A stretch of 64,000 nucleotides of DNA. It comes from Pseudo-nitzschia pungens. Its lineage: Eukaryota > Bacillariophyta > Bacillariophyceae > Bacillariales > Bacillariaceae. Location of the stretch: contig CM074765.1 of the NCBI GenBank assembly GCA_037355855.1, positions 1,674,001-1,738,000 of the forward strand, written 5' to 3'. Made by a program: the position numbers and the translations under genes. The notes under the pieces were generated by a model that worked only from the letters and a program-made list of their open reading frames with translations, did no database searches and was not told where the DNA came from. Numbering within the stretch: position 1 is the first letter of the stretch; every line of letters begins with the position of its first letter. Below, in pieces: positions 1 to 64,000 of this stretch.

Positions 1-1851
1 TATCTTGGCTCCTCTTTTCAACCTTTCTAATCTCCGGTATTCGCAACTTTTTGATTTTCGTAGAGAATCAACGCGAACGAATTGTGGCAGGAAATTCAGA
101 GGATCCAACACCCGAAGAAATCGAAGAAAGCGTCACGAAACTTCTCAAATCGAAGAACCGCGGGCCGAAGAAACGACAAGATCGAAAAAGTCACGGTCAG
201 ATAAGTTTTGGAGATCTTGCACGGACAATAGCCGCCAAATGGAAGGTCATTGATCCGAGCATAAAGGAAATCTACAACAAGTACGCCGGGCAAGAAAAAA
301 TTCGGTACAAGAAGGAAGTTGTGGTGTGGAAAGAAAAGAAGGAAAACGAACATGACGCCATGTCTAGACAGAACAGCCTCCTCAACAGCAGCACGAGTCT
401 TACGGACTCTGTAAGGTCTTTGACATCATCTTCGCCATCTCTGTCGGCCTCGTTGACGAGCTCCTTCAATCCATCGGACTTCAATCAACTCAACACATTG
501 CGGTGGTCGAATTACACAAGACGACGTGATTCAGCGACAACAAGACATATTGCGTCAGCAGATGGGCTTTGTTGATTGTAAACCTCACTTCCGTGTTGAT
601 ATATATGGAAGCGATAACGTTATTAAAGAGCTACCCGATGTTGATCTTGATAGAAACACAAAGCCACAGAGTTTCCAATCAAATGCCATTGCTGGAGATG
701 ACGACGGCCACAGAAAAATGAGTGCCGGTAGTGCTAATGGTAATTTTTCAAAAACTTCATCCGACGTTATGTTCGAGAACCTTCAAGGTCTTCAACAAGG
801 TAGTGAGCAGTTCTCACAGCAGCAGCAGCCGCTACTACAAGATCACCAACAACAAATCCTACTACGTTTGCAGGAACAGCAGATGCAACAACTCCGAGAG
901 TTGCAAAAGGCTCGGGACGAAAGTAGTCGGATGAGTAATATCAGTACTACGAATATGACAGCCCTTTTGGACCAAATGCTGCCACAGAGGTCTAGCAACA
1001 GTGACTCCCAACAGTCACATTCGGTACAACAAATACAACCAGGTAATGGCACAGAAGCACAGCGTCAATGGATGTCTACCATGGAGCAATCTGAAAGGGA
1101 GCAATTCAGGCAGCTCGAAGAAGTTACGAGGAAATTAGACTCTCTGAAACAACAGCAGCAGCGGATGAACCAGCTTATGAAGGACTGTTGCGAGATGGAC
1201 GACTTAATGTTTGCTGACGATGGCGCCCATTCAACGATCCAGAATACCAGTAACAACAGTGAGAACTTCTCTGCAGATTTTGTATCTTCACGACAACAGG
1301 CAAACTTTGACCGTAATTTCGGAGAAAGGCAGCGAACGTACAATTCGTTTTCTGATATGAATAACGATGGCAGCAGCATTTTGGGAAACCAAAACTCTGG
1401 TACGAATACGTTCGAACATGCCGGCGGGGATAGGAGGGGATTCGAACAAAAACAAGACGATCAACGAAATAATCAATTTTTACCAACGGAAACGAACAAT
1501 AATGTTGGAATCGATGATTTTCAAAGTTCTGCCATGCCGAATCAGCAGTTCAACAATCATCGTAATTCTTTCAGAGGTTTGCTTCAGGGTAACGAAGGCG
1601 TTGGCGGCAGCGAGTATGATATCGGGAAACAATCGGAGCAAGATCATCACATGCTTCAGAATCGCCGTGGTTCTTTGGCTGGATTATTGCGAATGGATGG
1701 CAATATGTCTGGCGGCATCGTTGACGACAATGGGATGCAACATCACCATCCGCGTCAGAACAAGCTCTATGACCTAACAGGATTCCAGCACACACAAGGG
1801 ATAGGACCTAATGAAGTGGTCGATGATTTCGAATCATTTTTGAGCCGATGA
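1..1851 (+). CDS. HMG-box-like poly-Gln nuclear protein (5' partial)
   Basis: Probable DNA-binding protein. The N-terminal part carries an HMG-box-like core (motif HGQISFGDLAR then KWK, with basic and aromatic residues through about position 340). HMG boxes bend or bind DNA in chromatin; this role is inferred from family. Exon 1 is read in the frame of base 51 up to base 410, a phase-0 intron follows (411-534), and exon 2 runs from 535 to the TGA at 1851. Without the intron, the first frame stops at 575 and the second has no ATG. Exon 2 is Gln/Asn/Ser rich, and the short motif S(F/L).GLL recurs twice near the C-terminus. No ATG is visible at the 5' end; the frame is open to base 3, and TTTTCGTAG at 55-63 could be an earlier splice acceptor. 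The motif is shared with the gene at 62702-63985. Exact function unknown. Confidence 0.7.
411..534 (+). other. Predicted spliceosomal intron of the HMG-box-like gene
   Basis: The donor is GTAAGG at 411 and the acceptor is GATTCAG ending at 534. At 124 bp and phase 0, it joins two long open frames that are otherwise out of register (frame of base 51 to frame of base 535). Predicted from sequence only; a spliced transcript would confirm it. Confidence 0.7.
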
Positions 1852-3107
1852 TTAAATTCATCATGCTTTCTTATATGGTACAATTTCTATTCATCTTCTA
1901 CAAGTTTCAATGTAATGTGAATTGAGCTCTACTAGTTAACCACAGTGAACACTGTATTTAATCGTAGTAGTTGTGAGAGTAAAGAAATAACAAGAAATAA
2001 CAGTACCGTGTGGCTGCAGCGCGGCTGTCTCTTATTATTATTATCTTCTACGTAGTATTATTGTTTTTTGTTAGCACAATTACTTCGTATTCTTAGTAGT
2101 GATACAGCACTTTGTATTACTGAATGAAGTTACCGTATTTTCGTATTTTTTAGCAACGTATTTTTTTGTCAAATTTGCTTTGGCGCGAATCTGGATCCTG
2201 ATACTATTCATACTCGTACCGTACGTACGAATTTTTGTTTTGGGTTACGAGGAACGTACCGGTAACGTACTCCGATCAATTTTGAAGCAAAGTAGGTTGC
2301 CATGTTGTCCTAACACGCCAAAATATCGCCGAAATTAGAATGAATTCTATTCTCAACGTAAATATCTCATGGTCCTCAACTGACAAGTTTTTCAGCCTAG
2401 ACTAGTAGCAGTACTCTTAGGTAACAGGGTTTGAAAACGGTAAGGTTCTTGGGTAAAAAAATTCAATACCGTACCGAAACATGATAGGCACCAAAAAATC
2501 TTTGGGCATAGCAAGTGCTGCAAAGGCAATCAATCTACTACTACTACTAATGTTCCGTTTTATTGATCATAGCCTACACCTGTCCAGCCCCTTCTTCTAT
2601 AATTATCATCGTTGCCACCCTGACAGCAAATGCATACTGTAGTAGTAGGACGTAATAGTAGGAATGCACAATCCTAAATCACCTACTACTAGTAGTACGG
2701 TGGTACAGTCCCAGTACTACGTGTATCAATCTAAGGATTAAGTACTATCCTAATACAAGTATTGTGAATTTCAGATCATTATTTGCTCAATGCCTTCTTC
2801 CTACTAGGGGGTGGTTGGGAGCCTTAGTATGAGCAGCAAGCAATTTCTTGTGCCTTAGAGGGGTGGTTGGGAACCTTATCTTGAAAGAAGTTGGGAATGT
2901 TATTTGCTTCAATGCAATGTTAAGGCCTCATAACATTTCCTCTAAGAATATCGTGGGGAGACACATAGTAGTCTCCTGGCTTCCTGACTCTATAGCATGA
3001 CAAAGTAAACCCATGCTTGTTCTTGTTTTTTTTGGTGGAAATAGTACCGAATTTGACAATGTTGATTATTTTCTTCCTTGAAATGGAAACCACAATATTT
3101 CACATCA
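1852..3107. other. Intergenic, no gene recognised
   Basis: AT-rich sequence downstream of the HMG-like gene. It contains many TAG/CTA trinucleotide runs (for example around 2535-2550 and 2640-2700) and a short repeated motif GGGGTGGTTGGGA at about 2807 and 2860. I see no convincing ORF, RNA gene or element terminus. Confidence 0.6.
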
Positions 3108-3556
3108 TCAGATAGTATCTGGATTAAAGGCCTGGTAAACTTCTGTTGATTCTTGCTTTCTTGTTGTATCCATTCCCATGAGTCTCTTCAAAATATCAAA
3201 CCTGCTGTAAATGTCAGCACCATTGCTGTAGTAAATGAATGTCACAATTTTGCCTAAACTAGCATTAGTAGTAGTAGTTTGAATGGTAACAATGGCAGAA
3301 AAGAGGACAAGATTAGCAGCTACTGCAATTTTCCCTCCTTGTGCATTGTTACTAGCCATCCAGCATGGAGTAAGAAGCCTTCTTTGCCAACAACACACAG
3401 TCGTGGGATGAGCAAGAGTGGGAAATCCTTGTCTCTTTCTCTGGAGATACAGTATTCTGTCATCTGCATGATAACCTCTGTGTTAATTGCTGCTGCACAG
3501 CATGCAAGCCTCACTACTGACTTCTCCATAGCTAATTCTTTAAAAAAACTGTACAT
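3108..3556 (-). pseudogene. Possible small gene remnant, two overlapping frames
   Basis: Two minus-strand open frames overlap. One starts with ATG at 3556 and ends at 3320 (78 codons, motif IPRLCVVGKEG). The other runs to 3108 and ends in LKRLMGMDTTRKQ...AFNPDTI. Switching frame between about 3340 and 3390 would give one protein of roughly 140 residues, so this may be a frameshifted or intron-containing gene. No family is recognised and no functional motif is visible. It could be non-coding. Confidence 0.25.
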
Positions 3557-3585
3557 TTTGGGGCCCAGGGGAATCCTATGACCTT

Positions 3586-3940
3586 CAGGTTGAATTTTTA
3601 ACTAATTAGGTTGAACTTAATTAAAAAACACTTGGGTTGAGGTTGTAGGTTGAATCAGGGCAACCTTAGGTTGAGGTTGTAGGTTTTAAGGACAACCTGA
3701 GGTTGTAGGTTGAGGTTGTTTACAACAGCCTTGAGGTTGAGGTTGCACCCTATTACTAGTAATCAACATGTAAAACAAAAAATATTTTTTAGGTTATTTA
3801 CCACATCCTTAAGGTTCTACTAGCTAGGTTGAGATTATTTTACACAACATTAAGGTTTTAGGTTGAGATTTTTTACACAAACCTAAGGTTTTAAGTTGAG
3901 GTTACTATTTTACACAACATTTAAAAGGTTATAGTTGTTG
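3586..3940 (+). repeat. GGTTGAGGTTGT minisatellite
   Basis: Degenerate tandem array based on (TA)GGTTGAGGTTGT, most regular at 3640-3750 and decaying rightwards. It ends next to the 5' boundary of the LINE-3 copy at about 3951. Confidence 0.75.
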
Positions 3941-3950
3941 ACTTAAAATT

Positions 3951-4038
3951 ACAATTTGCGCAACGCGCATTTTGTCCGACGTCCCGATGTTCCAGTACTC
4001 AAAATACATAGATTTCTACACAACTTTACCCTGCGATA
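3951..4038 (+). mobile_element. LINE-3 copy, segment 1 (5' end)
   Basis: Begins ACAATTTGCGC and continues TTTTGTCCGACGTCCCGATG, matching the 5' ends of LINE-1 (21627) and LINE-2 (33023). It stops at GCGATA, where the large TIR transposon inserted. The intact equivalent site in LINE-2 reads ATGCGATATCTCGCTCCC at 33101-33118. This host LINE resumes at 18479. No TSD could be found because its 3' end is lost. Confidence 0.8.
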
Positions 4039-4062
4039 CGTCCGAAAACTGGTTCGCGACCC
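4039..4062 (+). repeat. Left terminal inverted repeat (24 bp)
   Basis: Starts CGTCCGAAAACTGGTTCGCG and ends ACCC. It is the exact reverse complement of 18455-18478 and is preceded by the TA target copy at 4037-4038. Confidence 0.95.
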
Positions 4063-4506
4063 CTCCCAAGAATTTATTTAGGGGGGTCGCGATTTATTCC
4101 TGGCTCATTTTGACGTAGCTCGATTCCTAGCTCTCTCGCGATTTGCAACCCCAATCGCGACCCAGTAACTACCTCAATTACGAAAATTACGAAAAAAAAA
4201 AAATAAAATTCATACTCGACCCGATTTTTTTTAAGACTCAATTTTTTTTCTTCAGTCACTTAATCAAATTAATCAACATTTAAAAAAAAAAATATTTGTT
4301 TTCTCAAAATAATCCCCCCCTTCCCCCAATTTTTTTTCAATCTGACTCATTATTACCGACCCTACCAACATTATATATTATGAGACTGTTGCAGAAATTC
4401 ACTCTCAAAAATTGATTTCTCATCCCGACACAAGTATTTCCCATCACACCCCTCAAGAAATTCATCAGGAAAATCACAATTATTACCCGAATTACAGGAA
4501 TCGCGA
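4054..4506 (+). promoter_or_regulatory. Left subterminal TCGCGA motifs
   Basis: The palindromic hexamer TCGCGA occurs at 4054, 4087, 4136, 4155 and 4501, in an otherwise AT-rich subterminal region. The same hexamer is clustered at the right end. Subterminal repeats of this kind commonly bind transposases; that role is inferred. Confidence 0.6.
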
Positions 4507-4653
4507 CCCCCATGAAAAAAATTTTGAAACACTATGATGCAAAATATAAGTCTTTCTTTTGATAAATATTGATACTACTCTAATAATTGTTTATTCTCTG
4601 TTCAGTTTTCTCACACACTCACACACAAATTTTGGTTCGATCTCGAACAATTT

Positions 4654-6248
4654 TTAAAGACTGGCCAACACGATATCGTTACTGCCAGTAAAGTCCTCCT
4701 CATCTTCATTTACATCTAGCAAAGCTTGTAGCTCCGGACTAATGTATTCAGTAACTTCTTCCTCCTGCACCCAGTCCTCATCGTACGGACTGTTGTTGTT
4801 GTCATCGTTTTCACTCTCGCGACGGAGCCTCTCTCTCAATCTTTCCTCACACTCTCTACCCGTTCTCGGATCTTTCCTCAGCACATCAATCTCCCTGCAC
4901 AAGTTATTGAACAGTGCTAGACCTTCCTTCGACCATGATTGTTCCTCTCCACTGTATTGGTCACAAAATTTCTTTTTCTTCCCCCTTCTCACAATCCTGC
5001 CACCACCGTTCCTTTTTTGCTCAACATGATTCACCCAAACATCATACTCATTATGAATCATCATCAATGCAAATGCTTCATCGCTTTCTGTGAATATTTC
5101 ACTCAGCAAACATGTCGTCTTTTTGCATCTGTAGCCCCTCTCTATTGGAGAGATGCTTGATAGAATCCGAGTCACAAAGTAATAAAAATCATCATTTTCA
5201 CTGTTGTTGTCATACCTTCTGTACTCTGGGTTCAGTCCCAGCCTCTTTCTACTAGTTCCATTACTACTAATACTCTCCCGCATCACAATCTCCACTTTAC
5301 CTGGAAAGGAATCTGGCACAATGCCTTCGCGATCGAGTGTGTCCTCTAGGACGACACGTACACAGCAGTAGAAAGTGTTAGAGTAGCAGGGGATGTACCA
5401 TCAATCTCAACCAAGCAGTAATAGCAACCAATTTATTCACTTAGTAAGCACGTACCGAGAAAATGTTTTCTAGCCAAAGTTTGAGCATTGTGCCGCAGCG
5501 TGGAAAGACCCTTGTACACCAACCTTCTGTTAAACCCATAAAAAATTTCAAATGAAATACCATGGGGTGGAACGACAGCTCGGGACGCAATCGCTTTCTT
5601 CAAAATTTTTTTGACCTTATTCTCATCCACGATAAACTTCAAGCCACGAAACCAACTATTTCTTATGTGCCGTGTCAACTGTGCTTCCAAACCCGCGTCT
5701 TTTTGATGTTTCTTAAGTTTATCCGATTGCGCCTTAGTTATCTCTAATTTTGCTTCACTTACTGTTCGTACCATCTGTGGCTTTGGCTTCTTCCCTGTTG
5801 TAGTTGCCTCCAGCGTGGGTTCTTCTTTTTTTGTATCCTTCTGCAGTGTTGTCACATCCCTCTCTAAAGAAGCTACTTTCTGCTGGCTCTCTTTTAGCTG
5901 TTGTAGCAATGCTTCGTATGTGGGTCTTGGTGTTGTTTTGGTACCGGTCGTAATCGGTCTTGGTGTAACAACACCCGGGGCGGCGGGGGGTTTGTTGGTT
6001 GGTGGTGTGGTACCAACGAAAACCGCGGTCGGGTTGTTCTTGGTTCTTTTATTTTTTTCATCAGCACCACCTGAGGTGGGTGGTAGTTTTCTACTTGTCT
6101 TTGGGTTCGATTTCGTAGGGGTAATACTAGCAGTAATATCAGCACCTGTATTAGCATTGGATACAATTTTTCCACTTCGATTCTTTCTTGGTGCATTGCA
6201 ATCTGCTTTCTTTTCTATTTGCTGATACTCATCATATACGGTAGGCAT
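4654..6248 (-). CDS. Unrecognised 494-residue protein with one intron, transposon gene 1
   Basis: Two exons, 6248-5456 and 5345-4654, join through a phase-1 intron and rebuild a continuous frame across ...HFLEDTLDREGIV. The protein starts MPTVYDEYQQIEKK. Residues about 30-130 are Pro/Thr/Lys-rich and disordered. A coiled-coil-like segment (LLQQLKESQQKVASLERDV) follows. A compact basic helical domain comes next (TRHIRNSWFRGLKFIVDENK... GFNRRLVYKGLSTLRHN), then a region with YSGEEQSWSKEGLALFNNL and an acidic tail. I recall similar domain styles in hypothetical proteins of diatom genomes but cannot name a family. It sits next to the left TIR, so a role in transposition or regulation of the element is possible but unproven. 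Confidence 0.65.
5346..5455 (-). other. Predicted intron of transposon gene 1
   Basis: On the minus strand it begins GTACGTGC after base 5456 and ends GTCGTCCTAG before base 5345 (110 bp). Splitting codon G|AG restores a single open frame across two ORFs that each end or begin without a valid stop or start. Confidence 0.75.
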
Positions 6249-7017
6249 TTTTTCGGGCGTCGGAAGTAAAAAAAATATGAAGTAAAAAAAATATGTGAAG
6301 CCATAAAATTGTGAACACAGTTTTTTCACTACTAACAAAAAACCTGTTAATCATTTTCCTTTCACCATCCACGCAACTTGTAATGGCATACACTTCACTA
6401 TGGAAATTGTAGGTGACGTGGCCAAATGTTTAAGAGGATTCCCACCCGCGCCATAATTTTTTTTCCATCCACCTGTGCACATCTCTGTTCATTCTCTACT
6501 GTACCCATATTCACTACTGATTGTATTTTTGGCTCTACCATTCCCTACTGTACAGTAGGAAAAAATTACCAGCAGTAGTACTACTACACAAGTATACCAG
6601 CAGCACCACCAGTTCAACCACTACGCGTACGTGCCGTAGTACTGGCAGTGATAGATTCACATATATAATGACAATCTCCATAGATATCAAAAGGATCGTA
6701 CAGCCTCTGTGGTACCCTTATGACCATAAGGGTCAGATGTGGTAGGATGGAGTCCTTCACAAGAAATATATTTTTGTTTGCCAAGGGACTGGACTACTAC
6801 TTTTTTTGTCAAATTTTTCATCCTGGTTTATTCTATTTCATATTCTTGGACATACTAGTAACCAAATAATCACCATTATCTTACATAGCCACTTGTGATT
6901 CTGTGCATTTTTAACAATAGAACCCCAAAAAATGCCGGAACCTGTGACCCATAGACAGGGAAAATGCACATTCTGTGGTGTACTGGGTATGGTCCCCAGA
7001 CACCAGGTGTCACATCC
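6249..7017. other. Non-coding spacer within the TIR transposon
   Basis: AT-rich, with CTA/GTA-rich stretches (6535-6650). No ORF with coding character. It probably contains the promoter of gene 1, but no clear signal is visible. Confidence 0.5.
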
Positions 7018-7790
7018 AAAATATAATTGGCAGCAAGTTTATTCCTTTTTACTATTCTAATAGATGCATATACTGACCATTATTCAGCGTGGAATACAAC
7101 AAATGATAGTTAGTGCGACCCCTACACAGCAAATATGCATTTTCTGTGGTGTAAACTCGGAAACTGTGAATTTTTCTGACAAATCAGAACTTACATTCAT
7201 AATATAATTGGTAGCCAGAAGTTTTTTTCTCCTATTTACTATTCTAATAGATGCATATACTCACCATTATTCAGTGTGGAATACAAAAAAATTTCGTGAC
7301 AGTGTGACCCAAACACAGGAAATATGCACATTCTGTTGTGTTAACTCCGGTGCTGGGAATTTCACTGAGAAAGCAGAACTTACATCCATAATATAATTGA
7401 TAGCAAGTTTATTCATTTTTAATATTCTAATAGATGCATATAGTCACCATTATTCAGTGTGGAATACAACAAATGATAGTTAGTGCGACCCATACACAGC
7501 AAATATGCCTTTTCTGTGGTGTAAACTCGGTTCCTGAGAATTTTTCTGACAAATCAGAACTTCTTACATTCATAATATAATTGGTAGCAAGAAGTTTATT
7601 CCTATTTACTTTTCTAATAGATGCATATAGTACACACCATTATTCAGTGTGGAATACAAAAAATTTGTGACAGTGTGCTGACCCATACACAGGAAATATG
7701 CACAGTCTGTTGTGTAAACTCTGGTGCTGGGAATTTTACTGAGAAAGCAGAACTTACATCCATCATACTATAATTCCTGGTACTAGTAAG
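7018..7790 (+). repeat. Higher-order tandem repeat, about 185-bp monomers in 370-bp dimers
   Basis: The landmark TAGATGCATA occurs at 7061, 7248, 7431 and 7618 (spacings 187, 183, 187). Alternate monomers are the most alike: units 1 and 3 share AGTTAGTGCGACCC, and units 2 and 4 share a GTGACAGTGTG-type segment. The array is therefore A-B-A-B with a 370-bp period, plus a partial fifth unit at about 7745. Confidence 0.85.
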
Positions 7791-7920
7791 AAGTTTATTG
7801 TTTTTTTTGGGTTGTAAGAGTACATCTTTATTGATTTATTATAATATTATCGTAATTTTTACTACTAATTCCTAAATTATTTGATCCATTTTTACAATGT
7901 TTTGATACCCATCCTGTGTC

Positions 7921-9288
7921 TTACTTAGGTGGTGGCTTCTTTCCCGGATTCGATCCTGGTGGTGGCTTTTTTCCCGGATCCGATCCTGGTGGTGGCTTTT
8001 TCCTCTGGTCGAACGGAAGGCTTGATGTTGAGCTCTTCTTGCCCTTCTTCCCCCCCCCTTTTTTTTTCTTCTTCTTCTTCCCTTTGATGGCTTGTTTCAC
8101 GTTTCGGATGTACTTTTCCAAACTCCTTTGTGACACAGTAGTAGCGGTCGGGTCGTCATCTGTGATCTGAGTGTATACCATACCACGGAAGTGGAATCTT
8201 TGTTGCATTGTCATACCATTAGTTTCACCACTAATAATGGTTTCGATTTGTTCCTCTGTCAAAAGCTGATCTGCCTCCTCAATTCTTGCATGCGCTTCTT
8301 CCACTTGCTCATCTGAACCTCGCCCTCTAGCACCAAAAACTGCCCTGAAATGGTGTCGTACACTTTCTGTGTGATAAGATCCGACGTGGGTTTCTGGTTT
8401 GTTAGGATCAAATGAATTTTTCAAGAACCAATCGACTCGGGTTTCTGGTTTGTTAGGATCAAATGAATTGTTCACGAACCAATTGCCAGCATCGATCAAG
8501 CGTTCTCCAAAGGACCGCCGATAGGCATTAAAACCTGGACCCACAAGGAATGTTAGTTTTGGCTCATCCTTTCTCTTGTAGTCCTCATTCTCGGTTGTGG
8601 CAGTTGGTTTTAAATGTGGTTTCTCAACAACTTCGTCGTAGCAGAATAAACCATGCATAGAGCCAGGACATTCCAGGTGTTTTTTTTCATCCTCAAAGGT
8701 GGTGAGTGTCTGCAGTACTTTTACGTTTGTCGCCACCATTTTAAACTTCTTCATGGAAGTACTGTCTTTCATCTCAATGACAGATTCGGCCCTGTGATTT
8801 ATTTTCCGGTTCAACCTCTGCTGCTTTCGGAACTTGCGATCATTATAGTCCCCATTGGTACCATTAGTATGGTTCGAATTGTCACCCTTGGTTGGGGCCG
8901 TGGAATGATCCAAGTTATTTGAACTGTTGTTATTGGCAGCATCACTGTTGGTAGTGTTGTCCATGGTTGGGGCAGTGGAATGGTCCGAATTGTTGGAACC
9001 GACGGGAGTGGCAGTCGAATCCTCCAAATTGCTAGAATCTCCATGTTGTTGCTCCTGTTCGTAGAGCTGAAGCACAGCTATGGGCCAGTCTGGTAATGGA
9101 TTTTTGGATGGCAGACTTGGAGGTATAGGCCATCCATCTGCTGAAGACTCAGACTCACTTTCAGATCGTGGTGTTGGTTCGGACGTTGGGCTTTCAGTTT
9201 CCTCTTCGGTACGAGTAGATCTTCTTCTATTTGTAGGGCGTTGTGAGTCAGGAGGTGTAGTGCCTTTTTTCTTTTTGTGCCTTGCCAT
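7921..9288 (-). CDS. Unrecognised 455-residue basic protein, transposon gene 2
   Basis: Starts at ATG 9288 (MARHKKKKG) and ends at TAA 7921. The first 150 residues are Ser/Thr/Asn-rich, with imprecise repeats containing DHSTAPT. The central part (about residues 180-400) looks folded. It contains a direct duplication of NSFDPNKPET separated by DWFLK, and a helical stretch LTEEQIETIISGETNGMTMQ. The C-terminus is very basic (KGKKKKKKKGGGKKGKKSS) and ends in three copies of KKPPPGS(D/N)PG-like repeats. No known catalytic motif is visible. The low-complexity ends suggest a nucleic-acid-binding or structural role; that is inference. It is transcribed in the same direction as gene 1. Confidence 0.6.
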   Translation of the reverse strand: MARHKKKKGTTPPDSQRPTNRRRSTRTEEETESPTSEPTPRSESESESSADGWPIPPSLPSKNPLPDWPIAVLQLYEQEQQHGDSSNLEDSTATPVGSNNSDHSTAPTMDNTTNSDAANNNSSNNLDHSTAPTKGDNSNHTNGTNGDYNDRKFRKQQRLNRKINHRAESVIEMKDSTSMKKFKMVATNVKVLQTLTTFEDEKKHLECPGSMHGLFCYDEVVEKPHLKPTATTENEDYKRKDEPKLTFLVGPGFNAYRRSFGERLIDAGNWFVNNSFDPNKPETRVDWFLKNSFDPNKPETHVGSYHTESVRHHFRAVFGARGRGSDEQVEEAHARIEEADQLLTEEQIETIISGETNGMTMQQRFHFRGMVYTQITDDDPTATTVSQRSLEKYIRNVKQAIKGKKKKKKKGGGKKGKKSSTSSLPFDQRKKPPPGSDPGKKPPPGSNPGKKPPPK

Positions 9289-9723
9289 GATGTATCTGCA
9301 GGTATTCCCTGACTGTTGAATTGATTGTTAAAGATAGAGACCGATTCGATTGTTGTGGAAGGGAACGATGCGTCGAACAATGTGTGAAAAACCGTCCCCA
9401 CGCCGATCGAATTTTGATGATTCATCTTAAAACCTTTCGAAACGATGATCCATCTGAAAACCTTTCAAAATGCAATAGGCAATGGTTCAACTGGTTGAGC
9501 TCATCCCCAACTGTTCACTTGTTGTCACGATCGTGTGATGAACTTCCATTTCCCCCACCGTGGGCCTTTGCTCGAAACGGGCCTTAGCTCGAAACGAACA
9601 ATTTCCAAAAAAACAACGTGAAACTGTCTTTACACATTGACATCAGTTTTAAACCGTAAACGAAGCTACTCCTTCCACTTCAAATTCAAACGACGCTACT
9701 CCTTCCACTTAAAATTATTCTCT

Positions 9724-9850
9724 AATTTTTTGATTGGCTCATTCATAAGGAATTTTTTGATTGGCTCATTCATAAGGAATTTTTTGATTGGCTCATTCAT
9801 AAGGAATTTTTTGATTGGCTCATTCATAACGAATTTTTTGATTGGCTCAT
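9724..9850 (+). repeat. 27-bp tandem repeat, about 4.7 copies
   Basis: Unit AATTTTTTGATTGGCTCATT followed by CATAAGG, repeated with almost no change. It lies upstream of gene 2 inside the TIR transposon. There are no unique spacers, so it is not a CRISPR array. Confidence 0.9.
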
Positions 9851-10329
9851 TGTGGGGAAGACACTAGTAGTACAGTATAGTAGGATGTGTATGATGCTAC
9901 TTCGCGCCAAAAATTTTGTACTAGTAACATATGCGTACGGTGTACAGCGCCATGTCATTTTTTTTTTCCAGCATGTATACTTAGTACCGCATCGTACATA
10001 CATCTCTGTCTTTTTTTCTTACGTCATTTTCTTCGGTGAATTTTCCGCCCCACATCTCCCTCATGGGATGTGTCATAATTTTCATTTTCATTTTCGTTTC
10101 AATTCTTGCATCGGAATATTCTGGCCGGTCCAGTTTAACCTAGCCATCAGGCACCGGGACCATCTCCTTTGAAGAAGACACACGCTGTGGGGAGCTTGAG
10201 AACGGCCGCTCTTGCTTCCTGCTCTGTTGTCCGATTCATATCACGGAGGTCGGGTGTGTTGAAGTCCTGGAACTACCTGGCTTACCCAGATATACGACGT
10301 ACTGATATTGAAAACAACGAAAAGGAAGA

Positions 10330-10860
10330 CGAAAATCACAACCGATCGGTGCAGAGAGGGACAACGAGGACGACGAAGACGACGAAGGTACGATCGCTCC
10401 AGAGGGGGACGACGGGGGTACAATCGCTCCAGAGAGGGACGATGGGGGTACGATCGCTACGATCGCTTCGGACGGGGACGACAAGGGTACTAACAGTTTG
10501 TCTTTTTTTTTTTTTAATTTGGACAGATTGGTGTGGAGAGGGACGACGACGGCGAAGGTACGATCGCTCCAGAGAGGGACGATGGGGGTACGATCGCTAC
10601 GATCGCTTCGGACGGGGACGACAAGGGTACTAACAGTTTGTCTTTTTTTTTTTTAATTTGGACAGATTGGTGTGGAGAGGGACGACGAGGGCGAAGGTAC
10701 GATCGCTCCAGAGAGTGACGACGGCGGGTACGATCGCTTCGGACAGGAACGACGCCGGGTACGATCGATTGATTGGTGCTGAGATGGACGACGACGACGT
10801 ACGGTGTGTGCTGAGAGGGACGACGACGACGATCGCTTCACAGACGAACGACGGGACATA
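10330..10860 (+). repeat. GACGACG/GATCGC-rich repeats with a 140-bp duplication
   Basis: Short units such as GGTACGATCGCTCCAGAGAG and GGGACGACG recur. A larger block starting ACAAGGGTACTAACAGTTTG repeats at 10481 and 10621 (period 140 bp), including a T-tract. Confidence 0.8.
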
Positions 10861-11009
10861 GTTTAATACAAATACTTTCTTCTTTTTTCTTTTATCAAGT
10901 ACTGCCGTCTGTTTCCTCTAGAATCATAACTAACACCAAAATTTTTTCATTCTCGCTTCTCGCTTGTTGCAGGCGACGGATCGAACCAAATACCCCCTAC
11001 CCCCTACGA

Positions 11010-11830
11010 TTTTCGGTTGTTGATTACAGGAGCGACGCCTACAGGAGCGACGCCTACCATTTTCGGTTGTTGAGTACAGGAGCGACGGATCGTACAGGTG
11101 CGACGGATGCAACGAAATACCCCTACAATTTTCGGTTGTTGAGTACAGGAGCGACGCCTACCATTTTCGGTTGTTCAGTACAGGAGCGACGGATCGTACA
11201 GGTGCGACGGATCGTACAGGTGCGACGGATGCAACGAAATACCCCTACAAGTTTCGGTTGTTGAGTACAGGAGCGACGCCTACGATTTTCGGTTGTTGAG
11301 TACAGGAGCGACGCCTACGATTTTCGGTTGGTGAGTACAGGAGCGACGCCTACGATTTTCGGTTGTTCAGTACAGGAGCGACGCAACGAACGAAATACCC
11401 CTGCGATTTTCGGTTGTCGAGTACAGGAGCGACGGATCGAACGTCGAGTACAGGAGGGACGGATCGAACGTCGAGTACAGGAGCGACGGATCGAACGTCG
11501 AGTACAGGAGCGACGGATCCAACGTCAAGTGCAAGAGCGACGGATCCAACGTCAAGTGCAAGAGCGACGGATCCAACGAAATCCTACGATTTTTGGTAGG
11601 TTGTTGCAGAAAGGAGCGAATACACCTCCCATTTTCGGTTGTGGAATACAGGAGCGACGGATCAGGAGGAATACCAAATACCCCTACGATTTTCGGTTGT
11701 CGAGTACAGGAGCGACGGATCGAACAGCAGAAAGGAGCGAATACCCCTACAATTTTCAGTTGTTGAATACAGGAGCGACGCCTACGATTATTGGTTGTTG
11801 AGAACAGGAGCGACGGATCGAACGAAACCA
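11010..11830 (+). repeat. Minisatellite upstream of gene 3
   Basis: More than 20 degenerate copies built from TTTTCGGTTGTTGAGTACAG and GAGCGACGGATCGAACG. The array runs directly into the 5' region of the gene at 11857 and is related in motif (TTTTCGGTTGTT, GGAGCGACGGATCG) to the array at 14040-14820 on the other side of that gene. Confidence 0.9.
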
Positions 11831-11856
11831 AGGTTGTTGCAGAAAGGATCACCACA

Positions 11857-14031
11857 ATGACACGTTCCAGCAGGCGAACCCTTGGTGACACGGAGGCGAC
11901 CAACCCAGAAATAAGGGGTGGTAGATGCAACAGAAGGATCCAACAGAAAATCTTGAGCGAGAGCACCTTGTGCAAACCGAGCCAATGTGTTCTGGGTTCG
12001 GTCACAACACTGACACAGAAACGAAAACGAACTGCAAAAGGAACCACAAGCTGTCCGATGACGGACGACGGCATAACATGCACGTCCTGTGGCAATTTTG
12101 CTTGCAGAAGATGTCTGCAACTACTGTTCAACCGAATGGACAAGGAGAAGACTACACTGCCCTCGGTGCTACAGCAGATGAAACAATCGCTACAAAACAA
12201 TATCGGGGTAGTATCCACTTGTCATGGATGTATCTACTATGCCCAAAAGGAGCAAGTGGTGAGGTCCCATCGGCACTTCATTGATGTTGCGAGTCACGCA
12301 GTTAGATTAAAGTATGATGGGTACCTTGTCCTACCAGAGTATGACTTGCTGATTGACACTCCTTTCAATTCAGAAAACATTGTTGACTGCCATGGATTGG
12401 GCAAGGAACCTGAACTGCCAGGAGTGAAACACTTTGTGGTGGGATATGAGCTTGCACGTCAGATAGCAGAATCAGGAATAACAGCAAAGAAGCTCACGGA
12501 CACGGTTAAAACAGAAGTTAAGAAAATTGAGTGCTCTGATATAGTGGATCCAAGCAGAACAAGAACTTACATCGTGCAACTGATCATAATTCACATGGAA
12601 AGAATCAAACAATCAAGAGTGTTCTTGTGTCGTGACCGGTTGAAGAAATGCCATGTGACACTTATTGTTGGATCATTCGGTTCCGAAAATGAACAAGAAG
12701 GGAAGCAGAAGTGCAACCTGTTGTTAGCAAGATTCTATCACGGAAGCCATCGACTCCAGATGACCCAGAATGACGTTCACTCGTTGTTTAAGAAAGTTGA
12801 GTCCATGACTGCAAATAACAACATAGAACAGATGAGAAGTGGTGGCAGCAGTGGTGTCTACAGAGGACCAACTAGAGCACTCTTCCAGATGCTCGACAAC
12901 CCAATTGTGACACCAAGGTCCGGACGGGGGGCATTTGTTGTTCCAGACCGGCACACAATTCATGTTTTTTACATAAACAGGCAAGGGAAGGCTGTTCACT
13001 TTGCGTATTGCAACCCCCAGTTTGGGGGGCAGATTGGGCCTATCACAGAGGATATGTTTTCTGATTATAAATTCTTTCAACCATTCACTGAGGCGAAGAT
13101 AGTGAGTGCCTTGCTGCTGAGACAATTAAGCAACATGGTCAGTGGTCTGAATGTGGTGCCACTTGCAGTGGACCGGGAGTTGAGAAACCACAGGAAAGCT
13201 ATAGCAATGGCAAGAAGGCAGGAGATCGGTGACATTTTGTATCAGTTTTCTTCCCTCAATTCGACGACCCTTGTCCAGCATCCAGTCGGCATTCATTATG
13301 ACTCATTTGGTAAACAGGATGGCGAGACTGTTTACAGTATAGAGAACAAGATCGGTTTTGCAACTAAGCACACCAATTCTTACACGAAATATGGCATGGG
13401 AAGGGGGGGTCGCGGTCCCGAAACATTTGTGTTCTGCTTGTTAGACTGGGGTAGAGAAAGAAGACGGAGACGAGCCGCACAAGTGAATCATGAACAGGCA
13501 GCCGCAGTGGAGGCTCAGAGACAAGCAGAGTGGCAAGCAGCGTTTGAGCGTTGGATGGCAGTGGACGCAAATCCAAATGCCACTCAGGAAGAGAGGGATG
13601 AGGCACGGGACGAGGCAATATTAACTCAAGCTGCGGTCTTGGCAGCTCAGGAAGAGACAGCCAATGCACAGGATGCTTTGGACCAAGCAAATGCTGCGAT
13701 CGCTGCAGCCAATGCTAATGCTGGAGGCAACGCTCCTCCTTCAGATGATGACGAGGATGCTGAGAATGATGATGATGATGATGATGCTGGAGGCAACGCT
13801 CCTCCTTCAGATGATGACGAGGATGCTGAGAATGATGATGATGATAATGCTGGTGAGGATGATGAATCTGAATCCTCTAATTCGGATTCGGATGCGGACA
13901 TGGATATTTCAGATTCGGGTTCAGAAGTTTCTTATGTTCATCCATATTTAATTGACTACGGTTCGGCTTCACTACCGTCAGAATCAGACACGGAGGAAGA
14001 GGAGGTTTCAGAGTTTTGGCGGAACGACTGA
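11857..14031 (+). CDS. Unrecognised 724-residue Cys-rich/acidic protein, transposon gene 3
   Basis: The first ATG after the minisatellite is at 11857 (MTRSSRRTLGDTE); the stop is TGA 14031. A Cys-rich N-terminal module (TLCKPSQC, then CPMTDDGITCTSCGNFACRRC, later STCHGC) could bind zinc in a RING- or PHD-like way. The middle, about 500 residues, looks like a single folded domain (for example FVVPDRHTIHVFYINRQGKAV). From about residue 540 there is an Ala/Glu-rich helical segment, then a direct duplication of AGGNAPPSDDDEDAEND and a long Asp/Glu/Ser tail. An acidic tail is common in chromatin or transcription proteins. No known enzyme motif is recognised. It is the only plus-strand gene of the element and is bracketed by related minisatellites. 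Confidence 0.65.
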   Translation: MTRSSRRTLGDTEATNPEIRGGRCNRRIQQKILSESTLCKPSQCVLGSVTTLTQKRKRTAKGTTSCPMTDDGITCTSCGNFACRRCLQLLFNRMDKEKTTLPSVLQQMKQSLQNNIGVVSTCHGCIYYAQKEQVVRSHRHFIDVASHAVRLKYDGYLVLPEYDLLIDTPFNSENIVDCHGLGKEPELPGVKHFVVGYELARQIAESGITAKKLTDTVKTEVKKIECSDIVDPSRTRTYIVQLIIIHMERIKQSRVFLCRDRLKKCHVTLIVGSFGSENEQEGKQKCNLLLARFYHGSHRLQMTQNDVHSLFKKVESMTANNNIEQMRSGGSSGVYRGPTRALFQMLDNPIVTPRSGRGAFVVPDRHTIHVFYINRQGKAVHFAYCNPQFGGQIGPITEDMFSDYKFFQPFTEAKIVSALLLRQLSNMVSGLNVVPLAVDRELRNHRKAIAMARRQEIGDILYQFSSLNSTTLVQHPVGIHYDSFGKQDGETVYSIENKIGFATKHTNSYTKYGMGRGGRGPETFVFCLLDWGRERRRRRAAQVNHEQAAAVEAQRQAEWQAAFERWMAVDANPNATQEERDEARDEAILTQAAVLAAQEETANAQDALDQANAAIAAANANAGGNAPPSDDDEDAENDDDDDDAGGNAPPSDDDEDAENDDDDNAGEDDESESSNSDSDADMDISDSGSEVSYVHPYLIDYGSASLPSESDTEEEEVSEFWRND

Positions 14032-14039
14032 TTCAAATA

Positions 14040-14820
14040 GAAGATCGAAGGATCGATCGATTTTGGTTTGTTCGAGAAAGAAGCGACGGATCGATTGATG
14101 TTCTTGAAAGGAGCGACGGATCGGTCGATCGATTGATTTTCGATTCTTAAGATCGATCGATTGAGTTTTGGTTGTTCCAGAAGGGAGCAACGGATCGATT
14201 GATTTTCGGTTGTTCCGAAAAGGAGCGACGGATTGATCGATTGATTTAATTTTCGGTTGTTCCAGAAAGGAGCGATGAATCGATCGACAGATCGATTGAG
14301 TTTTGGTTGTTCCAAAAGGGAGCGACGGATCGATTGATTTAATTTTCGGTTGTTCCAGAAAGTTCCAGAAAAGAGCGACGGATCGATTGATTTTCGGATG
14401 TTATGAAATGGAGCGACGGATCGATTGATTTTTGGATGTTATGAAATGGAGCGACGGATCGATTGATTTTCGGTTGTTCCAGAAAGGAGCGACAGATAGA
14501 TTTTCAGTTGTTCCGAAAAGGAGCGACGGATCGATCGATTTTGATACGGATCGGAATATGCGATGGATCGATTCGGAAATGGAACGATGCAATGAAGCGA
14601 CGGATCGATTCGGAGCGACGGATCGATCGATCGGTTGTTCCAGAAAAGAGCAAAGGATCGTTCGGTTGCTCGGTTCGTTCTGAAATGGAACGACGGATCG
14701 ATCGATTTTCGGATGTTATGAAATGGAGCAACGGATCGATTGATTTTCGGTTGTGCCAGAAGGGAGCGACGGATCGATCGATTTTGATACGGATCGGAAT
14801 ATGCGATGGATCGATTCGCA
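14040..14820 (+). repeat. GATCGATTGATTTTCGGTTG minisatellite downstream of gene 3
   Basis: About 20 degenerate units made of GATTTTCGGTTGTTCCAGAA and AGGAGCGACGGATCGATCGA. Includes a larger duplication: the block GATACGGATCGGAATATGCG occurs at about 14540 and 14787. Confidence 0.9.
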
Positions 14821-14879
14821 ACTGAGCAAATGATACAAAGATTTTTTATTGTTTAGTTACCTGCCTAGTGTAGAATGGT

Positions 14880-17800
14880 TCATTCAGCAATGCCGGTGTT
14901 GTCTGATTCCTCTCGTTGTACAGTACAAGCGGAGTAGAGGCTCTCGTAGGTAGTATATGTCATAGAATTATTCCTCTTTTCAAAGAATTCGAGCCATTGC
15001 AATCGATTGTGAACAACCAACCAACGACCATTGTTTACCGGTTCAGCATTCTCGTCCAGTTCAGGAACGACTGCCAGTTCGGAAAGAATAGTGTCAGTGT
15101 TAAATAAATATAAAGTATTGTCGAGATGGCCGCTTTTTACAAAGTGAGATGATGTAGACCTCGGATCCTCTCTAAACTTTCTGACAACCGCGTAGATGCC
15201 ATCTGAATCGACATTGTATCCATTCACAGCCGATGTGGGTTGTTTCAAATCTTTTACATGCAGAAAACACAGCATTTGACAGGGGATTTCAGTGTTGTCA
15301 TCAACTGCAAACATTGCCCAGTCAAACCATACACTGTTAACTTGGCCTGAATCAGACCTGTATGAGGGGTGACATCGGAACAGGTAGTTGACGCGATTCA
15401 CAGAATCCCATCTGTTGTGTTCGGTGAACCCAAATATGCTGGATGTGTCGTTGAGCAAAGGAAGGACAGAGTTGCAAACAAAATCTAGTACAATTGATGA
15501 ATGAAATGGTTTGTTGTAGTTCCGTTGTCTGATCCATCTCATCGAACTTTTGGTTCCATCCAGAAAAATGGTGAAACGGGCACCATACTGTGTAGGACGG
15601 GGGGAAATGACTTTAGGATCACCACCCACTTTCTTCAACTTGTAATGAGAGGTTGCGAGTCGAAGGAGAGATGCTTCTTCTTTCCGATGGGTTGTCTGAT
15701 GGACTAAGGTTGCGGCATTTTGTTGAGTATTTTTGGACGGTGCTTTTATTTCAGTCTTGTGGTGACTTTCACTGTATGCAGAATCGAAACCTAATGTTGG
15801 ACCCCAAAGACTGATGTACTTCGGAATGTGAAAGTAGAGGTGATTTTTGATAAGTTTTGTTCCCATTCCCTTCCTAAGGCAGGTGCCATTGATAGAGTTG
15901 AGGAAATGAATAATGGTTTTGGGAAGATTTTTGATGCACTTTGTGGTTGGACGGCCGTGTTTGAGAAATTCTTCCATAGAGATGATTTGTTCGATAACAT
16001 CAATGTGCTTCTTCACAAATGAGTTGTCCCTCAAAATTGCAATGCCGGATTCAGAAACCAATGTTAGAAGAATCGAAATCAGCATACCACTGTAATCGTG
16101 CCCCTCTTTTTTAGTGACAGATAGAAGATTGGAGCTGAATTTAGTTCTGGGAAAGTCACGATCCGACTGCCTTGAGAGAAGGGCTCCATATTTTTGAGAG
16201 ACATGCCCAATTGTATTTACTGTGGAAACACCGGTCTTTAGGTGATCAGCATACGGGCATGGTATTGAACCCTTCATCAGTTGCTCCAGGGATTCTACCT
16301 CTCGTTTGGCACACCCGAGCTGGTGCATGTGGAGGCATTCACCGGGCGTGGCTAGGTGGATGTTGTTTACATTGGTACCAAAGTTGAGACTGTGGAATGC
16401 ATTTCTGATTTGGTGGTGAGAAATATTGTTGAAATATTCCTTGGTGGTGGTGGCATCTGAGTCTGGAAATGTATGAAAATGTGATGGGACCCAAAGAGAG
16501 GCTGTTTGTTGTGCTGATGGTCTGTTTATGTCCTTGGTGGAACAGTTACAGTGTTGGCAGAGCTTTTGTACACCACCCGACCGTGATCCATATTTGCCAC
16601 ATAATTTATCATGCAGTTCTGTGTCACCGATGACATAGGCTATTGCAAATTTCATTTTGACTTGCCACAATTGGCCGGCATAAGGGAGAAAATTCCATTG
16701 GATGCCTTCATGGGTGGACTCGCATGCTTCTTTGAAAGATCGGAGCGCCACTTCTAGGGCATTATGGAGGTTTTGGATTGATTCTTTTGGAGATGGTTTT
16801 CTTGAATGGTGGATGCTCTCCAAATCTGAGTCAGGATGAAAATAGATTGTTGTCCATGCTTCCGGCCTTTTCCTGGTTTCAATGTTGAATATGCCTAGGG
16901 TCATGTTGAGTGGAGTCAGTGATAGTCTTCCATGCGCATCCAAGCTAATTCCATCCATGTAAAAAATGATGGGAACAAGGATTTCAGAATTTTCTTCTAT
17001 GCAGAGGGATCTCCAGGAATCCGACCACCATGATCCGTGGTGCAACTCAGTGATGGGACAAGAATCAGTTCGAACCGGGAAATGCTCTGGTGACAAGGGG
17101 GTATTGCTGTTGGGGAATGACAAATTTTCTTCCATCATTAAATCTGGGTTCGACAGCAGGGAATACAAAGCATCCAGAAAAGAGCGGACGTAGATTTGGG
17201 TGGGTTTGTTGTCGGGAAGCCAATTCACAATTTTGGGCTCAAATTTTGGTTCCGACGCTATGCCAAGATTTTTTTTAATTTCTTGGAAAATGGCGTCACG
17301 TTTTCTTGTTGGTGTAATATTGAAATCGAAACCGGGAAGATTGTTGCTGTCTTTTGCCCAATTGAAAATGGTTTGATAAGTGGAAAGAGGTAGCTTGTGC
17401 TGCGATATAATGTTGAGGAGGTTGATTTCAGCAATAAGTTCCGGACGGGGTGGGAACAGAGTGCGATTCCGGAATGTTTCCTCTCTTTCGTTTATGGAAA
17501 TGGTGGTGCTTTTCATGATTTCGGAATCAGATATTTCGGTGTCAGAACTGGCATCAAAATTGTCAGGTGCATCAACATCGGAATCGATTGCATTCATTTG
17601 TTCCTCATTTTCAGCCATATGCGATTCGATTGCCTGTCTGTCCATGGGTGGGATGAGTACATTGGCGATCACTTGAGGATTGAGTGAGGTATGGATAGAA
17701 GTTGTTGCGGCGGTGTTCGTTTTGGCAAGGGAGGGGGGGATTTGTGGTCCATTCTGTGTCATTGTCAGTCCATACTGTGATGGTGTGTGTCGGACCAAAG

Positions 17801-18074
17801 GGAGGGTGACTTCGGCTTTCGCAGAAGAAATAAAATCCATAAGATCGTTCTTAACATAATAAGTTCGGCAATCACTGTTGGAATAGAGATGCCTGGAGAG
17901 GCCTTGAGATACGTATCGGTAGGTGTGAAAGTGGCTCGATTCTTGTTTGTATCCCTTGAAGGATTGCTGTGATTTTCTTCTTCTTCCAGAGGCAATGCAG
18001 TTGCGACAATGGAATGTCTTGGGTATTCTGGGCTCATTGGCAAAGTGCCTTGGGTCCGAGGAAGCTTTCGGCAT
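14880..18074 (-). CDS. Putative Plavaka/CACTA-like transposase, transposon gene 4
   Basis: A 1064-residue protein starting at ATG 18074 (MPKASSDPRHF). The N-terminus has a Cys/His module (FHCRNC, then GLSRHLYSNSDC) typical of the DNA-binding zinc fingers that begin many large DDE transposases. The core contains IIFYMDGISLDAHGRLSL followed by TLGIFNIETRKRPEAW, then IGDTELHDKLCGKYGS and LCQHCNC. This order resembles Plavaka/CACTA-type (CMC) transposases, where the first Asp of the catalytic triad lies in the FYMDG stretch. The C-terminal part, with FTIFLDGTKSSMRWIRQ, is less clear. It lies closest to the right TIR and is intact. Assignment is from motif memory, not alignment; the catalytic Asp/Glu set is not proven. 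Confidence 0.55.
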   Translation of the reverse strand: MPKASSDPRHFANEPRIPKTFHCRNCIASGRRRKSQQSFKGYKQESSHFHTYRYVSQGLSRHLYSNSDCRTYYVKNDLMDFISSAKAEVTLPLVRHTPSQYGLTMTQNGPQIPPSLAKTNTAATTSIHTSLNPQVIANVLIPPMDRQAIESHMAENEEQMNAIDSDVDAPDNFDASSDTEISDSEIMKSTTISINEREETFRNRTLFPPRPELIAEINLLNIISQHKLPLSTYQTIFNWAKDSNNLPGFDFNITPTRKRDAIFQEIKKNLGIASEPKFEPKIVNWLPDNKPTQIYVRSFLDALYSLLSNPDLMMEENLSFPNSNTPLSPEHFPVRTDSCPITELHHGSWWSDSWRSLCIEENSEILVPIIFYMDGISLDAHGRLSLTPLNMTLGIFNIETRKRPEAWTTIYFHPDSDLESIHHSRKPSPKESIQNLHNALEVALRSFKEACESTHEGIQWNFLPYAGQLWQVKMKFAIAYVIGDTELHDKLCGKYGSRSGGVQKLCQHCNCSTKDINRPSAQQTASLWVPSHFHTFPDSDATTTKEYFNNISHHQIRNAFHSLNFGTNVNNIHLATPGECLHMHQLGCAKREVESLEQLMKGSIPCPYADHLKTGVSTVNTIGHVSQKYGALLSRQSDRDFPRTKFSSNLLSVTKKEGHDYSGMLISILLTLVSESGIAILRDNSFVKKHIDVIEQIISMEEFLKHGRPTTKCIKNLPKTIIHFLNSINGTCLRKGMGTKLIKNHLYFHIPKYISLWGPTLGFDSAYSESHHKTEIKAPSKNTQQNAATLVHQTTHRKEEASLLRLATSHYKLKKVGGDPKVISPRPTQYGARFTIFLDGTKSSMRWIRQRNYNKPFHSSIVLDFVCNSVLPLLNDTSSIFGFTEHNRWDSVNRVNYLFRCHPSYRSDSGQVNSVWFDWAMFAVDDNTEIPCQMLCFLHVKDLKQPTSAVNGYNVDSDGIYAVVRKFREDPRSTSSHFVKSGHLDNTLYLFNTDTILSELAVVPELDENAEPVNNGRWLVVHNRLQWLEFFEKRNNSMTYTTYESLYSACTVQREESDNTGIAE

Positions 18075-18415
18075 GGTGGTGTGTGTTTTTGTGATGGTGC
18101 GATGTCCCGGTATGTGATGTGACACCACTGAAAAAAAAAGTTCACAAAGGTGCGTGACGAAACACTTTGGTGTGATTGAAGTAAATTGGATTAAAAATTA
18201 TTTGTTGTGTTGAGTCAAGTGTGTCAAATGTGTAAAAATGGAATGAAAATGTGAAGAGGGACTGAATGTCAGGGTCTAGAACAGAACATTTCCGTCGAAA
18301 CGTTGGGGGAGTTGAGAAAAGGGAGAAATGTGGTTGAGAATAATGGAAAAAAGTGGAGAATAATGGAAAAAAGGTTGTGAAATAAAAAATTGGGGTCGAA
18401 TTTTTTTTAGACAAG

Positions 18416-18463
18416 TCGCGATTGGGTCGCGATCCGGTCGCGATTGGTCGCGATGGGTCGCGA
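18416..18463 (+). promoter_or_regulatory. Five helically phased TCGCGA motifs at the right end
   Basis: TCGCGA starts at 18416, 18427, 18438, 18448 and 18458 (steps 11, 11, 10, 10), and the last copy lies inside the TIR. Spacing of one DNA turn suggests cooperative binding on one face of the helix, most likely by the element's own zinc-finger protein. The binding role is inferred. Confidence 0.7.
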
Positions 18464-18478
18464 ACCAGTTTTCGGACG
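18455..18478 (-). repeat. Right terminal inverted repeat (24 bp)
   Basis: Reverse complement of 4039-4062 without mismatch, followed by TA at 18479-18480. Confidence 0.95.
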
Positions 18479-18870
18479 TATCTCGCTCCCTTCTACACCC
18501 CCAATCACAATGCCAGGACCTACACATACTAACCAAGACATGCTCTCTTCATTGATGCTATCTGTTTAGCTGCTCACTGCTCTCCTTTTATTGCTTTGGT
18601 GCCTATTCACCACTCGCCGACGATCGAGCAGCAGCAGCAGCACCAACACCTACACATAATTTCTACAGCACTTCCAGTACAGATTCTACAGCAATTTGGA
18701 AATAATTTTCATTGTTTTTTTGCTACGATTTGTTTCCAAGCTTGCTTCAATCTGTTTCTAAGCTCCCCCAAAGGCCCTTAGGTATATCTTACTATACTTA
18801 ATGTTCTCCACTGTTCCCAAGCTGCTTAAGTGATTATCACTTAACGTTCTACATTCTTCAAGGTTCCTTG
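18479..18870 (+). mobile_element. LINE-3 copy, segment 2
   Basis: Continues the LINE 5' region interrupted at 4038: TATCTCGCTCCCTTCTACAC onward, matching LINE-2 from 33107. It includes the hairpin motif TTAAGTGATTATCACTTAA at about 18827-18846. It ends with CCTTG (18866-18870), the target copy of LTR element A, and resumes at 35093. Confidence 0.85.
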
Positions 18871-19208
18871 TGTAACATGCTACCGTATGTTACTCTACGA
18901 GGGCTCTAAATGATTATTGAATCACGCATGTATTCCAATATATACGGCATTCATGTATGTATGTTCAGTATATACACACATACAACGGAAACCGATTGGA
19001 TATTCAAGTATCAAGATAAAATATCAAGAGTCTTATGACTCGCTGATAATCTTCGCTCATTCATCCATACTCTCAAGAAATCATTCCCATCTCGTAAAGT
19101 ATTCAACCATTCTCTTTTGTAACACAATTATATAATTTTATTAACCTTTCATCATTAAAATACCTCTATCGCGTACCACTCCATCTAATTCTACCCTAGA
19201 GTGTTACA
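18871..19208 (+). repeat. 5' LTR of element A
   Basis: 338 bp, TGTAACATGC...GAGTGTTACA. The termini TGTAACA/TGTTACA are a perfect 7-bp inverted repeat. Confidence 0.92.
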
Positions 19209-19258
19209 CAGTAATTACTGTCCGCTTGAAAGTAGAACAGAACCAATTCAGTACTGAA
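19209..19258 (+). promoter_or_regulatory. Palindromic leader in place of a tRNA primer site
   Basis: CAGTAATTACTG (19209-19220) is a perfect palindrome abutting the LTR. A second palindrome, TTCAGTACTGAA, lies at 19247-19258. Both recur at the same place in elements B, C and D. Confidence 0.75.
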
Positions 19259-19560
19259 TCCAAAACAACCTTTATCCTAAACAACAGGGATACATCGATA
19301 CCCTGACAAGCAAAATCCTACAATTGAAACAAGATAGAAGCAACCGAATCGAAATCTACAACGATCGAACACCGGATCGATCGAACACCGAATCAATCAA
19401 ACGCCCCAAAAAGAAACAACGGCAATTTCCGAAACGATCGATCGCAATCTCCGAAAGAACCGATCGAAGCAAGAACTACAAAATGCCGATACGAATCGAT
19501 ACTTACGAAACAATCGATACTTACGAAACAATCAATACGATCGAACGCTACGAATCAACA

Positions 19561-20646
19561 ATGGCGGGACTATACAGAGATCCTCCAATCCCTTACAAGA
19601 GAGCCTTTGACAGCTCCAATCTCAAGCTTGTTACGCTAACAGTTTACAACGCTGAAGACCAAGAAGACAGTGTCAAGGTCCCTCTATTCACAAACGTCAA
19701 TTTAGAAGAACTCCTGCATACAGAAGAAGCCTTCCAAAACGCAGCCGACGATCTTGATCTATCAGTTAACAAATATATCAAATACTTTGGGCGATGCCTT
19801 TGTGTCAACGCTCAAACCAAATGGAGAGCCTTAACAAGAAGCCAACGTGATTATCCAACTACAAGAAATGGATACACGCGAGCAGTTTCATCCTTCATCA
19901 AAGAATATTGCAGCGCTGAAGATGCCAAGGATATTATGCATACTTACCTCCGAAGCGCCGAATGCAAGAAATCCAGCAACACTTCATGCAAAGACCATGT
20001 AAACCGAATGGAACAGCTCTTCAAATACACTGCAAAACTACAAGGCTTTGCAGCTGATTTAAACCAACTACAACAGATGACTATCCTGCTCCACAGCTTT
20101 CCAAATGAATGGATTGAAGACTACTGCAGAATCCACAGAGGAGTTCGACCACAAACAACTGTTCAATTCATAGTGGACCACATGAGCTCCTTAGAGCGCC
20201 AAGCCAAAAGAGCGCACCAGTCTCCCAGTGACAATCCATACGATTCCGATATCAACAGCGTGAGCAATCAGTCATACGATTCAAACGCCGACAACAATTC
20301 AGACGCTGAAAACAACAGCTCTAATTCGGACAGTGACACCGATGCTGAGTCCCAAGAAGAAAGCAACAGCACTAATCATACCAGCAAACGCAAGTACAAC
20401 AACCCTTGCAGAATCCCTGGACACGACCACGATTGGTCCGATTGTCCAAAGAATCGATTCAAACAAAATAAGAGCAAAAGCGGCAACAACAGCACTGCTT
20501 CGGCTCCTAGCAATGAAAATGGCAGCACTGCTGCTTCCAATGAAGCCTTCCAAGCTTACATCAAGCAAGCAATGGCTTCCTATTGCATGGAACATGGCGG
20601 ACGTGTCGAAAGAAACTTCGATGGCAGTCCTACTTGGCAACCATAG
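19561..20646 (+). CDS. Gag-like protein of element A
   Basis: 361 residues from ATG 19561 (MAGLYRDPPIPYK). This start is chosen because B, C and D begin with the same MAG(L/I)YRDPP motif; the longer upstream frame lacks conservation. The helical N-terminal two thirds match the gags of B, C, D and F (for example NRMEQLFKYTAKL, IVDHMSSLER). An acidic, Ser/Asp/Asn-rich linker follows. The nucleic-acid-binding knuckle PCRIPGHDHDWSDCPKN has the form C-X4-H-X-H-X4-C rather than the usual CCHC. The frame is intact. Function inferred: capsid-like packaging of element RNA. No protease or RT follows, so it would need enzymes from a relative such as B or C. Confidence 0.85.
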   Translation: MAGLYRDPPIPYKRAFDSSNLKLVTLTVYNAEDQEDSVKVPLFTNVNLEELLHTEEAFQNAADDLDLSVNKYIKYFGRCLCVNAQTKWRALTRSQRDYPTTRNGYTRAVSSFIKEYCSAEDAKDIMHTYLRSAECKKSSNTSCKDHVNRMEQLFKYTAKLQGFAADLNQLQQMTILLHSFPNEWIEDYCRIHRGVRPQTTVQFIVDHMSSLERQAKRAHQSPSDNPYDSDINSVSNQSYDSNADNNSDAENNSSNSDSDTDAESQEESNSTNHTSKRKYNNPCRIPGHDHDWSDCPKNRFKQNKSKSGNNSTASAPSNENGSTAASNEAFQAYIKQAMASYCMEHGGRVERNFDGSPTWQP

Positions 20647-21607
20647 CCAAACCAAACAACAAACAAAGGATCACGTATCCAGGATCATGATATCCACCGC
20701 ACCATGCCTTCAGCGCCACTGGCCCTGATTGCCAGTACAGCACTGCTGTCTGGGATGACGCATGGAGGAGAACTCCCAGAAAGGGAAGGAACCTACAGAG
20801 ATGAGCCCTGTTGCAAATAAAATGTTCGAACTAAATACAAGTGCTCAAGACCGATCCAGAGTGACGGTGACAATCAACCACATTAAATAAATAAAGATTC
20901 AATGGCAAATACAAACAAACGCAATAAAGATCTAGACGCAGATCGGTTCGGAGGCGAACCAGTTGCAAGGGTACAGACGCTAAAAGCCATAAATCAATCA
21001 ATCGAATCGAATCACAATATCGATATCGATAAGGGTACAGACGCTAAACAAAATAAAGGGTACAGCAGCAACAACAAGGCCAACCTTGTTCTGGACAAAC
21101 AAATAGTCCACAGGGAGCTTCAGAACTAATAGAGCAATCCCACAAAATCCATATTCAAAACCCACAGAGGTGCTCTGGAGTTACAAAATTCGAAACTCCA
21201 ATAGACTGCTGCAAACACACCTAATAAAGACCGGCAAAGTATCCGGCAAATTGCAACTGAATTTACATATCAATTCACCACTGACTAACAATGCTTCCCC
21301 TCTGTGCTTGCACACATACAATCGGAGATACGGCAAGCACAAATCCAACGCTTGGCTTTTCACCTACCTACTAACTCCTATTACAACAGGAGGTGTTTTT
21401 ATGCCTACCAAGAGCAATACAAGCCATCGCTTTCACATCAATCTCACATCAATCGACTTTCAAAAGTCAATCGATTTTAAATCAGCTCCACTACCCTGAG
21501 AGGTACATCACAGTTGGGGGAGGAAAAGAATTTTCTTCGACTCTTTTTCTATTTTTACCATGTCTTTACGACCCGTCTCAAGAACAAGAAACAAAAAATC
21601 TTCGATT
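20647..21607 (+). other. Non-coding internal region of element A
   Basis: No coding frame. Homologous to the region after gag in F (36530-36955) and to the reverse complement of D (37680-38619). It includes the segment ACAAGGCCAACCTTGTTC (about 21075-21095). It resumes after LINE-1 at 32520-32683, where the purine-rich CATTGGGGAACTA precedes the 3' LTR and is the likely polypurine tract. Confidence 0.75.
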
Positions 21608-21626
21608 TTCAGTATCACGAAGAACC
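21608..21626 (+). repeat. LINE-1 target-site duplication, left copy (19 bp)
   Basis: TTCAGTATCACGAAGAACC, identical to 32501-32519. The uninterrupted site is seen in element D (reverse strand near 37660-37680). Confidence 0.92.
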
Positions 21627-23393
21627 CTACAATTTTGCGACGCGCGATTTTGTCCGATGTTCCGATGTTCCAGTACTTAAAACACGTAGATTTCTACACA
21701 ACTTTCCCCTTTGATATCTCCCTCACTTCTAAAGCTCCTACAACAACACCAAGCACTACACCTATTAACAGAGACCTCGCCTATCTGATTCTGCTGTTTC
21801 TTTGGCTGCTCCTTGCTTCCTTTGGTTGCTTTGGTTGCTTGCTTCCCTGCCGGTCGGTCGATCGCTTCGGCAGCAACAAGCAAACAAGGACACATAATTC
21901 CTACAGAACTTCCAGTACTAATTTCTACAGCTGATTCTGTTTCGGTTCGGAGCTCGGTTTGTTTTTCGATCTGTTTTCAAGCTACCTTATTATTTAACGC
22001 TGTACAGTCTTCCAACCCCTTTAAGTGATACCCACTTAACGTTCTACATTCTTCAAGATCGAACCCACTTAACGTTCTACATTCTTCAAGATCGAACACA
22101 TATACACCCCCCTTCTAGAAGGTTCCTGCTTGCTTATCTTTTAAGTATTTGCAAGTTCGCACGAGCATATCTTCCAGTTCCCCCTTTATTTTCAAGCCAA
22201 TTGCCCACTATTCCTTAAGTGTTTATCACTTAAGAGTTCCCCTGTTTCCTAGCCAAGCCCCCTAGTCCCTAAGTGTTTTCGCTTAAGGCTCCCCTACTAC
22301 ATCTGTTTTCAAGCCAAGACCAACCGATCCATAAGTACCTCCTACTTAGTGCACTCTTGTTTCCAAGACTACAGCTACTACCGCCCCTTGTTTTCAAGAC
22401 TACAATTTCCCTGGTCCCTAAGTGTTCGCGAGTTCCCTGATCCCTAAGTGTTTTCGCTATTAAGCAACCCCAACTTGAACTTCAAGTTCGACACTGTTTT
22501 CAAGACACTAGCCTCCCTCTTGTTCCTAGGTGTTTCTACTAAAGCCCCTGTTTTCAAGCAAGCAGCTTTCCTGGTCCCTAAGTATCTCGCTCAAGGTACC
22601 TGTTTTCAAGCCAACTGCCCCTGGATACTGTTTCTACCCATAATTACTTCCCTTGTTTCCAAGCAAGCAACTTCCCTGGTCCCTAAGTGTCTCGCTCAAG
22701 GTTCCTGTTTTCAAGACAATTGCCCCTGGATACTGTTTCCACTTATAAGTACTCGCGAGTTTGAACTTCAAGTTCCCTCCTGAGCCTTTTAAGTGTGCCC
22801 TGCCATTGATATCCCCCAGTCCCTAAGTGTTCCTACTAAAGCCCCTGTTTTCAAGGTCCAAGCTTCCCTGGGGCTGCTGTATTTCAATTCAAATCGCTTA
22901 CGATTCGAATTTGCAAGCCTACAAGCCTACACGATTTGCAAGCCTACAAGCCTACACGATTTGCAGTAGTAGTTGCAAAATTGTTCAAATTTGCACAATT
23001 TTCAAGCTACGAGTACGAGTACAGGTACTAGCTTCGGCTTCAGTCTACACAATTTGCAGTAGTTGAAAAATTGTTCAAACTTGCACAATTTTCAGGCTAC
23101 CGCGTACAAGTTCCAAGTTCCGCGCGCAGAGTTTTTGGGCTCCAAGTGTGAGACAAATTTTGCTCGTTTTTTAGCAAAAATTTCTGAGTTCCCCTGTGAC
23201 TTTTGTGGGTGTGCTCCAGTATATTCTTTGGATCCCCAGGGGCCTTTTCCTTGTCCAGACCAAGGTTACCCTTGTTGTTGCTGCTGTACCCTGTTTCCAG
23301 GATACACCCATCTGTATATATACATACAGGTTAACACTGACAGCCTACCAGCGCCCGAGCCAACACACCTATTCAGCCTATCCTTGCCCCACC
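21627..23393 (+). repeat. LINE-1 5' UTR with many AAGTG...CACTT hairpin units
   Basis: About ten imperfect units combine CTGTTTTCAAGCCAA with CCCTAAGTGTTTTCGCTTAAGG. Several form strong stems: TTAAGTG/CACTTAA near 22020-22040, and CTTAAGTG/CACTTAAG near 22214-22234. Equivalent units occur in LINE-2 and LINE-3. Confidence 0.75.
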
Positions 23394-26369
23394 ATGCCTC
23401 TTCCCCCGCCAGCTTCCAGGCGAAAAAGGCCTCCCTTGACTGCCACTCCTTCAAACAAAGGCGCCTTTATGGGGACTCCTTCCCGCCGACCACCTGCTGG
23501 TTCCGTTCTTCAGGCTACTCCCTCTCCCCCTCCCTCTCCCCGTCCAGCTAGGGATTTGCTCCCTTCTGATGATGATATGTCCTTCACTTCTGCTGTGTCT
23601 ACTGGTGCACTAGATGATTTTGATATGAGCACTGAGCAGTCAGGCACTGGGCATTCAGACACAGGGCATTCAGGCAGTAGGAAGTCTGACAGTGGGAAGC
23701 CCACCAGTGGGGAGTCCAACAGTGGGAAGTCCAACAGTGGGACGTCCAACAGTGGGATGCCCAGCAGTGAGCAGTCCAACAGTGAGACATCCGTGAATGG
23801 TCAGCCCGGCTCTGAGCACTCAGACTCTAAGCACCCTCCTTCCAAGGTCCCTCCTTCCAAGGTCTCTTCTTCCAAGTCTAGTCTGAAACAAGCTACTCTT
23901 GTATTTCGCTCTGACACACCGTCTGCAGAGCGACATGCCCTACGCCAGAAAGCCCTGGCTGCTGCCAACAAAGCTCACTCAGATTCCTTCCTCTAGTGCT
24001 TCTACGGTAAGGGGCCTTTTACTGGTCGTGCTTCCATTCCCACCCCCATCCAAACTCTTCGTAAAACTCCAGCAGGATCCCGGCTATGGACTGGGTGTCC
24101 AAGTCCCACTCACTTTTTCAGCAAGAAAGATGGGAATGACAAGAAATCCATCCATGATGTCTGTCAGTCTGCCATCCCTCCAGCATATGCTCATGCTTTT
24201 CCTGACAACCCTGAGTGGAGAACTGCTTCTGTGGAGTCCCTGGTTTCCCTTGCTACTCTCTGCTTTCAAGCCTCTGAAGACTGGACCAAGCAACCTTCCG
24301 GCCATGCTCTGAGGAGATGTCTTATTGGTTTGGCCAAGATGTCACCTGAGTGTTTTGACACCATGTACTGTGAAGGCAACCTTTTGCCCAGCACTGAAGG
24401 CAAAGTTTGGTTGGCAGCCAATCAGGTGCTTGGCTCTCACTGGCATTTCAAGAAGCGTCCTCCTACACCTGCGCCAACTGCGGTTGATGATGCTTCCACT
24501 TCCAAATCAGTGTCCTTTCTTCCTGGTGGTGGTGATGCTACTGTCTTGTCCTCTTCTGCTGGGCATTTCCTCCAACGCCGAGGGGTTTGCTCAAGTGATT
24601 CCCGAGCTCCAGTGGATGTCACTGCTGGCACCAAGTGTTCTCATAGTTCTTTTGTCACTCTGTCCCTTCCAAGGTTGATGTCCCAACGCCCTGGGGAACT
24701 GTATGATAAACTGCTCAAGTCTCTCAAGGAAGCTTTGGATCTCCTTTGGACTGTTGACAAGCGCCTAGTGTTGTATGTTTTTCCCTCAAGAGCCCGGCTC
24801 AACCCCAAGGCCAAGCCTGTTACCAAGCTTTGGACTACCCTTCCTGACAGGAAAACCTTGGAATTGTATGTTGCTCAGCTCTGGCTTCGCAGCAGAACTG
24901 CTCCTAACTTACGCTTCTTTGTGGGCCATAGTGCTTCCCTGGAGAATCTATTGTCTGTCCAGTTGCTCCAGAGACTCAGAGACCGTGACATGGACTTGAA
25001 GTTTGACCACATACAGGCCCCAGTTATTGTCACCTGTGGCTTTCTCCTTGGATCATACATGCAGAGTTTTGATCTTGACCACTACAACGAATTGCTTCAG
25101 ACTCATCCCAGGTTTCAGGCATGTCCTATTGCTGTTATCAGGAAGAATATCAGCCTGGACAACTCCAGAACTCCTGATCCCAATCCGGTTCTGGCTGCTC
25201 ATGTTTTATGTGATGCTACAAAGCGCGCCCAAACTGTTAAGCTCCTCAAAGCCCAGTTCAATCGTTGCAAGCCTTCAGACATTGCCTCTCTCCCTGATGG
25301 CAAATTCTACAAGTTCATTGAGACAGCTACCAATCCTTCTGACAGACCTCTTCCCCCTTCCAAGCTCAAGACTGTTCGCCAAGCTAAGCACCGCCAAGCC
25401 AAATTTATTGAGAGCCATGAAACTGCTCCTGTTTTGGGGGTAGTTGATCTTGATCTTCCTGTTGATTTGGGCCAAGGGCTGGGTTTGAAGACACTGCACA
25501 GTGTGCTTATGGGCATCAGAACCCGTGACAATTGGTCATGGCCTCTCTTTCTCTCTGTTGATACCAGTTCATACCGGGGTGAGATCCTTGCTTTGTATAA
25601 CATCACTACCAAGGCTGAAGCCATGGCCATGTTGTCTTTCCTGCCTATTTTTTTGGAGGCTCATTATGGTTCTTGTGTTAGACAATGGTTCTCTTCTGAG
25701 TGCTTGACTGAAATGGAAGCTTACCATTGGGATGCTGCTGCCAATTGTGTGGTGGAAACTGCACCTGCTGTAGATCCAATGCAGGATGCCTCTCTTCCCT
25801 TTTTTGGTGATGGTGATGCCAGAGATTGGGAGCTTGTTGATGATGACTTGTCAGTTGACCTTGCTCCCGATCTCACTTTTGATCTGGATTTGCACTTCAA
25901 CCTCCAAGCTCGTGCTGACAGTGGTGGTGGTGGCTTTGATGACTCCCAATCCATGGATACTTTAGCTACTGGCACTTCCAACCTCACTGCTGTCCAGGCT
26001 TCACCGCCTACAGGTGCTGCTCCTCCTGGAGGTGATCCTCCTAATGCTTCCAAGGCTGGTGCCTCCCCTGGCGTCTCTCCTGATGTCTCACCTGCAGTTC
26101 CTGATCCTCCCAATGCTGCCATTGCTGGTGTCTCCCCTGTGGCCTCTCCTGATGCCTCAACTGCAGGTCCTGCTGTCCTGCCTTCTGGTTTGCCTGGTGG
26201 TGAGGAAGATGCAGCCTCTGCATTGAGGCTTGGAGTTGCTGCTATTGCATTCTCCTCCAGCCATGATGCTAGTGTCAGTGATTTGAGCCATGCCAATGTC
26301 TCCACCAAATCAGCTCCGGCAACTCTTTCTTCCGTGCGACAGACTCGGTTTCCTTCTGATCATGGTTAG
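23394..26369 (+). pseudogene. LINE-1 ORF1 (991-codon frame with one in-frame TAG)
   Basis: The frame is open from ATG 23394 (MPLPPPASRRKRPP) to TAG 26367-26369, except for a TAG at codon 201 (23994-23996). ORF1 proteins of LINEs bind RNA and act as chaperones during reverse transcription; that is the expected role here. The N-terminal 200 residues are Pro/Ser-rich, with a degenerate Ser-Gly-Asn repeat (units like SGKSNSG). The part after the TAG (a 712-residue frame from 24231) looks folded for about 500 residues, then becomes Pro/Ala/Ser-rich. No RRM or CCHC knuckle is evident. The long size is unusual for ORF1. Either the copy is broken by one substitution or the downstream part is reached by readthrough or an internal start. 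Confidence 0.75.
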
Positions 26370-29300
26370 CTCTTCTGGTATGAGGTTTGATGGGATGCCT
26401 TCCAATCCAAATCCCATCAATGCTTCTACTGTTTCTCCCTTTTCCCCCTCCGCCTCTTCCCCTGTCTCTCATTTTGTCCAATTAACTCTTCATGGAGACT
26501 CTCTTGCTGCTAAGGATTCTGACAGTTTTGGTCATTCCTTTCCTCAAGCTCCATCCTCTAATTCCACCATCATCACCTTCCAAAACATTGGGCCCCAGCG
26601 TAGAGCTGCCTTTATGTCCAGGTCCCAGCACAACTCCCGTCAATTTGTCAAGAGCAACGCCAGTGTGGCCCTTTTTGCTGAACATTGTTTGAATGAATCA
26701 AAGCTCCTGCCTTGTGATCTTTTCAATCGGCGCATGAAGAATGTCTGTCCCTCAAGTTTCTCCTATCTTGCCAACAACAAGCATGAAGCTTCTGACTGCT
26801 CATGGCTTCAGCCTGGCGGCACAGGTTTTTCAATTGACCAGCTGTTCAGCTCCCACAAGGTTGCACATGGAGCTGATCCATCTGGTCTTGGCAGATGGTC
26901 CTTTGTCAAGTTTCAGGGCAGGGATGGCTACACTGTCACCATGTTTTCTGCCTACTGCCCCGTTGAAAATGATAGGGATCTGGGCTCAGTCTGGAATCAA
27001 CAGTACCGCTACTTTCAAGCAGCTGAAAATCTTTTCAGTCCCAATCCATGTATTCTTTTTCACAGGGATCTGACTGCTGCCCTTCAAGTCTGTCTGGGTG
27101 CAGGTGATCAAGTCATTGTTGGGATTGACCAGAATGCTGATGTTAGAACTGACGGCTTGTCTTTTGAGCTCCAGGCTCTTGGTTTCAGAGAGGCCATCCT
27201 TACCCTTCATAGTACGTCTTCTCCTCCTGCCACTCACAACCGAAACACTACCAGAACACCAATTGATGCCATTTGGGTCTCTGAGAATGTTGATGTTCTC
27301 AGGGCTGGGTATTGTCCCTTTGGTGGTGCCTATGGTATGGAATCTGACCACAGAATGCTTTGGATTGAAGTCTGTAATTGCAGCCTCATGGGCAAACATC
27401 TACCACCTCCTGTGAGCTTCTCTCATTCCAAACTCCAGTCCTCCCACCCTCATCTGCGCCAACGGTATTTCAAGCGAGTGAGGCACAGCTTTCTCAAGGC
27501 TGGCGTGTTTTCTCTCCAAGCTAAGCTGGAGCACCTCCTGGCTCAGTTTCAGTCTGGGGATATTTCTGTGCGCACTGATCTCATCACCACATACGAAGTC
27601 CTCCATGAAACCTCCACCTCTCTCAGGCTCTCTGTTGAACAAAACCTCTGCCACACTAGAGCTGGTTTGGTTCCATGGTCCCCAAAGCTACAAGTCTATC
27701 GTGATACCATTGACTTTTGGAGGCGTGTTGTTAAGTTGAGACAGGGTGTGTCCACCAGTCATACTGTTTTGAAAAGGTTGGCCTGCAAGCTTTCTCTTTA
27801 CAAAGGAGAACACAGTGATCTTTCCAGTGCTCTCCTCCATCTGAAACAAGCTTACAAGCAATACCGGGCAGTGAAGAAATTGGCCCCCTCATGGAGAGAC
27901 TCCTTCAATCAAGGCCTGGTGGATGCACTTCTTGCTGAAGGCAAGCCTCACAACCAGAATGCTTCCAAGATTCGTGCCAGGATGCGCAGGGAACGGCTTC
28001 AACGAGAGCTTGGCCTCGCTGCTCGGTCTATTCGGGGACGTGTCAACAAGTCAGCAGTCTTGCGTGCTATTGCAGTTGGCCATGATGGTGTTGAACAGGT
28101 CTTGGAGTCTCAGTCTACTATGGTACCAGCTATGGCTGAATCCAATGTCCGGCGTCAACAGCAGTGTCTTGGCACTCCCTCCATGACTCCCTCCTTCATT
28201 CAAGATTTTGGATACCTAGGCACAGCCCATGCTTCTGCTCAAGTTCTTGATGGCACATATAATCCTCCTCCTGCCACTGACAAATACCTCTCTGAATTTC
28301 TTTCTTGTCTTAAAGTCCCTGACTCTATCCTGAGTTTGCCCCCCTTTGACTATTCAGTGTGTCCAGCTGACAATGCTGCTGCCTGGAAACGCCAGAGGGA
28401 ACGCACAGCAAGTGAACCTTCTTGTTTGAGTTTTTCCCACCACAAGGCATTTGCCCTGGATCCCCAGCTGAACAAGTTTGACACTCTCCTGAGATCCGTC
28501 CCATTGATTGTTGGCTTCTCTCCTTCTGCTTGGCAGGTCATCACTGATGTTGAGATCTTCAAGAAACCTGGTGAATATAGAGTGGATAAGATGAGGCTTA
28601 TTCAGCTGATGTCTCCTGAGTTCCAAATCAACAACAAGATGATTGGCAGACGCATTCTTGCCTACGCTGAACTTGCCACTGCAGTGGCTGCCGATCAACA
28701 TGGAAGCAGAAAACACCACAAGGCCATCAACACTTGCCTGAACAAGAAGCTCATATGTGATGTGTTGCGGCAGAAGCGCAGATCCGGTGCTGTTGCTATG
28801 AATGATGCCAAGGGCTGTTATGATCGAATCTCTCATCCGATTGCCGGCCTCACTCTTCAGAGCTTTGGGGTTCCTGCACATGTGTGTGACGTTCTTCTGT
28901 CTACTTTGCAACATGCCAAACACCACATCAAAACTGGTTTTGGTCGGTCCGGCCCTGTGTATGGTGATGAACCTGTTCCTCTCAGTGGTTGTGGCCAAGG
29001 CAACGGTATTGGTCCAACTCTTTGGGCTTTGGTGTCAACAATTGTCTTCCGGATGATGCAACGGGCTGGGCATGGTGTCCATCTTATCACTTCATTGTCA
29101 CTGCAACTGGTTTCTCTTGTGGGTTTTGCCTTTGTGGATGACACAGATTTGTTTTGTGCTGGCTCTGATTCCTCAACATCTGGTGAGGAATTAGCTGTTG
29201 ACTTTCAGGAAGCTCTTGACCGATGGGCTGGTGGGATTATTGCCACTGGTGGTGCTATTGAACCTGCCAAATCCTTCTGTTATTTGATTGATTTCAAATG

Positions 29301-32193
29301 GAATGGATCCGGCTGGGACTATCGCTCAATTGCTGACATGCCTGGTGACTTCTCTGTTGCTGACAAGAATGGCAATCGAGCTACCCTGGATCGGTTTGAA
29401 GTTGACCATGCTGACAAGACTCTTGGGGTTTTTATCTCCATGGATGGCAATGAGGAAGCACAGATTGCTCATATGAAGTCACAGTCTCAGTCTTTTGGCA
29501 CCCAACTCAAGGCTTCCAAGTGTGAGAAGCGCGCATCCCTCTACACCTTCAAGTATTCTTTCATGAAGTCTGTTGAATACCCCATGCCTGTCACGCAACT
29601 TGATGAGGCCATCTGGACTAAGATTATTCACCCAGCTCTTGTTCCTGTGCTGAATAAAGCAGGGATGTCACGGACATTTCCTAGACATGTGTTCTATGGT
29701 CCTTCCCTCTATCAAGGCTTTGGTTTCATCCATCCATACCTCCTCCAAGAGTTTAGTCATATTGCCACCCTCTTTCAGGAATCTGTCAGGTCCTCACAAA
29801 CTGGTAGGCTTCTCAGGCTAACTGCTGAGTCTCTCCGGCTTGAACTTGGACTTCCTCTCCATCTTGGTGTCACACCCTATCATCCTTTTGCTTCATACGT
29901 CACTCCCTGCTGGTACAAACATGTGTGGAAGTTTTTCTCTGTTCACCCTGTGAGCTTGTTTGAAGACTTCCCAGATCTTCCACTGTTACGTTCCAATGAC
30001 TGTTATCTCATGCAAGCCTTTGTCAACTCTGGCTTCCGAGGTGCTGACTTGTCCCTCTTGAATCACATGCGCATGTCCCTCAAGGCTATTTCCCTTGCTG
30101 ATATTTGTACTCCAGATGGGAAACGACTCTCACCCATGGCTTTCCAGCTGACATCCTCCAATCACTTGAGGGATCATCTTGACTGGCCTAGATGTCCTCC
30201 ATCTTGGCCTCCAGCAGCACAGCGCTTATGGACTAAGGCTCTTCAGACCTGTTTTCTTCCCCCCTGTCCACCCCCTGCAGCCAGGGCACTGGCTCCTTCT
30301 TTTCACCTTGGGCATTGGCTCTCTCCCCAGACAGCTTCTCTTTGGCCTTGGTTTTTGTCTCCATCCACCAACAGAATATTCTTCAACACTTCTACTGGCT
30401 GGGCTGTGAGCACCTCCCAAGGCAGGGGCAGATACAGGGTCACTTCTGAACTCATTCCTGACAAACCAGCCTGTGCTGATGTGCTTGTCTGCCCTGTTAT
30501 TTGTGGACAAGTTGTACGCGTTGTTGGGTCCTCAGCCTTTGTTTCCGAACCTCCTGACATGGATCCTCTGGAGTACAATCCATTTGATTCTCTTCCAGAC
30601 TCCCCAGTAGATGCCTTTGATGCACTCTGTGCATCTCCAAGAGTCCTCCACAAATATTCCCTACCACAGGCTGGCTGTCAGCACCTTGTTGATGCTATTG
30701 AGAGTGGTACTGCCAGTGCTGTCTGTGATGGTTCATTTGATCCGGACCTTCTCAGAGGAACTTCTGCTTTCATTCTATCACCCAATACCTCCACCAAGAC
30801 TGCTTCATTGTTCCTCACAGGCTATAATTTTGTCAGTGGGTCCCCTGAGGACCAATCATCCTACCGGAGTGAACTGGCAGGCATCATTGGGGTTCTCACC
30901 TGTTGCACTGCTCTGGTGAGTCTCTTTGATATTGCTTCTGGCTCTATCACCATTGCTCTGGATGGTGACACAGCTCTCAAACAGGCTCAGGGATCATGGC
31001 CATTGGTTATTTCCCAGAAGTCTTTTGATTATGTTTATGTCATCAGAAACATGATTTCTGCCCTGCCAATCTCTGTGCACTTTCAGTGGGTTCAGGGCCA
31101 TCAAGCTGGAATCTTTCTTGATTGGTGGGCCCTTCGCAATCATCAGGTTGACAGCATGGCAAAGGCATTTCTCTCTGTCCATAGAGCTTCTGCCCATCAC
31201 TATCCCAGACTTGTGTTTGAGCCCTGGGCTTTTTCTCTCAATGGATGCAAGTGTTCAAGGTTTGATCAAAATGCTTTGCATGTTGCCATTTCTGGTCCTC
31301 CTCTTCTTCAATATTGGCAGACCCACCATGATATCCCCATTCCCCAACCTGTTTTGAGTTCCATCCATTGGTCTGCCCATCAGTCTGCTTTCAAGCGTTT
31401 ACCTCCTGGCATGCAAAGGTGGTTTGTCAAATTTGCTTCTGGTTGCATTGGTGTTGGCAACCAACTCCTTCACTACCAGTATCAGGACCACTCCAGGTGC
31501 CCATTGTGTGATGCAGACAACGAGAAGGTGTCTCATGTGCTCTCCTGCAAGGACACTGGGGCAGTACAGCACAGTGTGTCTGCCTTCACGGGACCCCTGC
31601 AGAAGAGGCTTGAAGTTGAACAAACTGATCCATCATTGGTTGCTGCCATTGTGGATCTTCTCACCAGAGTTCGGAAGGGACAGAGAATTTATCCATCATC
31701 CTACTCCTCTGCAATTGCTTCTGCTGTCAGGGCACAGAGGACCATAGGTTGGCACAACTGGCTCCTTGGTAGGTGGTCTCCTCACTGGTTTCAAATCCAG
31801 GCTGACTACTACTCCCACATTGGAAGCAAGCGCTCTCCCAAACGTTGGGCTACAGCTATCATCCATCAGTTCTTTCTTACCTCCCGGGATCTTTGGACTT
31901 ATAGGAATGAACGACTCCATGGTCCTGGGGGTACCCTTGATGCTGAACAACACCAATCTCTTGATGCTTCCATCACCTCTGAATTGGCCATTGGTGCAGC
32001 TGGTGCACTCCCCCAGTCACACTCCCTTTTGCAAACCCCTTTCCAAGTCCTACAAGGTTACACCCTGACTGCCAAGAGGCAGTGGCTTGCAACCATCCAC
32101 CTTGCCAGGAAGCAATATGCAACACCTGTCCAACCAGTGCGGCCATACCAACGAGAGGCTGCTCTTTTAAGAGCCTGGCTTACTGGACCTTAG
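26362..32193 (+). CDS. LINE-1 ORF2: endonuclease, reverse transcriptase, RNase H
   Basis: 1943 residues from ATG 26362, which overlaps the ORF1 stop by 8 bases (ATGGTTAG). An apurinic-type endonuclease covers about residues 70-335 (GIDQNADV, ESDHRMLW with His330). The reverse transcriptase has NDAKGCYDRISH and the catalytic FVDD (Asp926-Asp927). An RNase H domain starts at CDGSFD (Asp1456), with SELAGI, LDGDTAL and NHQVDSMAKAF supplying the other acidic residues. A C-terminal knuckle CPLC...SHVLSC (Cys1713, Cys1716, His1725, Cys1729) follows. This order fits RNase H-bearing LINE clades (I-like; the diatom Ambal group is possible but not verified). It nicks the target and copies the RNA in place. 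The frame is fully intact. Confidence 0.93.
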   Translation: MVSSSGMRFDGMPSNPNPINASTVSPFSPSASSPVSHFVQLTLHGDSLAAKDSDSFGHSFPQAPSSNSTIITFQNIGPQRRAAFMSRSQHNSRQFVKSNASVALFAEHCLNESKLLPCDLFNRRMKNVCPSSFSYLANNKHEASDCSWLQPGGTGFSIDQLFSSHKVAHGADPSGLGRWSFVKFQGRDGYTVTMFSAYCPVENDRDLGSVWNQQYRYFQAAENLFSPNPCILFHRDLTAALQVCLGAGDQVIVGIDQNADVRTDGLSFELQALGFREAILTLHSTSSPPATHNRNTTRTPIDAIWVSENVDVLRAGYCPFGGAYGMESDHRMLWIEVCNCSLMGKHLPPPVSFSHSKLQSSHPHLRQRYFKRVRHSFLKAGVFSLQAKLEHLLAQFQSGDISVRTDLITTYEVLHETSTSLRLSVEQNLCHTRAGLVPWSPKLQVYRDTIDFWRRVVKLRQGVSTSHTVLKRLACKLSLYKGEHSDLSSALLHLKQAYKQYRAVKKLAPSWRDSFNQGLVDALLAEGKPHNQNASKIRARMRRERLQRELGLAARSIRGRVNKSAVLRAIAVGHDGVEQVLESQSTMVPAMAESNVRRQQQCLGTPSMTPSFIQDFGYLGTAHASAQVLDGTYNPPPATDKYLSEFLSCLKVPDSILSLPPFDYSVCPADNAAAWKRQRERTASEPSCLSFSHHKAFALDPQLNKFDTLLRSVPLIVGFSPSAWQVITDVEIFKKPGEYRVDKMRLIQLMSPEFQINNKMIGRRILAYAELATAVAADQHGSRKHHKAINTCLNKKLICDVLRQKRRSGAVAMNDAKGCYDRISHPIAGLTLQSFGVPAHVCDVLLSTLQHAKHHIKTGFGRSGPVYGDEPVPLSGCGQGNGIGPTLWALVSTIVFRMMQRAGHGVHLITSLSLQLVSLVGFAFVDDTDLFCAGSDSSTSGEELAVDFQEALDRWAGGIIATGGAIEPAKSFCYLIDFKWNGSGWDYRSIADMPGDFSVADKNGNRATLDRFEVDHADKTLGVFISMDGNEEAQIAHMKSQSQSFGTQLKASKCEKRASLYTFKYSFMKSVEYPMPVTQLDEAIWTKIIHPALVPVLNKAGMSRTFPRHVFYGPSLYQGFGFIHPYLLQEFSHIATLFQESVRSSQTGRLLRLTAESLRLELGLPLHLGVTPYHPFASYVTPCWYKHVWKFFSVHPVSLFEDFPDLPLLRSNDCYLMQAFVNSGFRGADLSLLNHMRMSLKAISLADICTPDGKRLSPMAFQLTSSNHLRDHLDWPRCPPSWPPAAQRLWTKALQTCFLPPCPPPAARALAPSFHLGHWLSPQTASLWPWFLSPSTNRIFFNTSTGWAVSTSQGRGRYRVTSELIPDKPACADVLVCPVICGQVVRVVGSSAFVSEPPDMDPLEYNPFDSLPDSPVDAFDALCASPRVLHKYSLPQAGCQHLVDAIESGTASAVCDGSFDPDLLRGTSAFILSPNTSTKTASLFLTGYNFVSGSPEDQSSYRSELAGIIGVLTCCTALVSLFDIASGSITIALDGDTALKQAQGSWPLVISQKSFDYVYVIRNMISALPISVHFQWVQGHQAGIFLDWWALRNHQVDSMAKAFLSVHRASAHHYPRLVFEPWAFSLNGCKCSRFDQNALHVAISGPPLLQYWQTHHDIPIPQPVLSSIHWSAHQSAFKRLPPGMQRWFVKFASGCIGVGNQLLHYQYQDHSRCPLCDADNEKVSHVLSCKDTGAVQHSVSAFTGPLQKRLEVEQTDPSLVAAIVDLLTRVRKGQRIYPSSYSSAIASAVRAQRTIGWHNWLLGRWSPHWFQIQADYYSHIGSKRSPKRWATAIIHQFFLTSRDLWTYRNERLHGPGGTLDAEQHQSLDASITSELAIGAAGALPQSHSLLQTPFQVLQGYTLTAKRQWLATIHLARKQYATPVQPVRPYQREAALLRAWLTGP

Positions 32194-32500
32194 GGTGCTT
32201 CCACTTTGTACTTTGGTTTTGCCTTCTGTTCCTGCTTCTCATCCTGTCATATAACTTTTGATACTGGATCTTATCCCAATATCTACATTCCCATCTCACT
32301 TTCTCTCAAGTCCCTATTTTGTGGGACTTGTATGTCTTTTTCCCTGCTTGATGTTCAAGGTTTGTTTGAAAATTTGTCGTTCTGCCACTTGGGGTCCTGA
32401 CTCTATGATGGAGGCGACGTTAAAGTCTGGTTACAGACTGAGTAATTTAGTTTCACCTTTGGTGATTAAAGTTATTTAAATACGTATATTATTATTATTA
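32194..32500 (+). promoter_or_regulatory. LINE-1 3' UTR with two hairpins and ATT tail
   Basis: Stem AGTCTG-GTTA-CAGACT at 32424-32439 and stem CACC-TTT-GGTG at 32454-32464 are followed by a TTATTATTATTA tail. The same structures occur in LINE-2 (34994-35009, 35023-35035). They are the probable recognition site for the LINE reverse transcriptase. Confidence 0.75.
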
Positions 32501-32519
32501 TTCAGTATCACGAAGAACC
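32501..32519 (+). repeat. LINE-1 target-site duplication, right copy
   Basis: Identical to 21608-21626. Confidence 0.92.
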
Positions 32520-32683
32520 TTCTTCAATCCCACTTCGATCTACATCACCATAAATCTCTCGAATATCAATATCAACGGCATATATCATCTTCAACCGGTT
32601 CTCCAAACGTATTGTATTGAACTACAACTCCGAACCTATTGTATTGAACCACATGCAAACTTCACCTAATCATTGGGGAACTA

Positions 32684-33021
32684 TGTAACATGCTACCGTA
32701 TGTTACTCTACGAGGGCTCTAAATGATTATTGAATCACGCATGTATTCCAATATATACGGCATTCATGTATGTATGTTCAGTATATACACACATACAACG
32801 GAAACCGATTGGATATTCAAGTATCAAGATAAAATATCAAGAGTCTTATGACTCGCTGATAATCTTCGCTCATTCATCCATACTCTCAAGAAATCATTCC
32901 CATCTCGTAAAGTATTCAACCATTCTCTTTTGTAACACAATTGTATAATTTTATTAACCTTTCATCATTAAAATACCTCTATCGCGTACCACTCCATCTA
33001 ATTCTACCCTAGAGTGTTACA
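32684..33021 (+). repeat. 3' LTR of element A
   Basis: 338 bp, same length as the 5' LTR. LINE-2 entered at its last base plus one, so the terminal 19 bases recur at 35069-35087. Confidence 0.92.
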
Positions 33022-33022
33022 C

Positions 33023-35068
33023 AATTTGCGCGAAGCGCATTTTGTCCGACGTTCCGATGTTCCAGTACTAAAAATACGTAGATTTCTACACAACTTTACC
33101 ATGCGATATCTCGCTCCCTTTTACACCCCCAATCACAACCCCAGGACCTACATGTATTAACCAAGACCTCCGCTCTTTGTTTCTGCTATCAGTTCAGTTG
33201 CTTGCTGCTTTGTTTCGGCTGCTTTGGTGCCTATTCACCATTGCCATCGTCGATCGGCAACAGCAGCACCACCACCAAAACCGACACATAATTTTCTACA
33301 GCACTTCCAGTACAGATTCTACCGTACAGCAAAACCGACAACAACGTTGTATTTCTGCTACGATCTGTTTCCCAGCTCCATTCCAAGGCCCTTAAGTATA
33401 TCTCATACTTAATGTTCTACACTGTTTCCAAGCTGCTTAAGTGATTCTCACTTAATGTTCTACATTCTTCGAAGTTCCTTGCTGAGTCCTCATAAGTCTT
33501 TTCAAGTCGAAGTTCACGAACAGCCCCTTCCACTGTAGGAATCTTTTTTAGAAAGAAATTCTGTCATCTGTTTTCAAGTCCATTGCCCTGCTGGACCCTA
33601 AGTGTTTTTCACTTATGGTCCTACTGTTTCTTGACCCAAGCCCCAAAGCCGCTAAGTACAGCTCGCTTAGGGCTCGACTACCTACATATACCTCCCAGAT
33701 GTACTGTATAAATGTCATCTGTTTCCAAGTCTACTGCCCTGATGGACCCTAAGTGTTTTCGCTTATGGCCCTACTGTTTCCTGACCCAAGCCCCAAAGCC
33801 ACTAAGTACAGTTTGCTTAAGGCTCCACCACCTACATATACCTCCCAGATGTACTGTATAAATGTCATCTGTTTCCAAGTCTACTGCCCTGCTGGACCAT
33901 AAGTGTTTTCGCTTATGGTCCTACTGTTTCCTTACCCAAGCCCCAAAGCCGCTAAGTACAGCTTGCTTAAGGCTCTCCTACCTACATATACCTCTCAGAT
34001 GCACACTTCAACTGTCATCTGTTTTCAAGACTACTGCCCTGCTGGACCATAAGTGTTCTCACTTAAGGTCCTACTATTTCCTGACCCAAGCCCCAAAGCC
34101 GCTAAGTACAGCTTGCTTAAGGCTCTCCTACCTACATATACCTCTCAGATGCACACTTCAACTGTTATCTGTTTTCAAGACTACTGCCCTGCTGGACCAT
34201 AAGTGTTCTCACTTAAGGTCCTACTATTTCCTGACCCAAGCCCCAAAGCCGCTAAGTACAGCTTGCTTAAGGCTCTCCTACCTACATAACCCTCTCAGAT
34301 GCACACTTCAACTGTCATCTGTTTTCAAGTCTACTGCCCTGATAGTCCATAAGTGTTTTCGATTATGGACCTACTGTTTTTATGACCCAAGCCCCACAGC
34401 TGCTAAGTACATGTTACTTAACGCTTCACCACCATTATATACCCCTCCAGTTCACAGTACAGCAGAGACCTGTTTTCAAGCCTACAGCCCTGATGGTCCA
34501 TAAGTGTTATCACTTAGAGCCCCTGTTTCCAAGCTACTACAGGAGAGCAAGTTCAAGTTCGAACAGAAGGCCAGCTGTTACGAATTTGAATTTGGTAGTA
34601 GGCTCCACCGCCTCTACGTGTTTCCTACTACGAAGTTCGAACAGAAGGACAGCTGTTACGAATTTGGTAGTAGGCTCCGTACTATATGTACCATACAGTG
34701 GTAAGGAATGTGTTTGGGGCACTCGCATTACTGATGCTGCAATACAGCATGCAGCGACCAGGGACAGTTTTGCTTGTGTTTTCCCTTTCACGTTCTTGTT
34801 ACCCCGTCTCCTGTACGCTTTGCAACAGCTGTGTCTGTCGTGCTCTGGACTGGTTCGTTTTTTTTCCTGTTTCTTACCAAGGTTCGTTTGCAAAATAGCC
34901 GTCTTTACAACCTGGGGCCTATTCCCCATGGTTGAGGCGGCGCGTCGTTCTACAACTTGGGGCCTAACCTCTCTTCGATTGAGGCGACGATAAAGTCTGG
35001 TTACAGACTGAGTAGCTTTTAACCACCTTCGGTGGATTTTCCTACTTAAATAAGTATATTATCAATTA
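33023..35068 (+). mobile_element. LINE-2: ORF-less LINE derivative
   Basis: 2,046 bp between 20-bp duplications TCTACCCTAGAGTGTTACAC (33003-33022 and 35069-35088). It starts with the LINE 5' end (AATTTGCGCGAAGCGCATTT) and ends with the LINE 3' hairpins and an ATTATCAATTA tail, but has neither ORF1 nor ORF2. It therefore looks like an internally deleted parasite mobilised by LINE-1-type machinery. Most of its body is a 150-bp tandem repeat. Confidence 0.88.
33563..34463 (+). repeat. 150-bp tandem repeat with two hairpins per unit, about 6 copies
   Basis: GTCATCTGTTTTCAAG-type landmarks at 33563, 33714, 33864, 34014, 34164 and 34314 give a period of 150-151 bp. Each unit contains a stem such as GGACCATAAG/CTTATGGTCC (33894-33903 and 33912-33921) and a second one around GCTAAGTACAGCTTGCTTAA. 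Because 150 is a multiple of 3, a long frame stays open; it is not thought to be a gene. Confidence 0.9.
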
Positions 35069-35092
35069 TCTACCCTAGAGTGTTACACCTTG

Positions 35093-35800
35093 CTGAGTCC
35101 CTCAAGTCTTTTCAAGTCAAAGTTACAGAATGGCCCCTTCCACTGTAGGAATATTTCTACAAGAAATTCCAGCTGTCATCTGTTTTCAAGTCCATTGCCC
35201 CGCTGGACCATAAGTGTTTTTTGCTTAAGGTCCTACTGTTTCCTAACCCAAGCCCCAAAGCCGCTAAGTACAATTTGCTTAAGGCTCCACCACCTACATA
35301 ACCCTCTCAGGTGCACACTTCAACTGTCATCTGTTTTCAAGCCTACAGCCCTGCTGGACCATAAGTGCTTTTCACTTAAGATCCTACTGTTTCCTATTCC
35401 AAGGCCCATTTTCGCTAAGTATGCTTTACTTAACACACCACCACCGACATGTACCCCTCCAGTTCACAGTACAGCTGCGACCTGTTTTCAAGCCTACAGC
35501 CCTGATGGTATTTCAGTGTTCTCACTTAGAGCCCTTGTTTCCAAGCTACTACAAAGTTCTACCAGGAGGACAGCTGTTACGAATTTGGTAGTAGGCTCCA
35601 CTGCCTCTACGTGTTATACTGGTACCGGTACCCGTAGGTACCAATACGAGCATTACCTGGGAAATTTTGCTTGTGTTCTTTCTCTGTACCATATGGTAAG
35701 GAATGGTGGTAAGGAATGTGCTTGGGGCTGACTACTCGCATTACTGATGCTGCAATCTGGCATTCAGAGAGGAGTTTTGCTTTTGTATGCTGACCACTAG
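35093..35800 (+). mobile_element. LINE-3 copy, segment 3 (3' truncated)
   Basis: Continues from 18870 with CTGAGTCCCTCAAGTCTTTT, matching LINE-2 from 33483. It shares the hairpin-unit region and the later GGACAGCTGTTACGAATTTG block, but lacks the 3' hairpins and tail. It stops at the border with gag fragment F. The loss is probably due to deletion or recombination. Confidence 0.75.
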
Positions 35801-35802
35801 CA

Positions 35803-36955
35803 TTACTTATCTCCAAATGTGCAAGAAGCCAAGCAACGTCTCATGCAAAGACCATGCAGACCGTATGCAAATCCTCTTCAAATATTCCAAGCACCTACAA
35901 GGACATGGAACTGACCTATCACCAACAGAAGCCAAGACTATTCTGCTACACAGCATCCCAAGCAAATGGATCAACAGCTATGGTCTAATCCATGAAGGAA
36001 TCCAAGAGGATACCACTGTATAGTTTATAGTGGACCATATGAGCTGTTTAGAGTGTCAAAGAAAAAGAAAATCATCAAACACTGATTCGGACACTGAAAG
36101 CATCGACAACAACAGCTCTGATTTGGATGTTGACAGCATCGACAGCAACAGCTCTAACTTGGACAGTGACACCAACGCTGAATCCGAGGATGAAACTCAA
36201 CATGAGCCAGAACACAGCAATCCCAATAAACCCAAGTATGACAACCCTTGTAGAATTTTGGGACACAACCACGATTGGTCTGATTGTCCCAAGAATCAAT
36301 ATTCCAAGAAGAATAAGAGCAATAGCAGCAACAATAGCACTGCTAGAGCTCATAGCAATGAAACTGGCAGCATACTTCCAACAAATCCTTCAAAACCCAC
36401 CTCAGGCAAGCAACTGAATCATATTGCATGGAACATGGAGGATGCGTCAAAAGAAACTTTGATGGCAGTCTTATGTGGCAATCATAGCTACCAAAACAAA
36501 CAAAAACATATACAAACAAAAACATATATGTGAATCACAGCATCCAGCACCTTGCCTTCAGCTCCCCTAGACCTGAATGCCAGCTTAGCCCTGCTGACTG
36601 GGAAGATGCATGGAGGAGAACTCCCAGGAAAAGAGGGGAAGGAACCTACAGAGATGAGCCCTCTTGCACAACAATATGATCAAACTACAAACAAAGCGCT
36701 CCAGTCCGATCCAAAGTGACGGCAACAATCAACCGATAAACCAACAGATTCAAATGGCAATAAATATAAAGCAAAGAGATCTGGACGTAGATCAACTTGC
36801 AAGGGTACAGACGCTTAAGCCATGAATGAATCAATTGAATCGACAATATTGATATCGATAAGGGTACACCAGTCACAAAACAAAATAAAGGGTACAGCAG
36901 CAACAACAAGGCCAACCTTGTTCCCAACAAACAAATAATCCACAGGGAGCTCATG
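35803..36955 (+). pseudogene. Gag fragment F and downstream region of an A/D-type element
   Basis: The frame matches gag of A and D from YL.MCKKPSN onward and carries an in-frame TAG at 36021-36023, directly before FIVDHMSCLEC. It keeps the knuckle CRILGHNHDWSDCPKN and then shifts frame before the C-terminal AWNMEDASKETLMAV segment. The following non-coding part parallels 20660-21120 and ends at about 36955. The N-terminal third of gag and both LTRs are missing. Non-functional. Confidence 0.8.
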
Positions 36956-37132
36956 CTTTGGTTTTCAACAATCAATTTTTAATTTCTTTTTTCACCGGAA
37001 AATGGTTGATTTTTTTTAGTTTAAATTTTTCCAGCCCCCTGTGGTCAAAATAAAAATCCCAAAGGATGGAGTAGCTAATATTATCCCTGAAACATCAACC
37101 CTCTCATGTGTCAAAGTGACACCTGGGGTCAA
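36956..37132. other. Short host or relic stretch
   Basis: AT-rich, non-coding. It ends CACCTGGGGTCAA, which resembles the GTCAAAGTGACCCCAGG-type motifs right of element D at 57781-58030, so it is probably the original host flank of D. Confidence 0.5.
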
Positions 37133-37484
37133 TGTAACACTCTAGGGTAGAATTAGATGAAGTGATACGGGATAGAGGTATTTTAAAGATGACTGATTAT
37201 AAAAATTGTGAATGGTTGAATACTTTACGAGATGGGAATGATTTCTTGAGTATGGAATGAATGAGTGATCGAACAATGGTATACTGTTTGTTGGGCATAA
37301 TATCAATAATCAGCGAGTCACGGGAATCTTTGTTTATCTTGATATTTGAGTATCCAATCAGTATCCGTTGTATGTGTGTATATACCGAACATACATACAT
37401 GAATAGCATACATATATTGGAGTACATGTGGGATTCAATAATCATTTAGAGCCTTTCGTAGTAAGGCTACGCCAGCATGTTACA
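37133..37484 (-). repeat. 3' LTR of element D
   Basis: 352 bp with TGTAACA/TGTTACA ends. Next to it (37485-37525) is the reverse complement of the same purine-rich junction, CATTGGGGAACTA, seen before the 3' LTR of A. Confidence 0.88.
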
Positions 37485-38757
37485 TAGTTCCCCAATGATT
37501 AGGTGAAGTTTGCATGTGGTTCAATAGAATATTCGGAGTTGAGTAGTATCAATGGACGAGACATATGCTTGCTTGAAGAACGGTTGAAGATGATATATGC
37601 CATTCAATATATTTCGAAAGATATATGATGGTAATGTGGATCATACTGGGATTGAAGAAGGTTCTTTGTGATACTGAAGAAATCAAAGATTTGTTTCTTG
37701 TTCTTTTATTATTTGTTTCTTGTTCTTGAGAAGGTTTATAACAACATGCTAAAACTAGCAAAAAGAGTTGAAGAAAATTCTTTTCCTCCCCCAACTGTGA
37801 TGTACCTCTTGGGGTAGTGGAGCTGATTTTGAAATTAAGTTGATGTTTGAAATTGATTGCTCATAGGCATAAAAACACCTCCTGTGATAGGTAAGGAGGT
37901 AAGGTAGGTGAAAAGCCAAGCGTTGGATCTGTTATTGTTGTTGTATCGGCTGTGATTGTATGTAAAAGCAGAGAAGGGACACATTGTTAGCAGGTGAATT
38001 GATGTTAAATTCAGTTGCGATTTGCCGTATACTTTGTCCGGTCTTTTATTTGGGTGTGTTTGCAGCAGTCCACTGGAGGTTGCATTTGTAACTCCAGAGC
38101 ACCTCTGTGGGTTTTGAGTATGAGTTTCGTGGTATTGCTCTATTATTTTTGGAGCTCCCTGTGGACCATTTGTTTGCCCGGAACAAGGTTGGCCTTGTTG
38201 TTGCTGCTGCTGTACCCTATCGATGATCGATTGATTATTTTGTGTTGAGTTTTTACTTTTTATCAATATCGCTAGTATGTGATTCGATTGTTTGATTCAT
38301 GGTGGCTTAAGCGTCTGTACCCTTGCAAGTGATTTGCGTCCGAACCTTTTGCTTTTAGTTTATTTGCCATTGAATCTGTTATTTTATTTGGTTGATTGTT
38401 GCCGTCACGTTGGAGCGGACTGGAGCGCTTTGGATTTTAGTTTGTTTTGTTTGCAACAGGGCTCATCTCTGTAGGTTCCTTCCTCTCTTTGGGGAGTTCT
38501 CCCCCATGCGTCGTCCCAGTCAGCAGGGCTGAGCTGGCATTTGGCTCCAGGGGAGCTGAAGGCATGGTGCTGGATACTGTGATCCTTATTTTCATTGTTG
38601 TTTGTCATGGTGGCTATGGTCACCATGTAAGACTGCCGTCAGAGTTTCTTTCGACGCGTCCTCCATGTTCCATGCAATAGGACTCTACTGCTTGCCTGAT
38701 CATGTGGGTGTGGAAGGATTTGTTGGAAGCAGTGCTTCCAGTTTTGTTGCTAGGCGC

Positions 38758-39076
38758 TGTTACACGTTAAGGTAGAAATTTTGGAGTAGTATGAATATTG
38801 TGAATGTTTAGATACTTTACGGAATATTGTTACGTGAATTGAGAGAGGAAACATATAAAATTTGAGGTCACGAGCATAGCCACATTTTGGCATGCTCTGC
38901 CATAAATGTTGTTTCATTGACGGTTCCCACGATTAGGCATATATCATCTTCTGGGACTCGACCATAATAATTAGGACACATATTAAATGTATCCGTCACC
39001 AAAGATTATATTCGATTCCCCAAGCGGGATTTGGTTAATTATTCATTCATGATTGTAGCTACGCTACAGTGTCACA
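38758..39076 (-). repeat. 3' LTR of element B
   Basis: 319 bp. On the plus strand it begins TGTTACACGTTAAGG and ends GCTACAGTGTCACA. Confidence 0.9.
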
Positions 39077-39129
39077 TAGTGCCTCATGATTAAGCAAATG
39101 CCGGGATTAGGCACTCCAATGAATGGTAG

Positions 39130-42100
39130 ATAGTTCTGATTGGTTCCTGGAGGCCTCTGGTTCTCTGAATAGAGTTAGCTTTTGAATATTCACTGTTTCG
39201 ACCACTGATGGAGTCTTTTGCAGTTTAACAGTACCATTGCTGTTCACTTGGACAATAGCGAATGGTCCTGTCTTCCGGGGTTGTAGTTTATCTGGATCCA
39301 GTTCTTAGCATCCATACGTTGTCATTAGGTTTGTAGGTATGTTCCTTACATTTGGCGTTGTCTCTAAGTAGAGCCTTGTTAATACCTTGCTGTCGAAGCT
39401 GCTGTAGAGCTAACAGATTCGACGTTAGTGGTAAGTCAACCAGCATGTCTCAATCGAATATTAGAGAACCTGGAGAAGCTTGTAAGGCAGCATTGACAGC
39501 ACATCTGGAGGCATGCATGCAAGTAGCAAGAGCATTATCCATGAGCTGACTAGCTCTGGTGTTTGCCTGTGGAGGATTGACATGTACCAGGACTCGTAGG
39601 ATATCAGCCACTGTGTGATGGACTCGCTCACAAATGGCATTAGACTGGGGGTTCTTGACTGTGGTTGGAATGGCTTGGATCCCATACTGCTTGAGAGTAG
39701 TCTGGAACTCAGCTCCTAGAAATTCACCACCATTGTCATGAACGCATCTGATAGGTCTTGGGTATCTTGACAGCCAACAGTTCTTGAATTGGTCTGATAC
39801 ATGCTGAGAGGATTTGTCCCTGATTCGGATGATTTCCAGCAGGTTGGTGACTGGATCAATACAAGTAAGGGCTTTGAAGTTGTAGTTCTTGCCTTGCGCC
39901 GTAATCTTCCATGGGCCTATAAGGTCCACATGTACCTCGTTGAATGGCATTAATGGGGCTTCTTTAGGAGGGAGCTTTCCATATTTGGAATGCAGGTTCT
40001 TGTATTTGATACAGTTGTCAGGGCAGATGTAGGATTTGCATTTGGCGTCTAGATTGTCAGCATAGAAGCGGGCTGAAATAGTTTTATATAGCCTGGTGGA
40101 TCCACAATGACCCAACAGGAGATGATACCATCGTATGGTGTCTTTGGTAAGTGATCTGGGAAGGTATATCTTCCAGCTGTCTGGATTGGCTTGATTGGCG
40201 TAACAAAGTATCTGGTTGCCTTCTAATTCTTGGTAGAAGAAGGCTCGGGATTGAATCTTGAATTGGATGGTAGAGTCCTTTAGCTGATGAAGATAGATAT
40301 TGGAGAAGTTCACTGGGCATTCCAGGTCTTGATTGTTTGGTAGGTTGATAAGACACTCATTGTTCAGCAGACAAGTTTGTAATTCCTGTTCGGCGTCATT
40401 GCATAAGTGCTGGAATAGGTTGGGGAACTCTGCTAAGAACAGTTCTTCATCCTGCTTGGGGACTTCAAGTTTCAAAAAATCAATAAGAGTGCCCTTACCA
40501 AGGGCTTCTTTCTTCCCCACAGTAGTTGGATCCATCCGGGGGAGTCTGGAGAAGGCATCAGCAAGAACATTCTTCTTGCCTTCAACATAGGTGAGGTTGA
40601 CACCAAATTCTTCTAGGAAGAGCCTCCATCGGAGGACGCGTTGAACTGGATAGGGTTCGGAAGGTAAGATTCTTATGGTCAGTGTATACATTGATAACAC
40701 CACCTAGGAGCATTTTCCTGTACTCTTTGCAGCACAGGACGATTGCAAGGAGTTCTTTCTCCATAGTAGTATAATTCTTTTGGGCATCAGATAGTTTCTT
40801 GGACCAATATGCAATAGGCTTGCCATCTTGTATAATGGCAGCGCCTAGCTGTAGGTCTGAGGCATCAGTGTACAGTTCAAAGGGCTTGTTGAGGTCTGGA
40901 TAAGTGTTCAGCGCATCTGCTGCCACCATTGCTTTCATCTCTTGAAAGGCTTTGTCTTGAGCAGGTCCCCAAGTGAAAGCTGAAGGAGCTTTTCGTTGTT
41001 TGCCTTTGATGGTAGCTGCTTGAGGAGTCTGCTTGGGAGTACCAGTGATATCGAAGAGAGGAGCTAGGACATGGGACCTGCGAGGCCACATATCTCTGTA
41101 GTATCCTACTGCGCCAAGGAAGGACTTGACTTGAGTTATGGTTCTTGGTCGATCCATATGTAGAATGGCTTCAATCTTCTTTCTCCAAGGCTTAACAGCT
41201 GTAGGGGTCATCCAATATCCAAGGAAGTCAGTCTCTTGTACAGCCCAATCACACTTGAGTGGGTTGCACTTTAAGTCCATTTTGGTTGAGCCGGTCCAGT
41301 ATCTTGTCTATGGTCTTCATGTGGAGGTTGAAGGATCCATTGGTCCATATGCCAATATCATCAATATAAACAGTGCAGTCAGTGTATTGTAGGATATCTT
41401 CCATGAGTTGCTGGGCAACATCTGGAGAGACTTTGACCCCCATTGGCAGTCTCTGGTACTCATAGCAACCATAAGGAGTGACTATGGTACAGAGCTTCTT
41501 GCTTGCGTCGTCTAGTTCAAAGCAGTAGTATTGCATGGATAAGTCAATTTTGGTGAAGTGGGTGTATTTGCCTCTCTTGTTCATGATATCTTGTATCCTT
41601 GGTATGGGATAAGGTAGGCGTTCAAGAAGTTCATTCAGTTCTCTAAAGTCTGATACCCATCTAACCCTGTTGTCTTTCTTTGGTACTATGAAGGTTGGAA
41701 ATGCCCATTTGGCCGGTCCAGTGCAACGTTTGAGGACTCCATCATTGCAAAGATTCTGGAGCTCCCTTTTGAATAGGTCTTCTCTTTTGTATGCAACTGG
41801 ATAAGGCTTCTTGTGTATGGGTTTGGATCCAGGCTTCAGTCTTAGAGAAATCTTCTTGTGTGGATACTTGCCTAATTCGCCGTTGAAGACATTAGGATAC
41901 TTGTTTAGTATTGCTTGGAACTGTTGTTGCTCTACTTTGGACATGTGGGACTGTTGTTGTGCGACTGTAGATGGATCTGTTTCTTGGTAGGCTCGGTCTA
42001 GGATCACCTTGGACTTGTATGGATTGGCAAAGGAGAGATCATCAGTGAAGAGTTCGGCGTCTTCTAGTTCTTCCATGAGTATGCTGTAGTTGTCATGGTA

Positions 42101-42213
42101 TAAGGACGTATCCTTCATGGGAATAGTTCTATCCATCCACTGAACTGCTCCTTCTTTGAATAGGAGGTTGATCTTTGCTAGGTGGAGGAAGTCTCTGCCT
42201 AGTATAAGATCAT
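39130..42213 (-). pseudogene. Pol of element B: RT, RNase H and integrase (broken)
   Basis: Minus-strand frames 42213-41249, 41280-40582 and 40703-39450 follow one another. The first holds the retropepsin end (LILGRDFLH) and RT (RWVSDFRELNELL, YIDDIGIW). The second has [11 protein letters not shown] and RNase H ([11 protein letters not shown]). The third has RNase H remnants, an HHCC-type zinc region (HLLLGHCG), and integrase (HVDLIGPW, HDNGGEF, ICERVHH). A frame change near 41280 is shared with element C. A second break near 40660 and a TGA at 39450-39452 are specific to B. It would have catalysed cDNA synthesis and integration for its own RNA and perhaps for gag-only relatives. Confidence 0.85.
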
Positions 42214-42218
42214 ATTTG

Positions 42219-42543
42219 TGTAACACTCTAAGGTAGAAATTCGGAGTAGTATATGAAAATTGTGAATGTTTAGATACTTTACGAGATATTGTTATGCGAA
42301 TTGAGAATGGAGACATATAAAATTTCGAGGTCACGAGCATACTCATATTTTGGCATACTCTGCCATAAATGTTGATTCATTGTCGGTTCCCACGATTAGG
42401 CATATACCCTAATCTGGGACTCGACCATAATAGTTAGGACACATATTAAATGTATCCGGTACCGAAGATTATATTTGGTTATCCAATGCGGGATTCGGTG
42501 AATTATTAAGTCGTAACCTGCTAGCGTACGCTAGCATGTTACA
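42219..42543 (-). repeat. 3' LTR of element C
   Basis: 325 bp, TGTAACACTC...GCATGTTACA on the plus strand, followed by TAGTGCCCCATG, the complement of the purine-rich tract. Confidence 0.92.
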
Positions 42544-42573
42544 TAGTGCCCCATGATTGAACGAATCCCAGGA

Positions 42574-45500
42574 CTAAGCCAACCAATGGTTCGGAGAGGA
42601 CTCTGAGTCTTCTGATTGGCTCATTCGGATATCCGGGACTTCATTCGTCGTAGACTCCGACTGGTTTGGTTCTCGATACGGAGTGATCTTTCGGATGTTC
42701 ACTGTTTCCACTATCGAGGGCGCTTTCTGCAGTCTTACAGTTCCATTATCGTTGACTTGACGAATCACAAAGGGACCGGTCTTTCGAGGTTGCAACTTAT
42801 CAGGATCCGGTTCCTGCATCCATACTTTGTCATCGACTCGGAAGGTATGGTTAATTCTTTTGGCATTGTCTCGGAGTAAGTTCTTGTTAATTCCCTGTTG
42901 CCTGAGTTGTTGCAGAGCTAGCAGATTGGAGGTCAATGGCAGGTCGATCAACATGTCACGATTGAATACCAGAGAACCTGGGGATGCCTGTAACGCCGCA
43001 TTAACAGCACACCTGGAGGCGTGCATGCAAGTCGAGAGGGCATTGTCCATGAGCTGACTAGCTCTGGTGTTGGCTTGGGGGGGATTAACATGGATTAGAA
43101 CTCTGAGGATATCTGCAACAGTATGATGGACTCTTTCGCAGATGGCGTTTGACTGGGGGTTCTTCACTGTAGTGGGAATGGATTGAATCCCATACTGTTT
43201 GAGTGTGGTCTGGAATTCAGCTCCTAGGAATTCTCCACCATTGTCGTGGACACACCTGATGGGTCTTGGGTATCTTGAGAGCCAGCAGTTCTTGAATTGG
43301 TCTGAGACGTGTTGGGAGGACTTGTCTCTGATTCGTATGATCTCCAGTAGGTTGGTGACTGGATCAATACACGTTAGGGCCTTGAAGTTATAATTCTTAC
43401 CCTGAGCTGTAATCTTCCATGGGCCTATGAGGTCCACATGAATCTCGTTGAATGGCGCTAGTGGGGCTTCTTTCGGTGGTAGCTTCCCATACTTGGAGTG
43501 CTGGTTCTTATACTTAATGCAGTCGTCGGTGCAGACATACGTCTTGCAAAGGTTGGATAGATTATCCGCGTAGAATCCGTGAAGAGATAGTTTGGTAAAG
43601 CCTGGTGGATCCACAATGACCCAACAGGAGATGATACCATTTGATTGTATCATCGATAAGTGTTGAAGGGATGTAAATTCTCCAGTTGTCTGGGTTAGAC
43701 TGGTTCGCATAACATAACATTTGATTGCCCTCTAATTCTTGGTAGAAGAAGGCTTTGGATTGATTCTTGAATTTGATGGTGGGATCCTTTTGCTGATGGA
43801 GATAGATAGTTGAATAGTTGACCGGGCATTCCATGTCTGTTGCATTTGGCAGGTTGACTAGGCACTCGTTGTTCAGCAGACAAGCTTGTAATTCATGGTC
43901 TGCGTCATTGCACAAGTGCTGGAACAAGTTGGGGAACTCTGATAAAAACAGTTCTTCATCTTGCTTGGGGACTTCAAGTTTCAAAAAATCAATAAGAGTG
44001 CCCTTACCAAGGGCTTCTTTCTTCCCCACAGTAGGTGGGTCCATCCTGGGGAACCTGGAGAAGGCAGTCAGCAAGAACATTCTTCTTGCCTTCTACATAG
44101 GTGAGATTGACACCAAATTCTTCTAGGAAGAGTCGCCATCGAAGGACTCGCTGGACGGAGAGGGTTCGGAAGGTAAGATTCTTATGGTCAGTGTATACAT
44201 TGATAACACCACCTAGGAGCATTTTCCTGTACTCTTTGCAGCACAGGACGATTGCAAGGAGTTCTTTCTCCATAGTAGTATAATTCTTTTGGGCATCAGA
44301 TAGTTTCTTGGACCAATATGCAATAGGCTTGCCATCTTGTATAATGGCAGCGCCTAGCTGTAGGTCTGAGGCATCAGTGTACAGTTCAAAGGGCTTGTTG
44401 AGGTCTGGATAAGTGTTCAGCGCATCTGCTGCCACCATTGCTTTCATCTCTTGAAAGGCTTTGTCTTGAGCAGGTCCCCAAGTGAAAGCTGAAGGAGCTT
44501 TTCGTTGTTTGCCTTTGATGGTAGCTGCTTGAGGAGTCTGCTTGGGAGTACCAGTGATATCGAAGAGAGGAGCTAGGACATGGGACCTGCGAGGCCACAT
44601 ATCTCTGTAGTATCCTACTGCGCCAAGGAGGGACTTGACTTGAGTTATGGTTCTTGGTCGATCCATATGTAGAATGGCTTCGATCTTCTTTCTCCAGGGC
44701 TTAACAGCTGTAGGTGTCATCCAATATCCAAGGAAGTCGGTTTCTTGTACAGCCCAATCACACTTGAGTGGGTTGCACTTTAAGTCCATTTTGGTTGAGC
44801 CGGTCCTAGTATCTTGTCAATGGTCTTCATATGGAGGTCAAAGGATCCATTGGTCCATATACCAATATCATCAATATAAACAGTGCAGTCAGTGTCTTGT
44901 AGGATATCTTCCATTAGTTGTTGAGCAACGTCTGGAGAGACTTTGACACCCATTGGTAGTCGTTGGTATTCATAGCAACCATAGGGAGTGACTATGGTAC
45001 AGAGCTTCTTGCTTGCGTCGTCTAGTTCAAAGCAGTAGTATTGCATGGATAAGTCAATTTTGGTGAAGTGGGTGTATTTGCCTCTCTTGTTCATGATATC
45101 TTGTATCCTTGGTATGGGATAAGGTAGGCGTTCAAGAAGTTCATTCAGTTCTCTAAAGTCTGATACCCATCGTACCCTGTTATCCTTCTTTGGAACTATG
45201 AAGGTTGGAAATGCCCATTTGGCTGGTCCAGAGCATCTCTTGAGTACTCCATCATCACAAAGATTTTGGAGCTCCCTTTTGAATAGGTCTTCTCGTTTGT
45301 ATGCTACTGGATAAGGCTTCTTGTGTATGGGCTTGGATCCAGGGCTTCAGTCTTAGAGAGATCTTCTTGTGAGGGTACTTGCCAAGTTCACCATTAAAGA
45401 CATTCGGATACTTGCTTAGTATTGCTTGGAATTGTTGCTGCTCTGCTTTGGACATGTGGGACTGTTGCTGTGCGACTGTAGATGGATCTGTTTCTTGGTA

Positions 45501-46591
45501 GGCTCTGTCAAGAATAACCTTAGACTTGTATGGATTGGCAAAGGAAAGATCATCAGCGAAGAGTTCAGCATCCTCTAGTTCTTCCATGAGCATGGTATGG
45601 TTGTCATGGTATAGGGAGGTGTCCTTCAGAGGAATAGTTCTATCCATCCACTGGACTGCTCCTTCTTTGAATAGGAGGTTGATCTTTGCTAGGTGGAGGA
45701 AGTCTCTGCCTAGTATCAGATCGTATTTGCAGTTCGGGGAATGGAAGAGCCTTGCCTCTTGTTTGTCGATGGTATAGTTCCAAACTCTTGTAGCTTGAGG
45801 TTCTTCATGATGATGTATTCTGTAGTATCGAAGCTTCCATTTGCTGTAGTAGTTAGGACCTGATGTTTGCTTCGGATTGGTATTGTGCCAAATGGTAGTG
45901 CTCTCTTGTTGATTAGAGTTCCGGAGGACCCACTATCTAGTAGTGCTAGGAGTGGTCTTGATTTCATGGGAATACCTTGTATGTACTGTACGTTGGTTAG
46001 AAGAATAGGAGCCACGTTGCCCGTATTCGTTCTTTGAATAGGAGCCACGTTGCTCTTATTCGATGCCAGTTCTGCTGTATTTTTAGTTGTATTTCCAGCA
46101 GTCGACAGCAGCTTTAAATAATTTTGCTCCAGCGCACCTCCTTTGGTGTAGTCATTGGAGTTTTGGGTGTTGCAATAGAGGTTTTTTGCTGTACCCGTGG
46201 ACCAATTCCTTGCCAGGGACAAGAGTGGTCTATTTGTTGCTGCTGTACTATCTTTAGCGTCGGTTGTACCCTTGGATCGATTCGATTGATTTCGATTCGG
46301 ATCCATGTTCGGATTGCTCTCTGTTGAGAATCGAACTGTTTTTGTTGTTGCTGCTGTCGCAGTCTTTGCTAAGCGCTCACCAGGACTCCGTCCTGTAGGT
46401 TCCTTCCCCTCTTTCTCCGGGAGATCTCCTCCTTGCGTCTTCCCAGTCAGCTGTGCTGGACTGGCATCCAGGGCCTGTGGCGCTGGAGGCAAGGTGATTG
46501 CTGGTTTTGGTGGAGGAGTGCTGACGCACTCATGGGAGCCAAACAAGCTCACCATCGATGCTCCTTTCAGTTCGGCCTCCATGTTCTTCAT
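42574..46591 (-). pseudogene. Pol of element C: protease, RT, RNase H, integrase (frameshifted)
   Basis: The protease frame 46591-45716 includes the active-site LLALLDSGSSGTLINKR. A one-base deletion near 45780 shifts it before YDLILGRD. RT frames 45647-45255 and 45094-44780 (YIDDIGIW) are separated by a one-base insertion near 45340, and a further break near 44805 precedes RNase H (44789-44004, [11 protein letters not shown]). Integrase is the best-preserved part (43710-42574): HVDLIGPW, HDNGGEFLGAEF, NPQSNAICERVH for the D,D,E triad, then a C-terminal region ending ...HWLA. The layout matches gypsy elements. Not functional as it stands. Confidence 0.87.
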
Positions 46592-47564
46592 GGTAGGATT
46601 CCATTGCTGCTTTCATGTGGGCTTGGAATGATTCGTTGCTTCCAGGGGTCTCTTGACACTGAGAGTAAAAGGTTTCAGTGCTGGAGGTATTTCGATTGCT
46701 GGGACCCTTGTTGTAATTCTTGGAGAACTTGTTCTTCGGGCATTCGGACCAATTGTGGTTGTGTCCCTGGATTCTGCATGGGTTCGATTTCTTCTTGTTC
46801 TTGTTTTGGTTTGCCTTGTTGTTTGGACCAGAGCGCTTTCAATTGGTAGGGCTGCTAGAATTATTGGAACGCCTGCTGTTGCTCTTGTTGTTCTTCTGCT
46901 TGCTTAGACGATCGAGGCTGCTCATGTGGTCCACAATGAATTGGGACGTGGTCTCTGGAGTAAGCTTTAGATGGATGCGTACATAATCCTCGATCCAGCT
47001 GTTTGGGTAGCTGTGGAGGAGGATTGTTAGTGTTTGCAAGTGGTCCAGGTTGGATGCGAATCCATGTAGTTTTGCTGAATACTTGATTAACGTCATGATT
47101 CGATCGGTATGGTCCTTGCAGGTGGATTCGATCTTCTTTTTGCAGGCACTGCCTCGTAGATAGACGTGCATGATGTCTCTAGCATCCTCAGCATTGCAGT
47201 ATAGTTTGATAAAGGCTTGGAAGGCTGAGGTGTATCCCTCTTTCGTGAGTGGATAAACTCGTTGGTTGTTGGCGCGAGTCGCTCGCGTTAGCGCTCGCCA
47301 CTTGGTCTGAGCATCAACGCATAGACAGCGTCCGAAGTACCAGATCAGCGATGAGTCCGGAATGGTTAAATCTTCTGCGGCGTTCAAGAACGCCTCTTTG
47401 GTGTGGAGCAATTCTTCTAGCCCCCCCTTGTCCGTGAACAAAGGGACCTTGACGCTATCCGAGTGATCTTCGGAGTCGTAGACGGAGAGAGTCACTAGCT
47501 TGGGTTTGGAGCTATCGAAGGAGCTCTTGTAGGCTATCGGTGGGTCTCTGTAGATGCCAGCCAT
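46530..47564 (-). pseudogene. Gag of element C (one in-frame TGA)
   Basis: Starts at ATG 47564 (MAGIYRDPPIAYKSSFD) and reads in one frame to TGA 46530-46532 (...GELVWLP), except for a TGA at 46839-46841 between SSSPTN and KRSGPNN. The knuckle CRIQGHNHNWSECPKN follows the internal stop. At the position where B and D have TGA after the HTYL motif, C retains CGA (VYLRGSACKKK). The protein would form the capsid-like shell. Confidence 0.82.
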
Positions 47565-47687
47565 GGTTGCTTGTTGCGTCGATTGCCTTGCTGGAGATAA
47601 AGGGTCCTCTATTGTTGAGGATAGAGGTGTTTTGGTTTTCTTGAGATTTCAGTACTGAATTCTACTACTGTTCCTACGTGAAGTGGA

Positions 47688-47699
47688 CAGTAATTACTG
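47688..47699 (-). promoter_or_regulatory. Palindrome abutting the 5' LTR of element C
   Basis: CAGTAATTACTG, perfect palindrome directly next to the LTR. A second one, TTCAGTACTGAA, is at 47648-47659. B has the same at 49988-49999; D has CAATAATTACTG at 57419-57430. Confidence 0.75.
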
Positions 47700-48024
47700 T
47701 GTAACACTCTAAGGTAGAAATTCGGAGTAGTATATGAAAATTGTGAATGTTTAGATACTTTACGAGATATTGTTATGCGAATTGAGAATGGAGACATATA
47801 AAATTTCGAGGTCGCGAGCATACTCATATTTTGGCATACTCTGCCATAAATGTTGATTCATTGTCGGTTCCCACGATTAGGCATATACCCTAATCTGGGA
47901 CTCGACCATAATAGTTAGGACACATATTAAATGTATCCGGTACCGAAGATTATATTTGGTTATCCAATGCGGGATTCGGTGAATTATTAAGTCGTAACCT
48001 GCTAGCGTACGTTAGCATGTTACA
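47700..48024 (-). repeat. 5' LTR of element C
   Basis: 325 bp, same length as the 3' LTR and apparently two substitutions away from it. Confidence 0.92.
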
Positions 48025-48828
48025 ATTTGCAGTCGGGGGAATGGAAGAGTCTTGCCTCTTGTCGGTCGATATTGTAGTTGCCAAACTCTTGTAGTTTGAT
48101 GTTCTTCATGATAATGTACTCTGTAGTATCGAAGCTTCCATTCGCTGTGGTAGTTAGGACTTGATGTTTGCTTCTGATCGGTAGTGTGCCGAATGGTAGG
48201 GCTCGCTTGTTGATTAGCGTGCCAGAGGATCCACTATCTAGGAGAGCTAGTAGTGGTCTTGCTTTGAGAGGAATGCCTTTTATGTACTGTACGTTGGTTA
48301 AAAGAATAGGAGCCACGTTGCTCTTATTCGATGCCTGTTCTGCTGTATTTTTGTTGTATTTCCAGCAGTCAACAGCAGCTTTAAATAATTTTGCTCCAGC
48401 GCACCTCCTTTGGTGTAGTCTTTGGAGTTTCCGGGATTGCAATAGAGATTTTTTGCTGTACCGGTAGACCAATTTCTTGCTAGAGACAAGAGTGGTCCAT
48501 TTGTTGCTGCTGTCTGATCGATTTGAGTCGATGATGCGTCTGTACCCTTGGATCGATTTGTTGTTCGATTTGGATCCATGTTCGATTGGTTCTCTGCGGC
48601 AGAGAATTGAACTGTCTGTGTTGTTGTTGCTGCGATTGCAGGCTTTGCTGAGCGCTCAACAGGACTCCATCCTGTAGGTTCCTTCCCCTCTTTCTCCGGG
48701 AGATCTCCTCCATGCGTCATCCCAGACAGCAGGGCTGTGCTGGCATCCAGTTCCTGGGGAGCTGGAGGCAAGGTGATTGCTGGTTTTGGTGAAGCTCGGG
48801 GCTTCTTTCGAGGCTTGGAGCCTTGAAG
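48025..48828 (-). pseudogene. Protease end of element B pol
   Basis: Directly after the gag TGA (48829-48831) the same frame stays open (LQGSKPRKKPRASPKP... GDLPEKEGKEPTG) to about 48390, where a frameshift occurs. The continuation, frame 48472-48020, has the retropepsin motif LLALLDSGSSGTLINKR. Element C then interrupts the frame; it resumes at 42213 with KYDLILGRD. Confidence 0.8.
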
Positions 48829-49881
48829 TCAGGGGAGCCACACAAGTTCCCCATTGATGCTTCTTTCAGTTCGGCCTCCATGTTTGGAATGGTATGATTC
48901 CATTGCTGCTTTCATGTGGGCTTGGAAGGATTCGCTGCTTCCGGAGACAAGGTGAGCTTGGGTATGGAAGGTTTCGCCTGTCCCTGTCTTTGTATGGGGA
49001 CTCTTGTTGTAGTTCTTGGAGAACTTGTTCTTAGGACATTCGGACCAATCATGGTTGTGTCCGGGGATCCTGCAAGGATTGGACTTCTTCTTCTTGTTGT
49101 TTCCCTTGTGGTTGTGCGAGTTGCGCTTGCGAGAGTTGTTGTTGTTGTTGTTGTTGTTGTTCGAATTGTTCAAGCGTTTCTGTTGCTTGTTGTTGTTCTT
49201 GGTGCTTTTCTTGTTAGCTTGTCTCTCATGGCAGCTCATGTGATCAACAATGAATTGGACAGTGGTATCTTCCTGTATGCCACTGTGGATCATGCCGTAG
49301 TGTTCGATCCATGATGCTGGGAAAGAGTGTAGGAGGATGGTTAGTTTTTCCACCTTGGAGAGGGGAGCACTGCTTCCATCCAGTTTTCTAGTGTATTTCA
49401 TGAGGATTAAGATTCGGTCAGCGTGCTCTTTACATGTCATTGCCGGTGGCTTTCTGCAGTCGTTGCTTCAGAGATAGGTGTGCATGATGTCCCTGGCATC
49501 CCTGGCATTGCAATAGAACTTGGTGAAGTCCAGAATGGCTTTCTCGTATCCTCCGATTTCTTCTTCTTCATATTGGAGGTTGTCAGGATCGAGTGGATCT
49601 TGGATCATGTTGTTCCACTTGCTCTGCGCATCTGTTGTGAGGCAGCGACTGAAGTGGGTGAGATGTTTGTTGATTGAAAGCTGTATGAGCTTGGCGGCAT
49701 TTTTGAATGATTCTTCTACAAATAGAAGTTCTTCTAGGCCTCCTTTTTCTGTGAAGAGGGGAACCTTGATACTATCGGTGTTGCCGTCGGTGTCAGTGTT
49801 GTATAGTGTAAAGAGCTTGGGTTTCGTTCGATTGAAGGAGCTCTTGTAGGTGATCGGCGGATCCCTGTATAGACCTGCCAT
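48829..49881 (-). pseudogene. Gag of element B (one in-frame TGA)
   Basis: Starts at ATG 49881 (MAGLYRDPPITYKSSFN) and ends at TGA 48829. A TGA at 49468-49470 follows IMHTYL, at exactly the codon that is also TGA in D and CGA in A. The frame resumes without shift (SNDCRKPPAMTCKEH). The linker is Asn-rich and the knuckle is CRIPGHNHDWSECPKN. With only one altered codon, the gene is either recently inactivated or read through. Confidence 0.82.
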
Positions 49882-49999
49882 GGTGTTTGTTGGAGATACA
49901 AGTTGCCTCTGTTGTTGAGGCTGTCGATGTTTTTGGAGATGGGTTTCTTCAGTACTGATTGTTACTGTCTTTCTACTTAAAGATAAACAGTAATTACTG

Positions 50000-50318
50000 T
50001 GTTACACGTTAAGGTAGAAATTTTGGAGTAGTATGAATATTGTGAATGTTTAGATACTTTACGAGATATTGTTACGCAAATTGAGAATGGAAACATATAA
50101 AATTTGAGGTCGCAAGCATAGCCACATTTTGGCATGCTCTGCCATAAATGTTGATTCATTGTCAGTTCCCACGATTAGGCATATATCCTATTCTGGGACT
50201 CGACCATAATAGTTAGGACACATATTAAATGTATCCGTTGCCGTAGATTATATTCGATTCCCCAAGCGGGATTCGGTTAATTATTCATTCATGATCGTAG
50301 CTACGCTACAGTGTCACA
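50000..50318 (-). repeat. 5' LTR of element B
   Basis: 319 bp. Same length as the 3' LTR but with about 20 substitutions. Confidence 0.9.
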
Positions 50319-51099
50319 GGCGCAATAGCAGTGCTGCTGTTGCTGCTTTTGCTCCTTTTAGAATATCTGTTCTTTGGGCATTTGGACCAATCGTGGTCAT
50401 GTCCCGGAATTCTGCAGGGATTGTTGTATTTTCTTTTACCACTTGATGGTTCTTGCTCTGTATTGTCTTCTGAATCAGAGCTTTTGTTTTCCCTGTCACT
50501 GTCATTGTCACTGTCACTGTCACTGTCACTAGCATCCGAGTCAGAGCTGTTGCTGTCAATGCTTTCAGCATCTGAATCAGAGCTGTTGTTATTGCTTTCA
50601 GCATCCGACTCAGCATTTGAGTGAGCGTCCGATGCTTTTCTTTTGCTTTGACATTCTAAGCAGCTCATATGGTCGACGATGAGTTGTACAGTGGTATCTT
50701 CTTGTATTCCTTGGTGGATTAGACCATAGCTGTTGATCCATTTGTTTGGAAAGCTATGTAGCAAGATGGTCTTTGCTTCTATTGATGACAAGTCAACGTC
50801 ATGGCCTTGGAGTCTTTCTTTAGTATATTTGAAGAGGATTTGTATCCGGTCTGCATGGTCTTTGCATGAGGTGTTGCTTGGCTTCTTGCATTCGGAGCTT
50901 CAAAGGTAAGTGTGCATGATATTTTTGGCATCTGTTGCATTGCAATGGTGTTGCTTGATAAAGTCAATGATTGCTGCTTCATATCTTTCAACGCTTTCTT
51001 CATATTGGAATTCATCTGGATCCAGGGGATCCTGTAGCATTTCATGCCACTTGGATTGTGTGTCTGTATTTAGGCATCTGCTGAAGTGGGTGATGTATT

Positions 51100-51290
51100 T
51101 GCCGTGCACCGGAATACAGTCACGAGTCTACTCGGGACTGGATTAAGGATAAGGATGAATTACGATTAGCGAGCGTCCGTATCGCCAATAGGGAGACGGA
51201 CTCTCGATCCGATAGCGATAGACTAATTGATAGAGCTCACAATTTGCATATCACTACTATTCTAATCATTAGTAGACCCGGGGTATGGCA
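51100..51290 (+). repeat. 5' LTR of element E
   Basis: 191 bp, TGCCGTGCACCGG...GGGTATGGCA. Confidence 0.95.
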
Positions 51291-52023
51291 TGATTTTAAA
51301 ATCAAGCTGAGCGCTGATGACCATGAGCAGAAAGGTACCGATCGACCAAGGCGCCGACGGAACCGAAAGACTGCCAAAAATGGAGGCGCAGAGAAGCAAA
51401 ACAGGGAGAAGGATATCCAGTGTCTGCAGCACAAGGAAGACCGACCCCAGCAACTGTTGGCGCCCAAAGAAGGGAGCAACAGCAGCAACAGAGACACCTA
51501 AGTACCTGAACAGGACCATGGTCGACAACAAAGAAATAATCGAAAATAATGAGTGTCGAAAAAGTGACACATAATCGAGTGAGTGGACTAATTGGACCAA
51601 CACTGAGTGGATGGACAGACCGAATAGGGGATGCCAACCAAAACCGAAGTATACGGATATCCGGAAAGGTATATAATGAATACCTAAACACCACCAATCC
51701 CACGGGAAACGGGAAGTGGGACCGGCCCGGTGATTGCTTAATAGGGAAGCAACGCCGGAGAACCACGGGAATCGAATCCCACGAAATAAAAACAGAAACA
51801 ACTCCGGAGAACCACAGGATTCCCGGGAGCTAAAGAGAGAAACAACTCCCACCACCAAGATGGATGAGAGCAAATCTCAGCAAAATCAGCTACTACACGA
51901 GTTATCGCGTGGAAACCAAATCTAGAAGCAAAAACTGGAACAACCACTCCTGCTCATTTCCACAGCAAAATTAACAGATAACAAACTAAAGTAACTAATT
52001 TAACTAAATAAAACTGATTAACC
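51291..52023 (+). promoter_or_regulatory. Leader of element E with palindrome at the primer-site position
   Basis: Begins TGATTTTAAAATCA (51291-51304), a perfect 14-bp palindrome touching the LTR, where a tRNA primer-binding site would normally lie. The remaining 720 bases are non-coding and rich in AACCACGGGAATC-like repeats (51755-51835). The leader is likely to contain the packaging signal. Confidence 0.7.
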
Positions 52024-53463
52024 ATGGCGACCAAAGGAACCAAACTGAAACCCTTCAACGTCACACGGGAGGACTGGCCGGAAGACGCCACCACCGTAAA
52101 GATGAATGTAGACAGCGAACAAGGTGGAATCGCATTCAGCGACTACCTGAAGGTTCTCAATGGTACTGAAAGACCAGAACTCTTCCTTATCTGGAAGAGA
52201 GACTTTGACCAGAAAATTGCTGGCAATGACAAACTCAACGGGGACCAGAAATTGGAGGTTCTACAGAGAATCCTCTCTATTGAGGCACTCGGACTTGTCC
52301 AGCGAACGCTCGCGCGGACCTACTTGGCCGAACCGACCCACAAGGTCCATCACACCAGACACGTACAGAAAAAGATCCAAGAGATCGAACAAAGGGACCA
52401 AGCAAACATCCTGCTGTCAATGGGGCAAGACGCCACCGAAACTCCCACGGGAGCCTCCAAGGAGACGGCAAAGGAGCAAGCTCCAAACGCCGACAAAGCC
52501 GACACAGCCAAGGCGAGCTCGGACAAAGAATCGGAGACCGACAACCTCGAGTCTCCAATCCCAAAGAAAAAGGTCGCAAGCGCCCTCACCCAGTACTACC
52601 AATCCCAGGAGTACAGAAAGGATGTCATCGAGGAATGCATGCATGCCCTCAAACTCAAAATCTTTGGCAATGACCAACACGGCAAGCGCTCGTATATCGT
52701 CCTCCGCCGATTCATGCGAGGCATGCGCGTGGACCTCAAACATGGCATTAGAGCCTGGGCCAACCGAATGGCCGAACTCCAAAGCTACCTCCCAGATTGC
52801 CTCTGGGAATGTGGCAGTGACCAAATGGAAACACCAAGAAGTTTCACCCAAGGAGAAATGAAGGAAATCCTAGACGCCAACATGACCCACTCCCAACGCG
52901 AGAAGCTGGAGCACATCAGTTGGGACCTCTACACCCACTCCTTTAACACCACTATCGACAAGCTCGAAAACCTGGAAATCACCATCCGGAAGGAAGCACT
53001 AATGCAACAACGCATCACCGACCTCGAAAAGCAGACCGGCGTCACCAAGAAGACCCCCAAGGCCGCATCTGGGGGAGGAACCCACCACGGGAAATCCCCT
53101 GGCAAAAAGAAGCGCCCTGTGGACAACAGCAACAAACAGCTATGCAAGACCTGTGGCAAGGTCCATGCCGGCAAATGCTGGAAACTAACCGGTGGTCCCC
53201 ACAAGAAGGGGAAGTTCGACCGGGAAACCATCAACCTGCTCAAGGAGCACTTTGTGGCAAAAGAACAAGACTCAGACACTGAGCAACACTCCAAACCCCA
53301 CTGGGGAAGGAACCTATCGAACCACGAGTACTCTTATGTACTGGCCACGGCCCAAGCTGACCACGAAGTCTCCGATGACGAGATCGACATCTCCGAACGG
53401 GAACTCAAAGAGTACAGAAGAAAGTACAGAAAGACCTTTAAAAAGAAAGGATCCCACAACTGA
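52024..53463 (+). CDS. Gag of element E
   Basis: 479 residues from ATG 52024 (MATKGTKLKPFN) to TGA 53461-53463. Expected role: capsid/nucleocapsid of the virus-like particle. The region from about residue 180 to 330 (YRKDVIEECMHALKLKIFG, GMRVDLKHGIRAWANRM) looks like the helical capsid domain. A Lys-rich stretch is followed by the knuckle CKTCGKVHAGKC (C-X2-C-X3-H-X3-C, slightly shorter than the usual CCHC) and an acidic then basic tail. The stop codon is followed at once by the ATG of pol in the same frame, so readthrough or stop-restart could make the polyprotein. Intact. Confidence 0.92.
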   Translation: MATKGTKLKPFNVTREDWPEDATTVKMNVDSEQGGIAFSDYLKVLNGTERPELFLIWKRDFDQKIAGNDKLNGDQKLEVLQRILSIEALGLVQRTLARTYLAEPTHKVHHTRHVQKKIQEIEQRDQANILLSMGQDATETPTGASKETAKEQAPNADKADTAKASSDKESETDNLESPIPKKKVASALTQYYQSQEYRKDVIEECMHALKLKIFGNDQHGKRSYIVLRRFMRGMRVDLKHGIRAWANRMAELQSYLPDCLWECGSDQMETPRSFTQGEMKEILDANMTHSQREKLEHISWDLYTHSFNTTIDKLENLEITIRKEALMQQRITDLEKQTGVTKKTPKAASGGGTHHGKSPGKKKRPVDNSNKQLCKTCGKVHAGKCWKLTGGPHKKGKFDRETINLLKEHFVAKEQDSDTEQHSKPHWGRNLSNHEYSYVLATAQADHEVSDDEIDISERELKEYRRKYRKTFKKKGSHN

Positions 53464-56400
53464 ATGGCTGATACCATCCACACCGGACCGCGCGTAATCA
53501 ACCGATTCGCAGACGTCTGTGTGGAGGTATTGGACCACAAGGGAAGGGGGAGGATGCTCCGAGGCCTACTCGACTCCGGGTGCTCCAAATCCATCATACT
53601 AAGGCACTTTGTCAACCGAAGTCAACTAACGAACCGAGACCAAAGATCTGTCACCTACAACACATATGGAGGCAAGTTCAGAACCAAGTCTGCGGCTTCA
53701 GTGGGACTAAGGCTGATAGAATTTTCAAACTCCAAGACCATCAAATGGACCTTCCAAGTGGATGAATACCATCATCATGAGGAGGTGCCCTATGACATGA
53801 TTATAGGATCCGATCTAATGGCACAACTGGGACTGGATATAAAATACAGCTCCCGTACGATCGAATGGCAGGGTGACTCTATTCCCATGAAGGGGATGGG
53901 GGAGCTCTCTGACCCGGACAAATGTGAGGCAGTATTCTTTGCCAACACACAAAGTCCAATCCTCCAACAAGAGGAAGAAAGGCAAGCCAAAATTCTGGAC
54001 GCCGACTACTCCAAAGTCGATATAGATGCTATGGTCAATGACCTGGAGATTACAGACGCGTCCAAGGAAGCGCTGAAGAAAACACTGAAGAAATTCCCAA
54101 CACTCTTTGGAGGAGGATTGGGTCTGCTCAAAAATATAGAACCGGTGTCCATTGAACTCCAACCAGGGGTCAAACCGGTCCGGCAGAGGTACTATTCTGT
54201 ACCCCATGCCTTTGAACAAGCACTCCGAAAGGAGATCACCAGGCTCTGCGATATTGGAGTCCTGGAAAAACTCCCCCACGATGACGACTCACCGTGGGCA
54301 TCCCCTACCTTCTGTCAACCCAAGAAGACAGGGGACATTCGCGTCCTAACCGACTTTCGAAAGATGAACGCAGCCATCCAAAGGAAACCATTCCCACTAC
54401 CACGAATAGGGGAAACGATCCAAAGACTACAAAAGTTCAAGTCAGCTACGGCGCTTGACTTGTCCCAGGGATATTATACCATTCCCATTTGCAAGGAGAG
54501 CCAGAAGATCTGCTCTACCATTTTACCATGGGGAAAATATGCCTACAAACGATTGGCAATGGGAATTGCATGTGCACCAGATATCTTCCAATCCGTCATG
54601 ATGAACCTACTCGGTGACCTGGACTATGTCCTCGTCTATATCGATGACATCCTAATCATACAAAGGGAAGGCGAGTCCGAACAGGATCACCTCCACAAAA
54701 TTGATACAGTCCTACAGAGACTGGACGATGCTGGCTTCCGAGCCAACCTCAGAAAATCCTTTTTCATGCAAAAAGAAGTGGAATATCTGGGATTTCTGTT
54801 AACAACAGAAGGCATTCAGCCCCAGCCAAAGAAACTGGAGGCGATGAAGCGACTGGAAGCCCCCAAGAACACCAAGCAACTCAAGATGTTTCTTGGAATG
54901 GTAAACTTTTACAGGGACATGTGGAAGCGCCGCTCCCACATCCTAGCCCCTCTGAACAAACTCGCAGGGAAAAAGGGCAAAATGAACTGGTATTGGGGTC
55001 CAGCAGAGCAGAAAGCTTTCATGGAGGCGAAGAGGATGCTCGCAGATGAAGCTAAGCTTGCATTCCCGGACTTTACGAAACCATTTCATCTCTACTCAGA
55101 CGCCAGCGATAGGCAACTGGGAGCGACTGTATGCCAAGATGGCAAGCCCCTTGGTTTCTACACCCGGAAGCTGAACTCGGCGCAGCTCAACTACACTGGT
55201 GGAGAAAAAGAACTCCTGGGCATAGTAGAAGGCCTGAAGGCATTCGAAGGAATCCTACGAGGACAAGATGTGATTATTCACACAGACCACCTTAACCTGC
55301 TCTATCAGCAGATGCCCACCCAAAGGATGGTCCGGTGGAGACTCCTCATGGAGGAGTTCCACCCGGTAGTCAAGCATGTGGCTGGCAAAGACAACGATGC
55401 AGCAGATGCACTATCACGACTGGATATTACGGATGACCCAGCAGATACGGTGGAATGGCTACCACCAAATAAGCCCCTCACCTACGCGGATGAGGAAGAG
55501 CACCTCCGGCAACTCCTATTCCCGCTTGGAGAAGCGCCGGAAGAATTCCAGGGCAATAGTGCATTCCCACTTGCCCCGGACATGATTCAGTTCTACCAGC
55601 AACAGGACACAGGAATCGTGAATGCTCTGGAAAAAGACAATCGACTAACCACCAAAATGGTGGAAGGTTACAACCTAATCCATAAAGCAGGAAAGATCCT
55701 GATTCCCGATAAACTCAAGGATAGAGTTATGGAATGGTACCACAGCATGTTGGTCCATCCCGGAGAAAAGAGAATGGAACAGAGCATACGCTCAGTCTTC
55801 ACCTGGAAAGGCCTACGGAAGGACGTCCAGGACCTTTGTAAGCACTGCCACACGTGTCAGATGTTTAAGAAGAGTGGCCGGAAGAAGTATGGACTACTAC
55901 CGGAAAAAGCAGCTGAGGTCACCAAATGGCAGAGGGTCAATGTGGACCTCTGGGGACCTGCAACCGTCCACAACAAAAATGGTAAAGACTACCAAATCCA
56001 TGTCCTCACCATGGTGGACCCAGTGACCGGATGGTTTGAACTGGCTCACCTGAAGGACTCCCCAAATGCAGCAGAAACTCAACGATTGTTGGACAGTACC
56101 TGGCTGGCAAGATATCCGCGCCCAAAGGAAATTGGCTTTGATGGCGGAAGTGAGTTCAAAGCAGAGTTCCAAGAGCTCTGCGAGAACATGGGGATGAAAA
56201 GAAAGCCCAGCGGGGCTTGGAACCCACAATCCAACTCGGTGTTGGAAAGGATCCATCAGGTATTAAAGGACTGTCTGTTGTCCTTCAACCTGGAACAAAG
56301 GGACCTCCACGAGGAGGACCCTTTTGAGGAATTCACCACCAAGGCAGCATATGCTATCAGAAGCGCCATCCATACTACTTTGGGGTACTCCCCGGCACAA

Positions 56401-56733
56401 TTGGTGTTTGGCAGAGACATGTTCATGCCGGTGAACTTCCCAGTGGATTGGGAAGCAATCCAAGCAAGGAAGCAGCAAAGCATCCACAAGAGCAACATCA
56501 GGGAAAACCAGAAGAGGATCCCCCATGTCTATAAAGAAGGAGACTATGTCACCCTGGAAAGGAAGGGCATTATTCCAAAACTATCCTTCCCACGGCAAGG
56601 ACCTTACAAGGTGCTCAAGGCCCATGATAATGGAACTGTAACTATTGAAACTGCTCCTTTTGTAACTGACCGGGTTAACATCAGGAGAGTCCATCCCTAT
56701 TATTGCAGGGATAGCCCTGAACCAGAGAAGTAA
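53464..56733 (+). CDS. Pol polyprotein of element E: protease, RT, RNase H, integrase
   Basis: 1089 residues, all domains intact. Retropepsin: LLDSGCSKSI with Asp37. Reverse transcriptase: LTDFRKMNAAI, LDLSQGYYTIP and catalytic YIDD (Asp394-Asp395). RNase H: LYSDASDRQLG with Asp546, GEKELLGIVEG, IIHTDHLNLLY. Integrase zinc region: His760, His765, Cys795, Cys798. Integrase triad: Asp828 (NVDLWGP), Asp893 (FDGGSEF) and Glu928 (SNSVLERIH), giving the D,D-34-E spacing. No chromodomain is obvious at the C-terminus. The order PR-RT-RH-IN identifies a Ty3/gypsy-type element. The gene is in frame with gag and separated from it by one TGA. Confidence 0.95.
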   Translation: MADTIHTGPRVINRFADVCVEVLDHKGRGRMLRGLLDSGCSKSIILRHFVNRSQLTNRDQRSVTYNTYGGKFRTKSAASVGLRLIEFSNSKTIKWTFQVDEYHHHEEVPYDMIIGSDLMAQLGLDIKYSSRTIEWQGDSIPMKGMGELSDPDKCEAVFFANTQSPILQQEEERQAKILDADYSKVDIDAMVNDLEITDASKEALKKTLKKFPTLFGGGLGLLKNIEPVSIELQPGVKPVRQRYYSVPHAFEQALRKEITRLCDIGVLEKLPHDDDSPWASPTFCQPKKTGDIRVLTDFRKMNAAIQRKPFPLPRIGETIQRLQKFKSATALDLSQGYYTIPICKESQKICSTILPWGKYAYKRLAMGIACAPDIFQSVMMNLLGDLDYVLVYIDDILIIQREGESEQDHLHKIDTVLQRLDDAGFRANLRKSFFMQKEVEYLGFLLTTEGIQPQPKKLEAMKRLEAPKNTKQLKMFLGMVNFYRDMWKRRSHILAPLNKLAGKKGKMNWYWGPAEQKAFMEAKRMLADEAKLAFPDFTKPFHLYSDASDRQLGATVCQDGKPLGFYTRKLNSAQLNYTGGEKELLGIVEGLKAFEGILRGQDVIIHTDHLNLLYQQMPTQRMVRWRLLMEEFHPVVKHVAGKDNDAADALSRLDITDDPADTVEWLPPNKPLTYADEEEHLRQLLFPLGEAPEEFQGNSAFPLAPDMIQFYQQQDTGIVNALEKDNRLTTKMVEGYNLIHKAGKILIPDKLKDRVMEWYHSMLVHPGEKRMEQSIRSVFTWKGLRKDVQDLCKHCHTCQMFKKSGRKKYGLLPEKAAEVTKWQRVNVDLWGPATVHNKNGKDYQIHVLTMVDPVTGWFELAHLKDSPNAAETQRLLDSTWLARYPRPKEIGFDGGSEFKAEFQELCENMGMKRKPSGAWNPQSNSVLERIHQVLKDCLLSFNLEQRDLHEEDPFEEFTTKAAYAIRSAIHTTLGYSPAQLVFGRDMFMPVNFPVDWEAIQARKQQSIHKSNIRENQKRIPHVYKEGDYVTLERKGIIPKLSFPRQGPYKVLKAHDNGTVTIETAPFVTDRVNIRRVHPYYCRDSPEPEK

Positions 56734-56744
56734 TTGTTACAGTA

Positions 56745-56757
56745 CCATGGAGGAGCA
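56745..56757 (+). promoter_or_regulatory. Polypurine tract of element E
   Basis: CCATGGAGGAGCA immediately precedes the 3' LTR; the purine-rich part probably primes plus-strand synthesis. Confidence 0.6.
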
Positions 56758-56948
56758 TGCCGTGCACCGGAATACAGTCACGAGTCTACTCGGGACTGGA
56801 TTAAGGATAAGGATGAATTACGATTAGCGAGCGTCCGTATCGCCAATAGGGAGACGGACTCTCGATCCGATAGCGATAGACTAATTGATAGAGCTCACAA
56901 TTTGCATATCACTACTATTCTAATCATTAGTAGACCCGGGGTATGGCA
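56758..56948 (+). repeat. 3' LTR of element E
   Basis: 191 bp, read as identical to 51100-51290. Confidence 0.95.
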
Positions 56949-57430
56949 GTATTTGGTGGTTGGTAAGCTGAGGAGCTGTGCAGCGTTCCTGAAGGCTTCT
57001 TCAACAAATAGGAATTCCTCTAGTCCTCCTTTGTTGGTGAACAGAGGGATCTTCATGCTGTCTTGGTTGCCATTGGTGTCGACAATGGAAAGCTTGGTTC
57101 TCTTGGGCTTGCTCCTGTTGAATAAGGGAGTATAGTTGACTGGAGGATCTCTGTATAGTCCTGCTATGGTTCTTGATTTGATTCAGAGCATTCGATTGTA
57201 TCGATCGATCAGAGATTTGAATTGCTTGTGGAGCATTCGATCAATTTGGTGTTCAATTGATTTGGTGTTCGATCGTTTCGTTCGATCGTTTGGTTCCCTG
57301 TTTTGAAGCTTGGTTCCGATTGTAGGATTTTGCTTGTCAGGGTATTGATGTATACCTGTTGTTTAGGATAAAGGTTGTTTTGGATTCAGTACTGAGTTGT
57401 CTTCTACTTTCAAGCGGGCAATAATTACTG

Positions 57431-57780
57431 TGTAACACTCTAGGGTAGAATTAGATGAAGTGATACGGGATAGAGGTATTTTAAAGATGAATAATTATAA
57501 AAATTGTGAATGGTTGAATACTTTACGAGATGGGAATGATTTCTTGAGTATGGAATGAATGAGTGATCAAACAATAGTATTGTTCGTTGGGCATAATATC
57601 AATAATCAGCAAGTCACGGGAATCTTTGTTTATCTTGATATTTGAGTATCCAATCAGTATCCGTTGTATGTGTGTATATACTGAACATACATACATGAAT
57701 AGCATACATATATTGGAGTACATGCGGGATTCAATAATCATTTAGAGCCTTTCGTAGTAAGGCTACACCAGCATGTTACA
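57431..57780 (-). repeat. 5' LTR of element D
   Basis: 350 bp with TGTAACA/TGTTACA termini. The leader on its low side carries CAATAATTACTG and TCAGTACTGA palindromic motifs. Confidence 0.88.
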
Positions 57781-57925
57781 GTAAAAGTGACCCCTGGAGT
57801 TGCTTTGAACCCCAAAAGTGTCAGCAAGTGTTAAGTGTCGAAGTAACCCTAGGTGTCAACTTGACAACTTTTTATCTTAGTATATGCCCTTTGTTTGTCT
57901 TATTATGCCTTTATTTGTCATTCAA

Positions 57926-58040
57926 CTTCTCTTGCGAGTGTCAAAAAGCCCCGAAAAGTTTCAGTGGTGAGTGTCAAGTGTCAAAGTGACCCCAGGTGTC
58001 AATTTGACCCTGGGAGTCACTTTGACACTCGCAAGAGAAG
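57926..58040. repeat. Long inverted repeat with two competing left arms
   Basis: CTTCTCTTGCGAGTGTCAAA (57926-57945) is the exact reverse complement of 58021-58040. The inner arm GTGTCAAAGTGAC (57978-57990) also pairs with 58016-58028. It lies in host DNA just right of element D. Confidence 0.85.
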
Positions 58041-58623
58041 TCTGGCATTACCTAAGTTGGTAGTAAATATGAAGATGTTTCACCTCGATATTATGCTACC
58101 ATCGGGGTATGGTCATTGTGTGCGATTTGTACTATAACCAAATACCCAGCCCCTGCAGTTAACAAGTGAGCAAGTTCAGTGAGCGCATTGATCAAGTACA
58201 GTAGTACACCATACAGCGCGTACACTACAGTACTGGTGCTACAGGTGTCAGTAAAAGCTATGGTCAGTACGTTCAATTAAGTACTGGACCTGCGTACCCT
58301 AGGCCTATTTGGGAATTTGGAATCTTGTTTCGAAAAACAAAAAATGCTCTCTTTATTCCCTAACTGCGCGTCTATCGACAATTTTTAGCGCGCGATTATT
58401 GTTTTCAAGATTCCTTGAAAATATGAACTGGTGCTTAAAATCTGGAGGAGGCAAATATGTGTCCTCCAGATTCTGAGAAATTGGTTAATAGATTCTTATT
58501 TTTCTATGTGTGAGCACATAGATCTGTGTGTGCCACGTCACGAATAATGTAATATGGCACGTGCATATTAGTTTCGGGAATCACTCAATATAAGAAGCGG
58601 TATGCCACGATCACTAAAAATTG
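58041..58623. other. Intergenic, nothing recognised
   Basis: AT-rich host DNA with no convincing ORF or repeat; contains some GTAC/TAG-rich runs at 58195-58260. Confidence 0.5.
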
Positions 58624-58624
58624 G

Positions 58625-59227
58625 CAATTCATATTCCATGTGTGGTCCAAAATAGAAAAATTTCCCTCAGTCAATTTTTTTCTTCTCATAATTTACTGCA
58701 TATCACTAGTAAAAGTGTACCTGATAAAGCAACTTACCAAGTACACTTCCAATCACTCTCCAACTTTTAAATTTGATATGCAGTTCACGTATATAGTTGA
58801 GAGTCAAGTAGTAAGTACCTTTTTCAGTTTACATCCATCTGCTGTCTGATATTGCTGATTCAAACTACCAGTGATCTGTGCCTTTCACCTGGAATATAAA
58901 ATACAAAATCGGATCATCCATCCATCATCCGTTTTATTCTTATTCAATTAAAAGCTTCCACTTGGAACCAAAATTTGGACCATCCATCCAAATAAATTAC
59001 TTTATCTTCCATTCATCTAGACTGAAAATGAGTATCATATCCAGAATCCTTGTAAAAAATTGGGCTAGATACAATATTCACATATTATTTTGTTATAATT
59101 TTTGATGGAGTTGATAGATTGAAGTGTAATTAGTTTTTGTTAGTACTATTATGCAGTGAAAGTGGAAAAAAAAATTGAGGTTGAGGGAAATTTTTCTTAT
59201 TTGGACCACACATGGAATATGGAGTGC
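58625..59227. mobile_element. MITE-like element with about 50-bp inverted ends
   Basis: The left end ATATTCCATGTGTGGTCCAA continues AATAGAAAAATTTCCCTCAG. The right end is its inverted counterpart (GAGGGAAATTTTTCTTATTT then GGACCACACATGGAATAT at 59203-59220). About 600 bp, AT-rich and non-coding. No clear target duplication could be found, so the exact borders are uncertain. Confidence 0.6.
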
Positions 59228-59772
59228 TTTTTTTTACTACTACGAAGGGAGTAGTATTTATACAGCGAACACGGACGACGGACAGACGTCGTGTCATACC
59301 CCTTCTTATTGTGACCCCTGATCAAGATCGGGAACAACTCCAGTCAACCATCAATTGCAAATTTGGAACCCACGGGACTGACTACGCGTAGACGGTCTGT
59401 CTGGCACAAAAACACAAACAAAAAATGAGGCACCGTCACCATCAAAAGTTGGGCGCGAAAAGATTTGGATGGCAGCATCTAACCATCATGAATACCGGTA
59501 AGATTACTTCGTATTGATTTTAACCTTGTTGTCAACATCACGAGTCGTCAGTCCGGAACAATATTATTAATTTCTCCCTAATACTTTTACTTCTTTTGAG
59601 ATGACACAGCTTTGTGCGCCGTAGATTGTGGTATCGTAAGCTGCCGATTCATTCTAAACCTACCTTCGTAAAAGCAATCCTCCGAAACATAATATAACAT
59701 AAACGATTGCACCCGCCGAAGTGCATCCCAAAACTGAATCAATCGAAAATAAAACGAAAGCATTGTGTGACA
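59228..59772 (+). other. Upstream region of the CTP synthase gene
   Basis: Non-coding; probably includes the promoter and 5' UTR. No clear TATA box or other signal stands out. Confidence 0.5.
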
Positions 59773-61452
59773 ATGAAATACATCGTCGTGACAGGAGGTG
59801 TCGTCAGTGGCCTCGGGAAAGGAGTGACCATTAGTAGTATGGGCCGTCTTTTGCAGGCCTGTGGCCTTCGGGTGACGGCCATCAAGATCGACCCCTACTT
59901 GAACGTCGATGCCGGGACTATGTCTCCCTTCGAGCACGGAGAGGTCTTCGTCTTAAACGACGGAGGCGAAACCGATTTGGATCTTGGAAACTACGAACGA
60001 TTCTTGAATCTTCAGTTGACCCAGGACCATAACATTACAACCGGAAAGGTGTATCGTCACGTTATTTTGAAAGAGCGAAAAGGAGATTATTTGGGGAAGA
60101 CGGTTCAAGTCGTCCCCCACATCACAAACGAGATCCAAGACTGGATAGAACGAACTGCTAGGATTCCCACTGATGACAGCGGGGAAGAGGCGGATGTTTG
60201 TCTCATCGAGGTTGGCGGAACAGTGGGGGATATCGAATCGAGTGTGTTTTTGGAAGCCTTGCGACAATTTCAGTTCCGAGTCGGCACAGAGAATTTCCTC
60301 CTTTGCTTCGTTAGTCTCGTTCCGGTTTTGTCGGACGAACAAAAAACAAAACCTACCCAGCACGGCGTCAAAGATTTGAGGTCGCTTGGATTGACACCCT
60401 CCGTGATCTTTTGCCGCTGCAAAGAAGAGCTCGAAATGGCCACCCGACAAAAAATAAGCAATTTCTGCCATGTTCCGAGCGATCGCGTTCTCAGCGTTCA
60501 CGACGTTAGAAATGTCTACCAAGTACCGCTCTTGTTGCAGCAACAGAAACTCCACGAAATGATTTATCAGCACTTGAGAATCGAGTCCCCCTGCAAACCC
60601 GATCTCGGTGACTGGGCCAAAGTCGCCAATCAGATGGAATCTTGGACGGATACGGTGCAGATATGTTTGATTGGAAAATACAACGGGCTCCAGGATTCCT
60701 ACCTTTCTATTATCAAGGCACTGAGGCATGCGGCCATTGCCTGCGAACACAAACTCGATTTACAGTGGGTCGAGGCCAGCGATCTGGAAGAAAATCAGGA
60801 CACCATGTCGGGCGAAGCTTGGGAAAAGGTCAAAAAATGCCAGGGAGTTATTGTTCCTGGTGGATTCGGAAACCGTGGTTTCGACGGAAAGGTCCTCGCC
60901 GCCAAGTACTGCAGAGAAAACAACAAGCCCTACTTAGGAGTGTGTCTCGGTTTCCAAGCTGTCGTTGTAGAATATTCACGCAATGTGTTGGGTCTCGAAG
61001 GGGCTAACTCCGCCGAATTTGATGAAAAATCGCCACATCCGGTCGTCTTTTTCATGCCCGAAATCGACAAGGAAACCATGGGAGGGAACATGAGATTGGG
61101 ATCCAGAGTCACCAAATTTACCCACCCCGTCATTGACGAAGCCACGGGTGCCACCAGCGTCCTTCAAAAGCTCTACGGAGGCGCTGAAATGGTGCACGAA
61201 CGCCACCGGCATCGATATGAGGTCAATCCCGACTATGTTGACCAAATCCACAATGGTGGACTGAAACTGGTCGGCCGGGACGAAACAGGAACTCGCATGG
61301 AGGTAGCCGAGATTCCGGGCCATCCATATTACGTTGGTGTTCAGTACCATCCAGAGTTCAAGTCTCGACCGCTTATTCCCAGCCCGCCCTTCCGCGGACT
61401 GATCCTAGCGGCCTGTGGAAAACTGGAAGCGCACTTGGCAGAGCAAAACTAA
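59773..61452 (+). CDS. CTP synthase (glutamine-hydrolysing)
   Basis: 559 residues, intronless. Converts UTP to CTP using ATP and ammonia from glutamine (EC 6.3.4.2), the last step of de novo pyrimidine nucleotide synthesis in the cytosol. Start chosen at ATG 59773 because [17 protein letters not shown] is the conserved N-terminus; the upstream in-frame extension lacks an ATG. The synthetase domain has the P-loop [10 protein letters not shown], and [20 protein letters not shown] and [11 protein letters not shown] are strongly conserved. The class I glutamine amidotransferase domain has the nucleophile in YLGVCLGFQ (Cys391) and the His526/Glu528 pair in YHPEFKSRP. Length is normal for eukaryotic enzymes. 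It is a housekeeping gene lying only 2 kb from the transposon nest. Confidence 0.97.
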
Positions 61453-62701
61453 CGAGAATACAAATGGCGCAATCGTTCCTATGATTGTGGTCGAGCAATC
61501 AGTAAAACTTCGACATGTAGAGCAGTCTGGGCAGTTGGCTTCGGAATGCGAATGATCGTAATTCTTGTGTGACTCGTGGTGTCACCTAACTACTTGGGGA
61601 AAGACTCGAAGCGGAAAAAAATCGTTCGGACAATACAAAGTTAAGGGCATACACAAATCGTTTCAATCATTCGCGGACGTCATTTGGGCCGATCGACAAG
61701 CACCATACAATTCATGTCCATCCCGAAACTTCGTGCGTTTACGTTCGGCCAACGAAACTAGTAACTTACTAAATAAATAACACGAAACGATCGCCTCTTC
61801 TGATATGATACGTCACATCGTATGAATTTTATGTCATTCATGGTTTAATATCAAATAGTAACGATAAGATCGCAACCATCGTTGTTTCTCCAGTGTAGTA
61901 TTTGCTTCGATCCAATCATCGTTCTTTGCAGGAAAGAAAAATAAGGCATCGAAGAAAGCGAGGCAGTTTCAAAAGTTTCATAATTCACCTACGATCTCTC
62001 TTTCTCTCTCTCTTTCTCTCTCCAAATCCATCTGTTTGTAGTGCTCTCAGCCTTCACGATCGAGTTTTGCCGAATAAAAATTGTTCTTTCGTTGAACCAA
62101 AAACAGTCCTGTACTTAAAATTTGTTCACTTTACAGATTGCTCTGATTCCAATTTGACATCCTCGATGAATAGACCTCATGGCAGAGATATTTCTGTGGC
62201 ACACGATAGGGATCTCGTCTAAGGATCAGCTGGTAACCAAACCATTCATTATGTTAAATCGCTTGCTCGCAGAAAGCTTGCTTTGCGTGATTCTCAATTC
62301 GAAAACCAAGTCGATGGTATACTATTAGCATTTTTCTTGTAGATGTTACTTATTGTATAATGTACTATGCTATCTGCAGTGTTGTTCTCGCATGTTGCGC
62401 TGTGTTCGTTGCTAACTGTAGGCGATAATCCCTCACGGTATAGTTCGTTGGTGTGATTCGTCTTTGAATTTTGCTTGGCTACTGTGACGTAATTTGACAA
62501 ACCGCACCAGGGTATGTGTATCTTTTTCGGTGGTTGGGATATTCCCGCTGATTGATTGGATTGCGTTCATGAGTTGCACATCGCATGCAGCACTATGATT
62601 GCCATTGTGCGCTGGGTTGCAATGTGTCTTGGTTGGTGGACTGAGTGGCTCTCTGAATAATATGACCGCATTGAACGGTATCAAAACAAACCCCATTGAA
62701 T
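61453..62701. other. Intergenic between convergent genes
   Basis: Contains the 3' flanks of CTP synthase and of the HMG-like gene, and a CTCTCTTTCTCTCTC tract at about 61995-62025. Open frames here are short, lack coding character and mostly lack ATG starts. Confidence 0.6.
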
Positions 62702-63340
62702 CTACAAGATGAAGGACCGGACGTCACGGCCACAAAGGAGGTCCAGGTGGCCGAGGCTTGTGATCAGCTCGTTTCGTTTGGCTTCTGCCGTGTGGGGGCA
62801 AAAGACCTCGTTCAAAGGAACAGGATCGAATTCGAAGGACTCAACTTCCTCCGTGCTTTGGTCGTGTATAGGAGTCTCATATGCGGGTGGATCGATGCTG
62901 CACCCTCCGGTGGCTTGAACGTCGTTGCTGTCGCTGCGTTTGTCACTATCGGCCCCAACGTTGTAGCCACCAAAGTCTCCCAGGAGCTTTCTTTGACGGT
63001 GGAACTGCTGCATTCGATCGATACTCGGTCCCCCGACCAATGGAATCGCGATCGTTTCCGTCGCGGGGAATGGTGTGCATTCGTTGCTGGTGCTGGTGCT
63101 GGTGCTGTGGTTCAGGTTCGAAGAAGTGAGTTCTTTCTTGAGTTGGTTGATGATTTCTTCTAGCTTCTTGTTCTTGGCCCAAATGTCCTGGAATTTCTTG
63201 CGGTTGGCATCAACAGTGTTATTGGAGTAGTCAATTTCCCAGGTGTTACTGTCGTTGTTCTCACTTGGGGGTTGGATGGTTGGGGTTTCATCGGCCTTGG
63301 GATTCTCAAGAAAAGAGCGAATGCAGTTCTGTTTTTTACT

Positions 63341-63373
<33 letters not shown>

Positions 63374-63985
63374 TTGTTGTTGTTGCCCTTGCTGCTTCTG
63401 GTGGATCTGTTGCTGGAGGTGCTGTATGTCGGCAAGCAGAGTCTGCTTGGGATCCAGTTCCGGGTCTTCGGGCTCGACGCTGATGAAACTGGCGGTCAGA
63501 GCATCTTGGCAAGGGTTTTGCATTCTGTTCCATTCGTCGTAGCTCGAGACGTAGCTGCGGGGCGAGTCGTGCTCCCGATCGTCACCGCCCCCCGAATCCG
63601 AGAGGTGGGCGCTCCCACTGGCCGCCGAGCATCCGCCGATGCTGACGTCGAGGCCTAGTGCGGGAACCACTACTGCGGGTGGAGCAGAAGATTTGGCGTT
63701 CTCCTCGGCAGCAGCCACCGGCGTCACCGCCATCTTGAGGGCCTCTTGCTCCTTCTTGGCCTTCCAAACGGAAACTTCCCTCCGGTACCGCTTCATGTCG
63801 AGGGAAGCGTAGTGGTCAAAGAGATCCATTTGGGCCTTGTCAATCGTCTTCCACTTGTCGGCAATCCGCCGGGCCAGGTCCCCGAAACTGATCTGGCCGT
63901 GGGTCTTGCGCTGCTTCCGCGTCTCGGTAGAGTTGGCCACGATGTGCTCGATGGAAGCAATGGTTTCATCACGGGTTCCCTCCAT
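62702..63985 (-). CDS. HMG-box-like poly-Gln nuclear protein (5' end uncertain)
   Basis: 427 residues if the ATG at 63985 (MEGTRDETIAS) is the start. The frame is open to the window edge, so the N-terminus could be longer. Residues 23-80 carry the HMG-box-like core HGQISFGDLARRIADKWKTI followed by an aromatic and basic stretch ending WKAKKEQE. The rest is low complexity: a Ser/Gly/Asp segment, then IQHLQQQIHQKQQGQQQQ and a long Gln run encoded by CTG repeats on the plus strand (63343-63385). A coiled-coil-like segment AKNKKLEEIINQLKKELTSS follows, with a Ser/Thr-Asn stretch. A nuclear, DNA-binding role is inferred from the family. Closest relative in the window: the gene at 1-1851; identity is limited to the HMG-like core. 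Confidence 0.75.
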
Positions 63986-64000
63986 GGAGAGGCCCTGGAC

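What the first reader, a model, noticed from the sequence alone, without database searches (positions are those of the whole stretch)
4039..18478. A complete 14.4-kb TIR transposon carrying four large genes, three of unknown function
Perfect 24-bp TIRs, a TA duplication and an uninterrupted paralogous site at 33101-33118 define the element exactly. It encodes a Plavaka/CACTA-like transposase candidate plus a 494-residue spliced protein, a 455-residue basic protein and a 724-residue Cys-rich/acidic protein, none with a recognised function. The frames look open and intact, implying that all four are kept under selection within the element. This is the best candidate in the window for an undescribed multi-gene transposon family.
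Basis: partly seen in the sequence, partly recalled or inferred. Interest (0 to 1): 0.87.

Follow-up and report, generated by a model that had tools for sequence, protein, structure and literature searches.

The report
Diatom jumping gene with swappable cassette
This is a complete, multi-copy diatom jumping gene whose middle two-gene block, with its own repeated DNA motif, is swapped as a unit between copies and even between two different jumping-gene families, which suggests an exchangeable module that helps such elements persist in the genome.

Summary
4039-18478 is a 14,440-bp element with perfect 24-bp inverted ends, a TA duplication and an empty paralogous site. It belongs to a family with dozens of copies in a 66.9-Mb genome, probably of a pennate diatom. 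Ten copies with both ends seen (the window's and nine fetched) all have matching 2-bp flanks (TA 5, CA 2, TT 2, CG 1), so the duplication is 2 bp, not TA-specific. The transposase is Plavaka-like, with a RAG1/Transib-like core and a BAH-like C-terminus (fold only). Of 31 near-full transposase copies, 27 have all four genes in one order; pooled dN/dS is below 1 for all four.

The four genes are not one unit. Transposase and spliced protein form a mobility module; p455 and p724, with type-specific CpG-rich motif arrays, form a cassette. Copies whose outer genes differ by dS 0.08-0.09 carry cassettes differing by dS about 1.6, and the window's cassette type (dS 0.04-0.10) also sits in a second family with other ends and a transposase about 55% identical.

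Best reading: a transposon with an exchangeable accessory cassette, probably a sequence-specific anti-silencing or regulatory system analogous to, not homologous with, VANDAL/VANC. That function is inferred, not shown.

The parts
4037..4038 (.). 2-bp target site duplication, left copy (TA)
   Evidence: 2-bp TSD in 10 of 10 copies with both ends seen
4039..4062 (+). left terminal inverted repeat, 24 bp perfect
   Evidence: 40 scored genomic matches of the left end (capped)
4054..4160 (.). left subterminal TCGCGA repeats (4 sites), likely transposase/partner binding sites (inferred)
   Evidence: positions 4054, 4087, 4136, 4155
4654..6248 (-). SPL, spliced 494-aa partner protein: exon 1 6248-5456, intron 5455-5346 (110 bp), exon 2 5345-4654
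   Evidence: intron and open frame in 11 of 11 copies; homologous gene beside transposase 2 in the second family
7012..7767 (.). 187-bp tandem array at the left border of the cassette (hinge)
   Evidence: 2-6 units in all 11 family-1 copies read and 4 units in 3 family-2 copies read there
7921..9288 (-). p455, cassette gene 1 (basic, low-complexity N-terminus; fast evolving)
10378..10767 (.). 140-bp/30-bp tandem array in the cassette, CpG-rich
11025..11815 (+). type-A motif array (GGAGCGACG, 16 copies) directly upstream of p724
11857..14031 (+). p724, cassette gene 2: conserved Cys/His-rich N-terminal part, orphan domain, coiled coil, acidic tail
14046..14785 (+). type-A motif array (GGAGCGACG, 8 copies) downstream of p724; right border of the cassette at about 14825
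14880..18074 (-). Plavaka-like transposase, 1064 aa: D374, D484, E769; C506/C509; H745/H749; BAH-like C-terminal domain about 825-1021
18416..18463 (.). right subterminal TCGCGA repeats (5 sites)
18455..18478 (-). right terminal inverted repeat, 24 bp perfect
   Evidence: 40 scored genomic matches of the right end (capped)
18479..18480 (.). 2-bp target site duplication, right copy (TA)
33101..33118 (.). paralogous empty site (gcgaTAtctcgc)

Best explanation
It is a large autonomous cut-and-paste DNA transposon of the Plavaka lineage, built of two separable modules. Mobility module (ends, SPL, transposase): a RAG1/Transib-fold DDE transposase, helped by SPL, recognises ends with subterminal TCGCGA repeats, excises the element and inserts it with a 2-bp duplication. 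The transposase's C-terminal BAH-like domain may steer insertion towards, or read, a histone mark. Accessory cassette (p455, p724 and their motif arrays): carried between two tandem-repeat borders and exchanged as a block by recombination at those borders, between copies and between two transposon families. Its proteins most likely bind the cassette's own CpG-rich motif arrays, and the related arrays kept in gene-poor copies, and there keep the element expressed: a sequence-specific anti-silencing or regulatory system working like VANC in Arabidopsis VANDAL elements. Shown by sequence: element structure, TSD length, copy number, gene co-occurrence, purifying selection, catalytic motifs, two cassette types, presence in a second family, type-specific arrays. 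Inferred: transposition activity, role of SPL, BAH reading, DNA binding and anti-silencing by the cassette.
Against: No expression, methylation or binding data exist here. p724 and p455 have no recognised domain, and the p724 model failed (pLDDT 39). They show no Pfam match to any VANC-like family. The type-B motif is not confined to B cassettes: CAACGACGATTTCA occurs 337 times, reversed control 5, and AGGGACGACGA also occurs 1-3 times in A copies. Tandem repeats and CpG-rich spacers can arise without function. BAH similarity is by fold only, without sequence support, at a Z that the tool warns can be middling. Constraint on SPL is weak (dN/dS 0.46-0.62). Most close family-2 transposase copies (13 of 18, by eye from capped lists) show neither p455A nor p724A nearby, so the cassette looks dispensable to that backbone.
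Confidence: 0.45

Rival explanations
1. The cassette encodes accessory transposition proteins (like TnpA of CACTA elements, a recalled comparison) that bind internal and terminal repeats to assemble or regulate the transposition complex; the A and B types are simply diverged versions of that machinery.
For: Present in 27 of 31 near-full transposase copies together with SPL; under purifying selection; repeated motifs suggest a DNA-binding partner.
Against: Near-identical ends, SPL and transposase work with either of two cassettes at dS about 1.6, and cassette A occurs with different ends and a different transposase. The arrays lie around p724, not at the ends, and differ from the subterminal TCGCGA repeats. 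Of 18 close TPase2 copies, 13 show neither p455A nor p724A in the capped lists (compared by eye), and the one core read in such a copy has no detectable p455 or p724.
Confidence: 0.25
2. A and B are two old element lineages whose outer arms were homogenised by gene conversion; the cassette itself did not move.
For: Arms are more alike than cores, and recombination must have occurred near the same borders either way.
Against: Cassette A in family 2 differs from the window's by dS of only 0.04-0.10 while the two transposases are saturated at synonymous sites and the gene order differs (SPL2-TPase2-p455-p724 against SPL-p455-p724-TPase), which requires movement of the cassette or of the arms around it.
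Confidence: 0.15
3. The cassette is cargo: captured genes or a selfish pair (for instance toxin and antidote) unrelated to element activity, spreading by riding on several transposons.
For: Orphan p724 with one relative in the protein searches, in Pseudo-nitzschia multiseries; found in two families; paired by type in 38 of 39 cases.
Against: The motif arrays follow the cassette type and lie immediately on both sides of p724; an array-bearing gene-poor copy exists. No host copy outside transposons was recognised in the capped searches, but not every match was traced.
Confidence: 0.15

Closest known systems
Plavaka DNA transposons (PlavakaA/PlavakaB; Kojima 2025, PMC12730594, abstract and passages read)
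   Different: Ends are CGTCC..GGACG, not TGT..ACA (A) or CATCA..TGATG (B); host probably a diatom; three extra genes without a detected TET/JBP domain; BAH-like C-terminus; an exchangeable cassette
VANDAL elements with VANC anti-silencing proteins (PMC5735166, PMC10398659, passages read)
   Same: Multi-gene transposon; short motifs accumulated as tandem repeats in the same orientation in non-coding parts; motif sets differ between subfamilies with diverged partner proteins
   Different: Different transposase superfamily; no homology of p724/p455 to VANC seen in Pfam scans; binding and anti-silencing not shown here; the whole gene-plus-array block is exchanged between families
TET/JBP-carrying fungal transposons (PMC12730594)
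   Same: An accessory gene thought to oppose silencing is passed between different transposon lineages
   Different: Here a two-gene block with its own arrays, between two related Plavaka-like families of one genome, with no TET/JBP domain detected
RAG1/Transib recombinases
   Same: Predicted catalytic core fold; a chromatin reader in the complex is a parallel (RAG2 PHD, recalled)

Membership tests
Plavaka | Transposase matches PF18759 above its curated cut-off | tested here: met
   26.7 bits against 26.3, narrow; 57 genomic matches of the family, 0 of 14 control genomes; 20 of 35 aligned relatives match at E<=1
Plavaka | D-D-E with C(2)C and H(3-4)H between second D and last E (stated in PMC12730594) | tested here: met
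   D374, D484, C506xxC509, H745xxxH749 invariant in 35 sequences, E769 in at least 90%; supported by RAG1-like fold
Plavaka | TSD of 2 (or 3) bp | tested here: met
   10 of 10 copies with both ends seen, 2 bp; second family 2 of 3
Plavaka | Termini TGT..ACA (PlavakaA) or CATCA..TGATG (PlavakaB) | tested here: not met
   CGTCC..GGACG; second family CGTCT..AGACG. So Plavaka-like, but neither described subgroup
Plavaka | Position in the CMCT transposase tree beside fungal Plavaka | not tested
   No fungal reference set was aligned
CACTA/EnSpm | Termini CAC..GTG and 3-bp TSD | tested here: not met
Transib | 5-bp TSD (recalled) | tested here: not met
   2 bp; the catalytic fold is shared
VANDAL/VANC system | Accessory protein homologous to VANC | tested here: inconclusive
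   No Pfam family reached its cut-off for p724, p455 or the SPL exons; VANC itself was not compared
VANDAL/VANC system | Short motif in same-orientation tandem arrays in non-coding regions, specific to the subfamily | tested here: met
   Type A motif. Type B motif set is less exclusive
VANDAL/VANC system | Accessory protein binds the arrays and removes silencing | not testable with these tools
   Needs binding and methylation data
TET/JBP-carrying transposon | Encodes a TET/JBP dioxygenase | tested here: not met
   No TET/JBP match in Pfam scans of the five frames or of p724 relatives
BAH-domain protein | C-terminal domain with BAH fold | tested here: inconclusive

The most novel reading that the evidence does not exclude
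An accessory cassette, made of a fast-evolving protein pair and its own CpG-rich motif arrays, acts as a semi-independent anti-silencing module that is exchanged between transposon families by recombination at a shared tandem-repeat hinge, and whose arrays also protect gene-poor copies in trans; the transposase it serves carries a built-in BAH chromatin reader.
Probability: 0.28. Interest if true: 0.87.

Novelty: new variant of a known kind. Interest (0 to 1): 0.73.

Why it matters
If the reading holds, transposon defence-evasion genes can be a swappable commodity: a gene pair with its own cis motifs, replaced wholesale without touching the mobility genes. That would be a transposon counterpart of modular exchange in phages, outside plants and fungi, and would make the co-evolution of a binding protein with its target array directly testable, because two diverged protein-array pairs sit in nearly identical backbones in one genome. 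A BAH-like domain on a RAG1-fold transposase would also be a new parallel to the RAG2 PHD finger for chromatin-guided DNA breakage.

Tried and rejected
Four genes as one fixed unit: rejected, because cassette and arms have different histories. TA-specific insertion: rejected. p724 as a TET/JBP enzyme, suggested by an HxD-like stretch and the fungal precedent: no domain match. Distant relatives of p724: two whole-database searches, one with a four-member profile, gave one protein, from Pseudo-nitzschia multiseries. Solved-structure sequence searches gave nothing useful for p724 or the transposase. p724 structure: unusable apart from a coiled coil at about 530-620. Viral relatives of the transposase fold: 0 matches at E<=0.001 in BFVD. 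ORF 11367-12074 on the minus strand (235 aa): mostly read across the motif array, so taken as spurious. C1:3053000-3062500 as an intact simple family-2 element: no ends found, so a fragment. Papers: 'BAH domain' with 'transposase' gave 9 listings, none about such a transposase by title or abstract start; cassette exchange between transposons gave 2 irrelevant listings.

Limits of the counts: search lists were capped, so copy numbers are lower bounds. One search used 43 of 43 transposase matches but 56 of 67 p724, 69 of 89 p455 and 57 of 119 SPL matches; small pieces and weak SPL relatives were left out, and a few long-distance pairings there may be chance. dN/dS pairs are not independent, and copies with a broken frame were left out of that gene rather than mended (p724 of 2 copies, transposase of 1). 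Some arm-tree nodes are weak (57-62). That 6 of 7 C1-C2 right ends without a nearby transposase have the type-B motif within 10 kb was judged by eye from capped lists.
Full report
Check of the observation. The element at 4039-18478 has perfect 24-bp inverted ends, TA on both sides and an uninterrupted paralogous site at 33101-33118; the joined flanks align with that site over roughly 490 columns. The genome holding the window has 66.9 Mb in 28 contigs; the closest named relatives of the transposase are from the diatoms Pseudo-nitzschia multiseries and Cylindrotheca fusiformis, so the host is probably a pennate diatom, though no name is given. The left and right ends each give 40 scored matches, both capped. 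I fetched ten further copies. With the window's that makes 11. In 10 of them both ends were found, 13.6-15.5 kb long, each with identical 2-bp flanks: TA 5, CA 2, TT 2, CG 1. The eleventh (C4_6067800) has no recognisable left end in the fetched stretch.

Genes. Order and strand are SPL(-), p455(-), p724(+), transposase(-) in all 11 copies, although single copies are broken: an unbroken transposase frame was recovered in 10 of 11, p724 in 9 of 11, and p455 is split in one type-B copy. SPL is spliced: the same donor and acceptor and an open frame of 479-495 aa occur in 11 of 11. Genome-wide, 27 of 31 near-full transposase matches (3,100 bp or more) have all three other genes in the expected order and strand; of all 43 matches, 30 do.

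Selection. Pooled Nei-Gojobori dN/dS is 0.15-0.17 for the transposase, 0.20-0.41 for p724, 0.41-0.54 for p455 and 0.46-0.62 for SPL. All are below 1; SPL is only weakly constrained.

Two cassettes in one backbone. Against the window, five of the ten other copies (type B) match at about 90-92% DNA identity from 4039 to about 7644 and 95-98% from 14825 to the end, apart from one B copy whose last 375 bp match at 81%; the core between is unrelated at DNA level except for parts of p724 and short patches at about 70%. Between types A and B dS is 0.082 for SPL and 0.094 for the transposase, but 1.75 for p455 and 1.55 for p724. Trees of the arms mix A and B copies (for example 96 for a left-arm group of three A and two B copies, 91 for a right-arm group of one A and two B copies; some other nodes are only 57-62), while the p724 tree separates the types. 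p724 and p455 are matched in type in 38 of 39 pairs found; the exception is an intermediate copy at 84% and 61%. The pair therefore travels as a block.

The same cassette in a second family. At C5, C8, C3 and C9 the type-A cassette sits beside a different transposase (54.8% identical where read; positions) and a different SPL (25% and 37% by exon). The family has its own ends, CGTCTRATAACTGATTTT, with 2-bp duplications in two of three copies checked (TG at C8, TA at C3; the C5 copy has GA and CG). The C8 copy spans 3374181-3390507, about 16.3 kb; its middle was not read and is known from search matches. Gene order is SPL2-TPase2-p455-p724, unlike the first family. Between families the cassette differs by dS 0.04-0.10, while synonymous sites of the two transposases are saturated (pS 0.86). 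Of 18 transposase-2 matches at 92% or more, 4 have both p455A and p724A nearby, 1 has a p724A fragment and 13 have neither in the capped lists, compared by eye. One of these 13 (C3:264000-273900) has the same left border, then a different 4.9-kb core without detectable p455 or p724, then the family-2 right arm; its right end was not in the fetched stretch. The 187-bp array at the left border is present in all 11 family-1 copies read (2-6 units) and in three family-2 copies read there (4 units), but not in the C1 fragment. I take it as the recombination hinge.

The motif arrays. In type A the word GGAGCGACG occurs 13-39 times per copy in 6 of 6 copies, just upstream and downstream of p724, never inside it, and 0 times in 5 of 5 type-B copies; the family-2 C5 copy has 21 (the fetched C9 piece, which does not reach p724, has 0). 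In the window there are 24, all within the element and all in one orientation, against 0.12 expected. The longer word GGAGCGACGGATCGAT occurs 117 times in the genome, its reversed control 0; of the 100 places listed, 87 lie within 4 kb of a type-A p724, six more lie in a copy that has p455 but no p724 hit, three lie about 1.8 kb from right ends, and four are unexplained. Type B has other words; they are less exclusive: CAACGACGATTTCA is absent from the 6 A copies but occurs 337 times genome-wide (control 5), partly in gene-poor copies with the same right ends, and AGGGACGACGA occurs 1-3 times in A copies too. One gene-poor left end (L005) runs straight into the type-B array. The p724-flanking arrays have CpG observed/expected of 1.6-2.4, the four genes 0.64-0.73 and the window right of the element 0.57.

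How it most likely works. The mobility module is self-sufficient in outline: ends, DDE transposase and SPL. The cassette is optional to a backbone, exchangeable, fast-evolving and tied to its own arrays. In Arabidopsis VANDAL elements, VANC proteins bind short motifs accumulated as same-orientation tandem repeats in non-coding parts, remove silent marks, and differ in specificity between subfamilies (PMC5735166 and PMC10398659, passages read). The anatomy here is strikingly parallel, so I propose that p724 (Cys/His-rich N-terminal part conserved with its Pseudo-nitzschia relative), probably with p455, binds the arrays and keeps array-bearing copies expressed. This is analogy: no homology to VANC was found in Pfam scans, and no binding or methylation data are at hand. 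I put the anatomy at about 0.95, cassette exchange at about 0.9, and the anti-silencing or regulatory role at about 0.45.

Novelty. Accessory genes passing between transposon lineages are known (TET/JBP in fungi, PMC12730594), and so are protein-array anti-silencing systems (VANDAL). What I did not find described, within the searches made (listings, and passages of four papers), is a diatom Plavaka element, a gene-pair-plus-array cassette exchanged between families, or a BAH-like domain on such a transposase. I file it as a new variant of a known kind.

Noticed in passing
G000:C8:1661099-1665521, about 8-13 kb before the window starts: A family-2 transposase (94%, partial match) with its SPL-like gene lies just upstream of the window.
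   Followed up: no
G000:C4:6302005-6309073: Three SPL copies in tandem at about 3.1-kb spacing, each with one TGA, inside an expanded family-1 copy.
   Followed up: no
Right ends listed, e.g. C11:2106659, C11:1990941, C9:2756356, C7:3345752, C5:5255857, C5:4784909, C3:3929137, C2:2584035, C2:575924: Nine right ends share the same score (660 bits, 97%); most lie away from transposase matches, which suggests a recent burst of gene-poor copies.
   Followed up: partly
G000: C8:478086, C9:2398114, C1:5306850, C5:3355877 and others: SPL relatives at 25-27% identity in frames of about 498 aa, away from detected Plavaka transposases; perhaps a third family.
   Followed up: no
G000: C6:3073105, C9:57873, C12:1584243, C2:6346955, C10:2359109: p455 relatives at 26-27% identity in frames of about 945 aa without a listed p724 or close transposase match nearby.
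   Followed up: no
G000:C11:728785-731952: A transposase 69% identical to transposase 2, with an SPL-like match at C11:727489: probably a further family.
   Followed up: no
window 32,990-33,480 and the flanks of the element: The insertion lies in a sequence that is itself duplicated elsewhere in the window, which is why an empty site is visible.
   Followed up: partly
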